From: Opitutia bacterium | GTDB lineage: Bacteria > Verrucomicrobiota > Verrucomicrobiia > Opitutales > T3Sed10-336 | Length of the DNA: 64,000 nucleotides | Direction of reading: 5' to 3' | Assembly (NCBI GenBank): GCA_003566885.1 | Contig: PXBO01000052.1 | Location: 1 to 64,000 of the forward strand | Shown: one piece after another, positions 1 through 64,000 of the stretch | Numbering within the stretch: the first letter of the stretch is position 1 | How the letters are laid out: each line of letters opens with the position of its first letter | Program-made: the position numbers and the translations under genes | The notes under the pieces: model-generated | The model's database searches: none | What the model was told of the DNA's origin: nothing | What the model saw: only the letters and a program-made list of their open reading frames with translations

Positions 1-747
1 ATGTATTACGCTCCGCACGATGCCCCCGGGGGGATCTGTCTTGCTTACGCGGATGACCTCAATGGTCCGTGGATCGAATACGACGACAATCCATTGATTG
101 CTCGCGAGTGGAGCCCGCATTTTAGCGTTTCGCACGTCTCTTCGGCCCATGCGTTATGGATCGAGGAGGAGAACCGAATGTTTCTCTGGTTCCATGGAGA
201 AAATACCGCGACGCGCTACGCTTCCAGCAGGGACGGCATTCATTTCGACTATGAGGATGTCGCGGTGCAGGCTTCCCAATTCGATCGTATCAGCGAGGCG
301 TCCTACGCGCGCGTCTTCAATGACCCATCTCCCGATCGCGACGGTTATGTAATGCTGTTGATGGGAAACCAGCAGGGGCAACGGAAGATTTTCATGGCCC
401 GTTCGCCGGATGCGCGCGAATGGGAGACCGATCCCGATCCGGTTTTCCAGGCTCCGGATCCGGAAGCTCCGCAGACGTCGTCACCTTGGTTGTGGCATTG
501 GAACGATCGCCTTTTCGTGCTGGCGCACGCGCCGTATTCGGATGGAAGTTACGGCATTTACGCCATGGAGACGAATCCCGAACTGACGGAGTTCCGATAT
601 GCCGGGAACGTTCTCGAATCGACGGAGGACGAACCGCGGGTCGCCGCTCCGGCGCTGATTGAGGCGGACGGCGTGATCTACCTGTTCTACGAAGGGGGCA
701 GGAGGCTCAACTGCCACATTGGATTGGCGGTTGCTCCGGCGGAATGA
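1..747 (+). CDS. glycoside hydrolase family 43/32-like five-bladed beta-propeller protein, probably partial at 5' end of window
   Basis: ORF reaches window start; repeated W/D-rich blade motifs (LAYADDLNGPWIEYDDNPLI, MARSPDAREWETDPDPVF, FYEGGRRLNCHIGLAVA) typical of GH43/GH32-type propellers. Confidence 0.6.
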   Translation: MYYAPHDAPGGICLAYADDLNGPWIEYDDNPLIAREWSPHFSVSHVSSAHALWIEEENRMFLWFHGENTATRYASSRDGIHFDYEDVAVQASQFDRISEASYARVFNDPSPDRDGYVMLLMGNQQGQRKIFMARSPDAREWETDPDPVFQAPDPEAPQTSSPWLWHWNDRLFVLAHAPYSDGSYGIYAMETNPELTEFRYAGNVLESTEDEPRVAAPALIEADGVIYLFYEGGRRLNCHIGLAVAPAE

Positions 748-768
748 TCCCATTGGAGGCTTTGGGAC

Positions 769-978
769 ATGGGAGCAGGAGGAGGCTTTAGTGGGATCGA
801 CTGGGGCATCGTCGCGGCCTTCATGCTGGCCACGACTTGGGTGGGGCACCTGCTTCGCGGAAAAAGCGGTGATCTGGATGGTTTTTTTCTGGGCGGTCGC
901 AACGTCCCCTGGTGGGCCGTTTCGATTTCGCTGGTCGCGACGCAGACCAGTGCTCTGACATTCATCGCCGTCCCAGCC
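769..978 (+). pseudogene. truncated N-terminus of a sodium:solute symporter (SSS) family transporter
   Basis: DWGIVAAFMLATTWVGHLLRGKSGDLDGFFLGGRNVPWWAVSISLVATQTSALTFIAVPA is a typical SSS N-terminus; similarity stops abruptly after VPA and the ORF ends at 1104. Confidence 0.75.
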
Positions 979-1179
979 CTTCCGGAAATAACGTCCGAGA
1001 AGCTCGTAATCGAGCGGGTCGTACCCTTCGGTTACGTAGGGTTTGAACCCTCCGACGCGTCCCTGTCCCATGGGGCCAAGGTGATTGAAGTCGCCTTGTC
1101 GTGAGCGAACGTTGAGAACAGCAATGGCTCCGGCATCGCGCTGGCCAAGACCCACGGAAAGACACGAGAAAGAGTCCAC
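979..1179 (-). pseudogene. fragment of an unidentified coding sequence on the minus strand
   Basis: Reverse-strand peptide RDAGAIAVLNVRSRQGDFNHLGPMGQGRVGGFKPYVTEGYDPLDYELLGRYFRKG looks protein-like and begins at the break in the SSS fragment; family not recognised. Confidence 0.35.
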
Positions 1180-1181
1180 AT

Positions 1182-1260
1182 TCTCCCGGTGTAAAGCCGG
1201 TCGCCACGGTTGGGATTTGCCAGTTTATTATTCGCCGGGTCGCCGATCCACCGACTCGCC
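1182..1260 (+). repeat. left copy of degenerate ~80-bp direct repeat flanking the DUF4143 ATPase gene
   Basis: TCTCCCGGTGTAAAGCCGGTCGCCACGG...CACCGACTCGCC, matching 2571-2650. Confidence 0.6.
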
Positions 1261-1334
1261 CCGCGGCGCGGGCGGAGCCGTGCCCTCCAAGTGGGGGATT
1301 GCCGAATCTTTCCGAAGGGGGAATCGCCGTCCGG

Positions 1335-2480
1335 CTACCGTATCCCGGCGAGTGTCTCGATCAAGTGCTGAACGGGGACGACGGTTATTTCATGACCGGC
1401 GAGACGCCGTTTCATAGGTTTACCCGGGCCAGCCGTTACCAGCAGGTTTTCTCCTTTCGGATAGTACTCGCGGAAAACTTCCAGATGAGCGGGATCGAAA
1501 TTGTCCGCCTTCCATTTGCATTCGATTGTGCACACCCGGCCCCTTTCAAAGGGTAAAATAAAATCGATTTCACGCTGTTGTTTGTCACGCCAGTACCGGG
1601 GAGACGAATTGGGGCGGGCGGCATTCAGAATATCCAACACCAGATTCTCCAAAAGCCCTCCTCTGTCTTCCGGGCGGAGATCGCTCCAGCCCCGAGCATA
1701 ACAGATGAAACCGGTATCGAATCCGTAAATCTTAGGCTGCGCCAGAATTTCCCGTTTGCCGCCATCGTGGAACGGCCGAAGCCGGTGGATCACCTGGGTT
1801 ATTTCCAGTATGTCCAGATAGTTCATTACGGTCGGCCGTGTGAGTGTGGTTTGCCGGGCTAACGAAACGATCTCCGCCAGGCAGCCACTGTTTCGCAGGA
1901 GTAATTCCGTCAGCTTAAGGAACTCCGTACGTTTTCCCACTTGAAACAGTTCCTGGACGTCACGGGCGAAATAGGAATCAAGCCATTCACTGTAAAACCC
2001 GGGATCGCTATCGGACGCCAATAGGCGAGGGGGCAAGCCACCGAATAGGAGGCGTTTTTCGAGCGACGGAACGCCGAAAGCGGCTAACTCCGATGCCAGT
2101 ACAGGCGATAATCGAATAACGCGCTTGCGACCCGTGAGGCTGTCACGAAATTTCGAGGTCGCGGCCAAGGTAGAGGATCCCGTAGCAAGGATTCGTTTCC
2201 CGGGGAATTCGCCGGCGGCGATTTTCAGGAGTTCGCTTGGGTTCTCAAGCTTATGGATTTCATCAAAGACGACACACTGCGCCGGACACTGTTCAAAAAA
2301 GAATTCCGGGTCCGACAGCCGTTCCCGGTATCGCGCCAGATCGCAGTTCACGTACTCGGCATCAGGAAAGAATTTTGCCAGTGTTGTTTTGCCTACCCGA
2401 CGCACCCCGGCCAACCAGGCGATGGGAACCCGTTTCCAGGTTTCCTCTATCTTTTGTACCCAGAAAGGACGTTCAATCAT
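1335..2480 (-). CDS. AAA family ATPase with C-terminal DUF4143
   Basis: N-term WLAGVRRVGKTTLAKFF (Walker A), CVVFDEIHKL (Walker B), C-terminal DFILPFERGRVCTIECKWKADNFDPAHLE typical of the AAA_14/DUF4143 family. Confidence 0.85.
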   Translation of the reverse strand: MIERPFWVQKIEETWKRVPIAWLAGVRRVGKTTLAKFFPDAEYVNCDLARYRERLSDPEFFFEQCPAQCVVFDEIHKLENPSELLKIAAGEFPGKRILATGSSTLAATSKFRDSLTGRKRVIRLSPVLASELAAFGVPSLEKRLLFGGLPPRLLASDSDPGFYSEWLDSYFARDVQELFQVGKRTEFLKLTELLLRNSGCLAEIVSLARQTTLTRPTVMNYLDILEITQVIHRLRPFHDGGKREILAQPKIYGFDTGFICYARGWSDLRPEDRGGLLENLVLDILNAARPNSSPRYWRDKQQREIDFILPFERGRVCTIECKWKADNFDPAHLEVFREYYPKGENLLVTAGPGKPMKRRLAGHEITVVPVQHLIETLAGIR

Positions 2481-2491
2481 GGGAATAACTG

Positions 2492-2517
2492 TTTACATAT
2501 AGACGTCCATATGTAAA
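2492..2517. promoter_or_regulatory. inverted repeat upstream of the DUF4143 ATPase, candidate operator
   Basis: TTTACATAT-agacgtcc-ATATGTAAA, 9-bp perfect arms, 12 bp upstream of the minus-strand start codon. Confidence 0.4.
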
Positions 2518-2570
2518 GTGTAAATTCACTGAACTCAATCTGATGTTTCGCCGCGCGTGTAAAGGGGATC

Positions 2571-2650
2571 TCTCCCGGCGTAAAGCCGGTCGTCACGGCT
2601 CAGAGTGATCGGTCCCTTTTGTCTCCGGTTCACCCCTTCACCGACTCGCC
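2571..2650 (+). repeat. right copy of degenerate ~80-bp direct repeat flanking the DUF4143 ATPase gene
   Basis: TCTCCCGGCGTAAAGCCGGTCGTCACGG...CACCGACTCGCC, same order and spacing as 1182-1260. Confidence 0.6.
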
Positions 2651-2751
2651 GGCTCTCCCCATCACCCCATCTCCGACTCGTCCTCTTCCCGTACCCTGGA
2701 CAGAATTGAATTGAGACTTGCTCCAAGCGCGGGCAGAACTGAGTGCGTTCT

Positions 2752-5589
2752 ATGGGCATCCAACGTTCTTTCCTTTCGCCGAATCTGCCCCTGCCTTCGG
2801 TTGCGGTGGAGTTTCTGACCCGTGAATGGACCGTCGGTCACCTCGATTTGCGGGAGTGGCTGGTGGTGGTGTCGAGTCGTCAGGCCGGGCGGCGGTTGCG
2901 CGAGGGGCTGGCGGCGCTGGCCGCCGGGCGGGGCGCGGCGGTGTTTCCGCCGCTGGTGGTGACGCCCGAGTTTCTGCTCACCTTCGGCGACCAGGTGGAG
3001 CGGGTGGCGACGGCCCCGGATACAGTGCTGGCCTGGAATGAGGTTTTACGGGGGCTCGACTTCGCCTCCTTCGGCGCGCTCTTTCCCGCGCCTCCACGAC
3101 GACCTGATTTTTCCTGGGCTTTGGCTACAGGGAGGGAATTGGCCCGGGTCAAACGGCTTTTGGCCGAGGGCGGGCTCGGTATGCGGGACGTGGAGACGCG
3201 AGCGCCGGAGGGGTTTGGCGAGACCGAGCGCTGGCGAGCCCTGGCGGAGTTGGAGCGTCGCTATCGGGAAACCCTGAAAACCCACGGTCTGACCGATCCG
3301 GACGAGGCCAAGATCGCCCGGGCGGCGAATCCGGCGGCGCCGGATTCAGTGAAGCGAATCGTGCTGCTGGGCGTGCCCGATCCGTTGCCGCTGGCGGTGG
3401 AGGCGTTAAAGAAGTTGAGTGAAACGCTTCCCGTCGTGGTGGCGATTCACGCCGACGCCCGGGATCGCGACGCTTTTGACGCGTGGGGGCGCCCGGTGGC
3501 GGAGGTGTGGGAACAAAGGGTCGAGGATTGGGATTCGGGAGAGGATTTGTTTTTTCCGTGCAGTGATGCGGCCGCACAGGCCCGAACCGCCGGGCTCCTG
3601 CTCAAGGAATGCCGTGACCCCGCACGATCGGCCGCAATGGGCGCCGCGGATCCCGCGGTCATTCCGTTCCTGGAGCGGTCGTTGCCTCGCGATTGCGACC
3701 TGGCGGCTTACGATCCGGAAGGGCGGCCGCTGAAGGCTGAGGAACTGTACAATCTGCTCGCTTGTTTCCGGGATTTGTTGCGCGTTTCCGATTTCGGATC
3801 CTGCGGCGAAATGATTCGTTGTCCGGTGGTGATCCGTTACCTGGACCACTTGCCCGGTTTGCCGCCGTTTCCCGTCTGGCTGCGTATTTGGGAGGAGTTC
3901 GGCGCCGACCATTTGCCCGGAGACCTCGCGGCCGCGCGTGCGTTGGCCAACGGAGAAGGGCGGACGGATGTCGTGGTTCGGCGAATACTCGAAACCGTCG
4001 AGACCATGCTCGGGCAATTCTCGCAGGCCCCGGTCTGGGAGGCGTTGCCATCGGTCTTGCGCACGCTGCACGGCGATCTCCGTTTCCGCGAGGATGCGCC
4101 GGCGGATCGACGTTATCTCGCCGCCGCGGAAGCGGTGATGGGAGTTCTCGAGGAAATGCGTGATTCCCCCCTGGCCGCCGGGCAGGGGGCGGCCGGCGCC
4201 GACGGTCTCGATCTCTTGCTGGGGCTCCTGGGAGACAAGCATATCGAGGAGGATCGTCCCGAGGCGGCGATCGACGTCCAGGGGTGGCTCGAGTTGCCCT
4301 GGGAAGAAGCGCCTTTCCTGGTCCTGACCGGCATGAACGAACACCATGTGCCCGAAACCATCGCCGGGGATCCGTTTGTTCCCGAGTCTTTGCGCCGGCC
4401 CCTCGGGTTGAAAAGCAACCGGATGCGTTTCGCCCGCGACCGTTACCTACTGGAGTCGTTGATGAAGTGTCGCCGGGAGAACGGGAAGGTGGCCATTCTT
4501 TTCGGACGAACGGGCCCCGAGGGAGAGCCGATGCGTCCTTCGCGTCTGCTGATGCGGTGCTCCCGTGAGGAGCTTCCCCAGCGCGTCAACCGCCTTTTCG
4601 CCGACCCTCCTTCGCTTGAACGCCGCTCCGCCTGGAGCAGTCCCTGGCGATTGCGACCCGCCATGGCGACCCCGCCGGAAAGGATCAGTGTGACTCAGTT
4701 CGGGGCCTACCTGCGCTGTCCTTTTCGTTTTTATCTATCGAATCTGCTGCGAATGGAACCGGTAGATCCTCGCAAAACCGAGATGGACGCGGCGGAATTC
4801 GGCAGTGCCTGCCATCGAATCCTGGAAGCGTTTGGCCGGGACGAGGTACTCCGCCGCAGTCAGGATGCGGCGGAGATCCAGGCGTTTTTCGAGAGCGAAT
4901 TGGACCGTTTTTTTCGCTTTCGCTACGGCCATGACCTATCAGTGCCGCTCGTGATCCAGAAGGAAGCCATTTCCGGGCGCCTGGCCCGGTTTGCGGAGGT
5001 GCAGGCCGAGGAACGGCGGCTCGGATGGATAATCGAGGAAGTGGAATGGCGATTCCCGGACGACGATGCGCTTTGTATCGGAGGCCTGCCGGTTCGGGGA
5101 GTGATCGATCGCATTGAGCGGAACGAAATCGTTGGGACGTATCGGGTGCTGGATTACAAAACGGCCGATCAGGATCGGGAGCCCGAAAAGGACCATTTCG
5201 TCGAAATCAAAAAAAACGAGGATGCCGAAGGGGTTCCCGAATACGCGCGTTTCGAACTCGACGGCAAAGCCCACCGTTGGATTGGACTGCAATTGCCGCT
5301 TTATCTGTGGGCCTTGCGAGGGCGCTGCGGAGAGGAGACGGTCTGTGGTTATGTCAATCTGCCGAAAGCGGTGACCGAAACCGGGATAAGTCTCTGGCGG
5401 AACCGATCGCGGGAACTGGAGGAATCGGCCTATCGCTGCGCCGAAGGGGTGGTCGCGGACCTTCAGGGAGGTGTCTTTTGGCCGCCGGCCCAAAAAGTGG
5501 CCTTCGATGACTTTAAAGATCTATTCTTCGGAGATATCGAAGGCCTGACCGACCCGAGCGACCTGCGCTTTCACAACTCCGAATCATGA
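2752..5589 (+). CDS. AddB-like PD-(D/E)XK nuclease family protein
   Basis: N-term VVVSSRQAGRRLREGL; C-term RISVTQFGAYLRCPFRFYLSNLL...GSACHRILEAFGRD and GVIDRIERNEIVGTYRVLDYKTAD nuclease motifs; ATGA overlap with the downstream UvrD-type helicase. Start set at ATG 2752 rather than GTG 2743. Confidence 0.8.
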   Translation: MGIQRSFLSPNLPLPSVAVEFLTREWTVGHLDLREWLVVVSSRQAGRRLREGLAALAAGRGAAVFPPLVVTPEFLLTFGDQVERVATAPDTVLAWNEVLRGLDFASFGALFPAPPRRPDFSWALATGRELARVKRLLAEGGLGMRDVETRAPEGFGETERWRALAELERRYRETLKTHGLTDPDEAKIARAANPAAPDSVKRIVLLGVPDPLPLAVEALKKLSETLPVVVAIHADARDRDAFDAWGRPVAEVWEQRVEDWDSGEDLFFPCSDAAAQARTAGLLLKECRDPARSAAMGAADPAVIPFLERSLPRDCDLAAYDPEGRPLKAEELYNLLACFRDLLRVSDFGSCGEMIRCPVVIRYLDHLPGLPPFPVWLRIWEEFGADHLPGDLAAARALANGEGRTDVVVRRILETVETMLGQFSQAPVWEALPSVLRTLHGDLRFREDAPADRRYLAAAEAVMGVLEEMRDSPLAAGQGAAGADGLDLLLGLLGDKHIEEDRPEAAIDVQGWLELPWEEAPFLVLTGMNEHHVPETIAGDPFVPESLRRPLGLKSNRMRFARDRYLLESLMKCRRENGKVAILFGRTGPEGEPMRPSRLLMRCSREELPQRVNRLFADPPSLERRSAWSSPWRLRPAMATPPERISVTQFGAYLRCPFRFYLSNLLRMEPVDPRKTEMDAAEFGSACHRILEAFGRDEVLRRSQDAAEIQAFFESELDRFFRFRYGHDLSVPLVIQKEAISGRLARFAEVQAEERRLGWIIEEVEWRFPDDDALCIGGLPVRGVIDRIERNEIVGTYRVLDYKTADQDREPEKDHFVEIKKNEDAEGVPEYARFELDGKAHRWIGLQLPLYLWALRGRCGEETVCGYVNLPKAVTETGISLWRNRSRELEESAYRCAEGVVADLQGGVFWPPAQKVAFDDFKDLFFGDIEGLTDPSDLRFHNSES

Positions 5590-8500
5590 AAAAGTCGATA
5601 CAGAACGAGATGATTCTCGCCTCGGCCGGATCGGGCAAGACGTACCGTCTGACCAATCGTTACCTTCGGCTGATGGCCCTGGGAGCGGAACCGGAGCGGA
5701 TCGTGGCGTTGACCTTTACCCGCAAGGCGGCGGGCGAGTTCTTCGATGAGATTTTGAAAAAACTGGCCCGGGCGGCGGAAACTCCGGCAGAGGCCGCCGC
5801 CCTGGCCGAAGGCATTGGGTGTCCCGATCTCGATTCCGCCGCGGCGGCCGAAATGCTGGCTACCCTCGTGGACCGTATGCACCAATTGGAGTTGGGGACC
5901 CTGGACGGCTTTTTCTATCGCATCGTGCGCAACTTTCCTTTCGAACTTGGCCTTTCGGCGCCTCCGGAACTGCTTGATGAAAACGCCATGCGGATGGAGA
6001 AGCGCCGGGTGTTCCGGCATGTGTTCAGAACTCCGGGGCAAAGCGGAGAAGCCGCCCGGCGCGAGTTCATCGAGGCGTTTAAACAGGCCACCTGGGGATC
6101 GGAGGAAAAACGGTTGTCTTCCAAACTCGACCGGTTTGTCGACGACCATCATGAGGTTTACCTGGCGGCGCCCGAACGGGAATTGTGGGGCGTGGAACGA
6201 CGCATCTGGCCCGAGGGTTGCCGCTGGCTTGGCTCCCGCGTTGATCACCGGCGGGCGCTGGCCGTGCTGGAGGAACGTTTTCAGTCGAGGAAGCTCAGCG
6301 AGGGTCAGAGCAAGGCCTGGCGCAAGCTTTTCGCCGCGGCGGAGGAATGGGAACCGGGGTCACCCTGGAGGCCCGAGTTTAAGACGCCCCTGGGCAACGC
6401 GCTCAAGGTTTGGCCGGATCTGGAAGCCGGGTCGGCTGAGTATATGATCGGACGCAAGGCGCTGCCGCTCGACCCGGTCGAATGTGCCGCGTTGAGGGAT
6501 CTGGTGCGTTGCCTCTTCGCTTCGGAACTGGAGAAAAAACTGCAGATCACCCGCGGGCTTTATGAGATTCTGCGCGGGTTTGAATCCGCTTATGCCGACC
6601 TGGTTCGTTCGGGGGGGCGTTTGACCTTCGGGGATATCCTGACACTGCTCGCCGGCGGGGCGGATCAGGAGCAACGTCCCAGGTTGAGTCAGGATGATCA
6701 CGGTCCGGGCCGCTTGGCGATCAATTACCGGATCGACGGACACTACGATCATTGGCTGCTGGATGAGTTTCAGGATACCAGCTTCGTGCAGTGGCGGGCA
6801 TTGAGCGACCTCATCGACGAAGTCGTGCAGGATGCCGAAGGGCGACGCAGTTTTTTTTACGTCGGTGACGTCAAGCAGGCGATCTTCGCCTGGCGGGAAG
6901 GAGATTCCCGCTTGTTCCGGGAGATCTACGATCATTACAACTGGGCTGGCGGCCCCGCCGCTATTGTCGAGCAGCGCATGAGCGAATCATGGCGGTCTTC
7001 GCCGGCCGTGATTGAAAGTGTCAACCGGGTGTTCGGCGATCATGAGGTTCTCAAGACGCTGTTTCTCTCCGACGCGGTCATCCGATGGATCGATGGCTGG
7101 GATCCTCATCGGGCGCGCCACGAGGACCGTCAGGGCTGCGTCCGTTTCTTTCAGGCCCCCGACCGGGAGAGTCGTCATGCGGCGGTATTGGCGGTTCTGC
7201 GGGAAGTCGATCCGCTGGTGCGGGGCCTCTCCTGTGCCATCCTGGTGCAGAAAAACGACCAGGCCGCGGAAATCCTTCAGTACCTTCGGGCGCATGGTGA
7301 ATTTCCGGTCGCGGGCGAAATGGATATTCGGCCGGGAACGGACAATCCGTTGGGCATGGCCTTGATTTCGCTTTTTAAATGGGCGGCGTATCCGGGTGAT
7401 ACTTACGCCTGGGAGCATGTTAGAATGACTCCGATATGGACCATCATTGAGGAGAGGCGATCATCCGCCGAACGGGATTCGGTCGCGCGCGGGATTCTGG
7501 AGTCGATTCACCGGGATGGGTTCGCCTGTACGGCTGCCGAATGGATCGCGCAATTGGAGAGGATAAACGTTCTTGACCCGTTCAATCGGGAGCGTGGAGA
7601 GATCATCGTGAGCGCCGCGCGGGCCTTCGACGCTCTGGGAAGGCGTTCGGTGGCCGACTTTGTTGAGTTCCTCCACGATTACTCCCTGCACGAAACCGGC
7701 GCCGATGGCACGGTGCGTGTGATGACGATTCATAAGTCCAAGGGATTGGGATTCGATGTGGTGATCCTCCCGGAATTGGAGGGAGAACGTTTGGATGCGC
7801 GCCGGCGCAAGCTGGCGGTGAGCCGAACGGCGTCGCGCGAAGTGGAGTGGGTATTGGATCCTCCCGCCAGGCAGATCGTGGAGCATGATTCCGTGCTGGC
7901 GGCCCACGACCGGACGACGGGGGCGGACGCCTGTTACGAACGCTTTTGCCAACTGTACGTCGCTATGACACGTGCGAAACGGGCGACTTATCTGGTGACG
8001 GAACCTCTGAAGAAAAGCTCTTCCTCGGCAAACTTCGTCCGGTGGCTGAACGCCGCGTTGGCAAAAGGTGATCCGGTAAACGTTTCCTGCGGAGACACCG
8101 TCTTGGAATTGCTCTACGAGACCGGGAACCCCGAGTGGTACGCCGAGTTCACGCCGCCGCCGGAGGCAGTGACCGGGGACAGCGAACGGCGGGAGGCGCG
8201 GGAATACGGAGTGCGCGAGCGTCGTCGTCGGGGGACCCCTTCCCGGGCCAAACCGCGGGTGGTCGGCGCGGAAGGTTTGTTTTCGCTGGACTCTCGTCGA
8301 AGCCTGGAGTTCGGCAGCCGGGTCCACGAGATCTTCTCCCGCGTCGGCTGGTGGGAATCCGGTACCGTGGAGGAGTTGGAGAGCATGCGTAACGCCGATG
8401 CCGAATCGCCTTTGATGGTCCGCGCCTTTGAAGAGGTGCTTGCCTGTTTGCGGGCTTCGGAGGTTCGGGCCGCATTGACCCGTCCCGAAGGCGAGGTGGA

Positions 8501-8777
8501 ACTCTGGAGGGAACGGACGTTCGAAGTGATCCTCGATGAAGAATGGTTGACCGGAACCTTTGACCGCGTGACGCTGGTCGGCGGTCCGGAGGGAAGAATT
8601 CAGCGGGCGGAAATTATTGATTTCAAGACGGACAAAGGCGAAGGCGATCTTGCGGCATACACCCGGCAACTGGCAGCCTACCGGCGGGTCCTCGCTTTTA
8701 TGACCGGCCTGCCGCCCGAGAGGATTCTTTGCCGTCTCCTTTACACCCACCGTCGGGAGTTGGTGACGGTTTTTTAG
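5586..8777 (+). CDS. AddA/RecB-like UvrD-family helicase-nuclease
   Basis: ASAGSGKTYRLTNRYL (Walker A), LLDEFQDTSFVQW, QLYVAMTRAKRATYLV (motif VI region), C-terminal AEIIDFKTDKGEGD nuclease motif. Confidence 0.9.
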   Translation: MKKSIQNEMILASAGSGKTYRLTNRYLRLMALGAEPERIVALTFTRKAAGEFFDEILKKLARAAETPAEAAALAEGIGCPDLDSAAAAEMLATLVDRMHQLELGTLDGFFYRIVRNFPFELGLSAPPELLDENAMRMEKRRVFRHVFRTPGQSGEAARREFIEAFKQATWGSEEKRLSSKLDRFVDDHHEVYLAAPERELWGVERRIWPEGCRWLGSRVDHRRALAVLEERFQSRKLSEGQSKAWRKLFAAAEEWEPGSPWRPEFKTPLGNALKVWPDLEAGSAEYMIGRKALPLDPVECAALRDLVRCLFASELEKKLQITRGLYEILRGFESAYADLVRSGGRLTFGDILTLLAGGADQEQRPRLSQDDHGPGRLAINYRIDGHYDHWLLDEFQDTSFVQWRALSDLIDEVVQDAEGRRSFFYVGDVKQAIFAWREGDSRLFREIYDHYNWAGGPAAIVEQRMSESWRSSPAVIESVNRVFGDHEVLKTLFLSDAVIRWIDGWDPHRARHEDRQGCVRFFQAPDRESRHAAVLAVLREVDPLVRGLSCAILVQKNDQAAEILQYLRAHGEFPVAGEMDIRPGTDNPLGMALISLFKWAAYPGDTYAWEHVRMTPIWTIIEERRSSAERDSVARGILESIHRDGFACTAAEWIAQLERINVLDPFNRERGEIIVSAARAFDALGRRSVADFVEFLHDYSLHETGADGTVRVMTIHKSKGLGFDVVILPELEGERLDARRRKLAVSRTASREVEWVLDPPARQIVEHDSVLAAHDRTTGADACYERFCQLYVAMTRAKRATYLVTEPLKKSSSSANFVRWLNAALAKGDPVNVSCGDTVLELLYETGNPEWYAEFTPPPEAVTGDSERREAREYGVRERRRRGTPSRAKPRVVGAEGLFSLDSRRSLEFGSRVHEIFSRVGWWESGTVEELESMRNADAESPLMVRAFEEVLACLRASEVRAALTRPEGEVELWRERTFEVILDEEWLTGTFDRVTLVGGPEGRIQRAEIIDFKTDKGEGDLAAYTRQLAAYRRVLAFMTGLPPERILCRLLYTHRRELVTVF

Positions 8778-8797
8778 ATTCCAATAGATTGGCGTCA

Positions 8798-8945
8798 GTT
8801 ATACCGTGCCTCATCAAGTTTTCGGAATCCTTTGTGGCTTGTTCGCTTGCGAACGCCTTTTCTGACGCCGGCCCGCGCAATCCCCGACGCCACCTGGGTT
8901 CCGGCAGGGTATTCACGGGTTTTTTTCCGAAATCTGAATGACCGG
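8798..8945 (+). repeat. intergenic structured repeat family 1, copy A
   Basis: GTTATAC...TCATCAAGTTTTCGGAATCC-TTTGTGGC then hairpin GTTCGC-TT-GCGAAC (8841-8854) then GACGCCGGCCCGCGCAATCCCCGACGCCAC. Confidence 0.75.
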
Positions 8946-9219
8946 AAGAAGATTCCAACCGGGTGGCGATCGGACGGGTAAACAAAGTTTAAAAAGTGGA
9001 ATTCTGTTTGACTCCGAAGTAGCTTGCATTCCGGTGCCGGCGGCAACCTGGATTCATTAGGTAATCTATAATAGTGGTTTGTGAATTTTGGGCATTTGTG
9101 TTTGACCGAATTGTTAAAATTCAGTGTCACCAACGGGAGAAGCGGGAATACAGTTGCGAAACCAACAACTTGACTACAAATATCGTACTTGTTTCGCACT
9201 TAAGTGATAGGAGGAGTTT

Positions 9220-9879
9220 ATGATCAGACGACATGCGGCAGCTATTGTAACTGCATTTCTTGTTCCCGTGGCATTGGGAGCTCAGCTTGCGTTCGAGCAA
9301 ACGGAGATTCGTGTGGAGCTTGATTTCGGAGCCGAACGAGTCAGCCGGGATTTTGTCTTCACCAACAACGGAGATTTTCCGGTGGAGATTCTGGAAGTGC
9401 GCAGCAGTTGCGGATGCACCACGGCGGCGTTGGATAAGCACGTTTATGAGCCGGGAGAAAGCGGCACGATTACGGCGGAGTTCGACGTCGGTCAGCGGGT
9501 GGGCGAGCAGTCCAATTCCATTATGGTTCGCACTGACGATGCCGAGCGATCAATTCATTCACTGGTGCTGTTTGTGGACATTCCCAGGGCGTTGACGCTC
9601 TCTCATCGGTTTCTTATCTGGCAACGCGATGCCGATCCGGATACCCGTCGGGTGGAGGTGGTGTTTCATCCGAATGCACCGTACCGCCTGGAAGGGGTTG
9701 AAGTCGAAGGCGACGCCTTCCGGGTTGAATTGACCAAGGATGATGACGTGGAAGGCAGGTATTACCTGGACGTCACTCCGCTTGACCTTTCAGAGTCCGA
9801 CCGGGCGGCGATCGTTCTTCGCACCGAACCCGAGCCCTCGACTCCCCGGGCCTTTTCCCTTTACGCCTACGTCCGTTAA
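9220..9879 (+). CDS. DUF1573 domain-containing protein (secreted)
   Basis: Signal peptide; FTNNGDFPVEILEVRSSCGCTTAALDKHVYEPGESGTITAEFDV is a DUF1573 hallmark. Confidence 0.85.
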   Translation: MIRRHAAAIVTAFLVPVALGAQLAFEQTEIRVELDFGAERVSRDFVFTNNGDFPVEILEVRSSCGCTTAALDKHVYEPGESGTITAEFDVGQRVGEQSNSIMVRTDDAERSIHSLVLFVDIPRALTLSHRFLIWQRDADPDTRRVEVVFHPNAPYRLEGVEVEGDAFRVELTKDDDVEGRYYLDVTPLDLSESDRAAIVLRTEPEPSTPRAFSLYAYVR

Positions 9880-9970
9880 CCGGCAAAGCTTTTGGGTTTC
9901 GGCTGTGGCAAACGATTGTCCGTCAGGGGTTTTGCCGGCGCCTGGCGGTTTTCATGTTTCGGCGAGACCA

Positions 9971-11113
9971 TCACTCGCGGGGTAGGAATTCGACCTGCAG
10001 TCTGATAAAACGGCGGGGGGTTTCGCTTGAGATCGGCTCGGGGCAGGTGACGCGATAGCGGGGAACGCCGTCATGGTCGGGCTCGACGCTTTCCCAATCA
10101 GGATTAAGGGGTTGCCAGGAAATCAGGTCCTCGCTGACCTGGACCTCGTATAGCAGGTCGCTGCGATCGTCCCGCCCCGCTTCACCTTCCGGCCGGCGTA
10201 TCACAAGCGAGAGAAAACTTTCCTCTCCGTTCGTCACGATCTCGGGTTGCGGCAGGTAGGGAGCCGCGTTTTCGGTCGGCGGGTAGCCCAAAGCGTAAGC
10301 CAGTAGGTTGGGGTGCCCATCTCCGGAATAATCGGCGGTGAGGGCGGCATGCGGCTCGCGGGATCCTTCCCGGAACTGATTCAGAATCCACCAGTGGACT
10401 GGGGCGGGATCGACGAGAAAATAAAACAGGTGGGGCTGGCCCGAGGTTTCCTCGCCCGAGGTCAGAACACCGTGTGGCCGAAACCAAAGCAGGTAGATCC
10501 CGGGATCGCGAAAGATCCAGTTCTGGTGGGAATGTCCGCCGGCGAGTTCCCGCTTTTCCCCGTAAGGCGGACCGGCAGAGGTGCTGTCCATGAGGAGGTC
10601 GAGATTGGTGGGCCCGCCGGTGTAGAGGAAGAAATCTCCGGCGCCGTCGAAGTCGGACAATTCGATAAAAAATTCGCCGCCCGAAGGTCCCTGGAAAACG
10701 CCCTGACCGATTCCGTAGCCATTGAAACCCAGGAAAATAACGCCCTCCAACTCCGTGGAAATGACGCGATAATAGCTGTCGCCCGCTTGTCCGAGAAAGG
10801 AGAGGTTGGGGTGCGGATCGGATTCCAGGGTTCGCTTGGACGCTTCGGTGAGGTGGAGAATTGTCCGGTCGGGGGTCAGAATTTCTCCTGGGTCACCGGG
10901 AACGTTGAATGCCCCGCGGTCGAGCGTCATGGCCCATTCGTCCTCCTCCGGATCGTACCCCGTGCTCAAGTCGGTGTGTTCTTCGAAAACGACCACCCAG
11001 TCTTTCCAGGCAACCGCACCGGCCCACGCCGGCGCCGCCAGACCGGCCCAAGTGAACAGGTGTCCCAGGCCGATTAGCAAAACGGCCGTCGTTCTGAGCC
11101 TGGGCATCCTCAT
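9971..11113 (-). CDS. choice-of-anchor M domain-containing (surface-anchored-like) protein
   Basis: HTDLSTGYDPEEDEWAMTLD, GGHSHQNWIFRDPGIYLLWFRPHGVLTSGEETSG pattern; signal peptide; ATGA overlap with the upstream pseudopilin gene. Confidence 0.7.
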   Translation of the reverse strand: MRMPRLRTTAVLLIGLGHLFTWAGLAAPAWAGAVAWKDWVVVFEEHTDLSTGYDPEEDEWAMTLDRGAFNVPGDPGEILTPDRTILHLTEASKRTLESDPHPNLSFLGQAGDSYYRVISTELEGVIFLGFNGYGIGQGVFQGPSGGEFFIELSDFDGAGDFFLYTGGPTNLDLLMDSTSAGPPYGEKRELAGGHSHQNWIFRDPGIYLLWFRPHGVLTSGEETSGQPHLFYFLVDPAPVHWWILNQFREGSREPHAALTADYSGDGHPNLLAYALGYPPTENAAPYLPQPEIVTNGEESFLSLVIRRPEGEAGRDDRSDLLYEVQVSEDLISWQPLNPDWESVEPDHDGVPRYRVTCPEPISSETPRRFIRLQVEFLPRE

Positions 11114-11829
11114 CGCGGGCGGGCTTCCGGAGGCAGGGCGATATTGACGCCGCTTTCGATCTGCCGGCGAACTTCCGCAGCGGGAATGGTTTCGACATGG
11201 CCGTCGGCGTAAAGGTAGTTGGACGTTCCCTGAGTGCGATCCGAACTGCGGCTTCCCGCGTGATGGCGGTCGGGGGCGATGTCGTTGATGACCGCGGCCC
11301 AGTTATTGGCCCAGGACGAGGCATGGGTGTGGTCCTCGGTAACGGCCAGCCCGCGCGAATCGGAGCCGATAAAAGCCAGTTTTGTCTGGGACGGAGTTCG
11401 TAATCGGTCGAGGCGACGAAAATCGTCGCCCACGGGTTGGCCGAGTTCGTCCTGGGCGGCGAAAAAGACCAGGTCGTTCATCAGATAGCTGGTGGCGTAG
11501 TCGATTCGCCGCATTTCATCGGCTCGCGGATCGGCGGGGCAAATGCGGACGTCGTCCACGTCGTCGAGATAGGGCCGCAGGGAAAAGATCCAGGACTCCT
11601 CGGGATTAATGTGCGCCGTGCCCGGAAGCCATCCGTTGTGGTCGTCGGCGAATAACCGCAGGGCGGTCCCCAGTTGCCGCATGTTCGACGAGCATTGGGC
11701 CCGGTGGGCGGAAGCCCGGACCTGACCGACCACCGGGATCAGGATCGACGCCAGGATGCCGATGATGGCAATCACGGTCAGGAGTTCGATCAGGGTGAAC
11801 CCGGCCCGCGGTTTTCCGGTGATGGTCAT
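11110..11829 (-). CDS. prepilin-type N-terminal cleavage/methylation domain protein (pseudopilin)
   Basis: GFTLIELLTVIAIIGILASILIPV, CSSNMRQLGTALRLFADDHNGWLPG, C-terminal YADGHVETI. Confidence 0.9.
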   Translation of the reverse strand: MTITGKPRAGFTLIELLTVIAIIGILASILIPVVGQVRASAHRAQCSSNMRQLGTALRLFADDHNGWLPGTAHINPEESWIFSLRPYLDDVDDVRICPADPRADEMRRIDYATSYLMNDLVFFAAQDELGQPVGDDFRRLDRLRTPSQTKLAFIGSDSRGLAVTEDHTHASSWANNWAAVINDIAPDRHHAGSRSSDRTQGTSNYLYADGHVETIPAAEVRRQIESGVNIALPPEARPR

Positions 11830-12000
11830 TTATCGCAAAAATTTGGCAATATGTGGCAAAAGTGCAAGTGTCTTTTTAATAAGACTGCGGCGGAGCGGAA
11901 AAATTCCACGTTTCCGTGCTTGTTTTCGGTTATTGGTTAAGGGGTTTTATCACCATTTGCCATCAAACATTCCCTTCCAACCAATAATGGTGCTACGCTC

Positions 12001-12906
12001 CTACTCCCGCAGCTTTTTCCCCGTGGACAGCAGGTAATAGGCGGCGGCGCCGAAAACCGCAACCGAGGTCGCCACCAGAAGCAGGCCGAGTCCGACCGGC
12101 ACGTCGCTGACTCCGGTCATGCCGTAGCGCAGGCCGTTGACCATGTAGAGGATCGGATTGGCCAGCGACAGGGTGTCCCACGGGCCGGGGAGCATGTCGA
12201 TGGAATAAAAAACGCCGCCCAGAAACGTCAACGGCATGAGAAGGAAAGCCGGGAACAGGTTGATGTGATCGAAGTCTTCGGCCAGGATGGCCACGGTCAG
12301 CCCGAAAAGCGCGAAGGCGGTCGAAGTCAGGACCATGAACAGCAGGGTGAATGCCGGATTGTGCAGAGTGGATGCGCCCATAATTCCGGCCACCAGCCAA
12401 ATCAGGCAACCGATGATCATCGCCCGCAGCAACGAGGCGGCGATGTAGCCGACAATGAGCTGGATCGGAGTCAGGGGGGTCAGAAGAATATCCACCACCG
12501 AGCCGTGCACCTTGGAAATAAAGAGGGAGAATCCGGTGTTCAGAAAGGCGTTGTTGATCAGGTTCAACATGATCAGCCCCGGGACTAGAAAATCGACGTA
12601 GGGCACGCCTTGAATCTCCTCTAGGCGGCTGCCGAGCGAATAACCGAACACCACGAACCAAAGCATGGTGGTGAGAACCGGGCTCACGATGGTTTGGCCG
12701 GCGACTCTCATAAAACGCGCCAGTTCGCGACGGAAGAGCATCCAGGTTCCCCTCCACCCTCGATTGGACAGAGCACGCTGTTCCACCAGGCTGATGTGAC
12801 GCCGGGCGGCTTCGGCCGCGGAGTGCGACGGTACGCTTGCGTTGTGGTCCGCCGGCGAAGCGTTCGGCCGAAAGGCGAGTTCGGTGGCGTGATCGTTTGA
12901 ATTCAT
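12001..12906 (-). CDS. ABC-2 type transporter permease
   Basis: Six-helix hydrophobic profile; FMRVAGQTIVSPVLTTMLWFVVFGYSLG and FLGGVFYSIDMLPGPWDTLSLANPILYMVNGLRYGMTG typical of ABC-2 permeases; paired with an ATPase. Confidence 0.9.
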   Translation of the reverse strand: MNSNDHATELAFRPNASPADHNASVPSHSAAEAARRHISLVEQRALSNRGWRGTWMLFRRELARFMRVAGQTIVSPVLTTMLWFVVFGYSLGSRLEEIQGVPYVDFLVPGLIMLNLINNAFLNTGFSLFISKVHGSVVDILLTPLTPIQLIVGYIAASLLRAMIIGCLIWLVAGIMGASTLHNPAFTLLFMVLTSTAFALFGLTVAILAEDFDHINLFPAFLLMPLTFLGGVFYSIDMLPGPWDTLSLANPILYMVNGLRYGMTGVSDVPVGLGLLLVATSVAVFGAAAYYLLSTGKKLRE

Positions 12907-12939
12907 GGTCGGTGGGTCGTATCCCTTTGCTTTGTCGCG

Positions 12940-13911
12940 TCAGGAATCGGCGTGTACTACCTCGCGGAAGATATCCTCCAGACGGCTGCGCCCGCCGTCC
13001 AGAGTTTCTATTTCCAGTCCGGCGCCCTGTATGGCCTGGGTCAGACGGCGAACGGGGGCGCCGTCTCCTCCTGCGCCGTGATCGCGTTCAGGAAAGCTGA
13101 TACGCACCCGATCCGGTTCCGGGTTTTCCGGATGCAGGCCCTCCAGGGCGCTCAGCAATTCGCCGGTAGCCGGAGCGGAGAGACGAACCTCAATCCAACG
13201 CCTTCCGAAATGGCGCATCAGACTTTCCCGGGTATCGACGCGCAGCAACCGGCCCCGATTGACTATGCCGATGCGGTCGGCCAGGTTTTCCGCCTCTTCC
13301 AGGTAGTGTGTGGTCAACACGATGGTGGTGCCGCTGTCGCGGAGTTTCCGTATGTAAGCCCAGAGTTCTTCGCGCAGGTCCACGTCGACCCCGGCGGTGG
13401 GTTCGTCGAGGAAAAGCAAGGCTGGTTCGTGCATCAGGGCTTTGCAAACCATGAGCCGGCGCTTCATGCCGCCGGACAGCTTCCGGGTATTGGCCCGGGC
13501 CTTATCCTTGAGGGCAAAGGTTTCCAGCAAATGCTCCGTGCGCCGGCTCAGGTCGCGGCCGCCGAAGTAGCCACCCTGGTAGCGGACGGTTTCAGCGGTG
13601 GGGAAAAAACCGTCGAAATTCAACTCCTGCGGCACCAGTCCCACCAGTTGGCGGGTGACGCGGTAATCGGTGCGCACGTCGTAGCCGGCGACGCGTATTT
13701 CGCCTTCATATCGCGAAATGAGTCCGGTGATGCAGCCGATCATGGTGGTCTTGCCCGCGCCGTTGACCCCGAGCAGGGCGAAAATCTCGCCCGGTGCGAT
13801 GTCCAGGGAAACGTCGTTCACCGCGGTGAGCTCGCCGTAGCGTTTGGTAAGGTTGCGAATGGAAAGAAGGTGGGACTGAGAATAAGGTTCGACCATTTTA
13901 CTGAACGGCAC
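12940..13911 (-). CDS. ABC transporter ATP-binding protein
   Basis: Walker A GVNGAGKTT, signature LSGGMKRRL, Walker B LLFLDEPTAGVD. Confidence 0.95.
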   Translation of the reverse strand: MPFSKMVEPYSQSHLLSIRNLTKRYGELTAVNDVSLDIAPGEIFALLGVNGAGKTTMIGCITGLISRYEGEIRVAGYDVRTDYRVTRQLVGLVPQELNFDGFFPTAETVRYQGGYFGGRDLSRRTEHLLETFALKDKARANTRKLSGGMKRRLMVCKALMHEPALLFLDEPTAGVDVDLREELWAYIRKLRDSGTTIVLTTHYLEEAENLADRIGIVNRGRLLRVDTRESLMRHFGRRWIEVRLSAPATGELLSALEGLHPENPEPDRVRISFPERDHGAGGDGAPVRRLTQAIQGAGLEIETLDGGRSRLEDIFREVVHADS

Positions 13912-13994
13912 TGTTGATCAGGATTTGGCATTGAGGCCGCGACCGGCAAAGCCTTTACTTTCTATCGGACACGAACGGAAACGCAAGCTGGGAG

Positions 13995-14012
13995 CGCGGG
14001 CATCCCTGCCCG
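13995..14012. repeat. short palindrome GCGGGCA-tccc-TGCCCGC (second copy of the motif at 33320-33336)
   Basis: Perfect 7-bp stem; near-identical context at 33320 (CGCGGGCATCCAGCCCGCAC). Confidence 0.5.
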
Positions 14013-14046
14013 CACGGTTTCCCGCACACGTATTCCGCCGTAACCA

Positions 14047-16074
14047 ATGGGAAACGCAAGAATCATGGACCTTAAGGAGTTTTGGGAGGAACTGAACGCC
14101 CCCGCCAAGCCGCTACTGGAGCAGAGTTGGCCCGAGAATAAACACCTCGGGTTTCTCGACGCCGTGCGGGAACTCCTGCCGGAGGCGCACAACCGTCTGG
14201 CCACCACGTTTCGCATTGCCCGGGAATTCAGCGACGTGCCCATTCTCGCCGTGGCCGGTCCCATCAACGGCGGCAAGTCGTCCCTGGTGGGTACCTTTCT
14301 GACCGAGGAAAGCCGCCGTCGAATTCCCACCGGTTTGAGCGGTCGCGAAGGAACGCAGCGGTTCGTGCTGTGGATTCCACGCTCATGGGAGAAGGACGAA
14401 GCGATTTGCACGCGCCTGGAGGAAATGCTGGCGCTGGTCTTCGGCGAGCCGCCGGAACGTTTGCCGGAAGATTCCGATGAGGCCCGGCAGTCGTATGCGA
14501 ATGTGGAGAGCTTCTCCCGGCCTCTGATCGCTTCGGACCTACAACTGGATCAACACGGAATCGCGTTGATGGACTGTCCCGACATGCAGCGCCAACAGTC
14601 CGGTGAGCGCGAAGGCGAAAACCGGAGGTTAGAGGCCATCGTCAAGGCGTCCGAACTCTGCGCCGGTGTCATCATCGTCACCCCCCGATCCCAACTGGAA
14701 ATCCGCGACCTGGCCGAACTCGTGCGCCGACGCCTCCCTCAGGCGGTGCGCGTTTACGCGGTCAACCTGATCCGTCCTCCCGAGACTCCGGAGCAGGTTT
14801 ACGAGGAGTTGCGCCAGGCGCTGGGCGCAGGGGACGAGGATTTGATCTGTTACGGCGCCTACGACTTCCTGGTGCCTTCCTCGCGGGACTTTGTTCCGGC
14901 CTGGGACGATTCCCCTTCAAGGCCGGAGGCGGAGCGCGTTCCCTGTTTTTTCCAAGTGGCCCGCGAGCCGGAGCGGAACCGTCCGGACAGCATTGCCCCG
15001 GACCGCTCGATTCTGCGTCTGGCGGAACGTATCCGTCCTTCCATGATTCGTCAGAAACGCCGGCGCGAAATCCTTGAGGACTTGTCGGGCCAGGTGCGAG
15101 AGGGCATCGCCGAACTGGAAAAGCGGGCCGAGACGGACCGGGAGCGGACGACCCGTGCGGCGGAGGAGCTGTACCAGTTGGCGCGGGACCTGATGCACGA
15201 CGCCGACGGGCGGCTGCGAATCAAGATCGATCCGGCCATTGCCATGAGTTTTAAAGAGAGCATGGAACGCACCGCGCCCCTCCACCTGAAACCGGTCATG
15301 GCTCTGCGCCGCCGCATGGTGGACCGTGCGGCGGAGGTCGTCGGACGCGGCCGTGACGCGATCGTGCGGGCCTTTCCCTGGATGCGCGGCGGCGACGCGA
15401 GGGGACGGATCGGGGCGATCAGAAAGAGGTTGCAGCAGCGATTGATCCACGAGGAGGACATCCGGAAGCTGCTCGACCGTTGGGCGGTGGCCGCGCAAAC
15501 CGGTGTTCCCGACCGAAAGTGGAAAACTGAAGCCCGCGATATCCTGGAACGGTACCGGATGGAGGAAAGCACCAATATGACACCGGAGGACTGGGACCGA
15601 ATCACGCGCCGCATCTGGAAAAGCACGGGCAAGATGCGGGCGACAGTGACCATTTTCGGCTCGTTTTTTGCCGGACTGGCCGCGGTCATCCTGATTCCCT
15701 TCGACGGCGGTGTTTCCGTGCTGGGCATCACGGCGTTGGAGTTGCTGGGGGTGCTTGGCTTCGGCGGTTTGATCGCGGGCGGCACCTTGAAACTCTTGGA
15801 GTTGGAAATGAAAGAAAAAATCGGCTACCGCCAGTTCGGAAACTTTCTCGCTATCGCCGGGGACCGCATCGGCATTCCGCGGGAGACGATAACCGCGGTT
15901 CTCCTTCAACACGATCTCTTCGAGCCCGCCATGGAGGAGCCCGTTTCGCTCCGGACTTTCGGCGTCGCGGAAGCGGACTGGAGGCTTTGCCGTATCGATC
16001 CACAAGGCCGCAAGGAACTCTTTCGCACGCTGGACCGTTTGACCCGGGAGGAACATGTCGCACACACCGCTTGA
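14047..16074 (+). CDS. dynamin-like membrane GTPase (GTPase A of an overlapping pair)
   Basis: P-loop GPINGGKSS, G3-like ALMDCPDMQ, G4-position VNLIRPPE, long charged helical middle, C-terminal hydrophobic hairpin (TIFGSFFAGLAAVILIPFDGG...LELLGVLGFGGLIAGG). Confidence 0.65.
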   Translation: MGNARIMDLKEFWEELNAPAKPLLEQSWPENKHLGFLDAVRELLPEAHNRLATTFRIAREFSDVPILAVAGPINGGKSSLVGTFLTEESRRRIPTGLSGREGTQRFVLWIPRSWEKDEAICTRLEEMLALVFGEPPERLPEDSDEARQSYANVESFSRPLIASDLQLDQHGIALMDCPDMQRQQSGEREGENRRLEAIVKASELCAGVIIVTPRSQLEIRDLAELVRRRLPQAVRVYAVNLIRPPETPEQVYEELRQALGAGDEDLICYGAYDFLVPSSRDFVPAWDDSPSRPEAERVPCFFQVAREPERNRPDSIAPDRSILRLAERIRPSMIRQKRRREILEDLSGQVREGIAELEKRAETDRERTTRAAEELYQLARDLMHDADGRLRIKIDPAIAMSFKESMERTAPLHLKPVMALRRRMVDRAAEVVGRGRDAIVRAFPWMRGGDARGRIGAIRKRLQQRLIHEEDIRKLLDRWAVAAQTGVPDRKWKTEARDILERYRMEESTNMTPEDWDRITRRIWKSTGKMRATVTIFGSFFAGLAAVILIPFDGGVSVLGITALELLGVLGFGGLIAGGTLKLLELEMKEKIGYRQFGNFLAIAGDRIGIPRETITAVLLQHDLFEPAMEEPVSLRTFGVAEADWRLCRIDPQGRKELFRTLDRLTREEHVAHTA

Positions 16075-17893
16075 AACCTGCCGCCGGCTTGCCGACGACG
16101 TGGAACGGCACGCCGGCGTGCTCGGTTTGGAATGGGAGGACCACGCCGCCGTGCTGCGGATGTGCGAGGACTTTCGTCGCTCCTGCGAAGAGGTGGCGGG
16201 CAACCGCGGCATCGATCACGTGACCATCGCGTTCACCGGTCCCAAGAATTCCGGAAAAACCCGCCTGTTGTCGCTCTTTGTCGAAGGAGAGGACGCGCGC
16301 CGGCGATTGCGGGTGGGGTACGGGCGTTCGGACGCCACGGAGAAGGTCACCTGGATCGGTCCCCGTCCGCCTGGGGATCTCCGGGAGGACTGCGAGGCAC
16401 ACATCCTGTGCTCGGAGGAGGACCTGGTCGATCTCGGGTTTCCCTACACGCTGGTCGACGTTCCCGGTCTCAACGAAGCGGACGAACGCCGCTCGGACGC
16501 CGCGGTGCGCGCGCTGGACAGCTCCCTGGTCAAGGTGCTGGTGACCGCCCGGCGAGAACTCGAGGACAAGGCGCTGGCGCACTACCTGGCGCGGGCCGAC
16601 GGGAGTCTGATTCTGCCGGTGATCAATTTCGTGCGCGCGGAGGTGCCGCAGGAGGATCTTGACGAGTTTCAGGCGATGTTGAGAGAGTCTTTGCCGCACA
16701 GCGAAGTGCGCCCGCCGGTGCTGGTGGGTGATGCGGCCATCGGCGGCGACGACGGCCAGACCAAGGGCGGCGATGAGTCAATCCTGCCGGACGATGTCGA
16801 GCGTCTTCGACGCGCCATTCGCGATGCGGCGGGACCCCGGCGGCTGCGGGATTTGCCCCAGGCGCGGCTTAATCGCAAGTATCGACGTTTCAAGGACGAC
16901 GTGGGGCGCTTTATGGGGGAGCGCCTGCCCGCCAGCCGGCGGGCGCTTGATGCCTTGCGCGAGACCGAAGAAGGGTTGCCGGGTGAGACCCTGGGGCACC
17001 TGCTCGGATCGGATCGGGCCTTGCGGGCGGGGGTGCGTCAGCGCCTGCGCGCCACTCTGCTGCAGCGCACCCCGTACGTGTTCTTCCCCTGGCGTGCGTT
17101 TTTGGCCCTGGCCAATCTGCTGCACGGCGCGGTGGAACGCATCCCGTTCGCCCTCATGGGCAGCATCCCGGCCTGGGTTTCCGGCGCCTTCACCGCGGCA
17201 CGCAACGTGAAGGACGCCCGCGATTTTTCGCGCGGCGTGGAAGGGGGCGTGCGCGGATACGTGGAGGGCGCGGTCCGGGAAAAGATCCTCCCCAAGGTCC
17301 GCGATCTCGAATTCGTCCTCAATCGGGAGTTGCGTAGCGGCGGGGAGGAAATACCCGCCGCCGCGGGAGACTTGCAGGTGAAGATCTCGGGACTCGACAA
17401 CCTGCAGGCCCGTTCGTCGGAGATCTTTCATTCCGCGGTGGATCGCTGGGCGCCCTCGCGCGCCGCGGCGACACTGACCGGCCTGGCCGGATTTCTGATT
17501 TTCTGGGGGCTCTTCGCCTGGCCGGTTTACGGGTTGTATTTGGATTTCTTTGACGCCGTGCGCGCGCTTTGGACGGACCATAGCGGCGCTTCCGGGAGCT
17601 TCCCCTCCGCGCCCTTCGGCATGTTGGGGACCAGTTTGCTGCTCGCCTTGTTGCCCATGGGTTTTTTCATGCTCGCCTCAGTCTCGCTCCTGGTCCGGCC
17701 CCGCCGGGTGACGGCCTGCCTGGAACAGATCCGCGGCGGCCACAGCGAAACCGTCGCTGACCTCGTGCGCGCCGGCCTGCTCACCATCGAAGTCGAACAG
17801 CCGCGCATCGACGCCTGCCTCTTTCTCTTGAAACTCGCTCCCCAGGAAGGCGAGGGGAACCGCTCTGACCATACGGACTCACCCAAGGCGTGA
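16055..17893 (+). CDS. dynamin-like membrane GTPase (GTPase B of an overlapping pair)
   Basis: P-loop GPKNSGKTR, G3 LVDVPGLNE, G4-position INFVRAE, helical middle, C-terminal TM segments (LTGLAGFLIFWGLFAWPVYGLYL, GTSLLLALLPMGFFMLASVSLLV); overlaps GTPase A by 20 bp. Confidence 0.65.
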   Translation: MSHTPLETCRRLADDVERHAGVLGLEWEDHAAVLRMCEDFRRSCEEVAGNRGIDHVTIAFTGPKNSGKTRLLSLFVEGEDARRRLRVGYGRSDATEKVTWIGPRPPGDLREDCEAHILCSEEDLVDLGFPYTLVDVPGLNEADERRSDAAVRALDSSLVKVLVTARRELEDKALAHYLARADGSLILPVINFVRAEVPQEDLDEFQAMLRESLPHSEVRPPVLVGDAAIGGDDGQTKGGDESILPDDVERLRRAIRDAAGPRRLRDLPQARLNRKYRRFKDDVGRFMGERLPASRRALDALRETEEGLPGETLGHLLGSDRALRAGVRQRLRATLLQRTPYVFFPWRAFLALANLLHGAVERIPFALMGSIPAWVSGAFTAARNVKDARDFSRGVEGGVRGYVEGAVREKILPKVRDLEFVLNRELRSGGEEIPAAAGDLQVKISGLDNLQARSSEIFHSAVDRWAPSRAAATLTGLAGFLIFWGLFAWPVYGLYLDFFDAVRALWTDHSGASGSFPSAPFGMLGTSLLLALLPMGFFMLASVSLLVRPRRVTACLEQIRGGHSETVADLVRAGLLTIEVEQPRIDACLFLLKLAPQEGEGNRSDHTDSPKA

Positions 17894-17911
17894 GGTAAGC
17901 GCCCAATCAGC

Positions 17912-18060
17912 GTTATACTCCCCGTCGTCAAGTTTTCGGAATCCCTATGTAGCGTGTTCGCTTGCGAACGCCCTCTCTGACGCAGGCCCGCGCAATCCCG
18001 CCTGGATACATGGGGTCCGCCACTGATCGGGAAGGCGTCCGCAAGCGGACACGCCACGGG
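17912..18060 (+). repeat. intergenic structured repeat family 1, copy B (two hairpins)
   Basis: GTTATACTCCCCGTCGTCAAGTTTTCGGAATCCC; hairpins GTTCGC-TT-GCGAAC (17956-17969) and GTCCGC-AA-GCGGAC (18037-18050). Confidence 0.8.
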
Positions 18061-18073
18061 GAAGGAAGACCCT

Positions 18074-19477
18074 TTAGCGGTTGGGCCCGGCGATTTCCTC
18101 CAGGCGCTCGTCCAGCGCGTCGCGTGAAAACCAGCGTCCGTGCCGGACGACTCCTTCGATGGCCTGGGCGTTGGCGAGGTCTTCCAGGGGATTGGCGCGC
18201 AAGAGGACCAGGTCGGCTTTGAAGCCCTCGGCGATTTTGCCGAAGACGTCTTCCTCGCCGAGGTACTTGGCGGGATTGACCGTGCCGGTTACCAAGACCT
18301 CGTACGGAGTGAGGCCGGCGCTTTCCATGACCGCCATTTCACGGTGAACGGAGAAGCCGGGGACGTTGAACCATTGCGGTGCATCCGAGCCGAGGAGGAG
18401 GCCGGCGCCGGCGTCGTGCAGCGCTTTGATAAGATCGAGTCGAACCTGGATGAAGGCATCGCCCGCTTCCTGGTCGTAATGGCTTTCATTACGAAAATTG
18501 GTCACCCAGTTTATCCAGCCATCGACGATGTTCTGCGGCATGTACCTGAACTCGGACCGTTCCTCGCGAACCGTTTCCAGGTCCACCGCGAAGGCGCTGT
18601 GGATGATGGTTTCAGTCGGCACGTTCCACACCCCGGCTTCTTTGGTTTTTTCCACGATAGCCTGGAGGCGGTCCGGCTGGGCGTAGGGCGCCAGGCGGTA
18701 GCCGAAGAAACCGCCGTCGACGCCTTCGGTTTCCTCGGGGTCCACCAGGGTCGGCATGTAGGCGTCGAAGTGATCGATGGTGGAGTAACCGGCTTCGAGA
18801 GCCCGGGGAACCCCGACCGAGCCCGGGACGTGACCGGAGAATTCGATGTTGGCGGCGTGGGCGGCTTCCGCCATGGCGTTGAAGGCGTCCAGCGGCATGC
18901 CCCAGAAGATCTTGAGCAAATCGTAGCCGGCCTCGGCCTGCTGCCGCGCGATACGGATCCCGTCGGCCGGAGTCTGCACGTTGCCGCCGAGCCCGGGACC
19001 CGCTGAAATCAGACGGGGTCCGTCGACGGACCCGTCGGCCAGTTGCTGACGCAATTGCAGGTGCACCGGAGCTCCCAGCATGCTGCGCGCCAGGGTGACC
19101 CCGTTGGCCAGGTACAGAAAGGCCACATCTTCGCGGTACTGCCGGTCATCGCCCTGACCCGGCATGTGAGCGTGCATTTCCGCCAGGCCGGGCATGAGGT
19201 AGTGGCCTTCGGCCTCGATCACCTGGGCGCCGCCGGGAACGTCGGCATCAGCTTCCGGGGCGATGCTCACGATGCGTCCGGCATCGATCACCACGGTTTG
19301 GCCCCGCAGGACGCGTTCCTCGTCCATCGGGATTACGTTGACTCCGGTGAAAACCAGCGTTCCTTGGGATCGGAGGTCGGTGAGTCCCAGAAACACGAGG
19401 ACGATGGCGACGAGGGTAAAGCGTGAGGCTGTCATGGTTGCGTTCCTTTCGGTAGTTCGGTTAAACGTCGGGCGCAA
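18074..19477 (-). CDS. amidohydrolase family protein (secreted)
   Basis: VIEAEGHYLMPGLAEMHAHMP, EFSGHVPG, GLLLGSDAPQWFNVPGFSVHREM typical metal-dependent amidohydrolase motifs. Confidence 0.9.
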   Translation of the reverse strand: MRPTFNRTTERNATMTASRFTLVAIVLVFLGLTDLRSQGTLVFTGVNVIPMDEERVLRGQTVVIDAGRIVSIAPEADADVPGGAQVIEAEGHYLMPGLAEMHAHMPGQGDDRQYREDVAFLYLANGVTLARSMLGAPVHLQLRQQLADGSVDGPRLISAGPGLGGNVQTPADGIRIARQQAEAGYDLLKIFWGMPLDAFNAMAEAAHAANIEFSGHVPGSVGVPRALEAGYSTIDHFDAYMPTLVDPEETEGVDGGFFGYRLAPYAQPDRLQAIVEKTKEAGVWNVPTETIIHSAFAVDLETVREERSEFRYMPQNIVDGWINWVTNFRNESHYDQEAGDAFIQVRLDLIKALHDAGAGLLLGSDAPQWFNVPGFSVHREMAVMESAGLTPYEVLVTGTVNPAKYLGEEDVFGKIAEGFKADLVLLRANPLEDLANAQAIEGVVRHGRWFSRDALDERLEEIAGPNR

Positions 19478-19598
19478 GCGGTTGTTCGCAAGCAGGATGC
19501 CTTTTATTCTGGCGAAATTTGCCGGCAGGTCAAGCGGGGACTCCTGATTGTGTTTTTGCTGGCGAAGCTAAATGGGGTTTGCTACGGTTTCGATTATT

Positions 19599-20528
19599 AT
19601 GAAATTCAATCCCACTATTGATGAGTTGCGCCGGCGGCCCGGCGCATGGTTGTTTGCGCTGGCCGGCGCGCTATACATCACCGGGGGGCTTCCTGTTGCG
19701 GTTGAGGCGTCCGAGGCGCAGGATGACGAAGTAAAAAAGCTGGTGCTGGTGGCTGGAAACCCGAGTCACGGCCGCGGCCAGCACGAACACAACGCGGGGG
19801 TGCGGCTCTTCAAGGATTGTCTGGATGATTTTCCGGGACTTGAGGTGACGGCCCACTACAACGGCTGGCCGGAAGACGAGAATGCCTTTGCCGAAGCCGA
19901 CGCGATCCTGATTTACATGGACGGAGGAGGCGGGCACCCGATTCTTCGTCGCCAACGTCAGGAGCAAATGGCGGAATTGATGGAACGCGGGGTGGGGCTG
20001 GCAGCCTTCCATTACGCGGTGGAGGTGCCCGCGGATCCGGCGGGCGATCATTTTCAGGATTGGATCGGCGGGTTTTACGAGACCAATTTTTCGGTCAACC
20101 CGATCTGGACCGCCGAATTTAAAGAGTTTCCGGACCATCCGATAACCCGGGGAGTGGAGCCTTTCGCTATCCGCGACGAATGGTACTTCAATATTCGTTT
20201 TCGCCCCGAAATGGAAGGGGTGGTGTCCATTCTGCAGGCCACGCCATCGGACGACACTCGTGGCGGCCCCTACGTTCACCCGCAAGGCCCGTATCCGCAT
20301 ATCGTCGAGGCCAGCGGCCGGGCGGAAACCCTTGCCTGGGCGGTGGAACGCGAGAACGGAGGCCGTGGTTTCGGCTTTACCGGAGGACATTTTCATCAAA
20401 ACTGGGGCGATCCGAATTTTCGCAAAATCGCGTTGAATGCACTGGTTTGGATTACCGGCGCCGAGGTCCCTGAGAATGGTGTTGCCTGCACGGTGACCGA
20501 AGAATATCTCGAAGCTCATCTCGATTGA
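19599..20528 (+). CDS. ThuA domain-containing protein
   Basis: LVLVAGNPSHGRGQHEHNAGVRLF, GVGLAAFHYAVE, GRGFGFTGGHFHQNWGDPNFRKIALNALVW; start taken at MKFNPTIDE. Confidence 0.85.
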   Translation: MKFNPTIDELRRRPGAWLFALAGALYITGGLPVAVEASEAQDDEVKKLVLVAGNPSHGRGQHEHNAGVRLFKDCLDDFPGLEVTAHYNGWPEDENAFAEADAILIYMDGGGGHPILRRQRQEQMAELMERGVGLAAFHYAVEVPADPAGDHFQDWIGGFYETNFSVNPIWTAEFKEFPDHPITRGVEPFAIRDEWYFNIRFRPEMEGVVSILQATPSDDTRGGPYVHPQGPYPHIVEASGRAETLAWAVERENGGRGFGFTGGHFHQNWGDPNFRKIALNALVWITGAEVPENGVACTVTEEYLEAHLD

Positions 20529-20557
20529 GTCGTGGCAACCTCGACCTTATAGACATT

Positions 20558-21553
20558 ATGAAAAGACACAACCTATCCGAAACCTCGTCATCATCGCCCA
20601 TCAGCCGTCGCGACATGCTGATTCGCAGCGCCGGGCTCCTGGCCGCCGGAGGCGCCGCGCTAACGGGCATCAGTCGTGCCTCCGCCGCCAACGGCCCGCA
20701 AAGCCGTCCGGAGGGACCGGCGGTGCGGAATGGACGCATCAAGCAATCGATCGTGCAATGGCCGTTTGAATATTTTGGCGAAAACTGGACCCTGGAACAG
20801 ACCTGCGAGGTCGCGAAGAGCCTGGGAGTGGACAGTATCGAGCTTCTCACCGCCGATCAGTTTCATATCGTGGCGGAACACGGCCTCACCTGCGCCATCG
20901 CGCAGATCAACATGGTGCCGGATCCGCCGTTTTTGCGCGGATTCAACAACCCTGATTTCTGGCCGGAGGTGATGGCGACCACCCGCGAAACCATCGAGGC
21001 CGCCGCCGAGTACGGCATTCCCAATGTGATTTGTTTCACCGGCTTCAGTGCCAAGGATCCCCACGACCCGAACAGCCCGGAGTGGGACCTCGACGAGGGC
21101 GCCCGCAACTGCATCGAGGGGCTCAAGCAAATCATCGGATTCGCCGAAGAAAAAGAGATCAACCTCTGCCTCGAGAATCTGAATACACGCGACGACAGCC
21201 ATCCCATGAAGGGACACCCGGGTTACCAGGGTGCCGAGACCGATTACTGCATCGAGATCATCAAGGGGGTGGGGTCACCGCGGATGAAGATGCTTTTCGA
21301 CATTTACCACGCTCAGATCATGGACGGCGATATCATCCGTCGCATTCACGAGCACGCCGAATACATCGGACACGTCCATACCGCCGGAAACCCCGGACGA
21401 CACGAACTGGACGACACCCAGGAGCTGAACTACCGTCCGATGATGGAAGCCCTCCTGGAGGTCGGCTACACCGGCTACGTCGGCCAGGAATTCCTGCCCA
21501 CCCGCGATCCTTACCAGGGGCTTTACGAAGCCATTCGGTTGTGTGACGTCTGA
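20558..21553 (+). CDS. sugar phosphate isomerase/epimerase, hydroxypyruvate isomerase-like, Tat-exported
   Basis: SRRDMLIRSAGLLAAGGAALTG Tat signal; LCLENLNTRDD..., MKMLFDIYHAQIMDGDIIRRI, HVHTAGNPGRHELDDTQELNY, GYVGQEFLPT. Confidence 0.85.
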   Translation: MKRHNLSETSSSSPISRRDMLIRSAGLLAAGGAALTGISRASAANGPQSRPEGPAVRNGRIKQSIVQWPFEYFGENWTLEQTCEVAKSLGVDSIELLTADQFHIVAEHGLTCAIAQINMVPDPPFLRGFNNPDFWPEVMATTRETIEAAAEYGIPNVICFTGFSAKDPHDPNSPEWDLDEGARNCIEGLKQIIGFAEEKEINLCLENLNTRDDSHPMKGHPGYQGAETDYCIEIIKGVGSPRMKMLFDIYHAQIMDGDIIRRIHEHAEYIGHVHTAGNPGRHELDDTQELNYRPMMEALLEVGYTGYVGQEFLPTRDPYQGLYEAIRLCDV

Positions 21554-21580
21554 TCTGCTCGATTGATCTCCCGTTTTGGG

Positions 21581-21732
21581 GTTACACTTCTCGTCATCAA
21601 GTTTTCAGATTTTCGTTTGTGGCGTCGCCGCTTGCGGCGGCCCTCGAGACACCGGCCCGCGCGAGCGCGGACGCCACATGAGTTCCGCTACCGCAGTCTG
21701 ATTTTCGCAAAACTCGATGACGGGGAGTATAG
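21581..21732 (+). repeat. intergenic structured repeat family 1, copy C (most complete)
   Basis: GTTACACTTCTCGTCATCAAGTTTTCAGATTTTC end; outer stem GTGGCGTC (21619-21626)/GACGCCAC (21670-21677); hairpins GCCGC-TT-GCGGC (21627-21638) and CCGCGC-GA-GCGCGG (21657-21670); inverted end GATTTTCGCAAAACTCGATGACGGGGAGTATAG. Confidence 0.85.
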
Positions 21733-21736
21733 TAGC

Positions 21737-21774
21737 GAAAGAGGCGTTCGACTCTCATGTCGAACGCCTCTTTC
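21737..21774. terminator. strong hairpin between convergent genes, candidate bidirectional terminator
   Basis: GAAAGAGGCGTTCGAC-tctcat-GTCGAACGCCTCTTTC, 16-bp perfect stem between genes ending at 21553 (+) and 21823 (-). Confidence 0.6.
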
Positions 21775-21822
21775 ACTGCTATTTGGCAAGGGTCACTGTG
21801 GTTTCGCCGCTTTCAATCCGGC

Positions 21823-23205
21823 TCAGGGGGTTGCAATGGTGATGTCGCGTCCTTCGTTTTCTTCGACCGGGCCACGGGTGATGATCGTGCAGTTTTCGGC
21901 CTGGGCGGCGATGATGACGGGCATGGTGGTTTCGTTTATGAGCGTCAGGTTGCGAGCGGGACGGCGGCCGTAGGGAGACATGGCTTCGCCGGCGCCGGGT
22001 TGGGAGTAGGCGACCAGGATGGGGACGGGGAGGGTGCGGTTTTCGTCGCCGGCGGGACGAATGACGACGTTGTGGCCGGATCCGTGAATGGTGGCCAGGC
22101 CGTGGACGGTCATGTTGGTTTCCTCCGGCAGGAGTTCCAGTTCCACCGTGGCATTGTCGCCTTCGAGAAAAAGCAGCGGCCCGTAGCGCGCGTCGCCGCG
22201 GCTGTTGATGACCTGGGCGTCACTTGATACCCAAAACCCGCGTTCGCAGCCGATGGCGGCGCTGTTCTCCACATGAACCCCTCCCTGGGTGCGCAGTTCG
22301 AAACCGCCGCGCATGTAGCGGGCGGTGCAGTTGATGAAGGTGAGGTTCTCGGCTTGGGAATAGGTGCGAAAACCGTCTTCGGCAAGGGACTTCATGTAAC
22401 CGGGCGTCACGCGATGCTCGCCGTCGCGGTTGCGGTATTCGGAGCGGAATTCCACCTCGTAGGCGGGGCCTGAGGTTTCGGCCAGCATATCGTCGGTCGA
22501 ACGCATCACCCCCTCCACGTAACAATCCTCGAAGTAGTGATTGTTGCCGCCCTGGATGAAATACCCGTGCCCGTAGGAGCGCATGAACAGACGGCATCCG
22601 ATGAGGGTGGCGCTCTCGCCGGTGATCAGCACGCCGCTGTGTTTGCGGTGATGGATCACCGGGCTGCCGCCTTTGCCGAAAAGGTCGCCGTAGCCGTAGG
22701 GAAAAGAGCCCTGCACCCAGAAAGCGCAATCGCGCAGGGTGTTGCGGTCGCCGGAAATGCGGAGCAGTTCTCCGGCGGCCGAGGTCCCGTTGCCGACGGT
22801 GGTGATATTCAGTCCGATGATTTCATTGTCGTCGCCGGATACGATGAACTCCGGATTGTGGATCGGCGCGCGAAGCGCCTGTCGCAGGGCGGTGTCGACT
22901 TCGATGGTGACCCCGTTCAGATGGAAGACGTTGTCGCTGCCGCTGAAGCTGAGGAATTGCAACTCGCCGCGCTCGCGACGTTCCGACATGGTTTCGAGCG
23001 GAAGGTAGTCGGAGACCGCATACAGTCCGGGTTGCATAATAATCGTATTGCCGCTTTCCCCGGCGTAGCGGTCCAACTCCTCCAGGCTGGAAATACGAAT
23101 GGGTTCCGCGCCTTGAATGCAGGAGGCGGAGACGGCCATCCCGATAATCAGCACAAAAGGCGCAAGGGTTTGTTTGTAGGAAAGAAGTGCGTTTATTTGT
23201 TTCAT
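21823..23205 (-). CDS. right-handed parallel beta-helix / polysaccharide-lyase-like secreted protein
   Basis: Start MKQINALLSYKQ with signal peptide; repeated short beta-helix rungs (DNEIIGLNITTV, SATLIGCRLFMRSYGHGYFIQGGNNHYFEDCYVEGV, FINCTARYMRGGFELRTQGGVHVENSAAIGC). ORF-track extension to 24405 rejected. Confidence 0.75.
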   Translation of the reverse strand: MKQINALLSYKQTLAPFVLIIGMAVSASCIQGAEPIRISSLEELDRYAGESGNTIIMQPGLYAVSDYLPLETMSERRERGELQFLSFSGSDNVFHLNGVTIEVDTALRQALRAPIHNPEFIVSGDDNEIIGLNITTVGNGTSAAGELLRISGDRNTLRDCAFWVQGSFPYGYGDLFGKGGSPVIHHRKHSGVLITGESATLIGCRLFMRSYGHGYFIQGGNNHYFEDCYVEGVMRSTDDMLAETSGPAYEVEFRSEYRNRDGEHRVTPGYMKSLAEDGFRTYSQAENLTFINCTARYMRGGFELRTQGGVHVENSAAIGCERGFWVSSDAQVINSRGDARYGPLLFLEGDNATVELELLPEETNMTVHGLATIHGSGHNVVIRPAGDENRTLPVPILVAYSQPGAGEAMSPYGRRPARNLTLINETTMPVIIAAQAENCTIITRGPVEENEGRDITIATP

Positions 23206-23246
23206 TGCAGTGTTAGGTTTGGACGTTGTGACGGGAGATGAGGGAC

Positions 23247-25076
23247 TCACGCGGCGTTTTCGTTCGTTGATCCGGCGGCCTTGTTGCTCTTCGGGTCCTT
23301 GCGTTTGGAAATTGCGTAGAACCATAATCCCAATCCGGCTATGGTTCCGCCGCAAAAAAGAAAGGCCGCCCGGCCCCACAGTGGATTGGGCAGGAGCATA
23401 AGCAGCAGAATAAACCCGCCGTAGGCCATGCAGACCATGCTGATGACCCGATATTGGACGCGATCTTCCTCCCATCCGGCCACGCCTTCGGCCTTCTGGT
23501 CGATAGGGGTGTGCATGTCGCGGAAGAACCGCTCGACCTCCTCCCGGTACGCGGGGGAGGTTCGTTTCCAAAAGAGCATGGAGAAAAGGAACCAGCTCAG
23601 ACAGACCGTGAAATTGGCGCCGGTGGTGATGGCCAGGCGGAGGTCCCTGACTTCTTCGGGTCCGAGTTCGGCGCCGCCGCGACCCTGCACCAGGGCTTGC
23701 AGGTTGGGCTCGGCGATCAGACCGGTGACGCCGAAAACGGGCAGGCCGTGCAACACCAGGAACATACCGAAACCGACCAGCACCGTGCTCCATCCCGCCC
23801 AGGGAGGGGTGCGTTTGATGAAGATCCCGAAGAATAGAGGCACCGCGGTCGGCAGGCCGACAATGGCCGATATCAGCAGAATCAGGTCGAAGAGCGGCAG
23901 GCTGGGGTATTGGGCGAAAATGAGTCCGACGATGATCTGGGAGGTGCCAAGGAGCAGGGTGAAGACTTTGCCCAGCCCGATTTGCCGGCTTTCGCTGATA
24001 TCGGGATTGATCACCTGACGATAGAAATTCCGCACGAGAATACCGGCGGCCCGGTTGAGACCGGTGTCCATGCTGGACATGGTTGCGGCGAAAATCGCGC
24101 ACGTCAGCAGGCCCAGCATGCCGGTGGGCAGCACTTCCATGGCCATGGCGACGTAGGCGGCTTCGGAGGGATTGTTCAGGTTCGGGTACTGCACGGCGAG
24201 GTCGGGGAGGACGATGCTCGCGGCCATGGCGGGGATGATGAACACCGGTGTGATGATCGTGGTGCCGAGAATGGAAATCACGATGGCTTTGCGCGCTTCG
24301 CGGCCGCTTTTCACGTAGATGAACTTCTGCGCGCCCTCGTTGATGCTGTTGGGCTGTATGGTCTGGGTGATGAGCAGTCCCAACATAAAAAGAATCAGGA
24401 CCCACGGCCGATTGAATTCGGTCCAGTCCAGGTGGGCGGCGGGGAGTTGCTCCAGCATTCCGGAGAGCCCGCCGACCTGCGGATGGACGAGTACCAGCAT
24501 CGCCATCACCACGGTAATGGTCAGAATCGTCATCATCTGCACGTAATCGCTGGCGATGACCGCCCAGGCGCCGCCAAATACGGCCATCACGGTGACCACG
24601 ACGCCGAGTGTGATGATGACCGTGAGCAGGTCCGCGCCGAAGACCACCGACATGAAGATTCCGATGGCGTAAAGCCCGATGCCTCCGAAAAGGATCCCGA
24701 AAGGAATGGGCATCCAGGTGAAAAACTGCTCGTTGGCCGGACCGAAGCGTTTGCGTACGGCCTCGACGATCGTGATCACCCGCATCTGACGAAAACGATG
24801 GGCGGTGAAGAAGAACGTGAAGATCAGGCCAACGATGTTCGCGCCGATGAGCGTGAAGAAAAAGGTTCCCTCAGTGTACGCTTTACCGGCCCCTCCGGTG
24901 AAGGTCCAGGCGCTGAACGTCATCACCCAGGCGGACGCTCCCACCATCCACCACAACATGCCGCCACCGGCCCGAAAGTAGTCGCTGGCCGTCTTGCTGA
25001 AGCGTTTGTAAACCGGCCCCAGCGCCAGAACAAAGGCGAGGTAGGTTGCGACAACGATGTAATCGACGATGGTCAT
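23247..25076 (-). CDS. sodium:solute symporter (SSS) family transporter
   Basis: VDYIVVATYLAFVLALGPVYKRFSKTASDYFRAGGGMLWWMVGASAWVMTFSAWTFTGGAGKAYTEG and long multi-TM profile. Confidence 0.92.
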   Translation of the reverse strand: MTIVDYIVVATYLAFVLALGPVYKRFSKTASDYFRAGGGMLWWMVGASAWVMTFSAWTFTGGAGKAYTEGTFFFTLIGANIVGLIFTFFFTAHRFRQMRVITIVEAVRKRFGPANEQFFTWMPIPFGILFGGIGLYAIGIFMSVVFGADLLTVIITLGVVVTVMAVFGGAWAVIASDYVQMMTILTITVVMAMLVLVHPQVGGLSGMLEQLPAAHLDWTEFNRPWVLILFMLGLLITQTIQPNSINEGAQKFIYVKSGREARKAIVISILGTTIITPVFIIPAMAASIVLPDLAVQYPNLNNPSEAAYVAMAMEVLPTGMLGLLTCAIFAATMSSMDTGLNRAAGILVRNFYRQVINPDISESRQIGLGKVFTLLLGTSQIIVGLIFAQYPSLPLFDLILLISAIVGLPTAVPLFFGIFIKRTPPWAGWSTVLVGFGMFLVLHGLPVFGVTGLIAEPNLQALVQGRGGAELGPEEVRDLRLAITTGANFTVCLSWFLFSMLFWKRTSPAYREEVERFFRDMHTPIDQKAEGVAGWEEDRVQYRVISMVCMAYGGFILLLMLLPNPLWGRAAFLFCGGTIAGLGLWFYAISKRKDPKSNKAAGSTNENAA

Positions 25077-25085
25077 TTTGTAAGA

Positions 25086-25214
25086 GTTATACCAGCTGGC
25101 AGGGGAAATCGATTCACTTGTGGCGTGTCCGCTTGAGGACGCCTCGCCGATGACAAAAGGCCTGCCCGCAAAGCGCTCACAATACCGGCCCGCCGGGAAG
25201 ACAGCCCGGACAAA
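25086..25214 (+). repeat. intergenic structured repeat family 1, copy D (degenerate)
   Basis: GTTATAC...CTTGTGGCGT then GTCCGC-TT-GAGGAC (25127-25140), GGCCTGCCCGC. Confidence 0.55.
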
Positions 25215-25242
25215 ATGAGACCATTGATTACTTCATCATTGG

Positions 25243-27405
25243 TTACTGTTTCCATTCAAGCATGATCACATTGCCATGAAAGTCGCCGGGCGACTTCAGT
25301 TTGAGCGTCTGATTGTCGATCAAGGCTTCGGGTTCCGTAAGGGAACGGTTAATACGCCAGCGGCCCGGCGCCGGCGGTAGGGGGATCTCGAACTCGGCCG
25401 GCGATTCGGCGAAGGTATGAATCACAAGCAGCGCCTGTTGCCTATTGCTTCCGGCCCTCGCCACGGCCTGCCAGCCCCGCGGGTGACGCCAGCTTTCGCC
25501 GATCTGGCCGAATCGGCGGCTGCGTCCGTGTTTTATAATAGGGACGGCGAGACGGTACAGGCGTTGGGCGTGCCGGACGAGTTCCCATTGGTCTTCGCAA
25601 AGGCCGGCGATTCCCCCCGAGAGACACATTCGCCCCAGGAAGGTGGCTGAGAGACTGTAGGCCAGGCGTCGCAAGCTGTCCGAACGGTGCAGGACGGCCC
25701 AGATCTGAGACTGGCGGGGGAGCATAAGACGATGCAGGTTGGCGGCGATTATGGGGATTTCCACCGCTTCGTGGGCGTCGGAGAAGGAGGACATGGCGGT
25801 GCGTCCGAGCATGGATGGTTCCAGCCGGTGGCCGCCGGAGGCGCAGTTTTCGATCACCAGTCCCGGCAGGCGTTCGCGAAGGGTCGCGAGAAACCGGTAT
25901 CCGGCCAGAACCTGCCGGCGCAACCCTTCGCCCAGCGAATCGGGATGGTCTGATCCAATGCCGGCCGTCTCGTTGTAATCGATTTTCAGATACCCGAATC
26001 CGTCGCGTTCAAGACGGTCGATCACTTTTTCGACGAGGTAGCCGAAGGCCTTTGGATCGTTGAGGTCGAGGAATCGCCGCTCCCGCACCGTGATCGGCTG
26101 CCCGTCGCGTTGCAGGGTGTGCGCGGCCATTTGGTGGAAGGCGGTGGACTGCGAGCCCAGCGTTTCCATTTCGAACCAGAGTCCGGGAATCAGACCGGAT
26201 TCCCGGATGGCCGCCGCGGTTTTGTCGAGGCCGCCGGGAAAGAGGTCTTCGCTGGGTTTCCAGTCCCCGTGACCGCTGCTCCAATCCGTATCCTTCTCCT
26301 TGTACCAGCCGGCGTCGATCACCAGGTAGCGCACCTCGGAGCCTTTGAGCCGGTTGGCGATGGCGACGATTTTATCGTGACGCGGTTCGCCCCAGGTGGT
26401 GCACCATTCGTTGAAGACGATGGGCAGGTCGTGTTCGACCTCCGGATGCGTGTCCGCGGTCCGCTGCTGTACGGCGGTCATTCGGTCGCAGAGATCGTCG
26501 AGGTTGCCGGCGACGCAGGAGATGCAGGCGGGCGGAGTGGCGAGTGATTCGCCCGGCGCGAGGGATTTCATCCAGTGCCCGAACTCGCGGTCGGCCAGAC
26601 CGCCGGACAGGCAGACGTCGTCGTGTTGGCGGTAAACCTCCATCTGCCAGGAACCGGCCCAGGCGAGTTGCGCGCCCCAGAGGACCCTCGCTTCGGTGTC
26701 CTCGAGAGCCGCGAACGGGAACCATCGTCGTACTGGCAGGGTCCCGACCTGACCGAAACGCTCGCTGAAGGCTCCGGCGCCGCTCCAGGAACGTTCCAGG
26801 TGCAGGGCTTCGATGGATTGGGTGTCAAGGCGTCCCTCCGCGCTCCAGGCGGAGCGGAAACGGTGCACCCGCAGGTGGCCAGGGGCGTCGGTGGGATCAA
26901 ACGGGGTGATTCCGCCGAGGGAGAAGCTGCTGAGCATTTCGAGGGTGATCGGCTGGGTCGACCGGTTGTGGCAAACAGTAGAGACCTCGATGGCGGATTC
27001 GCCTGCAACCCAGGAGGTCCGGTGTTCGAGGGTGATGCCGGTGACGTCGCGTAGACGCGTGATCCTGGTGGTGCGTCGGTCTTCGGTCACGGTTTCGTGG
27101 GACACGTAACGGAACCGGTCCACCGATGGGCTGTTACGCATACTGTGCCCCTGGATGAAGGCGCCCGGATAGGGGTCGCCCAGAAGTTTGATCTGCACCA
27201 GTGAATCGATCTTTTCGGCCGGCGCCCCGTGTGGTCCCGGAGTTCCGGGAAGATGGGGAAGTCCGCCCAGGGTCATGCGACGCGGTTCCAGCGATGCTTC
27301 AAGTGCCGTGGGGAAAAGCTGGAATCCCAAACGCCCGCTCTCCGGGTCGTAAGGGAAGCGAACGGTGATGTCGGCAATGCGCAGGTCGGGAATCATAAAC
27401 GGCAA
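25243..27405 (-). CDS. alpha-galactosidase, GH36 family
   Basis: YLVIDAGWYKEKDTDWSSGHGDWKPSEDLFPGGL, LIPGLWFEMETLG, GFGYLKIDYNETAGIG, LVIENCASGGHRLEPSML. Confidence 0.9.
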   Translation of the reverse strand: MPFMIPDLRIADITVRFPYDPESGRLGFQLFPTALEASLEPRRMTLGGLPHLPGTPGPHGAPAEKIDSLVQIKLLGDPYPGAFIQGHSMRNSPSVDRFRYVSHETVTEDRRTTRITRLRDVTGITLEHRTSWVAGESAIEVSTVCHNRSTQPITLEMLSSFSLGGITPFDPTDAPGHLRVHRFRSAWSAEGRLDTQSIEALHLERSWSGAGAFSERFGQVGTLPVRRWFPFAALEDTEARVLWGAQLAWAGSWQMEVYRQHDDVCLSGGLADREFGHWMKSLAPGESLATPPACISCVAGNLDDLCDRMTAVQQRTADTHPEVEHDLPIVFNEWCTTWGEPRHDKIVAIANRLKGSEVRYLVIDAGWYKEKDTDWSSGHGDWKPSEDLFPGGLDKTAAAIRESGLIPGLWFEMETLGSQSTAFHQMAAHTLQRDGQPITVRERRFLDLNDPKAFGYLVEKVIDRLERDGFGYLKIDYNETAGIGSDHPDSLGEGLRRQVLAGYRFLATLRERLPGLVIENCASGGHRLEPSMLGRTAMSSFSDAHEAVEIPIIAANLHRLMLPRQSQIWAVLHRSDSLRRLAYSLSATFLGRMCLSGGIAGLCEDQWELVRHAQRLYRLAVPIIKHGRSRRFGQIGESWRHPRGWQAVARAGSNRQQALLVIHTFAESPAEFEIPLPPAPGRWRINRSLTEPEALIDNQTLKLKSPGDFHGNVIMLEWKQ

Positions 27406-27434
27406 GAGGAATAATGAAAGCCGGACGTGCAGGA

Positions 27435-27713
27435 CTAAACCCGCACCGAAGTTTCATTGGAAACTGGCCGTAGAATGTTGGGGATCGTTTCGCCTTCCGC
27501 GGGAAGTCCGTCCGGTCCGAGATTAATCTCCGGCGGTCGATAATCCCCATCTATGACATAAATGAGCGTTGATTGGCCGATCTGCCGAATGTTCATCGAA
27601 TCAACCGATCCGACGTGCCCGCCAATGCGGACCTCCATTAGTCCCTTATTACTGAAATCTCTCGCAAAACGCACGGGATCTACCTGGACGGCAATTCCGC
27701 ATTGGCGGGCCAC
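27435..27713 (-). CDS. hypothetical protein
   Basis: 92-aa ORF with GTG start about 10 bp after the helicase stop codon, same strand; no recognised domain. Confidence 0.35.
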   Translation of the reverse strand: MARQCGIAVQVDPVRFARDFSNKGLMEVRIGGHVGSVDSMNIRQIGQSTLIYVIDGDYRPPEINLGPDGLPAEGETIPNILRPVSNETSVRV

Positions 27714-27723
27714 TCTGGTTGGC

Positions 27724-30291
27724 TCACCCCATCGTTTCGGTTACCGGTCCGGCGGCCAGCAAGCGCAGGGGGATTTCACCCCGGTCGCGGGCCTCCGATA
27801 AATCGACTTCGAAGAGGAGGGACCAGTCGTTCAGGTCCCGGGTGTCAACCAGGATTTGTTGCAAGACCCAGCGGCGGGGTTCTTCCCGGATAAAGGTGTT
27901 TTTGCTGTTGCGCGCCTCGGGGTCGAGGCGGATTCGTTCGTGCTCCTCGAAGTAGGGTGCGAAGAGCCGATCCAGTCGTAGCGGGGTCCAGGGTTCGCCG
28001 TCGATGTCGTCGGGCGACAACAGGCCGCTCACGGCCTCCTCCCAGTGGCCCGCCGCCACCGCGCGGACCCGGTCGAACACCGCGTTGCGCACCAGGGCGC
28101 CGAATTGGCGGCGGTCGCGGGTGATGTCGCGGGGACCGGTGAAGCCGGGGACGGATTGATTCGCGGTCGCCTCTTCGGGGGGACGGTATTCCGGGTCGCG
28201 GAGGCGTTCCCATTCTTCCAGCAGGCTGGAATCGATGCCCCGGATCAACTCGCCCAGATACGTTTCCATTTCCAGGATGGATTCCGTCTTGGCGGTGTCC
28301 GGCACGGTCTGGACGAGGGTCTTGTAGACTCCGGAAAGGTGTCGCAGGAGAATTCCTTCCGACCTTTGCAGGTCGTAGTCTTTGACGTAGTCGGCAAAGG
28401 ACATCCAGCGTTCGAACATTTCACGGGCGATCGACTTGGGCTGGATGTTGGTCTCGCCGACCCAGGGGTGTTTGTCGGCGAAGGCGTTGAAGGATTCGTA
28501 GATAAACTCCCGGCGGGGCTTGGGGTATTCCACGTGGTCGAGTTCCGCCATGCGGCGGTCGTACTCCACGCCTTCGGCTTTTAACTGGGCCACTTTTTCG
28601 GTTTTGGCCCGGGCGAGTTGACGCCGTAGAATCACCTCGGGGTTTTCCACGATCGATTCCACCAGGGTCAGGACATCCAGCGCGTGATCGGGATGGTCCG
28701 GGTCGAGGAGGGGAAGGGTGTCGATCAGGTAAAGGGAGAGGGTTTGGTGGAGGGAGAAGTTCTCCTGCAGATCCACGTTCACCCTGAGGCCTCCCTTGGT
28801 TTGCCCGGGTGCTGGAGGCAGGATCTCCACGATGCCCCGCTCCAGCAGGGAACGAAACAGTTGCCAGGCCGTCCGCAGGTGACGCTGTTTGGCGCCCGGC
28901 GGTTCGTGGCTGTCGCGGATCAATTGTCGCATCGCCCGGCAGCCGTCGCCCGGCCGACCCAGCACCTGGAGCAGGAGGCCGTGATTGATCTCAAAACTCG
29001 AATTCAACGTTTCCGGCGACGATTCCCTCAACCGGCGGAAGGTGTTGGCGTCCCAGGTGATAAAGCCTTTGGGCGGGGTGCGCTTGACCTGCTTTCGTTT
29101 TTTTCCGGAGCCGGCGGTCGCTTTCTCCTCCAGTATCCGGTTTTCAATGACGTGAGCCGGCGCCTGGGCGACCACCCAGCCCCGGTCGTCGAACCCCTTG
29201 CGTCCGGCGCGGCCGCAGACCTGCTGGAAGTCGCGCACGCTCAAGATCCGGTTCTTTTCGCCGTCGTACTTGCTGAGTTGAGTCAACAACACGGTGCGGA
29301 TCGGGACGTTGATCCCGACCCCCAGGGTGTCGGTCCCGCAAATCAGTTTCAACAAACCCTGTTGAGCCAGTTTCTCCACCAGCACCCGGTACTTGGGAAG
29401 GAGACCGGCATGGTGCAGGCCGATCCCCTGTCGCAGAATCCGTTTCATTTCCTGACCGTAGGGACTGCTGAAACGGAAATCATCCAGTTCCCGGGAAATC
29501 ATTTCCCGGTCGTCGCGCGAACAAACGCCCAGACTGGTGAAGCTCTGCGCGTTTTCCGCCGCTTCCCGCTGGGTGAAGTGCACCACGTAAACGGGGGTTT
29601 TTTTGGTGGCGACCAGTTCCTCGATGGTTTGAGTGAGCGGGGTCTCCGCGTAGGAGAACTCAAGCGGCACCGGACGTTCCGAGGAGGTCACCACCGCCGT
29701 TGGGTGACCGTTGAGTGCGGTCAAACGGTCGGCGAACTGGTCGAGGTTGCCCATGGTGGCCGACATCAGGAGAAACCGCGCCTGCGGGAGAGTAAGCAGA
29801 GGAATCTGCCAGGAGACGCCCCGGTCGCGGTCGGAGTAATAATGAAACTCATCCTGAATGACGTCGTGCACCGCCGCCTTATCCCCTTCCGCGCACCCCA
29901 TATTGGCCAGAATTTCGGCCGTACAACACAGGATGGGCGCCCGGCGGTTGACGGTGGCGTCGCCAGTCATCATTCCAACCATCTCGGGTCCGAAGTCGCG
30001 GCACAGCGCCAGGAACTTCTCATTGACCAGCGCCTTGATGGGGCAGGTATAAACCGACCGCCGTCCCAGCGCTGCCGACTTGAAATGCATCGCCAAGGCC
30101 ACCAGGGATTTCCCCGAACCGGTGGGAGTATTGAGGATCACGTTCTGGTCCGCGAAGACCGCCAGAATCGCCTCCTCCTGGGCCGGGTAGAGTTCGATCC
30201 CGGCAGTGTTCACATACCCCAGAAAACGATCGAGCAGCTCATCCGGGCTGAAACGTTCTCCCGGCGACGGCATTGATAAAGCGGAAACCAT
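27724..30291 (-). CDS. DEAD/DEAH-box helicase, Ski2-like (DUF3516-type)
   Basis: [65 protein letters not shown]; start placed at [14 protein letters not shown], codon at 30289-30291. Confidence 0.85.
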
Positions 30292-30589
30292 TACCGAGGG
30301 AATACCGGCTATCCGGGCCAAAAGGCAATGCCCGTCCGCAACCGCTCCACCCCTGCCGGTGAAGACCCTGCTCTTTAAACTAAACGACACTCGCCTTAGC
30401 GACGCCTGCCAAGGCGTCGACCCGGTGGTACCCCATAAACCCGAAGATTCTTTTTTCCCGACCTCTGAAACGCTGGGGCTGCCGCTTTCCGCGCCGGATC
30501 CATCCAAACTCGCTGGGCTATCCAGCGGACCGCTTAGATCCACATCCACTTCTGGTGCGGAATCGAGCTCATCGGCTTGAGTGGTTGCA

Positions 30590-30680
30590 AAAAAAATCCT
30601 GTCTATCGTGTCAATCCTGTCAAAAAAAGAGGTGTAGAATGAAGTAGGATTTGGACAGGATGAACAGGATTTACAGGATG
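30590..30680. repeat. inverted CAGGAT-type periodic repeat
   Basis: AATCCTGTCTATCGTGTCAATCCTGTCAAAAAAA opposite GGATTTGGACAGGATGAACAGGATTTACAGGATGG. Confidence 0.6.
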
Positions 30681-30865
30681 GAAATTGAGGCTTTAACCGA
30701 GGCGCTTTCGGGTAAAGGTCGCTCTTCCCGGGCCCGTGCCATCGTCTTCCGGGTCCGCTTGCAGACGGTCCCTGTGAGGCGGGAGATTGGTGCAGATCGA
30801 AAGGGTCGATTCAACCTGATCGGTTTGCCGGTAGCGTTCGTCAAACCAGTGGGATCGTGTGGAAT

Positions 30866-30960
30866 ATGGCACGTCCGTGTCGGTTGGTACCGCGCGAAGC
30901 GACATCTGCCATATCCTGGAGCGATTTATCACGTGACCGGCCGAATGGTTGGAAGCTGGG
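30866..30960 (+). pseudogene. frameshifted N-terminal remnant of a REP-associated tyrosine transposase (RAYT / Y1_Tnp)
   Basis: Frame 1 from ATG 30866 reads MARPCRLV; a different frame then reads LPYPGAIYHVTGRM; together these match the RAYT-type N-terminus MARPxRxxYPGAxYHVTxR, split by a frameshift. Confidence 0.6.
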
Positions 30961-31046
30961 GGGATAGGGCACGAGACTTTAGTGGCTTGCCGGGATGGGT
31001 CGAGTATCGCTTGACAAAATTCAAAAATTCATCTAATTTGGATGAA

Positions 31047-31295
31047 ATGAAAACCGTATCGGCTAACCGCGCGAAACAGACGCTGGGTCAGGTGCTCGAT
31101 GCGGCGCAACGGGAGCCGGTGATGATTCAACGACACAACCGGCCGGCTGCCGTGGTTTTGTCGCCGCACGAATATGAACGGTTGCGCGGACTCAACGTGA
31201 ACGAGTTCTCCGCGTTTTGCGACCGCATCGGCAGGCGGGCGGCGGAGCGGGGCCTGACCGGGGAGAAGCTGGACGCGATGGTGGCTGAAGAATGA
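31047..31295 (+). CDS. type II toxin-antitoxin system Phd/YefM-family antitoxin
   Basis: MKTVSANRAKQTLGQVLDAAQREPVMIQRHNRPAAVVLSPHEYERL; ATGA overlap with the PIN gene. Confidence 0.85.
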   Translation: MKTVSANRAKQTLGQVLDAAQREPVMIQRHNRPAAVVLSPHEYERLRGLNVNEFSAFCDRIGRRAAERGLTGEKLDAMVAEE

Positions 31296-31711
31296 GTTGG
31301 TCGAGACGTTGGGTCGTCGATACGAACCTGCTCATCAGTCGGCTGCTATTGCCGGACTCCGTTCCGGCCAAAGCCGTCCAATCCGCTATGGAAGCGGGAG
31401 AGTTGTTGGTGTCGGATGCAACGTTGGAGGAGCTCGCCAATGTGGTCTCACGACCCAAATTCGACAAGTATCTCACCTTTGCCGAGCGGCGGGAGTTCTT
31501 TGAGTTACTTGCCCGTGTGGCGGTTCGGGTGGAGATTCTCCGTCCCGTGAAAGCGTGTCGCGATCCCAAAGACGATAAATTCCTGGAAGTCGCCGTCAAC
31601 GGGTCGGCACTTGCGATCGTGACCGGCGACGCCAACCTGCTGGCCTTGCATCCTTTCATGGGGGTTTCGATTCTGGCGCCCGGAAGATTTCTTGAAAGCC
31701 CGCCCGAATAG
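31292..31711 (+). CDS. putative toxin, PIN family (COG1569-like)
   Basis: WVVDTNLLISRLLLPDSVPAKAVQ, SDATLEELANVVSRPKFDKYL, CRDPKDDKFLEVAVNGSALAIVTGDANLLAL. Confidence 0.9.
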   Translation: MSWSRRWVVDTNLLISRLLLPDSVPAKAVQSAMEAGELLVSDATLEELANVVSRPKFDKYLTFAERREFFELLARVAVRVEILRPVKACRDPKDDKFLEVAVNGSALAIVTGDANLLALHPFMGVSILAPGRFLESPPE

Positions 31712-31716
31712 GCGGC

Positions 31717-31882
31717 CGGTATAGGCTAATGAGAATGGCACTCGGATAAGGTGGTTTTCCGTAGCGAATCTTTGGCTCAAGAGTCGAAACGAGAGGCGTC
31801 CGGGGCGCGCCAGGTCGACACCTTTGCAGGCGTCGCTACGAAGAGTGCCCTTAACCGAGTAGCATTCAGGCTAATGATATTA
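31717..31882. repeat. small intergenic element with imperfect terminal inverted repeats (family 2)
   Basis: GAATGGCACTCGGATAAGG at left; CCTTAACCGAGTAGCATTC at right in inverted orientation. Confidence 0.45.
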
Positions 31883-31948
31883 GGACGGATTTAGAATCGC
31901 GCAAAATTCCATCTCAATTCAGATTTACCCGGTAAGCGAACTGTCTTA

Positions 31949-32854
31949 ATGAGCGTGCCTATGAAGACTGAAACAACAAGTGGGGAACGAAGAGGCTTGA
32001 AAGGGCCGGATTTTCTCGTGGTAGGCGCGCAGCGCTCGGGAACCAGTTGGCTTTATCATGTCTTGAGTCGTCATCCGGCCCTTTGGCTTCCGCCGATCAA
32101 GGAGCTGCATTATTTCGACGATCCCTCGCGCAGCCGATATCGGAAACACCTCAAGGTTCGTTGGCGTGAGATCCTCAAGTTCCGGCGTCGTCCGTCGAGT
32201 TGGGACCTCCGTTACTTTCTGGGTAAACCCGATGATGACTGGTACTGCCGATTGTTTTCGGGCGGCCGTCGCCGGGGGTTGGTGACCGGTGAGGTGACCC
32301 CGGCTTATGCGACTCTCGATGTCTCCACGTTGGAAAGAATCAAGGCTTTGAATCCGGCGGTAAAACTGATCTTTGTGATGCGCGATCCGGTATTGCGGGC
32401 GTGGTCGGCGGCGGTAAATCACCATCGCAAGTTTGCTGATGACGACCTGCCAGACGTGGATGCCGCCTTGGAACGTTCCCGCCAGGCGAGTTTTCAGGCG
32501 CGTTCAAATTACCTCGAAACCATACAGCGCCTGGAGTCCGTTTTTTCGTCGGGGCAAATTTTCTACGGTTTTTTCGACGATCTTGCCGATCGCCCGGAAA
32601 CGTTCGTTGAAAGCATACTTGAGTTTCTGACCGTCCCCGCAGGTGAAATCCGCCCGCTGCTTCCGGTGTCTCCTCGCAATTCCGCCGCGGGCGGCCGCCG
32701 CCCGCCCGCGGAGTTCGAGCGGGAATTGGCCGGCCGATTTTTGCCGTGGGTCGAAAAGCTGTGCGAACGTTTCGAAGGCCCTCCCCTTGAATGGCGCGAA
32801 CGCTATAAAAATCTCGTCGAGGCGAGAGAAGGTACGACCCAAAGAAATCGGTAA
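31949..32854 (+). CDS. sulfotransferase domain-containing protein
   Basis: DFLVVGAQRSGTSWLYHVLSRHPALWLPPIKELHYFDD (PAPS 5'-phosphosulfate loop), LIFVMRDPVLRAWSAAVNHHRKF. Confidence 0.9.
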   Translation: MSVPMKTETTSGERRGLKGPDFLVVGAQRSGTSWLYHVLSRHPALWLPPIKELHYFDDPSRSRYRKHLKVRWREILKFRRRPSSWDLRYFLGKPDDDWYCRLFSGGRRRGLVTGEVTPAYATLDVSTLERIKALNPAVKLIFVMRDPVLRAWSAAVNHHRKFADDDLPDVDAALERSRQASFQARSNYLETIQRLESVFSSGQIFYGFFDDLADRPETFVESILEFLTVPAGEIRPLLPVSPRNSAAGGRRPPAEFERELAGRFLPWVEKLCERFEGPPLEWRERYKNLVEAREGTTQRNR

Positions 32855-33243
32855 CGGTTTATCCATGTATCGTATCGGCCGAAGAGGCATCCTTCAATCC
32901 GGACTTCCTAAGCAACCACTTCCGCAAGATCGTCGAGAAAAGCGGCGCCTCGCTGTTTTCTTTTGTACCTTTCGGTAAAGCAATGAGGACTCACGCGACC
33001 CTAATACCCAACGAAGTATTGGATTGGCTTTTATCAGGTGCCCTATCATCTCATTTTTTCCGAACACCGATCAACACCGATTCGTTCATCCGGCCAAACT
33101 TCCCTTCGTGTTCTTGTAGCGCCTTTGTGAGAAAATCAGACCGTATGGGTCGCATACCTTGACCCTCGCTTCATCTGGAGGGCTCGGTTCCACCTGCTCC
33201 GGCGAATCAAGAATGGCGAACGACACCTGCGTCCGGGACCAAC

Positions 33244-33359
33244 GGCAATGGCGGAGCATTGCCCTCCAGAATACAGTCCGTGGCGGGCCATGCTCCCGCA
33301 TGGCCGTCGATCCGGGATCGCGGGCATCCAGCCCGCACCGGCGGCGCGGGAGCGCCGCC
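33244..33359. repeat. tandem array of four perfect hairpins (family 3)
   Basis: GGCAATG-gcggag-CATTGCC (33244-33263), GGCCATG-ctcccg-CATGGCC (33286-33305), GCGGGC-atcca-GCCCGC (33320-33336), GGCGGCGC-ggga-GCGCCGCC (33340-33359); two are followed by CCTCCAG. Confidence 0.75.
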
Positions 33360-33600
33360 CTCCAGGGCGCCGAATCGCAATCTCGATCCGGTTACATCAA
33401 ACGATGAACCGCCTTAACCGAGTGTAATTCGGCTTAGGGCGGGAATTTCCGGGGTTGTCAGGTGGGGATGACATTCTTTTGACATGGAATTGACGGATGG
33501 CTGACAACGGGTGGCGTGGGAGAGGTATGCTGAGTTCGCATTGGACAGTTGCTGAGTTGGCCTGAATAATGGGCGAATAACCCAGGATGGGAGGGATGTG

Positions 33601-36600
33601 ATGAATCAGAATTTTTTGACGGTACTGCTTTGGATCGGGTGGGCTTGTTTTGCCGGTGTTGCGGCTCGGGGTGATACCTGGGAAAAGGTGAATGAGGCGT
33701 TGGCCGCGGGCCTTCCGCGTACGGCGTTGGAACACTTGGAGCCGATTATCGCGTCCGCCCTGGAGGAGGGCGATTATGCGGAAGCGGTCAGGGCGGTGGG
33801 CACGGCGGTGGCGCTGGAGGGACGGGTGCAGGGGCGCAGTCCGGAGGAGCGAATCGTGCGGCTGGAGGCGCGCATGGAGGATCTGCCCGGGGAGATGCAC
33901 CCGTTGCTGAACGCCATCCTGGGGCATTGGTACTGGGATTATTTCCAGCAGAATCGTTGGCGGTTTATGCAGCGCACCCCCACGGCCGAGCCGCCGGGGG
34001 AGGATTTCACCACGTGGGACCTGCCGCGGATTCTGGGCGAAATCGATCGTCGGTTTTCAGCGGCGCTGGAAGACCGCGATCGTCTAAGGTCGATCCCGGT
34101 GGGCGATTTCGATGCCGTGCTGGAAAAGGGGACCGTGCCGGACGACTACCGGCCCACGTTGTATGACTTTCTCGTCCACGAGGCGCTGTCCTTTTACGCC
34201 GCCGGGGAGCAGGGCGTCCTGCAGGCGGAGTATGCCTTTGTCCTGACGGCGGACAGTCCCGTGTTCGACCCGCTCGACGTGTTCCTGGACTGGGAGCCGG
34301 AAACGGCGGACAGCGATTCGCCGACCTACAAAGCGATACGCCTTTACCAGGAATTGCTCGCGTTTCACCTGGACGAGGGCAACCGAGACGCACTTCTCGA
34401 CGCGGACCTCGGGCGTTTTCGTTTCGGGTACAACACGGCAGTTGGTCCGGAGACGGATGCGCGTTATGGCGCTGCGCTCGAGCGATTTGCCGACGAGAAT
34501 GCGGACCACGAAATCTCCGCCCGCGCGTTATTTTACCGAGCCAACTTGTTCCGGATGTTGGACGACCCGGCTGAGGCTCACCGTCTGGCCAGTCGCGGGG
34601 CGCAGGCTTTCCCGGAGAGTGTGGGGGGCGCCTGGTGCGCCAACCTGGTGGCGGAGATCGAGATGAAATCGGCTTCGCTCGTGACGGAGCGGGTCTGGAA
34701 TCGACCCTGGCCGGACATCCGCGTCACTTACCGGAATGTGGACCAGGTCTATTTCCGGGCGGTCCCGTACGACTTCGCAAACCTGATACAGAATCCATTA
34801 CACCACGACAGGGACGCGTTTTTGTCCCGGCTGATTTCAAGGGAACCGGCGAAAGCCTGGCGGGAAGCGCTTCCGCCGACCGAAGATTACCGCGAGCGGA
34901 CGGAACACCTGCCGGCGCCGGAGGATTTGGAGCCTGGTTTTTATATCCTGCTGGCGAGCCACGATCCGGAGTTCGGCACGGGGGACAATCAGATTACCTT
35001 TGTGCCGGTCTGGGTGAGCGACCTGGCGGTGGTCACGCGGCACACGGTGTCGCGGAACCAGGTGGAAGGATTTGTCGTCGAGGCGAGGAACGGCGATCCG
35101 GTGGCCGGCGCCACCGTCCGCGCGGTGTACCTGAGACAGCGTCAGTTGCGCTGGGGCGATCCGGTGGAGACGGACCGGTCGGGGAGGTTTTCGCTGCGGC
35201 CGGAAACCGGCGGGCATTTTTTTGTGGTCGAGCACGGCGGCCAACGGTTGGCTACCGATCAGGAGTATTGGTATTCCCAGCAGCCCTGGGTTCCCGAGGC
35301 GGAAAGCACCGTCTTTTTTACCGACCGCGCGCTTTTTCGTCCGGGCCAGACCATCCAGTACAAGGGCATCAGCCTGCGCCGGGATACCGCCGCCAACGAT
35401 TACCGGACGCTGGACGGACGAAACGTGACGGTGGCATTGATTGATCCCAACGGCCGCGAGGTGGCGCGCCGTTCTCACCGCACCAACGATTACGGCTCGT
35501 TCAGCGGGAGTTTTCCGGCGCCTGATGGCGGCCTGACCGGAGCCCTGGCCCTGAGGGTGGTGGACGGTCCCCGGGGCGAGACGTCGGTGCGGGTGGAGGA
35601 GTATAAGCGTCCGAGGTTTCGGGTGGAACTCGAAGCCCCCGAGGAAGCGCCGCGGCTGGACGATGTGGTGACTCTCGGCGGCCGTGCTTCCGCGTACACG
35701 GGGGCCGCGGTCGGTGATGCCGTGATCCGCTGGCGGGTGGAACGCGAGGTCCGGTTTCCGCCCTGGTGTTGGTGGGGACCGTGGCGCTGGGGGCCGGGAG
35801 GCGGCGAAAGCCAGGCCATTGCGCACGGCGCCGCGCGTACCGGTCCCGACGGACGGTTCGAAGTGACCTTCTCCGCGCGACCGGATCCAAGCGTGCCGGC
35901 GTCCGACGAGCCGACGTTTTGGTTCCGGGTTCATGTCGATATCACCGACGCGGCCGGGGAAACGCGGTCGGCCACGCGCAGCGTGCCCGCGGGGTACACC
36001 GCACTGAAGGCCACCTTGATGGCCGAGGATTGGCAAACGCCGGAGGAGCCGGTTGTTTTGACGGTGACCACTGCGTCGCTGGAGGATGCACCCCAACCGG
36101 CAGCGGGCACGGTTTCGGTGTATGCCTTGCGCCAGCCGGAACGTCCGGCCCGGCGGGAACTCGATCCGGTTCGCCCTTTGCGACGGCCGGCGCCGAACGG
36201 GGAGGGTCCCGCCTATGACGCGGCCAACCCGGACACCTGGGAGAACGCGGAACGGGTGGTGGAAATGGCGTTTCGCACCGGTCCGGCCGGGGCGGAAAAA
36301 CTTGAGTTTAATCTTCCCGCCGGGATTTACCGGGCGTCTCTGGAGACGACGGACCGCTTTGGCAATCCCGTGACCGCCCGCCGGACGATCCTGGTGGCCG
36401 ATCCCGACGCGGAGACTTTCCCGGTGGCGTTGGCCAGCCATTTCGCGGCGCCGCAATGGTCGCTGGAACCGGGCGAAACCTTCCAGGCCCTCTGGGCGAC
36501 CGGTTACGAGTCCGGGCGAGCGTTGGTTGAGGTGGAGCATAATGGGGAACGGTTGCAGCGGTACTGGAGCGACCCGGAGCGGACCCAGACGCTTATCGAG

Positions 36601-39522
36601 CAGGCGGTGACGGAGGAAATGCGCGGCGGCTTCACGGTACGGGTCACCCAGGTCGGCGAAAACCGGCTTTACGTTCACGAGCGTGTGGTCGCGGTGCCCT
36701 GGAGCGACCGGAAGCTTTCCGTGCGATGGGAGCGCTTTCGCTCCAATCTCGAGCCGGGACAACGCGAAACCTGGACGGCCGTTATCGAAGGGCCGGACGC
36801 GGAAACTGCGGCGGCGGAGATGGTGGCGACGTTGTACGACGCTTCGTTGGACCAATACCTGCCGCATGGGTGGAACGTTCCGCTTGGCGGGTTCCGGACG
36901 GAACAATCTCGTACGCGGATGACCTTTCACAACCGGGCGGATGGGTTCGTCCATCTGTCCCACTGGATGTACTCTTTTCCGGGTGAACCGGAGTTCAGCT
37001 ACCGCCGATTTCCGCAGGAAATTGTCGGTCGGAGCGTTTTCTTTGGGCGACGGGGCGATTTCGGATTTCTGGGCGGCGAAGTGTTGACACGTACCGCGGC
37101 ACCTTCCGCCGACGCGATGGCCATGCCGGCGCGGGATATGGCGGTTGATGATGTCGTGATGGAGCAGGCGGGTGCACTGCCGGCGACGGACGGCCCGCGC
37201 ACTCCAGACCTGGATTCGGTTCCGCTTCGGGAGAACCTGAACGAGACCGCCTTTTTCTTTCCCCACCTGACCTCGAACGAAGATGGTGTGGTGCGGATGG
37301 AGTTCACCATGCCGGAGGCCCTGACGGAATGGCGATTCATTGGTTTCGCGCACGACCCGGCCCTGCGTAACGGTGTGCTGGAGGACAAGGTGGTGACATC
37401 CAAGGAAATGATGGTGCAGCCGCTGGCGCCGCGCTTTGTGCGCGAGGGGGACGTGATCGAGTTTCCGGTGACGGTGAGCAACGAGTCGGCGGCTCGTCAA
37501 AGCGGGCGCGTCAGGCTCACGCTGCACGATGCTCGTACGCTGGATTCGCGTGACGCGGAACTGGGAAATGTGGACAACGCACTGGAATTCGACATTCCCA
37601 GCAAGGAGTCCAGCACCTTTTTTTGGCGTATCGCGGTGCCGGACGGCATGGATTTCCTGATCTATCGCGTGTCCGCGGCGACCACAAGGCTTTCCGACGG
37701 GGAGGAGGGATATCCTCCTGTATTGAGTCGTCGAATACAGGTGACGGAGTCACTGCCATTGCCCATCCGAGGTAGGCGTACCCGGGAGTTCACCTTCGAC
37801 AAGCTACTGGCGTCGGGCGATTCGGCCACGCTGCGCAGCGAGGTCCTCACCGTGCAGATGGCGTCACAGCCGGCCTGGTACGCGGTGATGGCGTTGCCTT
37901 ATCTCATGGAACCGATACACGAGAGCAGCGAACACGTGTTCAATCGTCTCTACGCGAACTCTCTGGCGCGGCATATCGCCAATTCGGATCCCGCGATCCG
38001 GCGGATATTCAACCTCTGGCGGAACACCCCGGCGCTCGACAGCCCCCTGGAGAAGAACGAAGACCTGAAGTCCGTGATGCTTGAGGAAACGCCCTGGTTG
38101 CGCCAGGCGCAAAGCGAGAGCGAAGCGCGGCGTCAGGTCGGGGTGCTGTTCGACGACAACCGTCTCGACGACGAAACGGCGCGCGCGTTTCGAAGGCTGG
38201 CCGAGGCCCAGCGATCCGACGGATTCTGGCCGTGGTTTTCCGGGGGACAGGGGAACCCGTTTATCACGTTGTCCATTACCACGGGGTTCGCCCGCCTGCG
38301 CCACCTGGGCGCGCCGGCCGACCTCACGCTGGCGGAGCGGGCCTTGGGCGGGCTCGATGGCTGGATGAAGGAGAGGTATGACTATGCCACACGAAATGCC
38401 GATTCGGACGTCAACCCGCTGTCGCCGCTGATGGCGTTTTACCTGTACGGGCGGAGTTTTTACCTCGAAAGCCATCCCATCAAACCGGAGCACCGGGAGG
38501 CGGTGGCGTTCTGGCAGGAAAAGGCGCGTAAGCATTGGATTGAAATGGGACGGCAATCGCAGGCGCACCTGGCGCTGGGACTGCAGCGGTTTGGCGACCG
38601 GGAGACGGCGAGGGCCATCATGCGCTCGATCCGCGAACACGCCGTTTTCGACGAAGAAATGGGGATGTATTGGCGCGATATGGAACAGAGCTGGTGGTGG
38701 TACCGCGCCCCGATAGAAACCCAGGCGTTGATGATCGAGGCGTTCGACGAAATCATGGGAGATGCCGAAGCGGTGGAGGAGGCCAAGGTGTGGCTTTTGA
38801 AACAAAAGCAGACCCGGGACTGGAAAACCACCCGGGCGACAGCCGACGCCGTGTACGGGATTCTTCATCGCGGGACCGATATGCTGGGGTCGGACGCGTT
38901 GGTGGAAGTGACCCTCGGGGGCGAGCCGGTCGACCCCGGCGAGGTGGAGCCGGGCACGGGGTTTTACGAGGCGCGTTTTGTCCGCGCCGATATTCGGCCC
39001 GAAATGGGCGACATCACCGTGACCAAAACCGACGACGGCGTGAGTTGGGGAAGCGTTCACTGGCAATACCTGGAGGACATCGGCGAAATCACGCCGCATG
39101 AGGAAACGCCGCTGCAACTGCGCAAGCGGCTCTTCGTCAAGGAAACCACGGCGCGCGGCCGGGAGTTGCGGGCGGTTGACGGTCCGCTCGCGGTCGGCGA
39201 CGAACTCGTCGTTCGGATCGAGCTTCGCACTGACCGGGACATGGAGTACGTCCACCTCAAGGACCAGCGCGGCAGCGGCACCGAACCGGTGAACGTGCTG
39301 AGCGGTCACCGCTACCAGGACGGCTTGCGGTACTATGAAAGCACCCGCGACACCGCCAGCCATTTCTTTATCGAATACCTGCCGCGCGGCACCTACGTAT
39401 TCGAATACAGCGTACACATTCGTCACCGCGGATCCTACCAAAGCGGCATCGCGACCGTGCAGTCCCTGTACGCTCCTGAGTTCAACAGTCATTCGGAAAG
39501 CTTCGAGCTCCGGGTGGAATAG
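33601..39522 (+). CDS. alpha-2-macroglobulin family protein, thioester motif apparently absent
   Basis: VFFTDRALFRPGQTIQYKGI (MG), NLNETAFFFPHLTSNEDGVVRMEFTMPEALTEWRFIGFAHD, APRFVREGDVIEFPVTVSNES; PYLMEPIHESSEHVFNRLYANSLA at the expected CxEQ position. Confidence 0.85.
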   Translation: MNQNFLTVLLWIGWACFAGVAARGDTWEKVNEALAAGLPRTALEHLEPIIASALEEGDYAEAVRAVGTAVALEGRVQGRSPEERIVRLEARMEDLPGEMHPLLNAILGHWYWDYFQQNRWRFMQRTPTAEPPGEDFTTWDLPRILGEIDRRFSAALEDRDRLRSIPVGDFDAVLEKGTVPDDYRPTLYDFLVHEALSFYAAGEQGVLQAEYAFVLTADSPVFDPLDVFLDWEPETADSDSPTYKAIRLYQELLAFHLDEGNRDALLDADLGRFRFGYNTAVGPETDARYGAALERFADENADHEISARALFYRANLFRMLDDPAEAHRLASRGAQAFPESVGGAWCANLVAEIEMKSASLVTERVWNRPWPDIRVTYRNVDQVYFRAVPYDFANLIQNPLHHDRDAFLSRLISREPAKAWREALPPTEDYRERTEHLPAPEDLEPGFYILLASHDPEFGTGDNQITFVPVWVSDLAVVTRHTVSRNQVEGFVVEARNGDPVAGATVRAVYLRQRQLRWGDPVETDRSGRFSLRPETGGHFFVVEHGGQRLATDQEYWYSQQPWVPEAESTVFFTDRALFRPGQTIQYKGISLRRDTAANDYRTLDGRNVTVALIDPNGREVARRSHRTNDYGSFSGSFPAPDGGLTGALALRVVDGPRGETSVRVEEYKRPRFRVELEAPEEAPRLDDVVTLGGRASAYTGAAVGDAVIRWRVEREVRFPPWCWWGPWRWGPGGGESQAIAHGAARTGPDGRFEVTFSARPDPSVPASDEPTFWFRVHVDITDAAGETRSATRSVPAGYTALKATLMAEDWQTPEEPVVLTVTTASLEDAPQPAAGTVSVYALRQPERPARRELDPVRPLRRPAPNGEGPAYDAANPDTWENAERVVEMAFRTGPAGAEKLEFNLPAGIYRASLETTDRFGNPVTARRTILVADPDAETFPVALASHFAAPQWSLEPGETFQALWATGYESGRALVEVEHNGERLQRYWSDPERTQTLIEQAVTEEMRGGFTVRVTQVGENRLYVHERVVAVPWSDRKLSVRWERFRSNLEPGQRETWTAVIEGPDAETAAAEMVATLYDASLDQYLPHGWNVPLGGFRTEQSRTRMTFHNRADGFVHLSHWMYSFPGEPEFSYRRFPQEIVGRSVFFGRRGDFGFLGGEVLTRTAAPSADAMAMPARDMAVDDVVMEQAGALPATDGPRTPDLDSVPLRENLNETAFFFPHLTSNEDGVVRMEFTMPEALTEWRFIGFAHDPALRNGVLEDKVVTSKEMMVQPLAPRFVREGDVIEFPVTVSNESAARQSGRVRLTLHDARTLDSRDAELGNVDNALEFDIPSKESSTFFWRIAVPDGMDFLIYRVSAATTRLSDGEEGYPPVLSRRIQVTESLPLPIRGRRTREFTFDKLLASGDSATLRSEVLTVQMASQPAWYAVMALPYLMEPIHESSEHVFNRLYANSLARHIANSDPAIRRIFNLWRNTPALDSPLEKNEDLKSVMLEETPWLRQAQSESEARRQVGVLFDDNRLDDETARAFRRLAEAQRSDGFWPWFSGGQGNPFITLSITTGFARLRHLGAPADLTLAERALGGLDGWMKERYDYATRNADSDVNPLSPLMAFYLYGRSFYLESHPIKPEHREAVAFWQEKARKHWIEMGRQSQAHLALGLQRFGDRETARAIMRSIREHAVFDEEMGMYWRDMEQSWWWYRAPIETQALMIEAFDEIMGDAEAVEEAKVWLLKQKQTRDWKTTRATADAVYGILHRGTDMLGSDALVEVTLGGEPVDPGEVEPGTGFYEARFVRADIRPEMGDITVTKTDDGVSWGSVHWQYLEDIGEITPHEETPLQLRKRLFVKETTARGRELRAVDGPLAVGDELVVRIELRTDRDMEYVHLKDQRGSGTEPVNVLSGHRYQDGLRYYESTRDTASHFFIEYLPRGTYVFEYSVHIRHRGSYQSGIATVQSLYAPEFNSHSESFELRVE

Positions 39523-39719
39523 ACTGCGGCGAGGCGAGGGGAGTTGTTTGTTTATCGGATTCGTGAGCCGGGACGGCGCGGAGATTGATGATCGAGTAGG
39601 CCGGGGCGCTACCAGGCTCTACTGATCGAGAATCACAAGGCCTCGGCGAAAGGGATTGATTGCATTTACCTGAATCATTTTCTGGTAGATCCGGTTGATT
39701 CCGTGTAAGGAAACATTCC

Positions 39720-40352
39720 ATGGGATCCCTGGAGTATTTCCTTTACGCCTTTGTCTTGCTTTTCGTCATCGTGGATCCGGTGGCGACGGTGCCGATCTTT
39801 CTCGGCATGACGCCGCGGAACACCCGCAACGAACGTTTGCGTATGGTCCGGGTGGCGTGTCTGGTGGCGACCGGCGTTTTGCTTTTTTTTGCCGTGACCG
39901 GCATTGTGATCTTTTCCTACCTGGGGATTTCGCTGCACGCATTGCAAGTGGCCGGGGGGATTCTTTTGTTTGTCATCGGGTTCGACATGCTGATGGCCCG
40001 CGAATCGAAGGGAAAGATCTCGCCCGGTGAAGAGGAGGTGGGGCGCGTCAAGGACGACGTGGCGGTGACACCGCTGGCGATTCCCCTTTTGGCCGGACCG
40101 GGCGCCATATCGGCTATTGTTATTTTGCACGGGCAGGCTGACGGGGTGGCGCAATACCTTCTACTCGGCGGCGCTCTCGGGCTGGTAATGACGGCCAGCT
40201 ATTGTATCCTGCGCCTTTCCTGCAGCGGAGCGGCGCTGATCCCGCCATTGATCATGCAGGTGGTGCGGCGGGTCAGCGGATTGATCCTGGCTGCGCTTTC
40301 CATTCAGTTCGTCCTGGACGGCCTGCGTCAATCGGGACTGTTCACCGGATAA
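39720..40352 (+). CDS. MarC family integral membrane protein
   Basis: FVIVDPVATVPIFLGMTPRNTRNERLRM, AIPLLAGPGAISAIVIL, RVSGLILAALSIQFVLDGLR. Confidence 0.9.
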   Translation: MGSLEYFLYAFVLLFVIVDPVATVPIFLGMTPRNTRNERLRMVRVACLVATGVLLFFAVTGIVIFSYLGISLHALQVAGGILLFVIGFDMLMARESKGKISPGEEEVGRVKDDVAVTPLAIPLLAGPGAISAIVILHGQADGVAQYLLLGGALGLVMTASYCILRLSCSGAALIPPLIMQVVRRVSGLILAALSIQFVLDGLRQSGLFTG

Positions 40353-40551
40353 GGTGACCCCTTGGTGTTCACCATTATCGACCGCCTTGCGAACAGGGAG
40401 CTGGGATCTGACCGCCGACCGGATCATTCGATTGCGCCGATGGGGTTTCCGAAAGTTGTGGCAACGATATGCTCTCGGCGTTGGGTGATTCCGTCGGCGA
40501 AAAAGGGCGTTGCCTTGCGGCGCATATTCCTCAGGAATCGTAACTTGGCGT

Positions 40552-41328
40552 ATGAACTCGAAGACACCTTACCACACCCTACTCTTTGCTTTGATTTTTA
40601 CGTTCAGCGTGTTCACGCTGCCTGCCACTGAGGCGCAGACCATGGAATACGAAATCGGCGAGACCATTTACGAAAATCCGTTATCGGGACCGGAGGATAT
40701 CGCCGCCTGGGTGATCGAATCCGGCCGCGAAGGACATCCGGTGATCACGTTTCCGGACGGTCGCATGCGGTTGGAATCGGACGTCCATTTTCTCCTCTGG
40801 TGTCCCGAGGAATTCCCCGACAACATCGCGGTGTCCTGGGATTTTCAGCCGCGTCGCGACGACGGCCTGGCCATGTTCTGGATCGCGGCGCGTGGACGCG
40901 GAGGCGAGGATTTGTTCGATTCTTCGCTGGAGGAGCGTACCGGCGCTTACCCCCAGTATCATTCCGGGGATATCGATGCTCTGCACGTGGCGTACTTTCG
41001 ACGCAACTTTCACGGCGAGCCGTTGGAGGAGCGTTCCTTTCAGACCGTTCATCTGCGCAAGAGTTACGGGTTTCACCTGGCCGCCACCGCCGGGGATCCG
41101 ATTCCCTCTGTTCGCGATGTCGTCGGGCCTTACCGCATACAGGTGATCAAGTACGGGCCGCATTTCCGTTTCTCGATCAACGACCTGGTCGTCCTGGACT
41201 GGTACGACGACGGCGGGGAAACCGGTCCCGTGCTGAAGGGCGGCAAGATCGGCTTCCGTCAGATGGCCGGTTTGATCGCCGATTACGGCAATCTCCGGGT
41301 GAACCGGGTCACTCCAATAGCCGAATAA
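40552..41328 (+). CDS. DUF1961 family secreted protein
   Basis: IYENPLSGPEDIAAWVIES, FPDNIAVSWDFQPRRDDGLAMFWIAARGRGGEDLFD, YHSGDIDALHVAYFRRN, GKIGFRQMAGLIADYGNLRV. Confidence 0.75.
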   Translation: MNSKTPYHTLLFALIFTFSVFTLPATEAQTMEYEIGETIYENPLSGPEDIAAWVIESGREGHPVITFPDGRMRLESDVHFLLWCPEEFPDNIAVSWDFQPRRDDGLAMFWIAARGRGGEDLFDSSLEERTGAYPQYHSGDIDALHVAYFRRNFHGEPLEERSFQTVHLRKSYGFHLAATAGDPIPSVRDVVGPYRIQVIKYGPHFRFSINDLVVLDWYDDGGETGPVLKGGKIGFRQMAGLIADYGNLRVNRVTPIAE

Positions 41329-41329
41329 G

Positions 41330-44269
41330 TTGAAAACAAAAGCAGGACTTTACCCATTCTGGTTCTGGAACAGTCGGCTGACGGAGGAGGAGGTTCGTCG
41401 CCAGATCGGCGAAATGGCGGACCAGGGGGTAAAGGGTTTTTACATCCATCCGCGTCAGGGGTTGGTGCAGCCGTATTTGTCGGACAGTTTCTTCGCCATG
41501 GTCGATGTCGCGATCGACGAAGCCGAGAAGCGCGGACTTGAGGTTAACCTCTACGACGAGTACCCCTATCCCAGCGGCATCGCCGGGGGCGAGGTCGTGA
41601 TAGGGCGCCCGGCCCACGCGGCCACGCGACTGGAACTGATCGACGAGAAAATTTCCGGCGGCCGGGTTCGCACGGCGTTACCCCGGGGGCGAGTTTGGTC
41701 GTGTTTTCTGTATCGGGAGATCGGTGACGGAGTTGACTGGGAAAGCGGGAAGGACGTTCGGGAAGCGATCGGGTTTCACTTGTCCGTCGAATCCTATCAC
41801 GACGTCGGGCTCACCGCCTACAATCGGAAACGCTACTTTGCCGACGTGCCGACCCCGGTGCTGGAGATGGAAATCCCCGAGGGCGATTACCGTTTGGTGG
41901 CCGCCGTGCAGGTGGAGGTGGAGGATTTTAAATACTGGGGACGCTATGTCGACGTGCTGAACCCCGAGGCGATCGGCGCCTTCATCGAAGCAACCCACGA
42001 GCGGTACCGTCGCCGCTATGGAGAGCGTTTCGGCAAGGGGATCGCCTCGATCTTCGCCGACGAAACCCAGGCCGGGTGGTCCGAGCGGCTTCCGGCGGTG
42101 TTCCTTGATGAGTACGGGTGCGACCTCGACTTCTCCGCACTGGCGTCAACGGAACATCCCGAGCACCTGCGGACCATGGCGGACTTGGAGCGGCTGAAGT
42201 ATCGGCTGTTTCTGGAAACCTTTGAAAAACCGGTTCGCGATTGGTGCCGGCGTCATGGAATCGCTTATGCCGGGGAAAAGCCCTGCGCCCGATTCTCGCA
42301 GTTCGCGTATATGGATGTGCCCGGCATCGACGGCGGTCACGCGAAAACGGGCGGCGACCTGGAGTTGTTGCACCCGGCGTTGCGCAACAACGCCCGAGCG
42401 GTCGCTTCGGCCGCCTGGTTTTACCAAAAGGAGGAATGCCTCTGTGAGTGTTATCACAGTCTGGGCTGGAGCGCGACGCTTAACGACGCGCGCTGGATCG
42501 CGGACGGGTTGATGCTCATGGGGATTACAAGGCTGGTGCCGCATGGATTCTTTTACAGCACCCACGGGCTGAAGAAACACGACGCCCCGCCGTCGTTTTT
42601 CTTCCAGATGCCGTATTGGCGGCATTTCGGACATTTGAGCGAGCGGGTGGAACGAATCGGCGCGGTCTTTGAGGGCACGCGCATCGAGGCGCGTATCCTG
42701 GTTGTGGATCCGAACAGCGGTCTCCCCTCGCGGGACGACCTCTCGTTCTACCGGGAGATCCTGGAAAAGCTCAGCGCCCAACACCTCGATTTTCACCTTG
42801 TCGATACCGACATCCTGGAAAGCGCTCGCATCGAGGACGGGCGGGTGTGTGTGCGAGAGATCGAAGCGGATTGGGTCATCGTGCCGCCGATGCGAGTTGT
42901 GGAGTCGCCACTCGACGAGTGGTTAAGCGAATTCGAATCCCGTGGAGGCAAGGTCATTCGCTGGAATGCGGACAACGGCGACCAGGTCGGAGCAAGCCTT
43001 TTCCGGGAAGCGAAACGCGAATTACGAATTGAAGAAGGCGGCGTCGAGGCGGGCTCGATTTATTCGGTGACGCGGGTGGGCGACGGTAAGAAACTCTGGC
43101 TTCTGCTCAATCTCTCCGGCGAGGGGCACGAGGTCGTGCTTTCGGCGGACACGCCCCTGCGCGAGATACCGTTGGAGGCGCATGGGGTTTCGTTGCTGAA
43201 ACCGGAGGATGCCGGCGCGTACCGTCGTTTGATTCAGCCCTTTGAGGCCGTGATGCTGGAGGCTTCGGGACCGGAGTCGTTCGACGAGGCGTCGGATTCC
43301 CGTGGTCTTGAGCCAACGCCCGATGCGTTCGTGCGGGTCCAGGTTCCCATCGAGGCTGAAGTTCGCCGTTTGACCCCGAACCTGGTGCGCCTTGGCGAAT
43401 GGGAGATGTGCTTGCTCGATGCCGATGGCCGGGCGGGCGCGGCGGCGAAAGTTCCGGCGGTACCGTTGGCCAACCAACTCGAGAAGGGTGATTTTGCCTT
43501 TCGTCCTGAATTCATCCGGGCTTTCGGCATGGCTCCGAAACTGGAGCTGCCTTCCCTGCGGGTGCGTTACGAAGCCGGCTTCGATCTGGAAGGCCGGTTC
43601 CCGTTAACGCTGGTCGTCGAGCCGGAATCGTTGGCGGGGGAGTGGGCGTGCTATGTGAATAAAACTGGCCCTTACACCGAAGGCGACCTGGTTCCGGTGG
43701 AGGTTCATGTTCGCGGAAGCCTGGGATTGGACCTGACCTCCATGCTGAAACCGGGCGAGAACGTCTTGCGTATCGAACTATCCAGTGCGCGGGGCGATGG
43801 CGGGCTGCGTAACCCCCTCTACCTGGCGGGTGATTTTACCGTATCCCCGGCTTCGGCCGGCCCGGTGGTGCGACCGGTTTTGGGACGCCAGGCCGAGGCT
43901 GATTCGGACGCAACGGGTTTCCGGGGTCTGTTTGAAAAATACGAAAAAAACGGTCTGCCGTACTTTTCCGGGACGCTGGAATACACTTCCGCTTTTACCC
44001 TGGAGAAGACTCCCTCAGGTGAGCATGTGGCCCTTGAATTGGTTTATCCGGGGGAATTCGAGGAAGCGGCCGAGGTCTCGATTAACGGCGGTCCCTTTAT
44101 TCCCTCGCCCTGGCCGCCCCGCCGATTCCTGGTCCCCGGCTCCTGCCTCAAGGCCGGCCGTAACGAATTGATCACCCGGGTGGACAGCGGGCTGTGCCGG
44201 AGCTTCGAAGGCCAATGGTTCGATGCCCGGACCCACCGCTACCGCGACGCCGGAGATTCCGGTTCCTGA
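41330..44269 (+). CDS. large glycosyl hydrolase-like protein (GH106/rhamnosidase-like TIM-barrel architecture)
   Basis: LYPFWFWNSRLTEEEVRRQIGEMADQGVKGFYIHPRQGL, VNLYDEYPYPSG, SIFADETQAG, WIVPPMRVVESPLDEWLSEFESRGGKV-type segment; TTG start immediately after the DUF1961 gene. Confidence 0.65.
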   Translation: MKTKAGLYPFWFWNSRLTEEEVRRQIGEMADQGVKGFYIHPRQGLVQPYLSDSFFAMVDVAIDEAEKRGLEVNLYDEYPYPSGIAGGEVVIGRPAHAATRLELIDEKISGGRVRTALPRGRVWSCFLYREIGDGVDWESGKDVREAIGFHLSVESYHDVGLTAYNRKRYFADVPTPVLEMEIPEGDYRLVAAVQVEVEDFKYWGRYVDVLNPEAIGAFIEATHERYRRRYGERFGKGIASIFADETQAGWSERLPAVFLDEYGCDLDFSALASTEHPEHLRTMADLERLKYRLFLETFEKPVRDWCRRHGIAYAGEKPCARFSQFAYMDVPGIDGGHAKTGGDLELLHPALRNNARAVASAAWFYQKEECLCECYHSLGWSATLNDARWIADGLMLMGITRLVPHGFFYSTHGLKKHDAPPSFFFQMPYWRHFGHLSERVERIGAVFEGTRIEARILVVDPNSGLPSRDDLSFYREILEKLSAQHLDFHLVDTDILESARIEDGRVCVREIEADWVIVPPMRVVESPLDEWLSEFESRGGKVIRWNADNGDQVGASLFREAKRELRIEEGGVEAGSIYSVTRVGDGKKLWLLLNLSGEGHEVVLSADTPLREIPLEAHGVSLLKPEDAGAYRRLIQPFEAVMLEASGPESFDEASDSRGLEPTPDAFVRVQVPIEAEVRRLTPNLVRLGEWEMCLLDADGRAGAAAKVPAVPLANQLEKGDFAFRPEFIRAFGMAPKLELPSLRVRYEAGFDLEGRFPLTLVVEPESLAGEWACYVNKTGPYTEGDLVPVEVHVRGSLGLDLTSMLKPGENVLRIELSSARGDGGLRNPLYLAGDFTVSPASAGPVVRPVLGRQAEADSDATGFRGLFEKYEKNGLPYFSGTLEYTSAFTLEKTPSGEHVALELVYPGEFEEAAEVSINGGPFIPSPWPPRRFLVPGSCLKAGRNELITRVDSGLCRSFEGQWFDARTHRYRDAGDSGS

Positions 44270-44291
44270 AACCGGCGGAGTCTTCGCCGTA

Positions 44292-45992
44292 TCACTTTGG
44301 CGCGATACGTACCGACAGGCGATGGCCCTGGAAGCGAATGCCGTTGAGCTTTTCCACCACGTGTTCGGCCTGGTCTTCGGCGATGTCGACGTGGGCTTCC
44401 TTGTCGTGCATCCGGATAAAACCGACGGAATCCTTGGGCACCTTGGAAACTCCAAGGATGACTCCCAGGACCGCGCCGGTTTCGATGCCCTTTTTCAGGC
44501 CGACGTTGAGAATGACCCGGCGGGTGCGCTCGGGACCGGTTGGGTTTGCGTTCCGTTCGGTCTTTCGGGAAAAGGGCTCCTTTTTCCGCGGCTTGCGATC
44601 GAATTTATCCTTCTTCTTGCCCGTCTTGTCTCGCTTGGGGCGATCGACCGGCTCGCGATCGGAGCCCGCGGGAATGGGGATTTCGTCGGCTGCGGGCCGG
44701 CCTGATTCGGCTTCCCTCAAGTGGAAGAGGGCTGAAATGATGTCGGTGGGACTGTACCCTTGATCCAGGAGACGGTCGGTGAATTCGTCGTAGCGGCGAA
44801 ATTCCCGCTTCTCCAGAGTTTCGCGCAGGGAGGCGAAGAAAGTATCGGCGCGGCGGGCTTCCACCATTTCGAGGGTAGGGACCGTTCCGCGACGAATGTT
44901 TCCCCTGGTGAAGCGGATGATGTTCTGGAGCTTGTAGAGTTCGCGTCCGGCCACGAAGGTGACGGCCTTGCCGCCTTTTCCGGCTCTTCCCGTTCGTCCG
45001 ATGCGGTGGACGTAGTCTTCTCCGTCGTTGGGCAGGTCGTAATTGAAGACCACCTCGATTTCCTTCACATCCAATCCGCGGGCGGCCACATCGGTCGCCA
45101 CCAGGAACTCGATCGAACGTTTTCGGAAACGGTTCATCACCCGTTCCCGCATCGCCTGGGTCATGTCGCCGTGCAGCTTGTCGGCGAGGTATCCCCGGGC
45201 GTTCAACTGCTCCACAAGGTCGTCGACCATGAGCTTGGTGGCGCAGAAAATGATGGCGTAGCGAATATCCTCCATGTCGATCAGACGGCACAAAACCTCC
45301 GCCTTGGTTCGACGGTTGACTTCGTACCAGACCTGTTCAATGGCGGGTACGGTCAATTCCTGGCTCTTGATTCTGATCCAGACCGGGTTCGTGGTGAAGG
45401 TCTTGATCAGGTCGGCGATCGGTTTCGGCACGGTTGCGGAAAAAAGAACGGTCTGCCGCTCCTCCGGCATTCGTCCCAGGATGGTGCGAATGTCGTCGAT
45501 AAATCCCATGTCGAGCATCCGGTCGGCCTCGTCGAGAATGACGGTGGTAATCCGGTCCAGGCGGAGGGTGCCCTTCTCCAGGTGGTCGAGGATCCGCCCG
45601 GGGGTGCCGATGACAATCTGCGCGCCTTGTTTCAAACCGCGGAACTGCCTTTCGTAGGACTGGCCTCCGTAAATGGGAAGCTCACGCACACCCTTTTTGA
45701 AGGCCGCCAGTCTGGCGGTCTCCTCCGCAACCTGTACGGCCAGTTCCCGGGTCGGACAGAGTATCAGCACCTGGGTGGCAGCGAGTTTCGGGTCCACCCG
45801 CTCGATCGCCGGAATGGCAAACGCCGCGGTTTTTCCCGAGCCCGTTTGCGATTGGCCGACGACATCGCTGCCGGTCATCAGCACCGGAATCGCCTCGGAT
45901 TGAATGGGTGACGCCTCCTCAAACCCCAGAGCCTGAACGGCTTTGAGCGAAAAGGGAGATAATCCCAGGTCTTCAAATTTTTTCTTGTCCAT
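44292..45992 (-). CDS. DEAD-box ATP-dependent RNA helicase with DbpA-type RNA-binding C-terminus
   Basis: GQSQTGSGKTAAF, VILDEADRMLDMGF, VLFSATVP, HRIGRTGRAGKGG; C-term VILNVGLKKGIETGAVLGVILGVSKVPKDSVGFIRMHDKEAHVDI. Confidence 0.95.
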   Translation of the reverse strand: MDKKKFEDLGLSPFSLKAVQALGFEEASPIQSEAIPVLMTGSDVVGQSQTGSGKTAAFAIPAIERVDPKLAATQVLILCPTRELAVQVAEETARLAAFKKGVRELPIYGGQSYERQFRGLKQGAQIVIGTPGRILDHLEKGTLRLDRITTVILDEADRMLDMGFIDDIRTILGRMPEERQTVLFSATVPKPIADLIKTFTTNPVWIRIKSQELTVPAIEQVWYEVNRRTKAEVLCRLIDMEDIRYAIIFCATKLMVDDLVEQLNARGYLADKLHGDMTQAMRERVMNRFRKRSIEFLVATDVAARGLDVKEIEVVFNYDLPNDGEDYVHRIGRTGRAGKGGKAVTFVAGRELYKLQNIIRFTRGNIRRGTVPTLEMVEARRADTFFASLRETLEKREFRRYDEFTDRLLDQGYSPTDIISALFHLREAESGRPAADEIPIPAGSDREPVDRPKRDKTGKKKDKFDRKPRKKEPFSRKTERNANPTGPERTRRVILNVGLKKGIETGAVLGVILGVSKVPKDSVGFIRMHDKEAHVDIAEDQAEHVVEKLNGIRFQGHRLSVRIAPK

Positions 45993-46015
45993 AAATCGGA
46001 GATCTACCGCAGGCG

Positions 46016-47155
<1,140 letters not shown>

Positions 47156-47168
47156 GTTGTGCCGGGGC

Positions 47169-48353
47169 TCAGTCGATCGGAAGTTCGCGCTGCTGCCAGG
47201 GCAGGCCGTGACGGTTCAGCGCCTCCATAAAGGGATCCGGGTCCAGTTGTTCCATGTTGAACACTCCTTTTCCCATCCAGACACCCTGCACCATCAGCAT
47301 GGCGCCGATCATGGCGGGAACGCCGGTGGTGTAGGAGACCGCCTGGGATTTTACTTCGCGGTAGCATGCCTGGTGGTCGCAGACGGAGTAGATGTGGATC
47401 TTCTTGCGCTGCCCGTCTTTGACTCCGTCGAAGACGCAACCGATGTTCGCCTTGCCTTTGGTGCGCGGCCCCAGGCTGCCGGGGTCGGGCAGCACCGCCT
47501 TGAGAAACTGCAAGGGAATGATGTCGCGGCCCTCGAACCGAATGGGCTCGATGCTCGTCATGCCCACGTTCTGCAGCACGTTGAGGTGGGTGAGATATTT
47601 TTCGGAAAACGTCATCCAGAACCGGATACGCTTCAGGCCCTTGATGTGTTTGACCAGGGATTCCATTTCCTCGTGGTAGAGGAGGTAGATGTCCTTGGGA
47701 CCGATTTCCGGAAAATCATAGACATCTTTGACCGCCAGCGGTTCGGTTTCCACCCATTGGCCGTTCTCCCAGTAGCGGCCCTTGGCGGTGATTTCCCGGA
47801 TATTGATTTCCGGGTTGAAGTTGGTGGCGAAGGGATAACCGTGGTCGCCCGCGTTGGCGTCGAGGATATCGACGTAATGGATCTCGTCGAAAAGGTGCTT
47901 TTGGGCGTAGGCGCAGAATACGTTGGTCACCCCCGGATCGAACCCGGAGCCCAGCAGGGCCATGATGCCGGCTTTTTTGTAGGGCTCGTCGTAGGGCCAC
48001 TGCCATTCGTAGGTGAATTTGGGCGTGTCGGGCGGCTCGTAGCTGGCGGTGTCGAGGTAATGGACCTGGGTTTCCAGGCAGGCGTCCATGATGGCCAGAT
48101 CCTGGTAGGGGAGGGCGACGTTGATCACGATGTCGGGTTTAAACCGCCGGATCAGCGCGACCACCTCGTCCTTGTGGTCGGCATCGACCCTTGCGGTTTC
48201 GATCGGGTGCTCCATGTCGTCGCGAATCGCGTCGCACTTCTCCAGCGTGCGGCTGGCCAGGCAGATGGCGGAGAAAACATCCGGATTCTGGGCGCATTTG
48301 CGAACGACGACATTTCCGACGCCTCCGGCGCCGATAATCAATACTCTGGCCAT
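47169..48353 (-). CDS. saccharopine dehydrogenase family protein / carboxynorspermidine synthase
   Basis: ARVLIIGAGGVGNVVVRKCAQN, DIVINVALPYQDLAIMDACLETQVHYLDTASYEP, ALLGSGFDPGVTNVFCAYAQKHLFDEI. Confidence 0.9.
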   Translation of the reverse strand: MARVLIIGAGGVGNVVVRKCAQNPDVFSAICLASRTLEKCDAIRDDMEHPIETARVDADHKDEVVALIRRFKPDIVINVALPYQDLAIMDACLETQVHYLDTASYEPPDTPKFTYEWQWPYDEPYKKAGIMALLGSGFDPGVTNVFCAYAQKHLFDEIHYVDILDANAGDHGYPFATNFNPEINIREITAKGRYWENGQWVETEPLAVKDVYDFPEIGPKDIYLLYHEEMESLVKHIKGLKRIRFWMTFSEKYLTHLNVLQNVGMTSIEPIRFEGRDIIPLQFLKAVLPDPGSLGPRTKGKANIGCVFDGVKDGQRKKIHIYSVCDHQACYREVKSQAVSYTTGVPAMIGAMLMVQGVWMGKGVFNMEQLDPDPFMEALNRHGLPWQQRELPID

Positions 48354-48670
48354 GGTCTATTGTGGTAAATCAATTCAGATAAAACAGTCGATCCCTAGGC
48401 TGTTCCGCCGCCCCGTCACGGTCAAGCGGGAATGCGGGGGCAGGTGGAACCGAAAAGGCCCGGCGATTTGTCGTTTCGAGCGAATGCCTGACACGAGCCT
48501 CGCCCTCCGTGGAAAAGTCCGGCTAATATCAAGCATCCGATGTTCCGCGAAAACGCGGTGCCGTTCGGCGTTTCCCGGTATGCCGGAAAAGACGGGTGTG
48601 TTTTAATAAGGTAGAGCAAACTCGAACAGGGAACGAATTTCCGAGCGTTCCGGAATGCGGATACACCTGC

Positions 48671-48797
48671 CAATATCCACGGCGTTGTTCCTGTGGCCCG
48701 CCGTTGCGCGATTGTGAGGCCCTGTGCTGGTGGGCCGCCGCAAGCGGCGACGCTACGGAAGGAAATCCGAAAACCTGATGACGGTGAGTAGAAAACC
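48671..48797 (-). repeat. intergenic structured repeat family 1, copy E
   Basis: ATATCCACGGCGTTGTTCCTGTGG...GCCGC-AA-GCGGC (48737-48748)...CGCTACGGAAGGAAATCCGAAAACCTGATGACGGTGAGTA. Confidence 0.8.
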
Positions 48798-48861
48798 TAA
48801 GATGGGGGAACAACCTTTGGCTCCAGCTTGATCAGGGCGAAAATGGCGGTATTCTAACTTT

Positions 48862-50277
48862 GTGATGGCGGGATTTCCTCCATACTCCGGGACCCTTCGT
48901 GAGCTTTCGGCTGTTTGGCTATTCCTTCTTCTGTTTGTCCTTGGGGCGATGGGCGGCTTGCCGCTACGCGGGAACGGGGAAGAATCCCCCGGGACATTCC
49001 AGGGACCGGCCATCGTCCTCGTGATTGATGGGGCCATTGGACCGGCGACCGATGACTACATAGGGCGCTCGATGGAGAAAGCCGCCGAACTTGGAGCCCC
49101 TGTGGTGATCATGCGCATGAACACCCCGGGCGGGCTTGACAGCTCGATGCGCGCCATCATTTCGAAAATTCTTGATTCGCCGATACCTGTGGCGGTGTAC
49201 GTCTCGCCCGAAGGAGCCCGCGCGACCAGCGCCGGCACCTACATCCTCTACGCGGCCCATGTCGCGGCTATGGCGCCCGGAACTCACCTGGGAGCGGCGA
49301 CTCCGGTTCAAATAGGCGGCGGTGGGGGACCTCTGGGACCGGACACCGACCAGGACGAGCCGGACCAACCGGACGCGGCCGAGCGCAAGATGATCAGCGA
49401 CGCAGTGGCCTACATCCGCAGCCTGGCCGAACTGCGCGGCCGCAATGCCGAGTGGGCGGAGAAGGCCGTACGCGAGGGGGAGAGTCTGACGTCTTCCGAA
49501 GCCCTGGAAATGAACGTGATCGAACACCTGGTTCCGAACGTGGAAGCCCTATTGGAGGAAATGGAGGGAAGGACGGTCCAGGTCGGGGGGGAGGAACGCG
49601 AGTTGGAAACAAGGAATCTTGAGATCAGGGTGATCGAACCGGACTGGCGCACCCGCCTGCTTTCGATTCTGACCAATCCCAATATCGCCTACCTTCTCAT
49701 GCTCTTGGGCATCTACGGCCTGATTCTCGAATTCGCCAATCCCGGGGCTCTGGTTCCGGGCATTTCCGGAGCCATTTGTCTGCTGTTGGGTCTTTTCGCC
49801 CTGCAGTTGCTGCCCATCAACTACGCGGGAGTCGCTCTCATATTACTCGGGCTGGCCCTGATGGTTGCCGAAGCCTTTGCCCCGAGTTTTGGCGTACTGG
49901 GATTCGGAGGCGCCATTGCGTTCGTTTTCGGCTCGATCATCTTGATCGACACCGACGTTCCGGGATTCGAGCTCTACCGCCCGCTGATCCTTGCCGTTGC
50001 CGCCATCAGTGCCTTCGTGCTGATTGTCGTTCTCTCCATGGCCGCAAAAGCCTGGAAGCGCCCCGTCGTCGCCGGCGTCGAAGGTTTCATAGGCCAGTGC
50101 GCAACCGCTCTGGAGGATTTCGATGGGGAAGGGCGGGTCAGACTGCAGGGTGAATCCTGGAAGGCGCGCACGAAAACTCCTGTGCGGAAAGGGCAGACCG
50201 TCAAGGTTGTCAGGGTGGAAGGCTTGTTGCTCGACGTTGAACCAGAACCAGAAACCAGGAAGGAAGAAAAATCATGA
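48862..50277 (+). CDS. NfeD family membrane-bound serine protease
   Basis: [76 protein letters not shown]-terminal NfeD region [40 protein letters not shown]. Confidence 0.92.
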
Positions 50278-51062
50278 CCACCACGTACACCCTCGGAATC
50301 ATAGCCATCTTGTTGATCCTATTGATCGCGTCGGCGATCTACGTGCTTCGCGAGTACGAACGCGGCGTCGTATTTCAACTCGGAAGATTCTGGAAAGTCA
50401 AAGGCCCCGGACTTGTCATTGTCATCCCGATCATCCAACAACTCGTGCGCGTCGATTTGCGCATCATCGTGATGGATGTTCCCAGTCAGGACGTGATTTC
50501 CCAAGACAACGTTTCCGTCAAGGTCAACGCCGTCCTGTATTTTCGCGTCATCGACCCGCAAAAGGCGATCATCAACGTGGAACATTACCTTGAAGCCACG
50601 GGGCAACTTGCCCAGACCACATTGCGCTCGGTTCTCGGGAAGCACGACCTCGACGAAATGCTGGCCGAGCGCGACAAGTTGAACGCCGACATCCAGGAGA
50701 TCCTGGATACCCAGACCGACGCCTGGGGGATCAAGGTCCAGAACGTGGAAATCAAGCACGTGGATATCAATGAATCCATGGTGCGCGCCATCGCCCAGCA
50801 GGCCGAGGCGGAGCGAGCCCGGCGCGCGAAAGTCATTCATGCGGACGGCGAATTTCAAGCGGCGGAGAAACTCAGCGACGCGGCCGGTATTCTCAGTCGT
50901 CATGAACAGGCGATCAACCTGCGTTACATGCAGACGCTGACCAAGATCGCGGGGGAGAACAACTCAACCATTGTCTTTCCCCTGCCGATCGAGCTGGTTC
51001 GTTCGCTGTTCAACCGAAACGAGGGAGACGCGGAAAAGAGCGAAAAGAGCGAAAAAAAGTAA
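50274..51062 (+). CDS. slipin/stomatin (SPFH) family protein
   Basis: [73 protein letters not shown] overlap with nfeD-like gene. Confidence 0.95.
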
Positions 51063-51069
51063 GTAAATC

Positions 51070-53799
51070 TCACCTCAAGGTATTCACCAATTCCAGGTTA
51101 TCGAGGTAAAAGACGGTCGATGTGTCCGCGTTGCTGATAAATCCGAACCAGTCGAGCGTCCTCCAATCCTCATGACCGTTGGTCAAGCCTTCGAAGTGAC
51201 GCGGCGGCTGATCGGGGAGGTTGACATCCAGATCCCACGTTCCGGTTGATTGGTCGCCCAGAGTGGTTCTGATCTCGAACCGCACCCATTCGCCGGAGGG
51301 GATTTCGAGCAGTTCCCTGCCATTCGCACGCAAGGTCCCCCTGAGAATCGAGAAGCTTGGGCCGACCCGGTACGGACTGGTGTTGTCGCGCCATTCGTGA
51401 ATGAACTCGACGCCCGGATCGACCCGCAGGTCGAAGGCCGCTCGGGTCAGTCCTTCACGATGATCCGGGCGGTAATAAAAATGCGGATTGAACCTGGCGC
51501 GCAAGCCGGGGGCGTCGGTTACTTTCAAACTCCGTTCGCCGCCGGCCGCATCTTCATCGGTCACCGCGATCCCGTCACCCCGGCCTTCGGTTTGGACCTG
51601 TGCCCGCCGGGGCGCGCTGCCGAGGACGGCGTTTTCAAAATCCTCATTCAATTGAAGAGGCGGAGCGGGCGGAGGTTCGGGAGCAGCCTCCATGGGCGGA
51701 TACGAGACCTCGGCGGCTTTCGCCTTCCATGCGGAATCGCCGTAGACGCCGGCTTGCGATGGATCGAATGGCTGGAATCCAATCCCGGCCAACCGCGATG
51801 GCTCTCGAAGGCGAAAATCCAGGCGGTCCGGCGCGACAAAAAGAGGATCCGTAATCAACGACTCGGTATCACGTCCAAGCTCCCTCCACTCCTCCAGCGT
51901 CATGCCGGCGAAATCGATCGGAGCCTGCGACGTTTTGTAATAGAGATTGTTTTCCACGTCCAGGTTGGCTTCCCTCCAATTTCCCCGCATCAAGGGACCT
52001 TCGTCCCAATACACGATGTTGTTGGTGAAGCTGAAGGAGAGGTGCGGTTCGACTCGGGTAAACTGCAACTGCTGCTCGAGTCCGAAGGCGAAAATATTAT
52101 TACGGATGATATTCTCCCGCCCGTAATGCTGATGGTACCCCCCGCTTTTGGTGTGGTAGACCAGATTGTTCTCCATCAGTATCCCGGTGCTCCCTTCATC
52201 GTTATACAGACCCCACCCGCCGTAGTCCCAGGAATAAACATTGTGGATCACGTTGTTGTTGACGGTCGTCTCTTCCGAGGGACCGAGGGTATAGACCCCT
52301 CCCATGTCACTTAGGAGCCCCCAACCCAGGTGATGAATCCGGTTGAAATCGATCCGGTTGCGAACCGCCAGACTCTCGTTGTATCCCCAGCGCCACCCCA
52401 CGGAAATTCCGGTGTAATAGAGATCACTGATATCGTTGTGGGTTACTCGATTGTCACCGCTATGCCCGATCCAGACACCCACCGCGCAGGGAAATACACG
52501 CCCGCCATGCCGGATGATGTTGTTGTCGACCGTGATCCGGCCGGTTCGCTCCGATTCATTGGAGGCAATGCGGGTTTCTCCGATACGGACTCCCCCGGCT
52601 CCGAAATCATGGATAAAAGAACGCCGGATAACACTCTCGCTGCAGCCCTTCCGGAACCAAAGGGCATAGGTGCCGATGTGCCCGATTTCGCAATCCTCAA
52701 AGGTCACGTGCCGGGCGCCGTCAGCCATGATCACCGCATCGATCGGAGCGGCGGCCTGGGCGGCCTCAAACCCTTCCGGGGGCGTAAGCCATTGCGCGTG
52801 ATGAAATGTCAGCCCCCGAAACGTCAAGTGCTCCACATACTCCTCCGCCGCCGGATCGCCCTCGATCAAAATGAATTTCTCCGCCACCGGCGCGACCACG
52901 TCGGCATTCATCATTTCCTCTCCGGGAAGCGGCAGGTAAAAAAGCGTCCCGTCCCGATCCAGAAACCATTCCCCCGGGGTATCCAGCGCCGCCAGATAGT
53001 TTTCCAGGATGAACCCGGTGTTTCGCCGCATCGGATTCCACGGTTTCATTCCTTCGCCCGTGGTCACCAGAATGCCCGCGTTCGTATCCACCGAATCGAG
53101 AAAACGACGGGTGTTGTCCCAATTATGATAGGCCAAAAGGTTCACATCCCGCAATTCCTCCTCGGTCAGACCGGCCAACGATCGAATGTCATTCGGGCGA
53201 ACGGAAATCGTTTGCCGGGCCCGGGCCGGCCGGGAACCGCCTTCCTCGAAAACCTCCTCGTCAACATCGAGCATATAGGAGAAGAACCGGTTCGGGGTGC
53301 GGGCGCGCGTCGCCCGCCGGCCGTTCACCCAAAGTTGCTCGAAATACCAGTCACCTGCCTGGACTTCGGGAATCCGGGTAGTCCAGATTCCGTCAGGGTT
53401 TGGACTGAACCCGCCGATTCGCCGGCCGCCGCTGAATACCGGCCGGGCCCCCGGAGCCGCCTCGTACACGATGGGTGTTTCCTCGGCGCCGCTGTCCTCC
53501 GGCGTGAAGACGACAGGCTCCCGCAACAGATACTCTCCGGCGGAGATGACGACGCGAACCTCCCCGGAGAGCTCGCCCGCCGATCGAAGTTCGCGAATCG
53601 CGTCCTGGGCTCCAGTCAGAGAAGCGAGCGGCCCGTCGCGATCGTCCGGCCCAGGTCGCGCCACGGTGCCGGACCACTCATCGCGGCCATCGGGGGATAC
53701 ATAAAAAGTGATACCGTTTGTGTTCCCGATAGCGGAAACCGGGTAAAAAAGAACCAGGACAAAGCCGAGAAGTGCCGGGAAAAACGTACGATGTGTCAT
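51070..53799 (-). CDS. right-handed parallel beta-helix repeat secreted protein
   Basis: Signal peptide from [63 protein letters not shown]; beta-helix rungs; C-terminal laminin-G/concanavalin-like domain. Confidence 0.85.
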
Positions 53800-53939
53800 A
53801 AGGATCCGACAGAGAGAGTAGGCACTCCTCCGCCAACCGTCAAAGGAAGAAGTAACCTGGCTGCCCGTCGGACACGGCTTTTCCATTTGGCCTCTGAAGG
53901 CCGCATGAAAAAGCATTTCAGATCGAAAATTTGAAATTT

Positions 53940-54042
53940 GATATCCATGTCTCCCGCCCAGGCGCATGTGCGCAGGCCTGCGTCAGAGAGGGCGTTCGCA
54001 AGCGAACACGCTACATGGGATTCCGAAAACTTGATTCAATCG
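53940..54042 (-). repeat. intergenic structured repeat family 1, copy G
   Basis: ATATCCATG...GCGCATGTGCGC...GTTCGC-AA-GCGAAC (53994-54007)...CGCTACATGGGATTCCGAAAACTTGATTCAATCGG. Confidence 0.8.
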
Positions 54043-54095
54043 GAACAATTTTGCCTGTTTCAGGGCTTTGGCGCACGCGGCGATACCGATTCTCT

Positions 54096-55469
54096 TCAGC
54101 GGGTGAACTGCCACCAGTTGAAATTGAAGAGGTCGCTGTCGTCCGGGCCTTCGAATATGAAATAGAGATCGTGTATCCCTTCAGCGTCTGAGATGTCGGT
54201 TTCGACGGTTGCCCACTCATCCCAACCGCCGGTGTCGGGCACTTCGCAAGTGCCGATCAAGGGGCCGTCCGCCGCGCCCAAACGAATCTCGATGCGACCG
54301 CCCTCCGAACCGGAGGCGACGCGCGCCTGGAAGCTTTCCGCGCCGGATTCAAAGTCGACGCCGGCCACTCTGATCCAGTCTCCGTTATTGATCGAGGTCA
54401 CCATGGTGCCTCCTTCACTGCAGTCTTCTACTGCGATTCCCTCCTGTCTGTTGATGGTCGCCGCCTTAACCGTTTGGTACGGATTGAAGTTCCGGATCTG
54501 CGGGACCCCGTCGTGGGTGACGACCACCGGTTCGATCGACCCGTCTTCGTTGTGGATCAAACGCTCCACCGAAATATTTCGGAAGAAGGTCTCACCTGAA
54601 AGTCTGCGGTCGTGGTAGAAAATGTACCATTCCCCCTCGTATTCGATGATCCCCTGGTGGTTGTTGTTGTGGTTGTTGATGTTCTGACCGTCGAGCGTCG
54701 GGTTTTCGAGCACGATCCCCTGATAGGTGAACCCGGTCACCGGATTGTCGCTGGTGAGGTAGTCGATTCGGGCTGCGCCCTCCGCGAAATTGGTCGAATA
54801 GGTGAAGTAATAAATGTCGTTGTGTTTGTGGACGAAAGCCGCCTCGAAAGAGTTTCTCGCTTCGATGGTGATGGCCGGGCCTTCGACGGATATCATATCC
54901 TCGTTGAGCTTGATGACCCTAAGGTTTTCACCGTAACCGAACCGATTGTTGGCGCCGCCGCCGAAGTAAAGGTAGGCTTGGCCGTCATCGTCGATAAACA
55001 CCCCCGGATCGAATACCCAGGCGACATTCGCATTGGGAATATGCCGGTCGATTAACGGTCCGCCGAGCGGATCGACGAAAGGCCCTTCCGGGCGGTCGGC
55101 GACCGCGACGCCGGTGTTCGAACCGCCATTGGGAAAATAGAGATAGACCTTGCCGTTCCGCTCAATCGCTCCGGGAGCGAAGGCCCGTCCGGCCCACGAG
55201 GCGTCCCTGGGGACCTCGAATACAACCCCGTGGTCAAGCCAGTTGACCATGTCGTCGGTCGAGACCAGGTTATAGCTCACGATATCGTAGCCATTCCGGT
55301 TGTGTTCGTCGTTCGAGCCGTAAACGTACAGCCGCCCTTCGAATATCATCGGCTCGGGGTCGGCCGAGTAACGTTGAGTGAAAATCGGATTCGCGTGAAG
55401 CGAGTTCGAAAAGGCGAGACCGGCGCCCAGAGTTGCCAGTGCGATCAGTGTGGAGAATGCTTTTGTCAT
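54096..55469 (-). CDS. glycoside hydrolase family 43 protein with C-terminal CBM6-like domain
   Basis: NPIFTQRYSADPEPMIFEGRLYVYGSNDEHNRNGYDIVSYNLVSTDDMVNWLDHG, WVFDPGVFIDDDGQAYLYFGGG; CBM6-like tail GIAVEDCSEGGTMVTSINNGDWIRVAGVDFESGAESFQARVAS. Confidence 0.92.
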   Translation of the reverse strand: MTKAFSTLIALATLGAGLAFSNSLHANPIFTQRYSADPEPMIFEGRLYVYGSNDEHNRNGYDIVSYNLVSTDDMVNWLDHGVVFEVPRDASWAGRAFAPGAIERNGKVYLYFPNGGSNTGVAVADRPEGPFVDPLGGPLIDRHIPNANVAWVFDPGVFIDDDGQAYLYFGGGANNRFGYGENLRVIKLNEDMISVEGPAITIEARNSFEAAFVHKHNDIYYFTYSTNFAEGAARIDYLTSDNPVTGFTYQGIVLENPTLDGQNINNHNNNHQGIIEYEGEWYIFYHDRRLSGETFFRNISVERLIHNEDGSIEPVVVTHDGVPQIRNFNPYQTVKAATINRQEGIAVEDCSEGGTMVTSINNGDWIRVAGVDFESGAESFQARVASGSEGGRIEIRLGAADGPLIGTCEVPDTGGWDEWATVETDISDAEGIHDLYFIFEGPDDSDLFNFNWWQFTR

Positions 55470-55761
55470 TGGTAGGCCTTGCGTTAGTGAATGAGCAGCC
55501 AAGTCGGGTTGGGGGGACAAATAAACAATATCGGGCGATCGTGGCAAAGCAGGGTGCGTGCTAACAATAGACTAAACTGAAGGACACTTGGTTAAGCCCT
55601 CCATCGATCCCGATTTTGATGCCGATTTCGATTTGCTCCGCCATCTTCACTCTGTCGGTACCGATGGAAAAGGCTTAACCGTGCCATTCGGGCTAAAACC
55701 GTAACGCCGTTCCAACCCCTGTTTTAAGCGTCGCCTCCGCTTTCAACCGCGGGGATACGAA

Positions 55762-56442
55762 TTACCCATCCAACCTGCGAAAACGAATGTTGCGCAGGGC
55801 GGCGGTGGTGTTCCAGGACGCGATGCCGAGGGGGCGCGAGAGGGCAATATCGGGGCGAACGTCGAGTTGGCGGCCGGTGGTGTCGAGATCGACGATCGAT
55901 TCATCGTCGATCCATGCCCGAATCCGGTCGTCGGTCACGCGGACGCGAACGGTATACCACCGGTCCGTCTCGAAGGTCATGTAGGTCGTGGTTTCATTTT
56001 CGGAGGCATCGGCGGAATCGACATTGGAAACGCCGACCACGGTGCCGCCCCAGCCGCCGACGATTAACGATACATGGGTTTCGCCGACCGGAAGGGTGAG
56101 GCCGCAAAAGATATCGATCCCGTCGAGCCTCCTCGCTTCCAACGAGATTTCGTAGTCGGTCTTGGGAAAGGGTTCCTCGCCGGTCCAGGTGATCCCGGTC
56201 AGGCCATCGCCCCGGCCAAGGATGATTGCGTCTCCGTCGATCGACACCGTCCCGGGCAGGAGGAAGCCGGTCGGACGCCATTCGCCCAGGGTCTTTCCGT
56301 CGAAGAGAGACGTCCACCCGCTGTGAGGGGAGGTCGGTGGCAGGTCCGGATTTTGGCGGGGGGCGACACAGCCGATCGGAAGAACCGCCATCAGGAAGAT
56401 CGAAGCGCAAGCGGCGAAAGGTGAAATCCTGCAGGCGGGCAT
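55762..56442 (-). CDS. DUF1080 (3-keto-disaccharide hydrolase-like) lipoprotein
   Basis: Lipobox VLPIGC; GWTSLFDGKTLGEWRPTGF, YEISLEARRLDGIDIFCGLTLPV, GIASWNTTAALRNIRFRRL. Confidence 0.85.
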   Translation of the reverse strand: MPACRISPFAACASIFLMAVLPIGCVAPRQNPDLPPTSPHSGWTSLFDGKTLGEWRPTGFLLPGTVSIDGDAIILGRGDGLTGITWTGEEPFPKTDYEISLEARRLDGIDIFCGLTLPVGETHVSLIVGGWGGTVVGVSNVDSADASENETTTYMTFETDRWYTVRVRVTDDRIRAWIDDESIVDLDTTGRQLDVRPDIALSRPLGIASWNTTAALRNIRFRRLDG

Positions 56443-56584
56443 ACGGCTTTATGCGGTCACCTGGAATTCCGAGGCAAGCCAAATACGATCATCAGGCACC
56501 AGGTCTGCCGTAGGTTGGCCGATCGATGGGTGAAGTATCCGCTTGGGAGACAACTCTACTTTGGGTCATGACGTTTTGGGAGAG

Positions 56585-56713
56585 ACAGATATCCATCGCG
56601 TTGTTCTTGTGTCCCGCCCTTGCGGGCTTGCGCGGGCCTGTGCCTGGAGGGCCGCCGCAAGCGGCGGCGCTACCAAAGAAAATCCGAAAACCTGAAGACG
56701 GGGAGTGTAACCA
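56585..56713 (-). repeat. intergenic structured repeat family 1, copy F
   Basis: ATATCCATCGCGTTGTTCTTGTG...GCCGCCGC-AA-GCGGCGGC (56652-56669)...GAAAATCCGAAAACCTGAAGACGGGGAGTGTAACC. Confidence 0.85.
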
Positions 56714-56764
56714 TGAGTGCGTTGCCAGTGTTTCGGGCGGGGCTGGGCAACACGGTGAAAAAGA

Positions 56765-56808
56765 AGGACGACAAAAAAATTACCAGCTGGTAATTTTTTT
56801 GTCGTCCT
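56765..56808. terminator. 44-bp perfect palindrome with internal A7/T7 tracts, candidate bidirectional terminator
   Basis: AGGACGACAAAAAAATTACCAG|CTGGTAATTTTTTTGTCGTCCT. Confidence 0.55.
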
Positions 56809-56900
56809 GTGGGAATTCGCTTTTGTGATCGAGCGAAGGTTGGCCGGATGTTTTGGGTCCGGAGATCGCTCGCCGAAAAGAGACTCGCGGACGCTCTTTT

Positions 56901-56932
56901 AGGAGTCTGTCGGCGAAGTCCGACAGACTCCT
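56901..56932 (-). terminator. hairpin overlapping the stop codon of the PEP-CTERM gene, candidate terminator
   Basis: AGGAGTCTGTCGG-cgaagt-CCGACAGACTCCT, 13-bp perfect stem at the 3' end of the minus-strand gene. Confidence 0.5.
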
Positions 56933-58784
56933 AGCGCCGGCGACGGCGCAAGACCACAACCGTCAACATACCGATGCCGAAAAGCAGAGCGTAGGTGCTC
57001 GGTTCCGGAACCAGGGCGAGGCTGTTGGCCCCTTCGTAATTGTAGTCGATCGAATAACCGTCCGGCAGACCGATCACCTGGTTGAACTCGGTGCCGATCA
57101 GCAAACCGTAGGTTGCGAACACGACGATTCCGGACAGGTCGTCACCGAGCCCCACGAACTCGACGGTGGCTTCGGTGATATCCAGTGAGCCGGCAACGTC
57201 GAGACGATCGATCATTGCGCCGTCGTATTCCACCTGGAAGGTTCCCCCGATATCCGCGTTGGCTACGCTCAAGGTCCCGATCGAATTGCCCGGCGCCAAG
57301 GTCGCGCCATCGGCGATCGATACCAAACCGTCGATTGATCCCGTTCCCCGCAGCGTGGTGCCGGTAGCCACGTTCACTCCGAAGATGCCGTTCAGTTCGC
57401 CGTTTATCGCCAGCGAACCCCCGCCGGAAACCTCCACGGTTTCGAGACCCGTGCTCCCGGAAAAGGTCTGCGAGGTACCGACGGAAAACCCGTTGGTATT
57501 GATGTGCATCCCTCCGTCCTGGATGTTGGCGTTGGTCAGACCGCCGATGAAATTGTCGTTATCGCCGGTCGCACCCACGATCGTTCCGTTGAAGTTCACG
57601 GTCGAGGTGCCGCCGTCGTATCCGCGAAGGTGGGAAGTGTTCAACGTGCCGCCATCCAAATTCATTTCGCCGGTACCGCTGAAATGTCCCACGCTGACCC
57701 CGGCATTGGCGTTGAGCTCGGCATCGCCGGATAGATTGTACGTTCCGGTTCCCACTTCACCGACCCAAACCGGGCCGTCCGAATTCACCGTACCCCCGCT
57801 TTGAGTCAAGGTGCCGACACTGTTGTTGCCGGCGCCCATGATGAACGAATCTCCGCTGGTGTGGTTGTAGGTGCCTCCGGTCATGTTCATCTCTCCGAGA
57901 CCGCCGTCGCGCCCGATCGCCAACCAACGGTTTACGCTGATCTCGCCGCCGGAAAAATTGAAAACTCCATTGCCGTCTCCACCTTGGCCGACCCAAAGCT
58001 CACTGGCGATATTGAGCGTGCCGCCGCTCATATCCATGGTGCCGGTGGCGTTGTCTCCCACGATGTAATTGTCAAAGGCGGGAGTATGGTTTTGAACGCC
58101 GCCGGTCATGGTCATCGCTCCGGTACCGCCACCGCGACCCACCACAAACCAACGGCGCGACTCGATCTCGCCGCTGGAAAAGTTCAAGGTTCCGTTGGAG
58201 CCACCACCCTGGCCGATCCAGGTTTCGCCGTTGAGGATCATGCTCCCGCCGTTCAGGTTCAAGGTGCCGAAACCGCCGTCGTCGCGGCCGACGTTGAACA
58301 CGGCATCTACGTCTTGATCATACAGGGTGCCGGCTTCCAGGTTGAGGACGCCGGTGGCGCCGCCCCGGCCAACATTGGTTTCACCGGTCGAGCGGAAAAC
58401 CGTTCCCTCGCCGGAAACCGTAACCGTGCCGTCGCCGTCGCCGCCGCCGCCGATCCAGGTCCACGCCATGTTATTGAAGATTCCTCCGCCGGAAATTTCC
58501 GCCGATCCGGGGCCGTTCCACCCGGCACGCAACTCCCAGACCGTGTACTCTCCATCGGAGTCCCACAAAGCGGTGCCCCCGTTGTTGATATCGGCGTACT
58601 CGTCGGTACCGGGAACAACTCCGCCGTCCCAGTTGGCGCCGTCCATGAAATCGCCCGTTTGGGCGACCCATTCGATCGAGGTCTGAGCGTGAGCGGACGT
58701 CAAGGGGATCAGGCCTGCCACGCAAGCGGCGACGAGCCCGAGCAATGTCCGGCGATCCATCGAATTTTGATTGGTTCTATGCAT
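56931..58784 (-). CDS. PEP-CTERM sorting domain protein with repeated Gly-rich beta-strand (autotransporter-associated-like) repeats
   Basis: C-terminal LVPEPSTYALLFGIGMLTVVVLRRRRR; repeats such as GTLNLNGGSMILNGETWIGQGGGSNGTLNFSSGEIESRRWFVVGRGGGTG. Confidence 0.92.
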   Translation of the reverse strand: MHRTNQNSMDRRTLLGLVAACVAGLIPLTSAHAQTSIEWVAQTGDFMDGANWDGGVVPGTDEYADINNGGTALWDSDGEYTVWELRAGWNGPGSAEISGGGIFNNMAWTWIGGGGDGDGTVTVSGEGTVFRSTGETNVGRGGATGVLNLEAGTLYDQDVDAVFNVGRDDGGFGTLNLNGGSMILNGETWIGQGGGSNGTLNFSSGEIESRRWFVVGRGGGTGAMTMTGGVQNHTPAFDNYIVGDNATGTMDMSGGTLNIASELWVGQGGDGNGVFNFSGGEISVNRWLAIGRDGGLGEMNMTGGTYNHTSGDSFIMGAGNNSVGTLTQSGGTVNSDGPVWVGEVGTGTYNLSGDAELNANAGVSVGHFSGTGEMNLDGGTLNTSHLRGYDGGTSTVNFNGTIVGATGDNDNFIGGLTNANIQDGGMHINTNGFSVGTSQTFSGSTGLETVEVSGGGSLAINGELNGIFGVNVATGTTLRGTGSIDGLVSIADGATLAPGNSIGTLSVANADIGGTFQVEYDGAMIDRLDVAGSLDITEATVEFVGLGDDLSGIVVFATYGLLIGTEFNQVIGLPDGYSIDYNYEGANSLALVPEPSTYALLFGIGMLTVVVLRRRRR

Positions 58785-59091
58785 TTTGTTTTGATTTTCT
58801 ATGGGTTCAGGGTTTTGGAACGCTTCATCGCGGCGGGCGAAGCGTCAAAAATGATGAGGCTCAACGTTTATCCGGAAGATTCAAGCTTCGCCGGGCGCCG
58901 GTAAAACCGGCTTGGCGGTGCGTGAATAACGAGTATCGTTGAGTTGGACTGGAATTTTTCACGGTTTGGGGGAGACTCGATGTATAAGAAATGCGATGGC
59001 ATCTTGGCCGATAGAAAGGTTCTTGCTGGCGCAATCCGATATAATTAATTAAATGGCCTATATATATAAGAAAAGCCTGTCAAGGGGATAT

Positions 59092-59838
59092 ATGTGGCAA
59101 ATGCGGCAATTTACGAAGGTTTGGACCATGGGCACGGTCATCATCGTGATGGCGGGCTTTTTGTCGTGGAGTGCGTTGGCGGTGGCACTCGACTTGCCGG
59201 AGAGCCAAGTGCGGGCGGCTTGGGAGCAGTGGAGAGGGGAGATCGAGGGACTCAAAGCCCGGGACACGGAAGAGGAGCATCCGGATGAGGCGGTGTTGTT
59301 CATTGGAAGCTCTTCCATTCGCTTATGGGGCTCCATCGAGGCGGATATGGCGCCTTATCACCCGATTCAGCGGGGATACGGCGGAGCCCGGTTCTCGGAT
59401 CTGGCGGTGTTCGCCGAGGACCTGATCGCCGCGCATCGTTTCCGGGGCGTTGTGGTTTTTGTGGCCAACGACGTGACCGGCCGGGACGACGATCCGGAAG
59501 CCGGGCAGGTGGCGCAGTGGTTTCGAATGGTGGCTGAAGTCGCGTTGCGGCACCAGCCGGAAGCGATGGTGTTCTGTGTGGAGGTCACTCCGACTCCGTC
59601 CCGCTGGCACGCCTGGCACGCGATACGGGAAGTGAACACCGCTCTGCGTGCAGTGTGTGAAGGAGATCCCCGGTTACATTACGTCGCGACTGCCTCGAGA
59701 TTCCTGGACGGACAAGGCGAGCCGCGTGCGGAGTATTTTGTCAGTGACAGGCTGCACTTGAACGAATCCGGCTACGCAGTCTGGGCCGAATTGATCAGAT
59801 CGGAACTCGCCGCAGTTTGGGGCAGGGAAGGGGATTGA
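59092..59838 (+). CDS. SGNH/GDSL hydrolase family protein
   Basis: VLFIGSSSIRLWGSIEADMAPYHPIQRGYGGARFSDL, VVVFVANDVTG, DRLHLNESGYAVW; start placed at MWQMRQFTKV, signal peptide follows. Confidence 0.85.
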   Translation: MWQMRQFTKVWTMGTVIIVMAGFLSWSALAVALDLPESQVRAAWEQWRGEIEGLKARDTEEEHPDEAVLFIGSSSIRLWGSIEADMAPYHPIQRGYGGARFSDLAVFAEDLIAAHRFRGVVVFVANDVTGRDDDPEAGQVAQWFRMVAEVALRHQPEAMVFCVEVTPTPSRWHAWHAIREVNTALRAVCEGDPRLHYVATASRFLDGQGEPRAEYFVSDRLHLNESGYAVWAELIRSELAAVWGREGD

Positions 59839-59959
59839 TCCGCCGAGCACTCCATTTCGACGATGACGGAACGAGGGTGAGCGTCATCGCCGCCCGATGT
59901 CCGCAGAGGCCACCGCGGACATCGGTGGCAAAAAAAGAACCCTGATGGCTCCGGCGGAC

Positions 59960-60835
59960 TCAGGCTGTCGCCGCCGCGGCCCGGGCGAAGTTCTCCAGAC
60001 CCCGGCGAATATCCTCGATGGGGTTCTGCGGGTTCAACTCGTACTCGAGGGAGATCGGTGCGTCGTATCCAATCTCGCGAAGCGCCCGGCAGAAGGCCTG
60101 CAGATCAAGCGAGCCTTCGCCGAGGATGGTTTCCGGGGGACTGTTCCGATGGATCCCCTCATGATCCTTCAGATGCATGCCGTAGAGGCGGTCCTTGAGC
60201 AGGGTCACCATCTCCACCGGGTCTTCGCCGGAACGCATATAGTGGCCGGTGTCGGGACAGAACCCGATGCGTTCGTCCCAATCCGCGACCGCTTCGAGGG
60301 AGTCGCTGATTCTATCGTAGCGGTGGCCGGGCCCGTGGTTGTGGATGCCGACCTTGATGTCGTATTCCTGCACCAGGTCGTGGAGAATCGGGAAGGAGTC
60401 CGGGTGTGGATCGCAGGAAATGAGGGGAATGCCGGCGAGCTTTGCGAACTGGAAGATGTTGCGGTTGTTTTCCGCGTTGCCGCCGAAGTGGTGAACCCCG
60501 TGAACCGAAAGGTGCAGGTCGTGAGGCCTAAGCTGCTCCTTGACGGCGTCAATCCGGTCCATGTCTTCCGTGACCCCGAACTGGCCGGGAAAAAACTCGA
60601 TCCAATGCAGGCCCAGGGAAGCGGTGTGTTCGATCGTTTCGGAGATATTGAAATGCCGGAGCGAAAAACTCTGAATTCCCATCTTGAATCCCCTGTAGTG
60701 AGCGATGCTGGCCTTGATGGCATCGGGTTTTTCCTCCGCGAACAGCCGGGCGGTTCCCAGGCAAGCGGTGGAGAAAAGCGCGGCGCCGGTGGCTCCGATA
60801 AACCGGCGGCGGGTAATGTTTTTCATAGTGCTCAT
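59960..60835 (-). CDS. sugar phosphate isomerase/epimerase, Tat-exported
   Basis: MSTMKNITRRRFIGATGAALFSTA Tat signal; FKMGIQSFSLRHFNISETIEHTASLGLHWIEFFPGQFG, IKVGIHNHGPGHRYD, GFCPDTGHYMRSGEDPVEM, ISLEYELNPQNPIEDIRRGLE. Confidence 0.88.
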   Translation of the reverse strand: MSTMKNITRRRFIGATGAALFSTACLGTARLFAEEKPDAIKASIAHYRGFKMGIQSFSLRHFNISETIEHTASLGLHWIEFFPGQFGVTEDMDRIDAVKEQLRPHDLHLSVHGVHHFGGNAENNRNIFQFAKLAGIPLISCDPHPDSFPILHDLVQEYDIKVGIHNHGPGHRYDRISDSLEAVADWDERIGFCPDTGHYMRSGEDPVEMVTLLKDRLYGMHLKDHEGIHRNSPPETILGEGSLDLQAFCRALREIGYDAPISLEYELNPQNPIEDIRRGLENFARAAAATA

Positions 60836-60885
60836 GGTGTCCGGGCGTTGATCGTTTACCCCGATTTCCCGCTTGGAAAAAGGGG

Positions 60886-60958
60886 AGCCAGGAATGGGAC
60901 TCGAACCCACGACCTATGGTTTACGAAACCATTGCTCTACCAACTGAGCTATCCTGGC
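60886..60958 (-). tRNA. tRNA-Thr(CGT)
   Basis: Reverse complement GCCAGGATAGCTCAGTTGGTAGAGCAATGGTTTCGTAAACCATAGGTCGTGGGTTCGAGTCCCATTCCTGGCT; acceptor, D, anticodon (TTCGTAA loop) and T arms all fold; CCA not encoded. Confidence 0.95.
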
Positions 60959-61176
60959 CTGCTCAATTCCATCCGGGATGCCTCCCAATGGCGACGGTTC
61001 CGTGATGGAAAACGTTGATTTTGGCAGGAAGTGAGAAAGCTTGTCAATCCTGCGGGCAGTGTATTTCCTGAGACAGGAATTGAGGGGGGAATAAAGACGA
61101 AATTTTGCGCTTACTCCAGTAATCATTCCCTGTTGACCGACACTTCTCACAAAAGCAACTACCATTAATCCAACGA

Positions 61177-62448
61177 ATGAATCAATTGAACCAAACCATT
61201 TCACGTCGCAAATTTCTCGCTACCGGTGCCGCTGCGTTGGGTCTTGCACCCATGGCGTTCCTACCCGCCCGCGCCGATTCTCCCAACGAGGAGATTCTGA
61301 TGGGTATCATCGGTTGCGGTAGCATGGGAATAGGGAATATGCGGAACTTTCTCAACATCAGCGGGGTGCGCGTGGTCGCAGTCTGCGATGTGGATGCCAA
61401 CCACATGGCCCATGCCAAATCGATCGTCGACGGCCATTACGGTAATTCCGACTGCAAGGCTTACCCCCACTACACCGACCTTCTTCAACATCCGGGTCTT
61501 GACACCATCAGCCTTGCAACCCCCGACCACAACCATGGGTTGATCGGAATCGACGCCGCCAACGCGGGTCTCGACATCTATGGGGAAAAACCCTTCACCT
61601 GGGGGTTGGCCGAGGGTCGTGCTCTCGTGAATGCCCTCGAAAAGAACAAACGGGTCTGGCAAACCGGCTCCTGGCAACGCTCGGGAGGCGAATTCGCACG
61701 CTTTCGGGCGCTGATTCAAAACGGGACCCTAGGTCAACTGACCCGCTTCGAATGCGGAACCCCTTCGGGCATGGGGATTCAACAACACACACCTCGGGAG
61801 CGCTGGAGTGAAATGATAGGAAAACCACCGGCTCACCTCGACTGGGACGCGTGGACCGCTCCGGTGAAGGACTATCCCTATCACCCAATGATCCACCCAT
61901 GGAACTGGCGTTGGACCAACGATTTTGGGGGTGGACAGCTTCTCGATTGGGTGGGCCATCATGTGGACATCGCCCTTTGGACCCTCAACCTCGACCACAC
62001 CGGTCCGGTCAAGATGGAAGGCACGGGCGAACTCGGGAACCACGAGTTTTTCGATACCTATGTCAACTACTCTTACCAGGGCACTTTCAAAGATGGCCTG
62101 GTGGTTGAAGTTCGCAGTGATTTCGGAGGAACCAGGTTCACCGGCGAAAACGGCTGGATCCACGTCGATCGCGGCCGCCTGGAAGCTTCCGATCGCGACC
62201 TGCTCCGCAATCTCCCGGATGATTTCAATCCGCGAATTCCGAGTCACCAGCAGAATTTTATCGATTGCGTCCGCAGCCGCGAACTTGCGGTTTCGCATGC
62301 CGAAGCATCGCATCGCGCCTCGTCCTTTGGCCAATTGGGCATCGTGGCGATCGACACCGGGGAGCCTCTCCTCTGGGATCCTGACGAGGAAAAGGTCCTC
62401 GACAATCCCGCTCAAGCGGCTCACCCGCGCCTGGGTGATCGCACTTGA
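61177..62448 (+). CDS. Gfo/Idh/MocA family oxidoreductase, Tat-exported
   Basis: ISRRKFLATGAAALGLAPMAFLPA; GIIGCGSMGIGNMRNFLNISGVRVVAVCDVDANHM, LATPDHNHGLIGIDAANAGLDIYGEKPFTWGLAEGRALVNA. Confidence 0.95.
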   Translation: MNQLNQTISRRKFLATGAAALGLAPMAFLPARADSPNEEILMGIIGCGSMGIGNMRNFLNISGVRVVAVCDVDANHMAHAKSIVDGHYGNSDCKAYPHYTDLLQHPGLDTISLATPDHNHGLIGIDAANAGLDIYGEKPFTWGLAEGRALVNALEKNKRVWQTGSWQRSGGEFARFRALIQNGTLGQLTRFECGTPSGMGIQQHTPRERWSEMIGKPPAHLDWDAWTAPVKDYPYHPMIHPWNWRWTNDFGGGQLLDWVGHHVDIALWTLNLDHTGPVKMEGTGELGNHEFFDTYVNYSYQGTFKDGLVVEVRSDFGGTRFTGENGWIHVDRGRLEASDRDLLRNLPDDFNPRIPSHQQNFIDCVRSRELAVSHAEASHRASSFGQLGIVAIDTGEPLLWDPDEEKVLDNPAQAAHPRLGDRT

Positions 62449-62629
62449 GGTTCTTTCATCCGACGGGGACAACCTGCCGCGCCTGGTTTTTCGGGACGAG
62501 TCTACTTCACTCGTGCCGGGAAATCAGGCTCCGTTTTGTTCCGGAATCCCGGAATTCTTGACTTGGCGTCGAGCAGCCGAATCATATATCTGTTTTAGCC
62601 GATAAATCTATCTAATATACTTAAGTTAT

Positions 62630-64000
62630 ATGTGTTTGAAGTTCCTGTTGTTTTGTGGTTTCCGGCGTTCGGTTTCATTGGTCGTGGCGGGGTACGCTAT
62701 GTTTTTCGGGCTGGCGTTTTCGGTGGATGTGGTCTCGAGCCCGGCGCGGGCCGATGAGCCCGAGCGCCTGCATGTGCTCTTTCTGGGCAGCGGAGGCCTT
62801 CACGTTCCGGTGCAGCGCCTGAGGGATCTGGCGCCCGCGATGCTCGATCGCAATATTTCCCTTTATTACACCGAGGACCTGAACGATCTCAGCGACGAGG
62901 TGCTTCGTTATTACGACGCGGTTTTCCTCTACGGAAACATCGACGCCTTTGAGTCGGAGGATCAGGCGCGGGCGCTTTTCGACTATGTGGAGAACGGCGG
63001 CGGTTTTGTGCCGATTCACTCGGCCTGTGGCTGTTTCCTGGAGGGCGACCCCGATTTGCGGGATGAATACATCCGTCTGGTCGGCGGGCAGTTTCTATCG
63101 CACGGCGCCGGGGTGATGACGACCGAAGTGGCCGAACCCGATCATGAAATCATGCGGGGCTATGAGCCGTTCGAGAGCTGGGATGAAACCTACATTCACC
63201 AGAATCACAACGAAGAAGGTCGAACCGTCTTGACTCATCGGCGGCGTTCCAACGGCGAACTCGAACCCTGGACCTGGGTCCGCGAACAGGGACAGGGAAG
63301 GGTGTTTTATACTGCCTGGGGTCACGACCATCGCACGTGGCAACATCCTGGATTTCACGATCTTCTGGAACGAGGCATTCGTTGGGCGGTCGGTCAGGAC
63401 GTCCAGGAGGTTTTGGCGAACCGCACCCTGCACCAGCCGTTTGAGACCATCGGCAAGGACATGACCTACCCGCCGCCCCAGCGCGCCCGCGATCGGGGGA
63501 TCGAGGACTGGCAGGAAATGCAGTTGCCGATATCGCCCGAGGAGTCGATCCGGCGCATGGTGGTTCCCGGCGGCTTCCGGGTGGAACTCTTCGCCGCCGA
63601 ACCGGATGTGTACAATCCCATGGACATGAACTGGGACGAACGCGGCCGGCTCTGGGTGATCGTCACCGAAGACTACCCCAACGACCTGATGCCCGAAGTG
63701 GTCGTGGGCAACGACCAGATCCGTATTCTGGAGGATACCAACGGCGACGGCCGAGCCGACAAAGTGACGGTTTTTGCGGAGGGGTTGAATATCCCCACCA
63801 GTTTCGTTTTCGCCAACGGCGGGGTGATCGTGCACCAGGCGCCGCAGACGCTTTTCCTGCGCGACACCACGGGTGACGACAAAGCCGACGAATGGACGGT
63901 GCTTTTCGACGGGTGGCGGCAGTCCGACACCCACGCCGGCCCGAACAACCTGGCTTACGGCTTCGACAACTGGATCTGGGGCGCCCAGGGTTACGATGGT
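62630..64000 (+). CDS. ThuA domain + PVC-type membrane-bound dehydrogenase-like protein, truncated by window end
   Basis: Own translation from ATG 62630 (MCLKFLLFCGFRRSVSLVVAGYAMFFGLAFS...); ThuA-like LHVLFLGSGGLHVPVQRL, GGGFVPIHSACGCFLEG, GRVFYTAWGHDHRTW; then VPGGFRVELFAAEPDVYNPMDMNWDERGRLWVIVTEDYP. Absent from the ORF track because it has no stop in the window. Confidence 0.88.
   Translation, partial: MCLKFLLFCGFRRSVSLVVAGYAMFFGLAFSVDVVSSPARADEPERLHVLFLGSGGLHVPVQRLRDLAPAMLDRNISLYYTEDLNDLSDEVLRYYDAVFLYGNIDAFESEDQARALFDYVENGGGFVPIHSACGCFLEGDPDLRDEYIRLVGGQFLSHGAGVMTTEVAEPDHEIMRGYEPFESWDETYIHQNHNEEGRTVLTHRRRSNGELEPWTWVREQGQGRVFYTAWGHDHRTWQHPGFHDLLERGIRWAVGQDVQEVLANRTLHQPFETIGKDMTYPPPQRARDRGIEDWQEMQLPISPEESIRRMVVPGGFRVELFAAEPDVYNPMDMNWDERGRLWVIVTEDYPNDLMPEVVVGNDQIRILEDTNGDGRADKVTVFAEGLNIPTSFVFANGGVIVHQAPQTLFLRDTTGDDKADEWTVLFDGWRQSDTHAGPNNLAYGFDNWIWGAQGYDG

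Follow-up and report, generated by a model that had tools for sequence, protein, structure and literature searches.

A co-inherited pair of divergent dynamin-like proteins in Opitutales and Planctomycetota: a candidate heterotypic membrane machine

The locus and its sequence features

The stretch of DNA considered here, 64,000 nucleotides long and referred to as the window, belongs to a 2.5-Mb MAG that is 68% complete. It carries two adjacent genes on the plus strand, named A and B in what follows, whose ORFs have 20 bp in common. Gene A (14047–16074, 675 aa) is predicted to encode a membrane-anchored dynamin-like NTPase subunit, and gene B (16055–17893, 612 aa) its dynamin-like partner, both assignments drawing on the ORF list, the orthologues, the structural models, and the Foldseek searches. 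An alternative ATG start codon for gene A lies 18 bp downstream, and a Shine-Dalgarno-like GGGAGG that could serve gene B (16046–16051, plus strand, as are all the features of the pair) can be read inside the end of A, just 5' of the B ATG.

From its N-terminus, A presents the G1 motif or P-loop GPINGGKSS (14257–14283; residues 71–79), the G2/switch I segment TGLSGREGTQRFVLWIPRS (14329–14385), in which Thr103 and Arg105 are invariant, the G3 motif DCPD (14572–14583; residues 176–179), with Asp where DxPG has Gly, and, at the G4 position, VNLIRPPE (14761–14784), where Asn240 is retained without the Asp of NKxD. Then come a helical neck/trunk region, as delimited by the secondary structure of the model (15037–15636; residues ~331–530), and the membrane segments (15646–15798; residues 534–552 and ~556–584), with a conserved turn of the type P-[FL]-D-G-G or PLDFGG.

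Protein B has its own P-loop, GPKNSGKTR (16238–16264; residues 62–70), a canonical G3 motif, DVPG (16457–16468; residues 135–138), and INFVRAEV at the G4 position (16622–16645), which is variable across the B family. Further on, a conserved amphipathic stretch, FPWR...GAVERIP..MGS.P (17084–17209; residues 344–385), falls in a low-confidence region of the model and is a candidate membrane-contact element, and two transmembrane helices are predicted by hydropathy in every relative examined (17462–17695; residues 470–494 and 524–547). More generally, the C-terminal hydrophobic helices, as judged by hydropathy only, are kept in all the A and B relatives examined. An initial annotation of the locus had listed the two ORFs with their lengths and overlap, both P-loops, the G3-like segments DCPD(MQ) and DVPG(LNE), and the C-terminal hydrophobic segments; the ORF coordinates bear out the first, the motifs are found as described, and the hydrophobic segments prove to be conserved.

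Family search and distribution

Neither A nor B scores above any cut-off in Pfam or NCBIfam, and PDB sequences searched with phmmer and with profiles give no family match for either protein, in line with the first impression that no named family could be recognized. Some EngA/HflX-type PDB sequences did match, and these were dismissed as covering the P-loop stretch only.

Orthologues of A occur in seven of the eight genomes of the window's own family, and B is found in all seven. A pattern scan of GTDB genomes gave 31 A loci; the taxa with such loci include Opitutales, many Pirellula-like Planctomycetota, a Verrucomicrobiales, Ca. Thiobius (Gammaproteobacteria), and a Sterolibacterium bin. In the last (L050), A is truncated at the contig end and no B was found in the bin, and the contig is possibly a contaminant or the product of a distant transfer. 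Phylum searches with B alone or with a 7-row B profile (289 or 388 genomes) returned no further full-length B, and the A profile, run on 388 genomes, had its full-length match only in the window's genome, the others being P-loop matches of 40–60 residues. Within the class of Ca. Thiobius, the "matches" in the other 50 genomes were discounted because they are short, marginal, and nearly all at the P-loop.

Co-inheritance and common origin of A and B

The class centered on a Pirellula genome offered a balanced sample. Full-length A is present in 18 of its 249 genomes and full-length B in the identical 18, the other 231 having neither and orphans being nil, in a survey that examined the best 4–5 candidates per genome and from which very divergent copies may be hidden. 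The chance that two independent sets of 18 genomes coincide exactly is ~1e-27, a value to be read with the genomes being non-independent through shared ancestry. Among genomes reached via A loci, 14 of 15 have B, and the exception holds a truncated A only.

In 35 loci, B lies directly 3' of A and in the same orientation, yet both genes are also kept where they are unlinked (G291, G293, G455, G456, G458, G462, G484, G612, and G700): they are on separate contigs in G612 and G484, ~13 kb apart on one contig in G700, and apart in the Pirellula relatives G455, G456, G458, and G462, in at least two of which A precedes ribosomal protein genes. The tree of A and that of B are largely congruent. Taken together, the co-presence, the retention of both genes when unlinked, and the largely congruent trees favor an obligate functional partnership, so that the pairing proposed in the initial annotation stands, with 18 of 18 genomes carrying both members, while the adjacency of the genes is not required. 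From this co-inheritance only, we infer that A and B are in physical contact. What makes this case unusually clean is that the one-to-one relation is strict in Opitutales, Planctomycetota, a Verrucomicrobiales, and a gammaproteobacterium, and holds for unlinked genes as well.

Two arrangements seen along the way deserve a mention. In the Pirellula relatives L043 and L044, the S10 ribosomal protein operon comes immediately after A, and B is found at another place in the genome. On a 597-kb scaffold of Pirellulaceae KatS3mg110 (L045), the A-B pair and its flanks occur twice, at 9833–13680 and 16688–20535, ~6.9 kb apart. Gene lengths and scores look identical in the two copies, and a recent tandem duplication or an assembly error may be the reason.

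The G domains of A and B are homologous, with similarity far above chance in all three comparisons: blastp gives E=3e-7, the 7-row profiles give E=2e-9 across 148 aligned columns, and the deep profiles reach E=3.6e-12 in an alignment of 329 columns that covers the G domain and continues into the helical part. The earlier view of two diverged, related G domains is thereby sustained. The two proteins would have arisen by an ancient duplication.

Nucleotide-binding motifs across the family

Motifs were counted over 46 A sequences, 44 of them complete, and 44 B relatives. In A, the P-loop Lys77, the switch I catalytic-type Thr103, and the G4 Asn are each present in 44 of the 44 complete sequences, and G3 reads DCPD, with Asp in the place of Gly, in all 46 sequences. 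The first distant A set was found by DNA patterns that include DCPD, and its invariance there is partly selected; in A sequences from genomes found by profile, without the DCPD pattern, DCPD is present in all too. The residues after the G4 Asn vary, namely NKxR in some planctomycetes, NRVPR in Pirellula, and NLIRPP in the window, and (N/T)KxD at G4 occurs in no A or B sequence, where NKxR, NRVPR, NLIR, or outright loss is met instead.

Protein B is more permissive: the P-loop Lys is kept in 41 of 44 relatives, Thr95 in 39 (Ser in 3), DxPG in 40, and the G4 Asn in only 15. Three B proteins (L040, L045, and L153), which cluster together in both the A and the B trees, have neither P-loop nor DxPG, and two others (L151 and L152) have GKG in place of GKT.

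The initial annotation had singled out a shared, unusual pattern at G4. In the AlphaFold models, VNLIRPPE and INFVRAEV do sit at the end of strand beta-5 (A strand 234–242, B strand 185–192), that is, at the G4 position, but the pattern is not family-wide, given the scarcity of the Asn in B and the variable residues after it in A. The likeness is thus a local resemblance, and the invariant peculiarity of A is DCPD rather than the G4 pattern. Because B degenerates while A does not, A appears to be the essential nucleotide-binding subunit, and B seems able to become a pseudo-GTPase, as in the clade just mentioned. As A has neither DxPG nor NKxD, its use of GTP is not assured.

That the P-loop is gone from some B proteins would also suit a regulatory subunit, and the pair may be pictured as a signaling switch whose nucleotide state gates a membrane effector. 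The model for such a switch is RdcA/RdcB of E. coli (YjdA/YjcZ; PMC6510439), where RdcA is a dynamin-like GTPase encoded beside its partner and the partner's nucleotide state controls a diguanylate cyclase. RdcA/RdcB differ in being soluble, whereas membrane helices are retained in both A and B, in acting on a diguanylate cyclase, with no constant effector gene near A/B, and in that RdcB resembles no known family. We regard a switch of this kind as unlikely, even if it fares best among the alternatives to a membrane-remodeling pair.

Fold and placement in the dynamin superfamily

The AlphaFold2 models of A and B (pLDDT 78.8 and 77.3, with the membrane regions uncertain at pLDDT <50) both place the G domain at the N-terminus, followed by long helices and, toward the C-terminus, by membrane helices. 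When the PDB was searched with Foldseek at E<=1e-3, all 17 matches of A and all 27 of B belonged to the dynamin superfamily, with Drp1, BDLP, Cj-DLP1/2, IniA, SynDLP, and dynamin-1 among those of A, and BDLP, Cj-DLP1/2, Fzo1, mitofusins, LeoA, SynDLP, EHD, Drp1, and IniA among those of B. The dynamin-like character proposed from the letters alone, and the fold check that had been suggested against dynamin, YcjX/DUF697, and septin, thus come out on the dynamin side, the Campylobacter DLP1/2 pair included. Against solved dynamins, global TM-scores reach only 0.17–0.34 (by query length), as expected for hinged proteins with uncertain membrane parts, and the placement is therefore made at the superfamily level. 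With regard to a dynamin neck/BSE and trunk, what is found is long helices in the models and dynamin-type matches exclusively at E<=1e-3, together with these low global scores.

At the sequence level, the Pfam Dynamin_N model (PF00350) gives A 12 bits and is not passed (cut-off 27), and its best values within the family are E=4.9e-5 (A) and 1.5e-4 (B), in scattered members. The LeoA/LeoBC models reach at best E=1.1e-7 in any member, and the window protein matches them over the G-domain region only. The deep profile of A aligns with canonical DLPs of A/B-bearing genomes over 193 columns, that is, the whole G domain (E=1.9e-9).

Slightly less probable than the switch is the proposal that A and B are a membrane GTPase pair of another TRAFAC branch (YcjX/DUF697, DUF3482/DUF2868, or HflX/Der-like), and that the resemblance to dynamins is spurious and due to their long helices. 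Its appeal lies in the low TM-scores and in the best simple sequence matches, which are generic P-loop stretches (MMR_HSR1, HflX, and Der). It is at odds with the Pfam results, where no A/B member scanned matches YcjX/DUF463, DUF697, DUF3482, DUF2868, or septin; with the HflX control, which the deep profile of A matches over 44 columns of P-loop only (E=1.6e-7) and the deep profile of B up to a point before the G4 strand; and with Foldseek, in which non-dynamin G proteins rank behind dynamins, entering at ~5e-3 for B and 1.5e-2 for A.

Gene neighborhood

The genes flanking A and B are mostly housekeeping and differ between lineages, and no neighbor that might serve as a functional clue recurs generally across the loci. 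In the window, an ABC-2 type exporter (ATPase and permease; 12001–13911, minus strand) is divergent from A, and it adjoins the pair in related genera too; L016/L018 have a large upstream ORF, which was dismissed as an antisense shadow of the ABC ATPase. Among Pirellula relatives, a divergent gene immediately 5' of A encodes a small membrane-anchored protein in L030 (9125–9649, minus strand) and 13 similar loci. Five loci of one planctomycete clade (L143, 13222–14109; L147, 7015–7758, minus strand; L148; L150; and L144) have a MotA/TolQ/ExbB-type gene directly 3' of B in the same orientation, a slight hint at an envelope function.

The least probable of the readings weighed, that A/B is a dynamin-like anti-phage defense which detects or contains membrane damage by phages, may claim the weak similarity to the LeoA/LeoBC models of PADLOC and the patchy presence in the Pirellula-centered class, but it sits poorly with a gene A that is stable in the window's own family, with largely congruent trees and the retention of unlinked partners, and with diverse housekeeping flanks in which no recurrent defense family appears among the 25 commonest of 126 families.

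Proposed mechanism and comparison with known systems

The best reading is that A and B are a previously unnamed, heterotypic pair of bacterial dynamin-like proteins, A being the constant, nucleotide-binding member. In its full form, to which we give a probability of about 0.58, the two together make up a membrane-anchored heteromer, a machine belonging to the dynamin superfamily, with A binding NTP and B being structural or regulatory, at work in envelope maintenance or membrane remodeling. The subunits would associate via their G domains and/or trunks, and each is predicted to be anchored in the inner membrane by the hydrophobic helices near its C-terminus. By analogy with the superfamily, NTP bound by A would probably be hydrolyzed to completion across the A-B interface, and the ensuing movement of neck and trunk may tether, bend, or seal the membrane. 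Protein A would be indispensable since its P-loop never degenerates, and B would act in structure or regulation, presumably as a pseudo-GTPase in one clade. A role in the envelope or in membrane remodeling rather than in mobile defense is weakly supported, and against this best explanation it counts that no gene neighbor fixes the cellular role.

To our knowledge, most bacterial dynamins are without a known function, and the reason for their pairing is an open question. Bacterial DLPs occur mostly in pairs, and the closest parallel is Cj-DLP1/DLP2 of Campylobacter jejuni (PDB 5owv and 5oxf; PMC6104087), two different DLPs with adjacent genes and a heterotypic partnership, which are among the best Foldseek matches of both A and B. 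GTP turnover by Cj-DLP1/2 requires both P-loops (PMC6104087), whereas B may have none, a difference that also weighs against our explanation; moreover, A differs at G3, with DCPD in place of DxPG, and in lacking NKxD, and both A and B differ in their predicted C-terminal transmembrane helices. LeoABC of ETEC (PDB 4aur; PMC4159319) likewise comprises bacterial dynamin-like partners: LeoA alone bound no nucleotide, and a heterodimer with LeoBC was proposed by its authors. Its G-domain HMMs match weakly and B matches the LeoA fold, but only G-domain stretches match, with marginal scores, the gene neighborhoods are other, and LeoBC is a split gene, unlike A/B. Nostoc BDLP (PDB 2j69) and mitofusin/Fzo1 are top or near-top fold matches, with a G domain, a long helical neck/trunk, and a hydrophobic membrane element; they differ in being homomeric or made of similar paralogues, in their canonical G motifs, and in having no detectable full-length sequence similarity to A/B. 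If the inference is right, A and B would work like the known DLP pairs, yet they fail sequence membership in each of them and their G motifs deviate.

More tentatively, A may be a motor subunit outside canonical GTP chemistry, with DxPD at switch II and the guanine-specifying Asp lost in all, in an obligate heteromer whose partner is becoming a pseudo-GTPase; we hold this possible but doubtful. Were it true, A/B would be a distinct dynamin-type machine, which may use another nucleotide or be a nucleotide-locked membrane tether. The natural variants in which one partner lacks nucleotide binding offer a way to test which of the two G domains powers a heterotypic dynamin, and the family lets the dispensability of DxPG and NKxD be tested. 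Little is known of what makes the elaborate inner-membrane shapes of Planctomycetota, and for this reason a membrane-remodeling candidate in this phylum is of interest.

Other dynamin-like proteins in the same genomes

Several genomes with A and B also carry canonical DLPs, and A/B are therefore not replacements for them. In genomes of the window's family, L161/L176 (G294:C74) and L162/L177 (G292:C59) each hold two adjacent Dynamin_N proteins of ~745 and ~460 aa, a second and separate DLP pair of which one member is EHD-like.
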